Shown here in pieces: positions 1-25,000 of a stretch of 25,000 nucleotides of DNA. Made by a program: the position numbers and the translations under genes. How positions within the stretch are numbered: the first letter of the stretch is position 1; every line of letters starts with the position of its first letter. The notes under the pieces are model-generated. The model did not search any database. It saw only the letters and a list, made by a program, of their open reading frames with translations, and was not told the DNA's origin. The DNA is from Bugula neritina (Eukaryota; Bryozoa; Gymnolaemata; Cheilostomatida; Bugulidae). The stretch covers positions 4,400,751-4,425,750 of the forward strand of contig OZ037773.1 in NCBI GenBank assembly GCA_964035545.1, given 5' to 3'.

Positions 1-3000
1 TCTCGAGATTATAGCCGGAAGTCATATGACAGGAGGCAGTCGAGCCGTCGTCGTTCAAGGTCGAAGAGTCGTGGTGGGGAAGGCATGCGGAGCCGACGAG
101 GAAGTTCTAGGCGAAATAGCGAATATGTTGACGATGGAGCGAGATCCAGAGCACAATCTCAAGTGAATCCATGGGGCGGAGATGGAAATGCTCCTAGAAC
201 ATCAAGAGCAAAGTCTTTTCTAGTCAGCGTAAGTTATCTACTCTTTTCTACGTGTTGGCATTTGAGTTAATGAATTTCAAGTTGTTGGGCCCAGTAAGTT
301 TTTTAATGCAGTTTGTCAGTTTTCACTTTTTGATATTTGCTTTGAAAATCAGTATGTTACGGTTGCAGCTTAAGAATCTGTTCATGGGGCCGGATGAGAA
401 AACTCCAAATGAAGATGCAGATACAGGAGAGAATAACTACCTGAGTTCTAGACGTCCAACAAGGTGAGATAAATTTCAACAATTATTCTATCTAAATTAA
501 GTACATAAAATTTTTGTGAAACTTAAGAGATTTCTTTTAATAAGTTGCAATAAGTTGAATGCTTAACTTAACTATAGTTACTAATGAATATTTAAACTTG
601 GATAAAGTTGTTCTCGATTCAAATTTTACTTTGCAAAACCTTATTAAGTACATTGATATGTTTTACTTGTAACTTTACAGTTTATGAAAGCATGAATTTG
701 AAGATTATTTGTTTTTCTATAGTCTCTAGTTTTCTGAATGTTAATTTGAAAAATAAATGTCAATTTAGAGAAAAGTGTGTTGACTATATGTGGGGTCTTC
801 TAGATGTAAAGAACTATTTCTGAGTCTCATATGACGTTGTGTACAACCTTGTTGAGGTTTCATAAAGTTTATGGTTATGCTTGAATTGTAATCGAACAGC
901 TTAGAAAAGCGTAACATCTTTGAATATTTGTTTTTCCCAAGTCTCTAGTTTTCTAAAAATCAATTCGAAAAAAGTCAGTTTAAAGAAAAGGTCTTCCAGT
1001 TGTAAGGAACTATGTTATGTTTTAGTCAGACTGTCAGGAGCCGAGCTACAAGTCGTGTCAGATAAGGAAGTAAAGTATCATGAGCATTATATTTGGTAAG
1101 TTGCAAGTGACCTTGAGTAATTCTACTTAAGGTCAACTGCCTACCTTGCACTATCATTGAAAAACTGAAGACTTACTGATTGTTTTCCATATAGAAAATG
1201 TGCACCAGGCATGTCAACTTTGATGAGAATACCTGTTGAAATTATTATTCAGAATCAAAAGGACACTTGATGAAGCTTTGTTGGCAATTTTGTTCTGTGT
1301 AGATTATATTATATTTTAACATATTTTCAAAGTAAACAAAATGTGTCTCATTGCTTGAAATCTCATGTTACAAGACTATACATGTCAGATTGCAGCCAAT
1401 GTCATATACTTGCAGCTTATTAAGTTTTATATTTTCTGTTGTAGGCAAACAGATAAATTTGAGAAAGATTTATATTCATTCCTTCAAATTGCTAGCAACA
1501 ATTTCCCTGCTTTATCTTCACTTGATAGGCCAAAAGAAACATTGGTCTATTCAATTCCGGAGATAACTAACACATTTGAATTCAACAAATCAGGTCAATT
1601 TTCCACTCCTCAAATTCCACTTGATTCAAATACCAGAAAGACACCTGCAACTTGTAGTCAAGCCCCTACGTCTGCTGTTGATGCTAGAAGTCATGTGACC
1701 AATGTGGTAGCCTGTCTCCCCGTGATATCTGAGAAGTGTCAAGTCTTGGAGCCGTCACATGAAAATCAAAGTAGCAAACAGGAAGTGCTAGCCCATAGCT
1801 CTCTCAATTTGGAACCGATGTCGGAAAGCATATCTGACAGAGAAGCTATTACTCCTACCTCTGACACCAAAGCTGCTTTGTTGGTTCAAAAGTCAGCTGA
1901 AGATCGTAACCAAACGAATGGGACTGAAGACGTTGAATGTAGCAAAATTTCTACTGATACCATTTCTGTAGATTCTGTTCCCAGGTCTTTTCAACAAATG
2001 ATATCTGAAGAAGCTGGTAAAGAGTTTTCTACACTCACAGAGAATAGATCACCATCTGTTGGAAAACCATCAGAATCAGGACAAAGTAAGCAACTCCGAA
2101 TATGGAACAAGCCAAATATATCAGGTGAGGTGATAATAATGTACTGACTAAGGTAACTTATGGTGAAACTGTTTTCTGTTATTATAAGAATTTCCCTGTA
2201 AAATTTGCATATAGATATTTTGATGCAGTTAGCCAACTGTTGTGCATTTTACTTGTAATAAGTGTGTATACTATCCGTCTATATTCACCTATTGGTTATT
2301 TTATGTAATACTATAATATAACATTGCAACACCTGTAATTTCTTGCAACTGCTCTAAGATAAATAAATTAAATTTGTGTAATATTATCTTACAATAGTTC
2401 TACTACATAGTATTGCCAGCTGAAGAAATGATTCATCTTAATATTGACGTTTGAATTGTTTATTGTTTTATGCGGACTACATTTCAGGATGATGTGTCTT
2501 TACACTCTGTAACATACAACTTAATAAATAAATAGTGAACTGGTTTTGTAGGATGCAAAAGGTGTGACAGTCTCTCTATTATATCGAATATTAATCGCCC
2601 AGCAAGAGAGAGTAGCTCTATGCCAACTAATTATTTGACGAGTCCTAGAAACAAGCAGGTAGTGTTTAGATTATTGTTTAAGTTATAGGTTTTTATATTT
2701 TTACACTATTTTAATTGGAACACTAATATTTGTGCTAAAAATTTGTTCAAAATGTTGCTTCACTTTTTTAGAATTTTGGTTCATTCGCAGAAGAAAGGAG
2801 TGATAATAGTTTGACTTCCAAGTCTTCAAGTAAGTCTTTCCATGGAATTCTATCAAAATTCAAATATACTAGTTTGAATTTTTGATATAAATATTCTACT
2901 ATTGTCACAGTAGAAATTTTAAAAGAACACTGCTTATTTATAACAGAAAAACTGATATAATTTGTAGAAGTCAAATTCAATCATTGCAAGTAATTTTATG

Positions 3001-4894
3001 ATTGTAACCAAAAATAGTGTCTTTGTATAATAACGGCTGTCTTCAAGTTGAAGCTAAGTTGAGTATTATGATAGATGATTATGATTACTGTGGTGACGCA
3101 AGGCAAGTGAATGCATATTATATTCACATTTCTCACACTTTGACTCTCTGTACGGAGCATGCTTTTCAATCATGACTAATATTTTTTAAACCTTTCAGTC
3201 ACTCCAAGCTGTTCATTAGCAGTTGATAGCATAGTGCCTAATTTGCAGCATTTTATTGTCTGAATTTGTGCATCTTGGGTTATTAACCCAGTGCATGGTG
3301 AAGTGAAGTGAAAGGGTTTAGCCTACATATCATATGTTGTTTTAAATGTAGTTGTTTAATTTTTTTGAGCTTTTCTTTGCTTTTATTAATTATTTAGAAT
3401 TTTTATGTTGAATGGTGTGTGGATGTACGAGAAAAGTATTGAAACAGCGAACTGCTTAGAAGCTTTGAATATAAAACATTTTCTTATGCTGTCTATACTT
3501 TTTTACATTTTTTTGGCAATTTGCCAGCTACTTTGACCTTTAATCTTTTAGATATCAAAAAAGAAGACGATTCAGAAGAGCCAAGTAATGGTCAAAAATC
3601 AGTTGAAAGTGGCTTGGAACTGTTAAGGAAAAGTTATGGCAGCCAAACAGAAGGTAACTACTGGCAGCCTACTTGTGATTGGATGATTTGTCTCTAGCTT
3701 GATTGTGGTTGGGTGACTTTGCATTGAAATTGTAGTCTTAGGCTGGATGTGTTTTAATGAAAGTCATCATTAAAATATTTTGCTAGTTGATCTATTAGGA
3801 AGCAACTGTGGTTTAGTGGTTAAAGCACAGGCCTAGTGTGTACTGTGTGAAATATTTGATACCCTGATAATGTCCGAGGCATTTGATTATAATTGTTCTT
3901 GTGCTAATTTGAACGCTTTCTCACAACACTGCCAGCATACAGCATAGTGAGAGACCGTCACTAACTCTCTTAAGAACCTTTTAACTTTAGGATTTCTTGC
4001 AGAAGGCTTTAAGAAGAATTAATTTATTAGTTTTATTACCGATACTTCACAGGAACTATGTCATCCTCAGAAAAAATAGTGTTAATATCTGGTGAGATAT
4101 CAGTAATGAATGAGGAAAGACTAGAATTCTCTAAAATTTTCATATTTTAAATTGGCTAAAGTTGAAACTTGATGGTTTTCAACAGAGTTGTCTTCTCCTA
4201 ACCTCAGCTAAAGCTCTTTTATATTGTAGTTGATGTAGTTTCCAACTCTGGAGGCAGCAGCTCAGACACGAGTTTAGTTCTGAACCCGGCAGCTGAGCTG
4301 AGCTCTTCTAACAGGAAGCAGAACGCTGACAGCCATTCAACATTGCTAGTACCTCACTATTTCAATGATGGACTGCTTGAGATTACCAGGTGCGGCCCGC
4401 TTAAGTTGAGAGTGCACTTGAGATTTACTCTTTCTTTTCAAAATTTTACATATTATTTATTGGTTTAAAGTAAAATGGGAATATAATATGTTTAATTTTA
4501 TTTCACATGCAGTAAGAAACGGAATGAATTAGTTCAAGTTGTAGTTTATATTAGTAAATGTCTCTGGCTTTTTATAGTATCTGCTTTGACGGGTTTCAAC
4601 TGTTCTGTGTATGTGTTGGGGAGCTTCTGGCAACATAGGTTGAAGATTTATAGAAAGACAGTTGTTGTTTTATTACATGCATTTCATAATTATATTTAGT
4701 GTGTTACTCGTTTCTGCAAGGTGGTACACTAAATCAATTGCCCTGAAAATCTTGTCTATTTTCAAGGTTTACAGTTTCACTTAATAAGTTGTAAGCGAAA
4801 AATTATTTCAGCTGAGTTTACTTCCGTTTATTGCAGCTATGGCCCACCAATGGAAAAGAATGATGAAGCAACAACGGACATTGAAAACTCATGA
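1..4894 (+). CDS. Serine-rich RS-domain protein, 3' part (8 exons)
   Basis: I do not recognise this protein. The frame is open from base 1, so the 5' part lies outside the window. Exons: 1-228, 369-463, 1445-2124, 2552-2658, 2772-2829, 3552-3653, 4230-4389 and 4837-4894 (TGA 4892-4894). All junctions are GT-AG and keep one frame, giving 495 residues. Residues 1-50 are rich in Arg-Ser dipeptides (for example RRRSRSKSR), as in splicing or nuclear-speckle proteins. The large third exon (680 nt) starts with a short helix-like stretch (TDKFEKDLYSFLQIASNN) and then becomes Ser/Thr/Glu-rich and apparently disordered. A CKRC motif opens exon 4. No catalytic domain or membrane segment is visible. Frame continuity across seven introns is strong evidence that the gene is real. 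A nuclear RNA-related role is inference from the RS segment only. Confidence 0.85.
464..1444 (+). other. Intron 2 of the RS-domain gene with a diverged internal duplication
   Basis: The donor follows an AAG at 461-463 and the acceptor TTGTAG ends at 1444. The intron contains two related segments, about 690-826 and 905-1015. They share 'gtctctagttttct' and, further on, AAAG-GTCTTC-AG-TGTAA-GAACTAT. This is a local direct duplication with a period of about 215 bp and many substitutions. Short ORFs inside look random. Confidence 0.55.
704..1015. repeat. Diverged direct duplication in an intron (about 704-826 and 921-1015)
   Basis: Both copies start with an ATTTGTTTTTC stretch followed within a few bases by GTCTCTAGTTTTCT. 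They continue through similar AATT-GAAAAA and GTCTTC..GTAA.GAACTAT blocks. Indels and substitutions show the duplication is old. Confidence 0.6.
3799..3940 (+). mobile_element. Old, diverged tRNA-derived SINE copy in an intron
   Basis: TGGTTTAGTGG at 3809-3819 fits a pol III A box, and TTTGATACCC about 50 bases on is a decayed B box. Downstream, AGGCATTTGATTATAATTG and TTCTTGTGC align with AGAGCATCCAGTCATAATTG and CTCCTGTGC in the younger SINE copies at 10729 and 23116. It therefore looks like an old member of the same family. It lies in intron 6 of the RS-domain gene. The 3' end is not clear. Confidence 0.5.
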
Positions 4895-4952
4895 GGTATA
4901 TGGGTGTTATGAATGTCTACTCTGTGCGTTTGTGTAAACATTTGTGACTTAT

Positions 4953-5070
4953 TAGTTTAGTGGTTGGATATCTGTAACCCTCCAGTTCATTGGCTGATTA
5001 TTTGTAACTCTCTAACTCATTGGTTGTCTTTCTATCACGGGTTTAAATACTTCTAGCTCAAATTTGTTGG
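4953..5070 (+). repeat. Three degenerate 31-bp repeats, possibly a tRNA-SINE relic
   Basis: Three imperfect copies (about 4953-4983, 4984-5014 and 5015-5041) share the pattern AGTT-A-TGGTTG-at-TTTGTAAC-CTC. Each resembles an A box (for example TAACTCATTGG). A B-box-like GGGTTTAAATAC follows at about 5039-5050. This may be a decayed tRNA-derived element with an amplified head region. Confidence 0.35.
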
Positions 5071-5986
5071 GGACTTTTACAGGATAGCTGAAATCCAACT
5101 TTTGAAGTGTTGATTTTGTGAACATATTCTTTTTTTTGTCAAGTATTTTAAAACATATCTGAAACTGCTTTTGCTATCCCTTTCCAGAGGAGATAACTCC
5201 TAGTTATAGGTTCATGGTTCTGTATAATTTGAGCTATTGTGGCTGCAATTTCTAACACTGCCATTATAGTAAACACATTTCACTCACTCGAACCCTAACT
5301 TTCACTGCAATTTCATGGTCAACCGTAATGCGGCTGATTTACTAAATGAAAACAATTTTGTCATCAAAGTTTTATGAAAAATATCTTTATAAAAAGTCAA
5401 ACCAAAATTAATTAGATTTGACAAGTGATTTTTAAAGGCCACATGAACTTTAGAATAATATTCAAGACGAAAGTGCCACAACATCTGGTCTTGTGGTGTC
5501 ATGCGTTGATATCACTTTTCTTTATCTCACAAAAATAAGCTTTATTATCTGCTTTAGTTTTCAGCAACTTAAGAGGGGAAGAGACAGCTTCTATTACATT
5601 GCATTAGTATTTTGTAGTTATATTTAGAATGGTATGATGTTGCTAATTGTGATTAATTCTGTATCACATACCTTGGGTAATTAGGAGGTTCAGCTGTAAG
5701 GGTTTCAAGTTTGAAATTTAGCAAACGTCTCTGTTCATGTATTTTTGACTAAAAAATCTCTATTATGTACAAATATATCTTTTGTAGACTCTGAGAACCA
5801 TCAGAAACAAGGCTTCATGTTGACCCAAAGCTTTCTGTTCTGCCACAAAAGCTTTCTTTTTGCTAGTCACTTGTAGTAGCTAAAGTGTATTGTTAATGTT
5901 TTCTCTTTTGTATTACATGGTATTCAAGTACATATTATTATAATCATTCTGCATGTGATATTATTAAAGACAAACTACGTAAAACA

Positions 5987-5992
5987 AATAAA
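5987..5992 (+). terminator. Candidate polyA signal AATAAA for the RS-domain gene
   Basis: AATAAA, with ATTAAA 24 bases before it, is the first clear signal found downstream of the stop codon. Confidence 0.4.
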
Positions 5993-6009
5993 ACATTTAA
6001 TTACAAAAT

Positions 6010-6884
6010 TATAAAAGTTTGACCTGATGCGAAGCTAGAAACAATGTTTATGTTTGTGAGTTAGTTGGAAATTTCATAGCTGCCAAAACACAGATTGAGT
6101 CGTAACAAAAGTAGACAAGTGTCACAACACCTATAAGCGTTACTATATTTGCATATATAGTGAGGAATCTTTTAGAAAACACACTTTAGGGAATTTTTTA
6201 AAAGACATATTAAGCTGCTGTAAAATTTATTTATAGGTACTGCTTTTTGGGAAGTAACATTTGGTATATCTAAGACAAATGAGGTCAAATAACATCTGGT
6301 TCTGTCACATTTTGCTTGGCATTTTTCTGGCATTTTTCATTAGCTTAAATTTAAAATTTATTCTGTTATGAAGGTGTTATAGGCCAAGTTTTGTGCTAGG
6401 CAGTACAATACACTAATGAAGCTATATTACATGTATATGCAGTATTATAATAGAGTGTGAAAATATGTTGTAGTTGCACTATAATTAATTTGAAGCAGGA
6501 TTTATGCTAATCTCTTAAGTCACCTTAGTGCCCGGTGAAATAATTCACTTACAAATTTTTAAAGAAATGCAGTAGACCAAATTATTTGATCAGAAATAAT
6601 ATCCTGTTCAAAAATATCATTTTTTTGTCACCAAGTACCACCCAACAGTGGTTACTATTATTGATATATTGTATTATAAATAAAACTTTTTATATGGGCT
6701 AAGCCTCTTCTAAGCAGATTAGCAATGCATAATGTTGGAAGAAAATTGTTTTAATCCCGATTATGAATTAAAATGTGGTAATAGAAGAAGATAAATCAAA
6801 GTAAATTTATAGGAAGTGGATTATTGAAAACGAGCTGTCTGCAATGTATTGCAAAAGATTAGTAACATAATTTAGTTTGAGAAC
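6010..6884. other. Tail-to-tail intergenic stretch
   Basis: This AT-rich stretch lies between the 3' ends of the RS-domain gene and the minus-strand repeat-peptide gene. It probably holds the 3' UTR of the latter: an ATTAAA on the minus strand at 6755-6750 is about 130 bases past its stop. I see nothing else in it. Confidence 0.4.
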
Positions 6885-9216
6885 TTATGGTCTGAATGGG
6901 TGGAGGTTTGCCAAGGACTCCAAGTGTTTTCTCCATGCTTCCAGACGAACAATAACCTGAAATTATACCAGTAATACTCTAAACATGCCACATGCTATAT
7001 ACTTGAATGAATAAAAGAATGTGCCACTATATTAAGTATATAAAAGCAATTATAATTCTCATAGTTAATATGACAGTAATCCAGTGTTAAAGTAATGTCA
7101 ATATAAGGTGGAGCTCTGCTGAAAGAAATTTCTATCACACTTGTTTTGATACAAAGAGCCAAATTCCGAACTTATGGAAACATCTTTGTATAATAAAAGC
7201 TTTTATTTGCCATAGATTCACTATGAAGCTTATTAAAGAAGTGCAGAACTGAAGGCTTTTAAAATAGTGCTAGAATTAGCCAATTAATATAATCTATTGC
7301 ATACAAATTTTGTGATGTAAATCTTCTAACGCTGCAATTAATAATATATCAGGATTTAAAAACATAAGTCAATTAAAAATTTTTGCATTTTTGCCTCTAG
7401 AAGACGTTTTTAAGGTGCAAACTACTAATGCCTCTGCCTTTGAATAACTATGACTATCATTTAATTGATGGCAGCATAATGTTCTAGAAGCTCATTAATA
7501 ACATATATAATAATATTATAGTGAATGATTAAACAAATCAATTATGTGTATCTAGATGCTGTGCTCTTAAAACACTTCCTAATGAAATTCCAGCATGTTT
7601 TGATCCTATAGACTTGTATGAACTTATCAACTTTGTAAAAGTATAGGATTAGCCTAAGTTTAGTGTCAGATTAACAAAATAAGTTGCTTCCTAACTTAGT
7701 GAATACATCTATATAATAATACAGGGTGTCCAACCTTTTCATAGCAAGGGCCACTGAGAGGAAATATCCTGTAGCGAGGACCACATTGTAAACTTCAGCT
7801 CGTGCTGGGGGCCATGGTGTCAGTATTTTTCAAATTACTTTATCCAAAATTTTTATGAATCGTTACACAATAAAGTCCTAATAGTTAACGCAGGCTGCTG
7901 CTTTGTGTAGCATGTGTATAAATAAAACGTTTAAAAGGTGATTTTTCACTCTAATTCATGTATATATATACTGTGAAAAATAGTTTTAGTCTATGCCTTC
8001 TTAAGACACATAAATGCAGGCTGGGGGTCACATCCGGCCTTGGGACCACTTGTTGAACAGCCCTGATCTAATAGGACAACAGATACTGTATGTTTATATG
8101 GTGCAGTCTATGAGCTCTATTGATTGAATCAAATGAGAGATAAACTATACTCACAGGGTCTTCTCCATTTGCACCAGGTCGGCCTGTGGATCTCAGATGA
8201 TCTATAAAGTTAGGATAGGGTGGGAGCATTGGCCTTCCAGTAGGACGGTCATGATTGAATTCTGGGAATACTGGAAATCGAGGGAAAGATGGTCGACCAG
8301 TAGGCCTTGCCCAGCTTTCTGACAAGGCTTTTTGGGCGTCATCCCACCAATAGGGCTTGTGTAGACCTCCTATCACATTCCTTTGATCTACAAAGTTATA
8401 CGCAGTCTTTCAGTACAGAATTGCTGTTATGATAAACTTTTGACACTTGTGCCATTGTGTCAAATCTAATTTTATTATCAATTATTAATTCTGAAATGCC
8501 TACAATTTTTAATTTAGCAAAAGCAGATAACTGTGAAATTCAATTCTAGCTGTCATATTCTGGTTTCTTTGTCAAAGACGCCCAAATATTTCAGTCTCAG
8601 TGAAGACATTCTGATTTCACATCAACTTTACATTAATCATATGTCTGTCAAATGATTGCTTACCCAATTTCAATTGTGATCCATATGCAACTCCAAAAAC
8701 CTATGAAACAAAAAAAACAAAATAGTTATATATGCACTAGTAGAAGTAAAAAGTAATGTGTGGGCAAATCATATAAATATACCTGTGTCTCTGTTATCTT
8801 AAATAAGCATTATTGTAATTCAAAGTTTATAAATATAATGGCTAAAATCAGTTCTAAAATATAGAGTAATTCCAGGCTGGTTTATGTCTGCTTCTCACAA
8901 AATTATAGAAACCATCAGTTGGTGTTTTTGCATTTTTTGTGAGAAAGGTAAATTTGTTTATCCAACCTCATAAATCATGTTATCATTTAGATGTAATTAA
9001 GACAGCATCAGAATTGAAACTGTTAACTAACTATCATCTATTATCAGATTTGGTAAAAATGACATTAAAAAGAATCAAATCATCTATTTTCGTAGTTCTA
9101 AATTCATTTCAATTTGAATATATTGCAAGCTACACTAAAACACAGTGAACTACTTGTATGTATAACTTTCAAAGACTTACTGCAGTGGCTAACAGGAGAG
9201 TGGTAAAAGAATTCAT
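6885..9216 (-). CDS. Secreted proline-rich peptide with three R-P/S-T-G-R-P repeats
   Basis: I do not recognise this family. Four coding exons on the minus strand: 9216-9181, 8700-8664, 8387-8155 and 6956-6885 (stop 6887-6885). Phases 0, 1 and 0 match exactly, giving 125 residues. Residues 1 to about 20 (MNSFTTLLLATAVFGVAYG) form a signal peptide split by intron 1. Residues 35-50 are Trp/Asp-rich (KPYWWDDAQKALSESW). RPTGRP occurs at 52-57 and 72-77, and RSTGRP at 90-95. The spacers between them are rich in Pro, Phe and Tyr (FPRFPVFPEF). The C-terminus (residues 103-125) has a basic, potentially amphipathic helix (VRLEAWRKHLESL) and ends in HPFRP. There are no cysteines. The repeat codons differ by silent changes, which suggests selection on the peptide. 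It could be a proline-rich antimicrobial, matrix or regulatory peptide. Function is unknown. Confidence 0.85.
7722..8065. mobile_element. hAT-like MITE, 344 bp
   Basis: The ends are CAGGGTGTCCAAC and, inverted, CAGGGCTGTTCAAC, an imperfect terminal inverted repeat of the CAGGG-type hAT ends. GC-rich subterminal blocks (GGGCCACTGAG, CACATCCGGCCTTGGGACCA) are also typical. There is no coding capacity, so it is non-autonomous. The flanking 8-mers TAATAATA and ATCTAATA are only a partial target-site duplication. It lies inside the last intron of the repeat-peptide gene. Confidence 0.7.
8176..8307 (-). repeat. Three coding repeats of the R-P/S-T-G-R-P motif
   Basis: The 18-nt motifs are at 8307-8290, 8247-8230 and 8193-8176, spaced 60 and 54 nt apart. 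The first Arg uses AGG, CGT and AGA. Gly uses GGT, GGA and GGC. The second Arg uses CGA, AGG and CGA. Apart from one Pro-to-Ser change, the differences are silent. Confidence 0.8.
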
Positions 9217-10075
9217 TTTAACTTGATGACTTCTTGATCTAGTCAGCTACGGCCAAGAAATGAAAATCCACTCAACATGTGCGACTCTTTTAGTTTAACA
9301 TTGAGATAGGAACTTTTAGATAAAACATGGAGGTGGATAAGTGTGTTCATCCCATTAAGTTATGTTGTTCCAATAGCAACTGCGACATGTCTTGATTTCC
9401 GAATCAACATTTCACTGCTATATACTAAAGTGGTGTATAGTGCGTATTTCTCACAACATAAACTAAAAAAGCCCAAAATCAAAGTTTATATTTCACATTT
9501 AAATTTGACAAATGCATGTAATTGCTTTAGGCAGCCATTTAAGAAAAGCTGTAATCCACTCCTTGTGATGTCCAAAAATGCTTTCAGTTGCTATTTTAGT
9601 GTGACTGAGCAGATGTAGTTGGTGTAAGCACGTTATAGCACACGCACATGCCTGGTGTAATTGTTATCATAGCTGAAAACTCACACATGTGGACCAAGGT
9701 CAAGGTCTCACACATTTCAGACTTCATATTCTTGTTAGCCTTGAGATCTATTTACTTTATTCTAAAAATAGACCATGCAGCTGCTAATCTCTGAAATTTG
9801 AGAGCTTGCCTTGGCGTATTCCATGTATTGTAAATGTTAGGTGTTTTAAAATACATTTTTGCAGCTTGCATAAAATTTTGCAAACTACAACCACAGGTCA
9901 CATGACACACTATCTGGAGTTGTCTGCTACATACACTTACATGAATTATTTTAGTTATTTCGAATTTTAGTTATTGTATACATGCATGTGTCTTTTTTAT
10001 TAGTTTTCAGTTATTAGGTATTTTATACATACCTTTGCATAAGAAATTAAGTAAATGCCACAAACTTGTGTGAAA
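9217..10075 (-). other. Predicted 5' UTR and first intron of the repeat-peptide gene
   Basis: Before the ATG at 9216 the minus strand has a pyrimidine-rich acceptor ending CCGTAG, so the coding exon would start at 9246. A good donor, CAAAG|GTATGT, ends a putative non-coding exon at 10033, about 40-70 bases below a TATA box. A non-coding first exon of about 10075-10033 is inferred. The short plus-strand ORFs at 8939-9148 and 9343-9618 look random. Confidence 0.45.
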
Positions 10076-10098
10076 CTTTGACTGTGCAATGCAAAGCA

Positions 10099-10106
10099 TT
10101 TATATA
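10099..10106 (-). promoter_or_regulatory. TATA box for the repeat-peptide gene
   Basis: TATATAAA on the minus strand, flanked by GCAT and TGCT. It sits about 30 bases before a predicted start and about 70 bases before a consensus donor at 10033. Confidence 0.4.
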
Positions 10107-10728
10107 ATGCATGGTTCCAGCTTCATCAGGTGCAGAATAAATGGTCATTGAAATGCACTTATCCTTACAGAAATACAGAGATTAAAATTAGAGTTCAGAG
10201 TAGGTAGTGATGAACTTTTATAACTTTAGGGAACATAGAAATGCTATGCCTTTATTGCTATTCATAAGTAATTATTGCAAAAACTTAGAATGTTACACCC
10301 TTCCATTTTTATTGCAACAGCTGCAAATTAATAAACATTCTTACATGTTATAGGAGCATAGTTTCCGTATAGTTATATAGCCTGCATGAGCACATATAGT
10401 TGTAAACTTTCCTCACAAAAAGCTCAGTTTGACACCCATAAGAACTAATGTGATGAGGCACGCTTATTTAACTAATTTCCCACCAAAGCAATAATCATTG
10501 TAGTTATGCATAAATAAAAAGCTAATCAAGCTTAGTAATACAAATTTCCAAATGCTATGTTAGACATAGCAGATTGATCAAAGTTGAATTCTGAGCATTT
10601 TAACTGGTGCATGTGGTAAATTCTCTATATGTGCAAATCGACATGATTGGCAAATATGTATTATAATAAAAATTAATACATGATACATTAAATTATATTG
10701 CATGTAATATATTATGAATTAAATAATA
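10107..10728. other. Intergenic, no gene seen
   Basis: AT-rich sequence. Only a short perfect hairpin was noted (7-bp stem GCTATGT, 3-base loop, 10554-10570), which chance would explain in AT-rich DNA. Confidence 0.5.
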
Positions 10729-10933
10729 GGGAGCAGCTGTGATCTATAGGGGTTATAGAGCGTTTGCCTAGTAAACACGAAGTCATAGGTTCGAGCCCGA
10801 CACAGGCCATTGGTGATGTTTGGAAGAGCATCCAGTCATAGTTACTCCTGTGCCCCATCTTAATAAGTCCTTAGCCCGCTTTAACAAAAATTTTCTCACA
10901 GGGATAGCGAATATAATAAACTTGCGTGAGTTT
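10729..10933 (+). mobile_element. tRNA-derived SINE, family 1 (full-length copy)
   Basis: It starts GGGAGCAGCTGTGATCTA. It has an A-box-like region (ATCTATAGGGGTTATAGAGC) and the B box GGTTCGAGCCC. The body includes GGAAGAGCATCCAGTCATAG and CTCCTGTGCC, and the end is GGATAGCG..TATAA..GCGTGAGTT. Related copies lie at 13392-13613, 16041-16257, 23116-23313 and, more diverged, 3799. The GAAGAGCATCC core resembles a GAAGGGCATCC motif that I recall from central domains of several invertebrate SINEs. Confidence 0.85.
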
Positions 10934-13391
10934 ATACTATTTAGATGATTTGTTTACCTATCATGTATATATTTTGTACATATGCTATGCATATTTGTGC
11001 ATAAAATATGTTGGGGTTTTATGAAGAGAATTTGTTATGCTCGAAGATCCTTACTGATCATGCTAGGTAGACAAACTGCTGTCACTAGAAACTTAACAGT
11101 TTAATTAATTAGCTTGCCATACTATATATTTAGTCTTGAAGTTTTTTTCAATCAAATTTGTATCACAGATGTTGTTATAAAAAGTTGTTGTCTTCAAAAA
11201 GTTCCGATTTCTATTCAGTAGTAAATGATGTATGAAAGATGGATGACAAGAAATACCACAAAGTTGATGTGAATTACCATAAGACTGCTTTGAACTATTT
11301 TTATTTAAAGCCATCAACTTATACTAGCTGAAAGTTACTGAAGAAAATTACTGTTTGAGCTGCAAGAATCTCCCCATTCGTTGCCAATAAAGTTTAAATG
11401 TTGATAGTTATATAAAAAGAGTTGCACATCAGGCCAGAAACTATACTCAAAGCTATATGTCAAAGCTTTATGACAAGTTTTACCAACAAAGTTGCTAGAA
11501 AATTAATTGCGTATTGAGTCAGATACTATCAAAATTCATGATGCTTGTTTAAAATCTTCATCTCTGTGAAAACACCAACAAGTGGAAAGAGTTTTTAAGG
11601 AGGGGGGGGGGGAGGGGGTAAAGAGTGTCCCTTGACAGTGTTAGCAGTGTAGTGTGAAGACTTAGCTTGAAACAAAAACAATTATGACTAGATGCTTTTC
11701 CTGACTTTTACTAATAGCTTGGCAGAATTTATGGTATAACCAAGTAATTGAGAAACTTGTATAATTGTATAACAAAATCTGACATTTCGTGCAGTATAAT
11801 TACTTTTTTTTAAGTTAAAGCTTAAGTAAGTAGTTTTGAAGAATGTGCAAAAGGTCTAAACAGATTCTTCATTTTATAAAAAACAAATCTATTTGATGCA
11901 AATGTTGATGTTAGCTCTCATATTGTTTCAGTTATAATTGCTTTAATTTATGTAAATTAATAAGCATCTGGCACTACAAATAGCTCTCATCGCACTTTCC
12001 ACAATTACTAATTATAGGTTATAGGTTAGTCCTTGCCAAATACATGTTAATTTCTGATTACAGTCACCTCTGAACAATATATAATCAGTTTAATGAAATA
12101 TTTAAGGTCAAGCGAAGGTAATCTTCGTGGTGAAAGTTATGCCATCCTATGAGCTGGTAATATGCAGATTAGCAATGGCAGTGGCTATTGTAGCATAAAA
12201 TTAGTTATTAATATAGTGCTTTGAACCTTAAATGATTAATGGAATACGGGTATACAGTAATGAATACATTGAATATATTATAGAAATAAAATCTTAAACA
12301 ATGCTAACACCACTTTCCATCACGTCAATTTTCGGTGTTTTAATTTCTAACTTCCAGAGCGATGTACAGGATTTCAAGATTAAGGTCACATGCAGATATG
12401 TGGCTGCACTCCATGTTACTGTTGAAGTATTTATATCCATTGACATACTTAATTAAATCTTAAAGAAATTTTTGTACATATAATCTTGCCGACAAGCCTT
12501 ATTCAATAAATCAACATTATGTTTTATAATTTAGATTTTAGATTATCTTAAGATAAGATTATATATAATTGAATTAGAACAAAAAAACTAAGTTAGTATA
12601 AAAATATGTCTATGTATAATACTTATAAAGAGCACAATAATCAACTGTTAATGTTCAGAACCTACTGGGAACTCATGATCTAATTGCAGTAAATGTAATA
12701 TAATTATGCATTTTCAAGTAACAAATAGAGTGCAAAATAAAAATCAAGCTGGATAATGTTAAGAGAAGTACATAAACAACTTGGCAACTAATTGTCTAAT
12801 CCTATCAGTCTGGAGCAGAAGAGGAGAAATTGAGATAGCCCAAGTTCTTCAATTTTATTATTAAATTTTGGTTTGGGGCTCAGTTTGAAAGTCTTGCAAG
12901 AATTAACATAACTTCTTTTGTTACATTTTTAATCTAGAAAACAGGCTTTTTTAATTTCTCCATTACTGCATCTACTTCACTTTGCTGATATGGAAGAAAC
13001 TTTTAAAATATTGTTCAACAGTTTTAGTTTCACCATCACTGATATTTTATACAACTGATAACGGCAAGACTTTGTAACCAAAGAAAAATAAGAAAAATAG
13101 ATATAAAGCAAGTTCTAATCTATAATGCTAATTAAAAATTTAAGTGAAATACAATCCATCATTGGCTGCGTTAAGAAAAGCTAGTTTATAATGTATTCAA
13201 AAGCATGAAGGGGCAGTAAATGTGTCAAAAAAGAGTGCCGAATACTGCAGGGGCCTTATTAGTAGGTGAAAGTATTATTAGCAGGTGAAAACACTGCATT
13301 CCATTAGTTTGTGGGGAGTATATAAATGTTGGTAATCGGCTTTCAACCAAACCTTGTAATTAATGATCAAATAATATTTTGAGAAGGTATT
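10934..13391. other. Intergenic, no gene seen
   Basis: AT-rich throughout. The only marked structure is a G-run at 11599-11618. The 70-codon minus-strand ORF at 11105-11317 has no signal or splice context and was not accepted. Confidence 0.5.
11599..11618 (+). repeat. Poly-G tract
   Basis: Twenty bases that are G apart from two A interruptions, in otherwise AT-rich DNA. It could form a G-quadruplex or simply be a slippage-prone tract. Confidence 0.8.
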
Positions 13392-13613
13392 CACACAATT
13401 TTTATAGTCACCATCCTTGTGAGAGACCTCTGATGAAGAGGGTTTTTATTAAATTGGGCTTATAATGCCTTATTGAAATATGGCACAGGAGCAATTATGT
13501 CTGGATGCTCTTCCTAACATTACCAATGGCCTTTGTCCGGGCTCGAACACATGACTTCGTGAGCACTAAGCAAAATCTCTAACTCCTATAATAATAGACC
13601 ACGGCTGCTCCCT
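13392..13613 (-). mobile_element. tRNA-derived SINE, family 1 (minus-strand copy)
   Basis: The inverse complement begins AGGGAGCAGCCGTGGTCTA. It carries a degenerate B box (GTGTTCGAGCCC), the GGAAGAGCATCCAGACATA core, CTCCTGTGCC and the 3' block ending near GACTATAAAAATTGTGTGA. An inserted TATTATAGG lengthens the A-box region. Confidence 0.85.
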
Positions 13614-15009
13614 AAAATAATATGTTGAGTAGGTACTTAACACTAAAATATTATTTCAACATTCTAAGAGAGCAAGGTCTGTTAGTAATTATGTTCAAAA
13701 GACAAAAACTGAACTTGGCAACACATGCTCTACTTTGAAATTCTTGGTAAAGCTACCAGCAACCGATGCTTGTTGAAACAATATTTTTAATTTTCAAAAA
13801 CTTTCTTTTTTAGATAATTGCATGCCCCATTTACTACTCGGTCATGGGATTCTGTTTATTACCTGGGAAATGCTGTTATTTAGTGGCATCTAAACTCAGT
13901 ACAATCAAATTTTGTTTTGATGTGAAATATTTTATCAAGCATACTATTATACACATTCCTTTCCACATGTTTATGCCAATAACTTAATGTAAACCAGAGA
14001 GCACAACGCAGCTATATTAAGGATATACAGTTAATGGCCTTAGATTTCAAAGCAAAGCAATCTATAGAAAAGTCGATATAGAGACAAAATCGAGTATAGG
14101 GGTTGCAATTTGTATCCAACATCTGTGTCCAAACTCCAAACCCCAACTTCAAACTTGAGACCCCCAAACCACTGCACTCAGTGACCACTAACTTGGTGCT
14201 GCTTTAAGCGATTTTCAATCTAGCCTGTACAAGAGTGATATGATACCATTACTCAAGACCACAAGTGATTAAAGTTAAAAGAGCCGAGTTAAATGGCACA
14301 CTGCCTGCCATGTGGGGAACTTACATCAAGTGAGGAATTCACGTGCCAACAATAGAAGGCAAAAAATATGCGTTACCCGGTCAAATTAGATTTTTTCATC
14401 AACTGGTGGCAGAATAAATTCTATTAGATTGAACCAATAGAATGCTGTGCCATCAGTTCGACGTGTGATACACTTGACTAACAATCAGGGTTACTCATTC
14501 TGTAGTCTAGGCTTTGCTCTGGTAATTTAGATTACGAGTTCTCTGAGTTCATTTGTGATACAAGACATATGAACTTCTCATTATTACATGCAAGTTTTAA
14601 ACTTAGTGAACTTTTGATTTCTGTTAAGTTGATGACTCATGACTAAAGAATATTGAGTATTTCTAAATAATCTACACTTATAAGAAAATTGCTGATTCAA
14701 ACAGCCACGTTATGTTCATGCTAATATCTCACTTAAGAAATCACATTATTCAAAGTAGCTGCCTATAGTTTGAACTTATTTGAAAGTATCTGCCTTATTT
14801 TGATCCACTTGGTTTAAACATTCAGACACATTATTTTGTTCATGAGACATTTGCACAAGTCTACAACTAGATTCTGACTGCCTGGTAAATGAGTCTGTCA
14901 TAGTCAGACTAAAAGATGCACTTTTAATGGCTCTTTTTATGTTTTTGTGTTGACAAATTATCATTTTTTGTATTTGGATCTAGACATGCACTGCTATGCT
15001 ATAAATACG
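13614..15009. other. Intergenic, no gene seen
   Basis: Mostly AT-rich. The stretch 14100-14180 is richer in C and A, with loose CCAAAC/CCAAACTT repeats. The stretch 14280-14520 has a more balanced composition but no open frame with splice sites that I could support. Confidence 0.4.
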
Positions 15010-15019
15010 TGTGCATTTA

Positions 15020-15118
15020 CTGTATAAAACTTTTTCTCCCATGCACTTGGATTCGAATCCGAGACCTCTGGCTTGCAAGCAGGCACACTGCCATTGAACC
15101 ACAAGGGCTTACATGGGA
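15020..15118 (-). mobile_element. tRNA-derived SINE, family 2, second head of a tandem pair
   Basis: The minus strand reads AAGCCCTTGTGGTTCAATGG (A-box region), then CTGCTTGCAAGCCAGAGGTC and the B box GGATTCGAATCC. The middle is nearly identical to the copy starting at 15322. A short body follows with AAAAAGTTTTATAC. The acceptor stem does not pair well, so this is not a functional tRNA gene. Confidence 0.7.
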
Positions 15119-15322
15119 TTCCTAACAACAGCCCACCCATTTGATTTCTCTAGAACTGTACAGGCCCCATGATATTTTTGCCAGTTTACTTGCCATTCAA
15201 TCCCTTAAGAGGACTCTACACAAGGCCGAAATAGCTTGTAAAACTGTTGCCCTCACCGAGATTCGAACCCGAGACCTCTGGCTTGCAAGCAGGAGCACTA
15301 CCACTACACCACAGGGTCTCCT
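15119..15322 (-). mobile_element. tRNA-derived SINE, family 2, first copy with body
   Basis: The minus strand has the A box TGGTGTAGTGGTAGTGCT, then CTGCTTGCAAGCCAGAGGTC and the B box GGGTTCGAATCT. The T-arm can pair with wobbles, but the acceptor arm is only partly complementary. A body of about 130 bases ends in GGAATCCCATGT directly before the second head. The body differs from family 1. Confidence 0.7.
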
Positions 15323-15510
15323 GGCTAAACTCAACACTAAATACTGACATATAGCTACAAACATAACCAGTACCAATTATATGCATAGTTCCAATACTCT
15401 AGTTGTCCTTCAAAAATCCTGAGCCAATAACTGACTTATGTACAATGATGATGATTGGCAGTAGCTTTATATTTAAATAATAAGTTATTTTGAATTGTCA
15501 AATGGTTAAT

Positions 15511-15971
15511 TTAAAGTCTTTCAGACAGCCTTAAATGCTGCATCTCATTAGAATTCTGTGTGCCATTCACTATAGAAGTGAATGCACAGGTGTACAATAT
15601 AGCAAATGCTGAATAAATTAATATTTGTAATGAAAAATTTTTAGAAACGTTGTTGACTTATGAACAATAATAATATTTTTTTCTCGCCTATCTCCGCTTT
15701 GTCTTGTTAGGTAGCGGGATGAACAATAATTATATTAAATGCAGTTTGTTATATGCATTTTATTAACTATATTAATGGTATAACTATAATACCTGAAAAC
15801 ACTTATAGTCTTTGACACATAAAAATTTGACTATACTACATGTTAACACTGTGCTACAGTGTAATGCATAGGAATTGTGGAAGTGAAAACTTTTACCACA
15901 AAAGTTTTTGCGAATTCTTGGTAACGGTGCCAAGCAATCAGACGTGTTGATGTCCAATTTCACTTCACACA
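15511..15971 (-). CDS. Candidate two-exon 3' end of a small cysteine-containing protein (weak)
   Basis: On the minus strand a pyrimidine-containing acceptor ending TCTCCAG precedes 15971. The stretch 15971-15897 is open in one frame with three Cys (CEVKLDINTSDC, then CLAPLPRIRKNFC) and ends at the donor GTG|GTAAAAG in phase 1. The next acceptor, CACTTCTATAG, starts 15569-15511 in the matching phase and reads VNGTQNSNEMQHLRL to a TAA at 15513-15511. Base composition of the first exon is more coding-like than its surroundings. No upstream signal-peptide exon was found. It may be a true 3' end with distant 5' exons, a relic, or chance. Confidence 0.25.
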
Positions 15972-16040
15972 CTGGAGATCTGAGCTAGCTTTATCACTTG
16001 TTGAAAAAATTAAAGACAAATAAAACTTTCAAACTTAAAG

Positions 16041-16257
16041 AACTCACGGAAGTTTATAGTCAGTATCCCTGTGAGAAACCCTTGATGGAAAGGGTTATTG
16101 TTTAAGCGGGCTATAAGGACTTATTAAGATGAGGCACAGGAGCAATTAGGACTGAATGTCTTTCCTAACATTACCGCAATAGCCTTTGTCAAGGTTCGAA
16201 CCCATGACTTCGTGTTCACAAAGCAAGCACTCTAACCCCAGACCACGGCTGCTCCCT
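16041..16257 (-). mobile_element. tRNA-derived SINE, family 1 (minus-strand copy)
   Basis: The inverse complement begins AGGGAGCAGCCGTGGTCTGG. It carries the B box GGTTCGAACC, a GGAAAGACATTCAGTCCTAA core, CTCCTGTGCC, the CTTAAACAATAACCC block, and ends GACTATAAACTTCCGTGAGTT. Confidence 0.85.
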
Positions 16258-16772
16258 AAAACTTAGCTTTTTATTATTACAATAAAAGTTTGTTTGGTAC
16301 ACTTTTACTGCTATACTTTTAATGCTCTAAAATGTTGCTTCTAGTTATAATCACCAATAAAGAAATAAATAAATAAAATAAATAAACAAATAAATAAAAC
16401 ATTATCCAAGTTACTCTACTTCAGTAAAGCTGTATGAGTGAACATAAAAATGGAGAATCTTTATGTAGCCATATAGAACACTGAAGCATTAACTCCGCCA
16501 AAACGTTTCAGCTTGACCAAGAAGACACACTTATAAAGTCACATTAATCTTTTGCATTATAATGCTTTCAAGCACAGTCAACTTTCACTGAGTTAGCAAG
16601 TGTGACATGAACCATGAATCATCAGGCTGCGTTCATGACGGAGGAGTTGGAATAAACACCGTCATATAACTTGTTGTCTCTGCCAATCAAACACTACTCC
16701 CTATTTCACCTTATAATACTGTTGACAACACGCAGCAGGATGAAAACAGCTAAGTGATTAATTATACACCAT
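16258..16772. other. Intergenic upstream region of the CBM14-like gene
   Basis: It contains a (TAAA)n tract at about 16361-16399. The rest is unremarkable. Elements controlling the downstream gene probably lie in the last 150 bases, but no specific factor site is identifiable. Confidence 0.5.
16361..16399 (+). repeat. (TAAA)n microsatellite
   Basis: About nine imperfect TAAA units. Confidence 0.8.
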
Positions 16773-16807
16773 CCAATGAGGGGAGATACAGGAATATATA
16801 ATATATA
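16773..16807 (+). promoter_or_regulatory. CCAAT and TATA promoter of the CBM14-like gene
   Basis: CCAAT lies at 16773-16777 and TATATAATATATA at 16795-16807. A consensus donor (GAAAG|GTAAGG, GT at 16907-16908) ends a first exon about 100 bases downstream. Confidence 0.6.
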
Positions 16808-16825
16808 CAGACACTCTTTACATGT

Positions 16826-16906
16826 CACAGTTGTTGGAGCTGGAAGATTGGTGGGGAGCAGTGGAAGTGGTACTATCTTGTACGGTGTATACACAGCAAT
16901 TGAAAG
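16826..16906 (+). other. Non-coding first exon of the CBM14-like gene (predicted)
   Basis: The exon would run from about 25-30 bases after the TATA box to the donor at 16907. An ATG at 16822-16824 opens a frame through this exon that is out of frame with the downstream protein. It matters only if transcription starts before it. The matching acceptor TTGCAG ends at 17663. Confidence 0.5.
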
Positions 16907-17666
16907 GTAAGGGAGCTTTAAGTTTCAATAATAAAAATATAATATAAATAATATAATAAACATTATATTATTTTACAGAGAAGTGTTTCCTTGTAACCTC
17001 TGATCAGCTTTTAAGTAAAAATAATTTTTTTTAATATAAAACACTTTTTATACCTTTTTTGTTTTTATCAATATTTTTGCTAAAGCCAGTGTTTTTAAAA
17101 ATAATGCATTCTTTTGAAAAGTTGACAAGATTATGACAAACTATCACAGTATTTTTTAGACTAATGTGTTTTTGTAGACTTACGACCTTGTTATAGATTT
17201 TTTAACATAGTCTGCTTATAGCCTCTGTTTTTGCTGAATAAATTTTAATATCAGGTTATATAGATAACATAATAAGAACTTGAGTCTAAACTAGCTTAGT
17301 GCGACGGGGTTTTCACAGAGATAAAACTTTCTCCACAACTTTCCAATCTCTCATATTTACCATTCTTTTAAATTGCTATATCAGCCATAGTCTAATTACT
17401 TCTACTGTACTGCATATAACTGAATAGTAGAATTTCTAAAGAAATTGAAAAATAAACAAATTGATATAATAATCATATTCTTTTACTCATTAAGGTGGCC
17501 ATCAAACATAGAGTGTAAAATCTAGCCCAGCTGCTTAAACTATTTTATTCTACTATAATTATGAAGACCATATTGAAAAGAACTCATGTTAAACAAGTAA
17601 GCAATAATTACATTAATTTTCAAGCATTGAAGATATGATTTTCAAGCATATAATATGTTGCAGAAA

Positions 17667-18431
17667 ATGTGGAAACTGTGCATCTTAATGGTTCTTGTTG
17701 GAGTTGTGCTCCCAGATCCTATTCTGGACATCACGCCTAATCCCCGATACTACAGACCAACCACCACACAACGTCCTCATCATCCAGTTTACAAGCCACA
17801 CCCTAAAGATGGGCAACACCCACATTACCAATCAGCGCACACAATTAGTAAGTAATCATGCAGTGTCCGTCATTAAATAAAATCATTATAGGCGTTGAAT
17901 TCTATGCACTCTTTTCAATAAGTCGCTCACCATAGATTAGTGCCGGAAAAATACAACTATAGACGTAAATTCATCTTTAGGAAAATTTTATATATATTTC
18001 TGTTGAGGCATAAACAAGGGTCTAATGAACTGAAGGTAATGTTACCACATCAGGATATAAATTAAGTTATATCCATATTTTGAAAATAAATTTGACAAGA
18101 TAATAATATATTCATTAATTTTTGTCTATTGAATCAGTTTGGCGTTATAAACAAAACAGTCTGTACAACTAAAGATTGTTGTACGCAAATACAATTTTTT
18201 AATATTTATGAAGTAAATTTATTTTTTCTAGTTGATGACTGCACGTGTTTTGAGAAAGGGAATTACTACTCTCCAGTCACTAGTAACAACTGTCACACCT
18301 TCACCCAGTACACATCGGAACTACCACCAGAAGTGCTTGCGTGTCCCTATGGACTACAGTTTGATGTGAAAACATGTGTATGCAATGAGCCAAGGCACAG
18401 CGTTTGCCCCTATCAATGCCCTATCTATTGA
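17667..18431 (+). CDS. Small secreted CBM14-like (peritrophin-type) chitin-binding peptide
   Basis: Two coding exons, 17667-17847 and 18232-18431 (TGA 18429-18431), joined in phase 1, give 126 residues. The acceptor at 17663 makes 17667 the first ATG of exon 2. The in-frame ATG at 17655 would lie in the intron. Residues 1-16 (MWKLCILMVLVGVVLP) are a signal peptide. Residues 17-60 are a Pro/His/Thr-rich linker (RPTTTQRPHHPVYKPH). The C-terminal domain has the CBM14 signature around CPYGLQFDVKTC. The usual third Cys after C-x5 is absent (CHTFTQY), while extra Cys occur in DDCTC, CVC and PYQC, for eight in total. The family binds chitin in peritrophic matrix, cuticle or shell matrix. The altered cysteine pattern makes actual chitin binding uncertain. 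Confidence 0.85.
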
Positions 18432-18610
18432 TGGCTTAAAATTATGTTTTAAGTTTTGAGCTATATTTTAAAATATATAATAATAATATGTTCCAGTTTA
18501 TAATGTGAGGGTTCGTAGCTTTTTAGTGGTTCACAAATCAAATGTAATTTGATACTCAAGTGCATGGTTATAAATGACTATTTTCAATTTTTCTGAAGTT
18601 TATGAGCAAC

Positions 18611-18616
18611 AATAAA
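18611..18616 (+). terminator. PolyA signal of the CBM14-like gene
   Basis: AATAAA 180 bases after the stop codon. Confidence 0.6.
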
Positions 18617-18619
18617 AAT

Positions 18620-20078
18620 AATTGAATTTTGTTGTGTTATAAAACAAAGCTGTTATTTAATATGACCAAGTTACAAGGAGATAAAAATAACTATGTAATT
18701 TCAGCAGTTTTTCATATAAAATCGATCATGAAAAAATGTCAATAATTAATGTTCAACATGGTTTTGGCAGTAATAAAAAGTCATAAGCATATTTTTTTTA
18801 TTAATGTTTATTAATAATACAAAATAGGAAGTGGTGCGGATTCAAATTGATTCAATCTGAATACCAATCAATCATGAAATGTCCTTTGAGTACTTGTAAT
18901 AATAGGTTCATGAGAGCCTTTGTAGCTTTTAAATTATTTGAAATATAATTAAAAACCACTACTTCAAGTGTTTAGCATATTCTAACATGTTATAAAATAA
19001 TATGAAACTTGTTGACCCTCGTGATTTATAAGAAGATCTCTATTTAATTTCAAATAATTATTTCAAATTACTTGGTAAAACCTTGCATAAATTATTGCCA
19101 AATAGTTGTTGTTGCAGTTTTATATTTTGTAAAATATGTAATTGGGGTAATGAATATGTAAATTTACCTGATTGTATAATAACATAAAAATTATGTTTGC
19201 AACTCTTGAGTTGGTAAGTTTTTTAAGGTGCAATACCAATTATCTATTAGAGTGTCACTCCAAAATTTATTAATCGAGACAATATGTCTAACTTACTGAA
19301 AAATTATTTGTGAAAAAAGGGAAACCCTTTAAAAGAGCAGATAAGTTCAAGCATTAGCAACATAGGTTGCGCAATTGAACAGATATTAGAAGTATGTTAT
19401 GATGCCAGTGAAATGAAGTCAATTGTTTAATGTATTATATGGCACTATTTTAAAACTATTGAAACTTTTTTGGGAAAAATAGAAAAGATGGCCTGTATAG
19501 GTAGAGTTAGTTTTCCATTGAATGGGAGAGCATAACTCCGTTTACATCAGATGACAAAACAAAGAAAATACAACTTTCAGTCTAAGTCTGTTACATATTC
19601 TAGTCTGTACAGTTGCTTGCCTCCCTTGCAATGCTTTACTTGATGGTAATTATTAAACACACTCATGCAGTCTTGTGAACAAAATAGTGGATATTTTGCA
19701 GAGTTATGTTACCTTAAGAGTTGAGTTGAATCATGAAAAGTGAGACCTATAATACATATATAATACAATGGCAAGTTGATGACTGACCCATTACTCTGAG
19801 CTTTTTATTCATCAAGGGATACATATATAAAAACTTACATTCCTTTATAATATTTTAAATTGAACTTGGAGCTTTTATATGTATAAAAAGACAACTCCAA
19901 AATTCTTATCATAATATAACTTCATGTAGCTTACACTATTGGATTGAAGAGAGAGTTACCTCCCCATTTTTCTTAGCTTTTATTTTTAATGTACTAATTA
20001 CTAAAAGCATTTAAACAGAAATTACACAGGGTTAATGTTCAGCAAACCTTTCTGTAATGTTTTATTATTATGCATTTA
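18620..20078. other. Intergenic, no gene seen
   Basis: AT-rich region between the 3' ends of the CBM14-like gene (+) and the defensin locus (-). No open frame with splice sites or repeat structure was found. Confidence 0.5.
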
Positions 20079-20079
20079 G

Positions 20080-20745
20080 TAGTCTAATGGGGTATTGTCC
20101 ACGTTCTATCAGCAACAATCAAGTTATTATATAATTGGAAAAGCATTGCAACCAATGTAAGACTTTAACTTAAGACATTTTTAGCCATGTAATAGTTTGA
20201 GGACAAAACTAAGAGAAGTTTTACAGAATAAAATTTTGCATGCTTTATTTAAAACTTAAGACACTAGCTAGGCTAGTAAAATGCATTATAACCTTTATTG
20301 TGGAAAATAACATCGCATAATTACATGCCACATAAGACCATATTCAGAACCATAAAAGTTTCGTAATTTAAAAATGTTAAAAATTAATTAAACTGAAGCA
20401 CCGTAACCCAGAATTAGCAGTGAATATTTACTGAAGGTCGTGTTTAGGTCAATGGTTAACAGCTGATGACGCTGACTTCACTTGCCAAGATGGATGGAGC
20501 ATTTACAAGAGCTACTCGCACATTTATACAAAAGGTAGCCTCCGTCCTTGCAATACCTCTTGCATTTCCATGGATAGTTGGGGCATCCGTAGCTAGCCTC
20601 TGCTACTGAAGCTATGGAAAATTGTATAACATGGTCAGGTAACTTCAAAATGTGTGCACTGTTTTTATAGTAGTATAATTTTTGTGTATAATTATATTTT
20701 TTGCGACCACATCATCTCAATAAACAGAAATCAATTATGTGTACA
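20080..20745 (-). repeat. Tandem duplication, distal unit A (defensin terminal exon A plus 3' UTR)
   Basis: This aligns over its whole length with 20750-21440. Shared blocks include TAATGGGG.TATTG, AGCAACAATCAAG, AAAATTTTGCATGCTTTA, TATTCAGAACCATA.AAGTT, GTTAACAGCTGATGA and GCACTGTTTTTAT. The terminal exons are offset by exactly 691 bases. The signal-peptide exon is not included. Confidence 0.9.
20294..20299 (-). terminator. PolyA signal of defensin terminal exon A
   Basis: AATAAA on the minus strand (plus TTTATT), 179 bases after the TGA. It is conserved in the other unit at 20984-20989. Confidence 0.6.
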
Positions 20746-21745
20746 AAAATAGCCTAATGGGGGTATTGACCACTGATAGATGATCATGCAGCAACAATCA
20801 AGCTATAACCTATTATAAAATGAGAAAAAGTTGCAGCTGTTAAACATTAGCTTAAACTATTTTTTAGTCATGTAAAGGTTTGGGAACAGAACTAATACTT
20901 AAAAAGATAAAAAATTTTCACAACATTAAAATTTTGCATGCTTTAATTAAAGTAAGACACTTGGCTAGCAAAGTGTATTAGTCTTTATTGCAGAAAATAA
21001 CATAGTAATTGCATGCCATATAATACTATATTCAGAACCATAGAAGTTCTATAATTTCAAAAAATCACATTTTTTCAAACTGCAGTATTTTAAGCAAGAA
21101 CTATAGCAGAATAAATATTCTATGAAGGTCATGTTGAAGTCAAGGGTTAACAGCTGATGAAGGTGATTTTAATTGCCAAGAGGGATGCGACATTTACAAG
21201 TGTTAACTACACATTTATACATAAAGTAGCCTTCGTCTCCGCAATATTGTCTGCATATCCATGGAAATTTGGGGCATCCATAGCTAGCTTCTGCTACCGA
21301 AGCTGTTAAAAGTTGCATAACATGGTGAGGTAACTCCAACATTTTTGCACTGTTTTTATGAAAATATTATTATACTTTCTGCTTAATTATAATTTATGCG
21401 ATCACATCATTTCAATAAACAAAAATCAATTTATATCTGTATAAAATGTTTTTTTTTAATGATAATGATTAAAACTTAAATCTAGAAAATATTAAGTATC
21501 TATAGAAGAGTTGAAATTTTAATTAATTTAATTAATAATTTAATTGATTTTAATTAATTTAATTATTTATTTAATTGATTTTAATTAATTTAATAATAAA
21601 ATGTGTGTAATTATACTAAACATTTCGAAATTGGTAGACAAAATTCATTAAAACAGTTTCACTTGCATAATACTTAGTAAATCTTCAACTCACCTAATGC
21701 ACTGATGACAATCATGGCAATCACAAACACAGCAAGAACCTTCAT
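20478..21745 (-). CDS. Invertebrate-type CS-alpha-beta defensin, isoform A (distal terminal exon)
   Basis: The signal exon 21745-21694 splices in phase 1 to 20611-20478 (acceptor CCATAG, TGA 20480-20478), giving 61 residues. The signal peptide is residues 1-23 (MKVLAVFVIAMIVISAL, then ASVAEA). The mature 38-residue peptide starts SYGCPNYPWKCKRYCK. Cysteines follow C-x6-C-x3-C-x9-C-x4-C-x-C, the CS-alpha-beta pattern with C-x3-C and C-x-C. The family acts outside the cell or in phagosomes on microbial membranes or lipid II. The net charge is about +6 by residue count. No separate signal exon was found between the two terminal exons, so it must share the one at 21745-21694 unless it is dead. 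Splicing skips the proximal exon. The frame, Cys residues, acceptor and polyA signal are all intact. Confidence 0.75.
20750..21440 (-). repeat. Tandem duplication, proximal unit B (defensin terminal exon B plus 3' UTR)
   Basis: This is the partner of 20080-20745. It includes the 3' part of the intron, the acceptor, the mature-peptide exon, the 3' UTR and the polyA signal. The AATAAA signals are 690 bases apart. Confidence 0.9.
20984..20989 (-). terminator. PolyA signal of defensin terminal exon B
   Basis: AATAAA on the minus strand, 180 bases after the TAA. It is conserved with the unit A signal. Confidence 0.6.
21169..21745 (-). CDS. Invertebrate-type CS-alpha-beta defensin, isoform B (proximal terminal exon)
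   Basis: Exons 21745-21694 (signal) and 21302-21169 (acceptor TTTTAACAG, TAA 21171-21169) join in phase 1 across a 391-base intron, giving 61 residues. The signal peptide is residues 1-23 and probably ends VAEA. The mature 38 residues start SYGCPKFPWICRQYCG and end CRIPLGN. Cysteines at precursor positions 27, 34, 38, 48, 53 and 55 fit C-x6-C-x3-C-x9-C-x4-C-x-C. The net charge is about +3, lower than isoform A. The likely role is a secreted antimicrobial peptide. The GCP start recalls plectasin-type and mollusc defensins, but the loops are short. Sixteen of 38 mature residues differ from isoform A, while all six Cys are kept. Confidence 0.9.
21513..21601. repeat. AT minisatellite in the defensin intron
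   Basis: Nearly pure TTAATT-type sequence, including two copies of TTAATTGATTTTAATTAATT about 30 bases apart. Confidence 0.75.
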
Positions 21746-22554
21746 ATTAAGTTTGTTTCTATAAGTAAATCATTGGGAGACCATTTTAAAACGCAATAAG
21801 ATTAACTGTTTTAAAGTTTAAAATGACTATTGTGAGAATATGACAGATTGGTAATGATTTTTCATTTATAAAATTGCTTATAAAAAAAATATCGTTATTA
21901 TTATACTACAAGTTGCTAAGTAATTTCATTTTGCTTTCCTGAAAGTTTAATATTTCATGTGTTAAATGTTGACAAACAAACCTACATATAATACGAATTG
22001 CCGCATTAGGTTTTAAATTTTATTTTTTCAATTTGAATTATGTTATAATACCTATAATAGCATAATATACATATGGATGAAAAATACAAAAAACTCTGAT
22101 AACAAGTGCAATGATGTTTCAACTGAAGATTAATTGTGCTATATAGAAAGTAAAGCAAGTTTGGCAGGTAAAACCCTTGTTAGTTGCAGATTCCCAACAT
22201 ATCTTTTTAAAACAGACTTTTTCTTACATATTATGTGACTTTCTTCTTTAAATTAAAAAAGCAGGTGGCTGTATCAGTACCTTCTTTTTTATTTGCAAGA
22301 AAATCTGCTGTCAAACAGATTTGTGCCTTTCTTATACTTAGAGTTGAAGAGTTATATTTGCTATAACTCACATTGATCACATAATTCTATGAGAATTATA
22401 ATTTACTAATTATCAGCGATGAATAAATAAACTATTTTCAAAAATTGTTGCAACACAGTAAATTTTTTTTAATATAATATTATGTTTATATAATTAAACG
22501 TACCTGTAATACTTCACCTGTGTTAAACAAAAGTCAGATATTAAACAATATTGT
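21746..22554 (-). other. Defensin 5' UTR: non-coding exon, intron and leader (predicted)
   Basis: A first exon from about 22554 to 22504 ends at the donor TACAG|GTACGT (GT at 22503-22502). The acceptor ACTTATAG, whose AG is at 21760-21759, starts the coding exon at 21758, 13 bases before the ATG. The intron of about 740 bases contains nothing else recognisable. Confidence 0.5.
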
Positions 22555-22577
22555 AGTAAAAATGCATCTCAAAGCCC

Positions 22578-22639
22578 TTATATACCATTTTTAGCAAATT
22601 ATTTCAATTGAAAACATCATGTTAATTTAAGTTGATTGG
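22578..22639 (-). promoter_or_regulatory. TATA and CCAAT promoter of the defensin locus
   Basis: TATATAAG at 22584-22577 on the minus strand is flanked by GGG-rich sequence. CCAAT (within AGCCAATCA) lies at 22639-22635. A donor lies 80 bases downstream of the TATA box. I saw no clear NF-kappaB-type GGGRNNYYCC site close by. Confidence 0.6.
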
Positions 22640-22989
22640 CTAATACATATTATCTGCAATAGATAATAGTGAGTAATTAGCTTACATAATATTTAATTGA
22701 TAGAAAACATTGTTTATTATTTAATTTAGTATTTTAGATCAGCCTGATCCTATTGTTAACAGACAATTTATAGATTAAATTGAATGATGTAATGCAGATA
22801 TTCAATTGCTATTACTCTTTGATAGGCCTTCATAAAAGAACTAGGATAAGCTTTTAGTTGTACAGTTATTTTTTGTGAACTAAAAGCATATTCACTGCTA
22901 CTGAACATATAGTAGCAAGTTGTGTCTGCAGATATGTAGCACATCATCTATCACAATATGCAATGGTGCATGTGATATGTATACTATTC
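22640..22989. other. Upstream region of the defensin locus, no gene seen
   Basis: AT-rich sequence running up to the microsatellite compound. No open frame or clear factor site was identified. Confidence 0.4.
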
Positions 22990-23026
22990 AATATATATAT
23001 ATATATATATATATAGAATATATATA

Positions 23027-23115
<89 letters not shown>
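22990..23115. repeat. (TA)n microsatellite
   Basis: About 125 bp of alternating TA with a few interruptions (AGAATATA, TATTATA, ATAATA). It abuts the 5' side of a SINE copy. Confidence 0.95.
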
Positions 23116-23927
<812 letters not shown>

Positions 23928-23939
23928 ACGTGCGTGAAT

Positions 23940-24864
23940 ACTATAATATACATTTGAGCACACTTTCTTGTTCTCATAAAAATTCTAATTTGTTTAAAAA
24001 TAATTACAGTTCAGGTGTGGTTATTACCCTATAGGTCCTTTTTCATGAACAGAAAAACAAGTTAAACCTATAAAATGATGCTCCTCTATAGTATAATGAT
24101 TTAAATTGCTGAAAGATTATTGAGATGCTGAAGCATAAAGCAACTTTAACTTTCAATTTATTATAGCTTTTCTAAAGTTATAGCTCGATCACAGATCTAC
24201 TGATATGTAACAGGAGATATAATAAAGATGCAGGATATAATAAAGATGCAGACTACAAACTGTTCATATTCTCTGGACATGCAATACAAGACCTGATTAT
24301 GGGACAAACACAGGATGCATAAACAAAACCTACTTTCCTACTAAAGCCATAATTTATTAACCAATTATTATGCTTTGTAGCTAAAGTTAGATTAAATTAC
24401 AAGTTGATTTGTCACTTGAAACCAACTGTTCCTATTGGCTGGATGATTTAAACAATGCAAACATTATATTGTATGCCAGACATTTATCAATATTATAATA
24501 TTACGAATTCCTATGAGAAGACTCATTATCATTAGAGATTGCCAAGATTTTTCAAACATTGAATACTGCTAATAAAAAATTCATTATATTGTAATTGAAT
24601 AGTCAACTCTGGGCATACATACACTTTCATATACTTCAATATCAGAATACAATAGCCGGATGAAAAACTTGATACCATCACTCAGGGAATATATTATATC
24701 TTGGAAATAATTTAAAAACTATTGTTTAGATGTAATTTATGCAAAATATCAGCAGCTTGAAACTGCTGCTGCAAAAATTGCAACTGTAAATAAAATATAT
24801 GTTTTCATATATTTAATTGGTAAAAAAACTTATATGTGTCTAAATAAATTACCATGCTGCTTGT
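23940..24864. other. Intergenic, no gene seen
   Basis: AT-rich. The only clear structure is an 18-bp tandem duplication at 24216-24251. Confidence 0.5.
24216..24251 (+). repeat. Perfect 18-bp tandem duplication
   Basis: GATATAATAAAGATGCAG occurs twice without a gap. Confidence 0.9.
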
Positions 24865-24967
24865 TTTATTATTGACAGCAGATACAGGCCAATGTAGCCT
24901 ATAATTAGAAATATTTTACTGACTTTGTAGGCGCGGCTTCTTTAGCAAATTATCTCATATAATTTGC

Positions 24968-25000
24968 TTATTCAGCCTTCTCCTTGTTGCTGAATGCCCA
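24968..25000 (-). CDS. Possible C-terminus of a minus-strand gene entering the window (weak)
   Basis: The minus strand reads WAFSNKEKAE and then TAA (24970-24968). The charged ending and an AATAAA at 24870-24865, about 100 bases downstream, fit a 3' end. Only ten codons are visible and the family cannot be named. It may be chance. Confidence 0.25.
   Translation of the reverse strand, partial: WAFSNKEKAE

Follow-up and report, generated by a model that had tools for sequence, protein, structure and literature searches.

One signal exon and a duplicated last exon: a candidate switch between two defensin-like peptides in the bryozoan Bugula neritina

Introduction

Immune-peptide families are usually assumed to diversify through copies of whole genes. 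Can such a family also diversify by copying the last exon only, in such a way that one promoter and one signal exon serve two different mature peptides? The question is raised by a locus on contig C9 (10,879,868 bp) of the bryozoan Bugula neritina, within a stretch of 25,000 nucleotides that we call the window. A preliminary description of this stretch, made from the letters alone, had proposed that two duplicated defensin terminal exons share one signal exon. Here we examine the structure, the relatives and the history of the locus in a genome of 215.8 Mb in 295 contigs. According to the part of the genome report available to us, the assembly tzBugNeri2.1 was built from PacBio and Hi-C data and comprises 216.0 Mb in 320 scaffolds with a reported QV of 53.7, and the animal is known for its defensive bacterial symbiont (PMC11480708). 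The reading that we favour, with a probability of roughly 0.55, is that the choice between alternative last exons within one transcription unit gives two secreted peptides.

Results and Discussion

Gene structure

The gene lies on the minus strand, which was read from position 22600 to 19800 of the window. It consists of three exons, the last of which is present twice; the promoter, the noncoding exon and the signal exon are single. The sole promoter found is a TATA box (TATATAAGG) at 22576..22584, and it is followed by a noncoding first exon at 22504..22552 with the donor ACAG/GTACGT at 22504/22503. In an alignment of the window gene with 12 paralogues, i.e. those whose fetched DNA extended far enough upstream, the TATA box is kept in 11 of the 11 rows reaching there and the donor is present in 13 of 13. 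Transcription would start at about 22552, approximately 30 nt past the TATA box. The signal exon (21694..21758) has 13 nt of 5' UTR and 52 coding nt (21745-21694, ATG at 21745); the AG of its acceptor, just before 21758, is found in all 25 aligned signal exons, the window's included, and its donor TTAG/GTGAGT is in phase 1.

The coding parts of the two terminal exons, B at 21169..21302 and A at 20478..20611, are both 134 nt long. Both have the acceptor AG/CTTC in phase 1, and both frames are open as far as the stop. The polyadenylation signal AATAAA is at the family position in both cases, at 20984..20989 for B and at 20294..20299 for A, and exon A has a second AATAAA at 20249-20244. AATAAA lies 161-179 nt past the stop in every one of 21 terminal exons, A and B among them. 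Thus the pair of 134-nt exons, the shared phase-1 acceptor, the intact stops and the AATAAA signals are all where the preliminary description had put them.

That description had further claimed a single signal exon and a single TATA promoter, and had named in advance a separate signal exon or promoter for exon A as one of the observations that would refute its reading. When the window was searched for the promoter block, for the signal exon and for the signal exons of two paralogues, the known places came up, plus matches of 12-18 bp and nothing else, and the signal-exon pattern occurs at one place in the window. In other words, no promoter or signal exon belonging to A, as expected of an ordinary tandem duplicate of a whole gene, was found there. 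The frame of exon A is open upstream and has no ATG, which means that peptide A can be secreted only by way of the shared signal exon. The layout is that of alternative last exons, i.e. one upstream exon and two in-phase terminal acceptors, each last exon with its own AATAAA.

Other features of the window are worth recording. Upstream of the gene there is a perfect (TG) repeat of 266 units (23395-23926). A repeat with a tRNA-like part, named by eye and probably a SINE, has four dispersed copies in both orientations (10742-10873, 13401-13590, 16053-16239 and 23109-23229). On the plus strand, a Cys-rich exon (18096-18431) faces the defensin gene, and a Pro/His-rich, leader-like frame lies just upstream of it (17631-17855); no Pfam match was found for this region. 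The relatives of the Cys-rich exon are mostly on contig C2, within 15.58-15.62 and 27.39-27.45 Mb.

The tandem duplication

Exons A and B belong to ungapped direct repeats that are 691 bp apart. Copy B of the duplicated unit spans 20750..21446 and copy A 20080..20748, both on the minus strand, with 73.5% identity over 697 columns (E ~1e-112, which rules out a chance repeat). The homology starts within the intron and stops short of the signal exon, in agreement with the duplication of about 690 bp that had been proposed from the sequence. A DNA search of the genome with the duplicated unit revealed no other tandem pair.

The family cluster

Genome searches gave at least 30 matches with exon B and at least 30 with exon A. 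Close to the window, between 4.43 and 4.58 Mb of C9, there is an array of at least 19 paralogues (L003-L021) that have the promoter, noncoding exon, signal exon, phase-1 intron and terminal exon of the window gene. Each array gene pairs a single signal exon with a single terminal exon, with the proviso that runs of N occur within six of the 19 loci, where an extra exon could escape notice. This bears out the expectation that relatives elsewhere were copied as whole genes.

The signal-exon pattern was found at 24 places genome-wide, all on C9, or 25 if L012, which departs from the pattern, is counted. Among these 25 signal exons, 22 have one terminal exon (the 19 array genes, L024, L025 and L030), two have none and one, that of the window, has two; the count leaves out genes with other signal exons, e.g. 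L022 and L026. The window gene is therefore an exception in its own cluster: no other such signal exon was found to have more than one terminal exon. For the two orphan signal exons (G000:C9:4311966 and G000:C9:4560010, the latter L052) no terminal exon was found nearby. They match the corresponding parts of intact genes at 95% identity, those of L030 over 420 bp and those of L008 over 130 bp, and show that the cluster gains and loses single exons.

L022 and L026, on contig C4 and thus on another chromosome, are more distant members of the family whose coding part is likewise split over two exons. No signal exon was found within 1.5 kb of the terminal-like exon L023, and L027 and L028 are terminal-like exons with disturbed cysteines, apparently decayed relatives. 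Two array genes are followed, 747 bp downstream, by weak tblastn pieces (E-values of 3.1 or worse); that these might be decayed second terminal exons was considered and dismissed, as DNA comparison showed no second copy. As a separate observation, the mitochondrial COX1 of the genome is 100% identical to that of Bugula neritina. Further COX1 matches were noted on C17 (without TGA, bacterial-looking), C65 and C196, together with a near-complete copy inside C6 (11174072-11175412), perhaps mitochondrial DNA copied into the nucleus.

The peptides

The mature peptides A and B are 58% identical. The six-cysteine signature C..CxxxC..C..CxC is conserved, and the six cysteines of A and B line up with those of seven relatives. 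The AlphaFold2 models predict one helix followed by two strands in both peptides (A: H8-17, E22-26, E29-33, mean pLDDT 83; B: H8-18, E20-26, E29-35, mean pLDDT 81), which is the order of elements expected of the CS-alpha-beta fold. A profile of nine relatives matched 21 PDB sequences at E <=1 (best E 0.012). Judged by name these are mostly scorpion potassium-channel toxins, and scorpine, a peptide labelled as an arthropod defensin, nasonin and a venom protein are also among them. As regards Pfam, L026 passes the PF14866 cut-off (28.7 bits vs 27), and A and B are both under it; a PF00304 search of the genome gave no match and is uninformative, since the controls gave none either. Two protein searches, covering 5.8 billion proteins, found no relative. 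We call A and B defensin-like CS-alpha-beta peptides, and a channel-acting role is also conceivable.

Proposed mechanism

The locus would be a single transcription unit, belonging to a CS-alpha-beta (defensin-like) family of bryozoan peptides, in which the terminal exon and its 3' flank were doubled in tandem. By one route the signal exon would be joined to B, removing an intron of 391 nt, and the RNA would end past the AATAAA of B. By the other, B would be skipped and the signal exon joined to A across an intron of 1082 nt. Either join would rebuild the same codon (G/CT), and the two mature peptides would carry the same leader. As B comes first in order and has a complete acceptor and polyadenylation signal, A may be little used. 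We infer the production of both mRNAs, a choice between exons as the mechanism, and a role of the peptides in defence.

The single promoter and signal exon, the two in-phase acceptors and the AATAAA signals at both A and B count for a gene with two ends; the terminal-like exons L023, L027 and L028, which have no recognisable intact signal exon, count against it. The broader claim, that a bryozoan uses one signal exon for two mature peptides by switching duplicated last exons and polyadenylation sites beside an array that copies whole genes, appears to us evenly poised.

Is exon A kept by selection?

Over the first seven codons, A and B show no coding change and two synonymous differences, and dN/dS between them is 0.50 for the whole exon. 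A CTNAC motif about 26 nt ahead of the exon is shared by A, B and 11 of the 19 array genes. On a profile of the array acceptors, A scores 14.2 and B 5.8, both below the array's own range of 20.9-36.0. The changes specific to A are equally frequent in the exon (9/135) and in its flanks (32/383, p 0.58), and in a codon model neutrality is not rejected for A (p 0.60-0.73) or for B (p 0.36-0.37).

Neutral evolution of A was simulated on the basis of counts. The exon stayed intact in 14% of the runs with 9 changes and in 8% with 12 changes; it stayed intact with the six leader residues also kept in 4.6% and 1.7%, respectively. This simulation replaced an earlier one (5% intact, 0.4% with the leader) that took its branch length from an alignment with flanks and probably overstates the constraint. 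As a control for decay, copies of the neighbouring Cys-rich exon at 71-77% DNA identity were found in five array loci (L003, L016, L017, L018 and L020); the loci L017 and L018 overlap and share one copy, which leaves four distinct ones. Every copy lacks one or more of the cysteines and is aligned over part of the exon only, and two contain stops, and it should be borne in mind that these copies may trace to a single old event. Altogether, the sequence evidence favours the use of exon A no more than moderately.

The same data can be read differently. Exon A could be a relic, i.e. the gene would make peptide B only, with its RNA ending past the AATAAA at 20989, and A would go unspliced, its decay being as yet invisible. 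The lack of constraint on A in the rate and codon tests agrees with such a fate, as does the 8-14% chance that A would be intact without selection; orphan pieces are moreover known from the cluster, namely the two signal exons without a terminal exon nearby and L023 without a signal exon in 1.5 kb. However, A retains its frame, six cysteines, leader, acceptor and AATAAA, and we consider a relic unlikely, though a serious contender.

History of the two exons

In a tree built from intron, exon and 3' flank, A and B fall outside a single group that holds the 19 array genes (support 100). The distance between A and B is 0.22, as compared to 0.31-0.36 from either of them to the array, and among the matches listed no gene is nearer to A or B than A is to B. 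Trees of the exon alone, with outgroups, did not place the root of A, B and the array, and all three placements stand (AU p 0.50-0.58). A partial duplication and a whole-gene duplication followed by deletion give the same structure; of the two we slightly prefer the partial duplication, since a single event suffices for it and no closer single gene was found among the matches listed.

The second of these histories supposes two whole tandem genes and a deletion that took the end of the B gene's 3' flank, the spacer, and A's promoter, signal exon and half intron. Exon A would then have been conserved from its days in a separate gene, and its present use would be recent, incidental or nil. Such a history ends in a structure identical to that of a partial duplication, it starts from what is the rule here, as the 19 array genes show, and it is in line with the breaks around the intron seen in the two orphan signal exons and with the outgroup exon trees, which allow A or B to group with the array. 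Nevertheless, it takes two events, and the distances given above, with no gene among the matches listed closer to A or B than the two are to each other, speak against it, so that we regard it as rather improbable. A still smaller chance, which we consider slight, is that the locus is misassembled and that a promoter and signal exon of A are absent from the assembly. The cluster is repetitive, and six of the 19 array loci contain runs of N, but A and B differ at more than 1/5 of sites and the assembly combines PacBio and Hi-C data with a QV given as 53.7 in the part of the report available (PMC11480708). A false duplication made by the assembly itself was judged very unlikely, since a divergence of more than 1/5 of sites means too many differences for it.

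Comparison with known systems

A precedent for defensin exons that are used alternatively comes from a different family: SPAG11/EP2, an epididymal gene which according to the accessible text unites two ancestral beta-defensin genes by fusion, and whose alternative splicing of exon modules in primates gives at least 19 proteins (PMC1524968). As in the Bugula locus, defensin exons are alternatively joined inside one transcription unit, although the splicing is shown there and inferred here. SPAG11/EP2 is a mammalian beta-defensin locus for which that text names both an A and a B promoter, whereas the Bugula locus is of the CS-alpha-beta type, bryozoan, and has one promoter and one signal exon found. 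The PpSerpin-1 gene of the wasp Pteromalus puparum shares the exon duplication, and in the consulted section exon duplication and alternative splicing are said to diversify a secreted immune/venom protein; it belongs to another protein family, and isoforms are reported for it (PMC12758981). The nearest relatives, the array genes L003-L021, differ in having one terminal exon each and in being copied whole.

Many scorpion toxins are CS-alpha-beta peptides. As alternative splicing is reported, in the text available, in snake and scorpion venom peptides (PMC3862624), a closer precedent may exist. The carpenter-ant hymenoptaecin gene, oyster big defensins, cockroach defensins and conotoxins have, as far as the extracts describe them, arrangements other than that of the Bugula locus. 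Among the matches listed from the open-licence literature, none concerned a CS-alpha-beta defensin whose mature exons alternate, and none a CS-alpha-beta peptide from a bryozoan, which is weak evidence of absence in both cases.

Implications

The locus documents a CS-alpha-beta family for which the protein searches returned no relative. If the proposed reading is true, the duplication of a terminal exon beside an array of whole-gene copies would mean that two routes of diversification are at work at one cluster, and the at least 19 adjoining single-ended copies provide a natural control for the effect of the second exon. Two peptides would then be tied to one promoter, with their ratio set by splicing and the choice of polyadenylation site, and this ratio could vary with tissue or infection.
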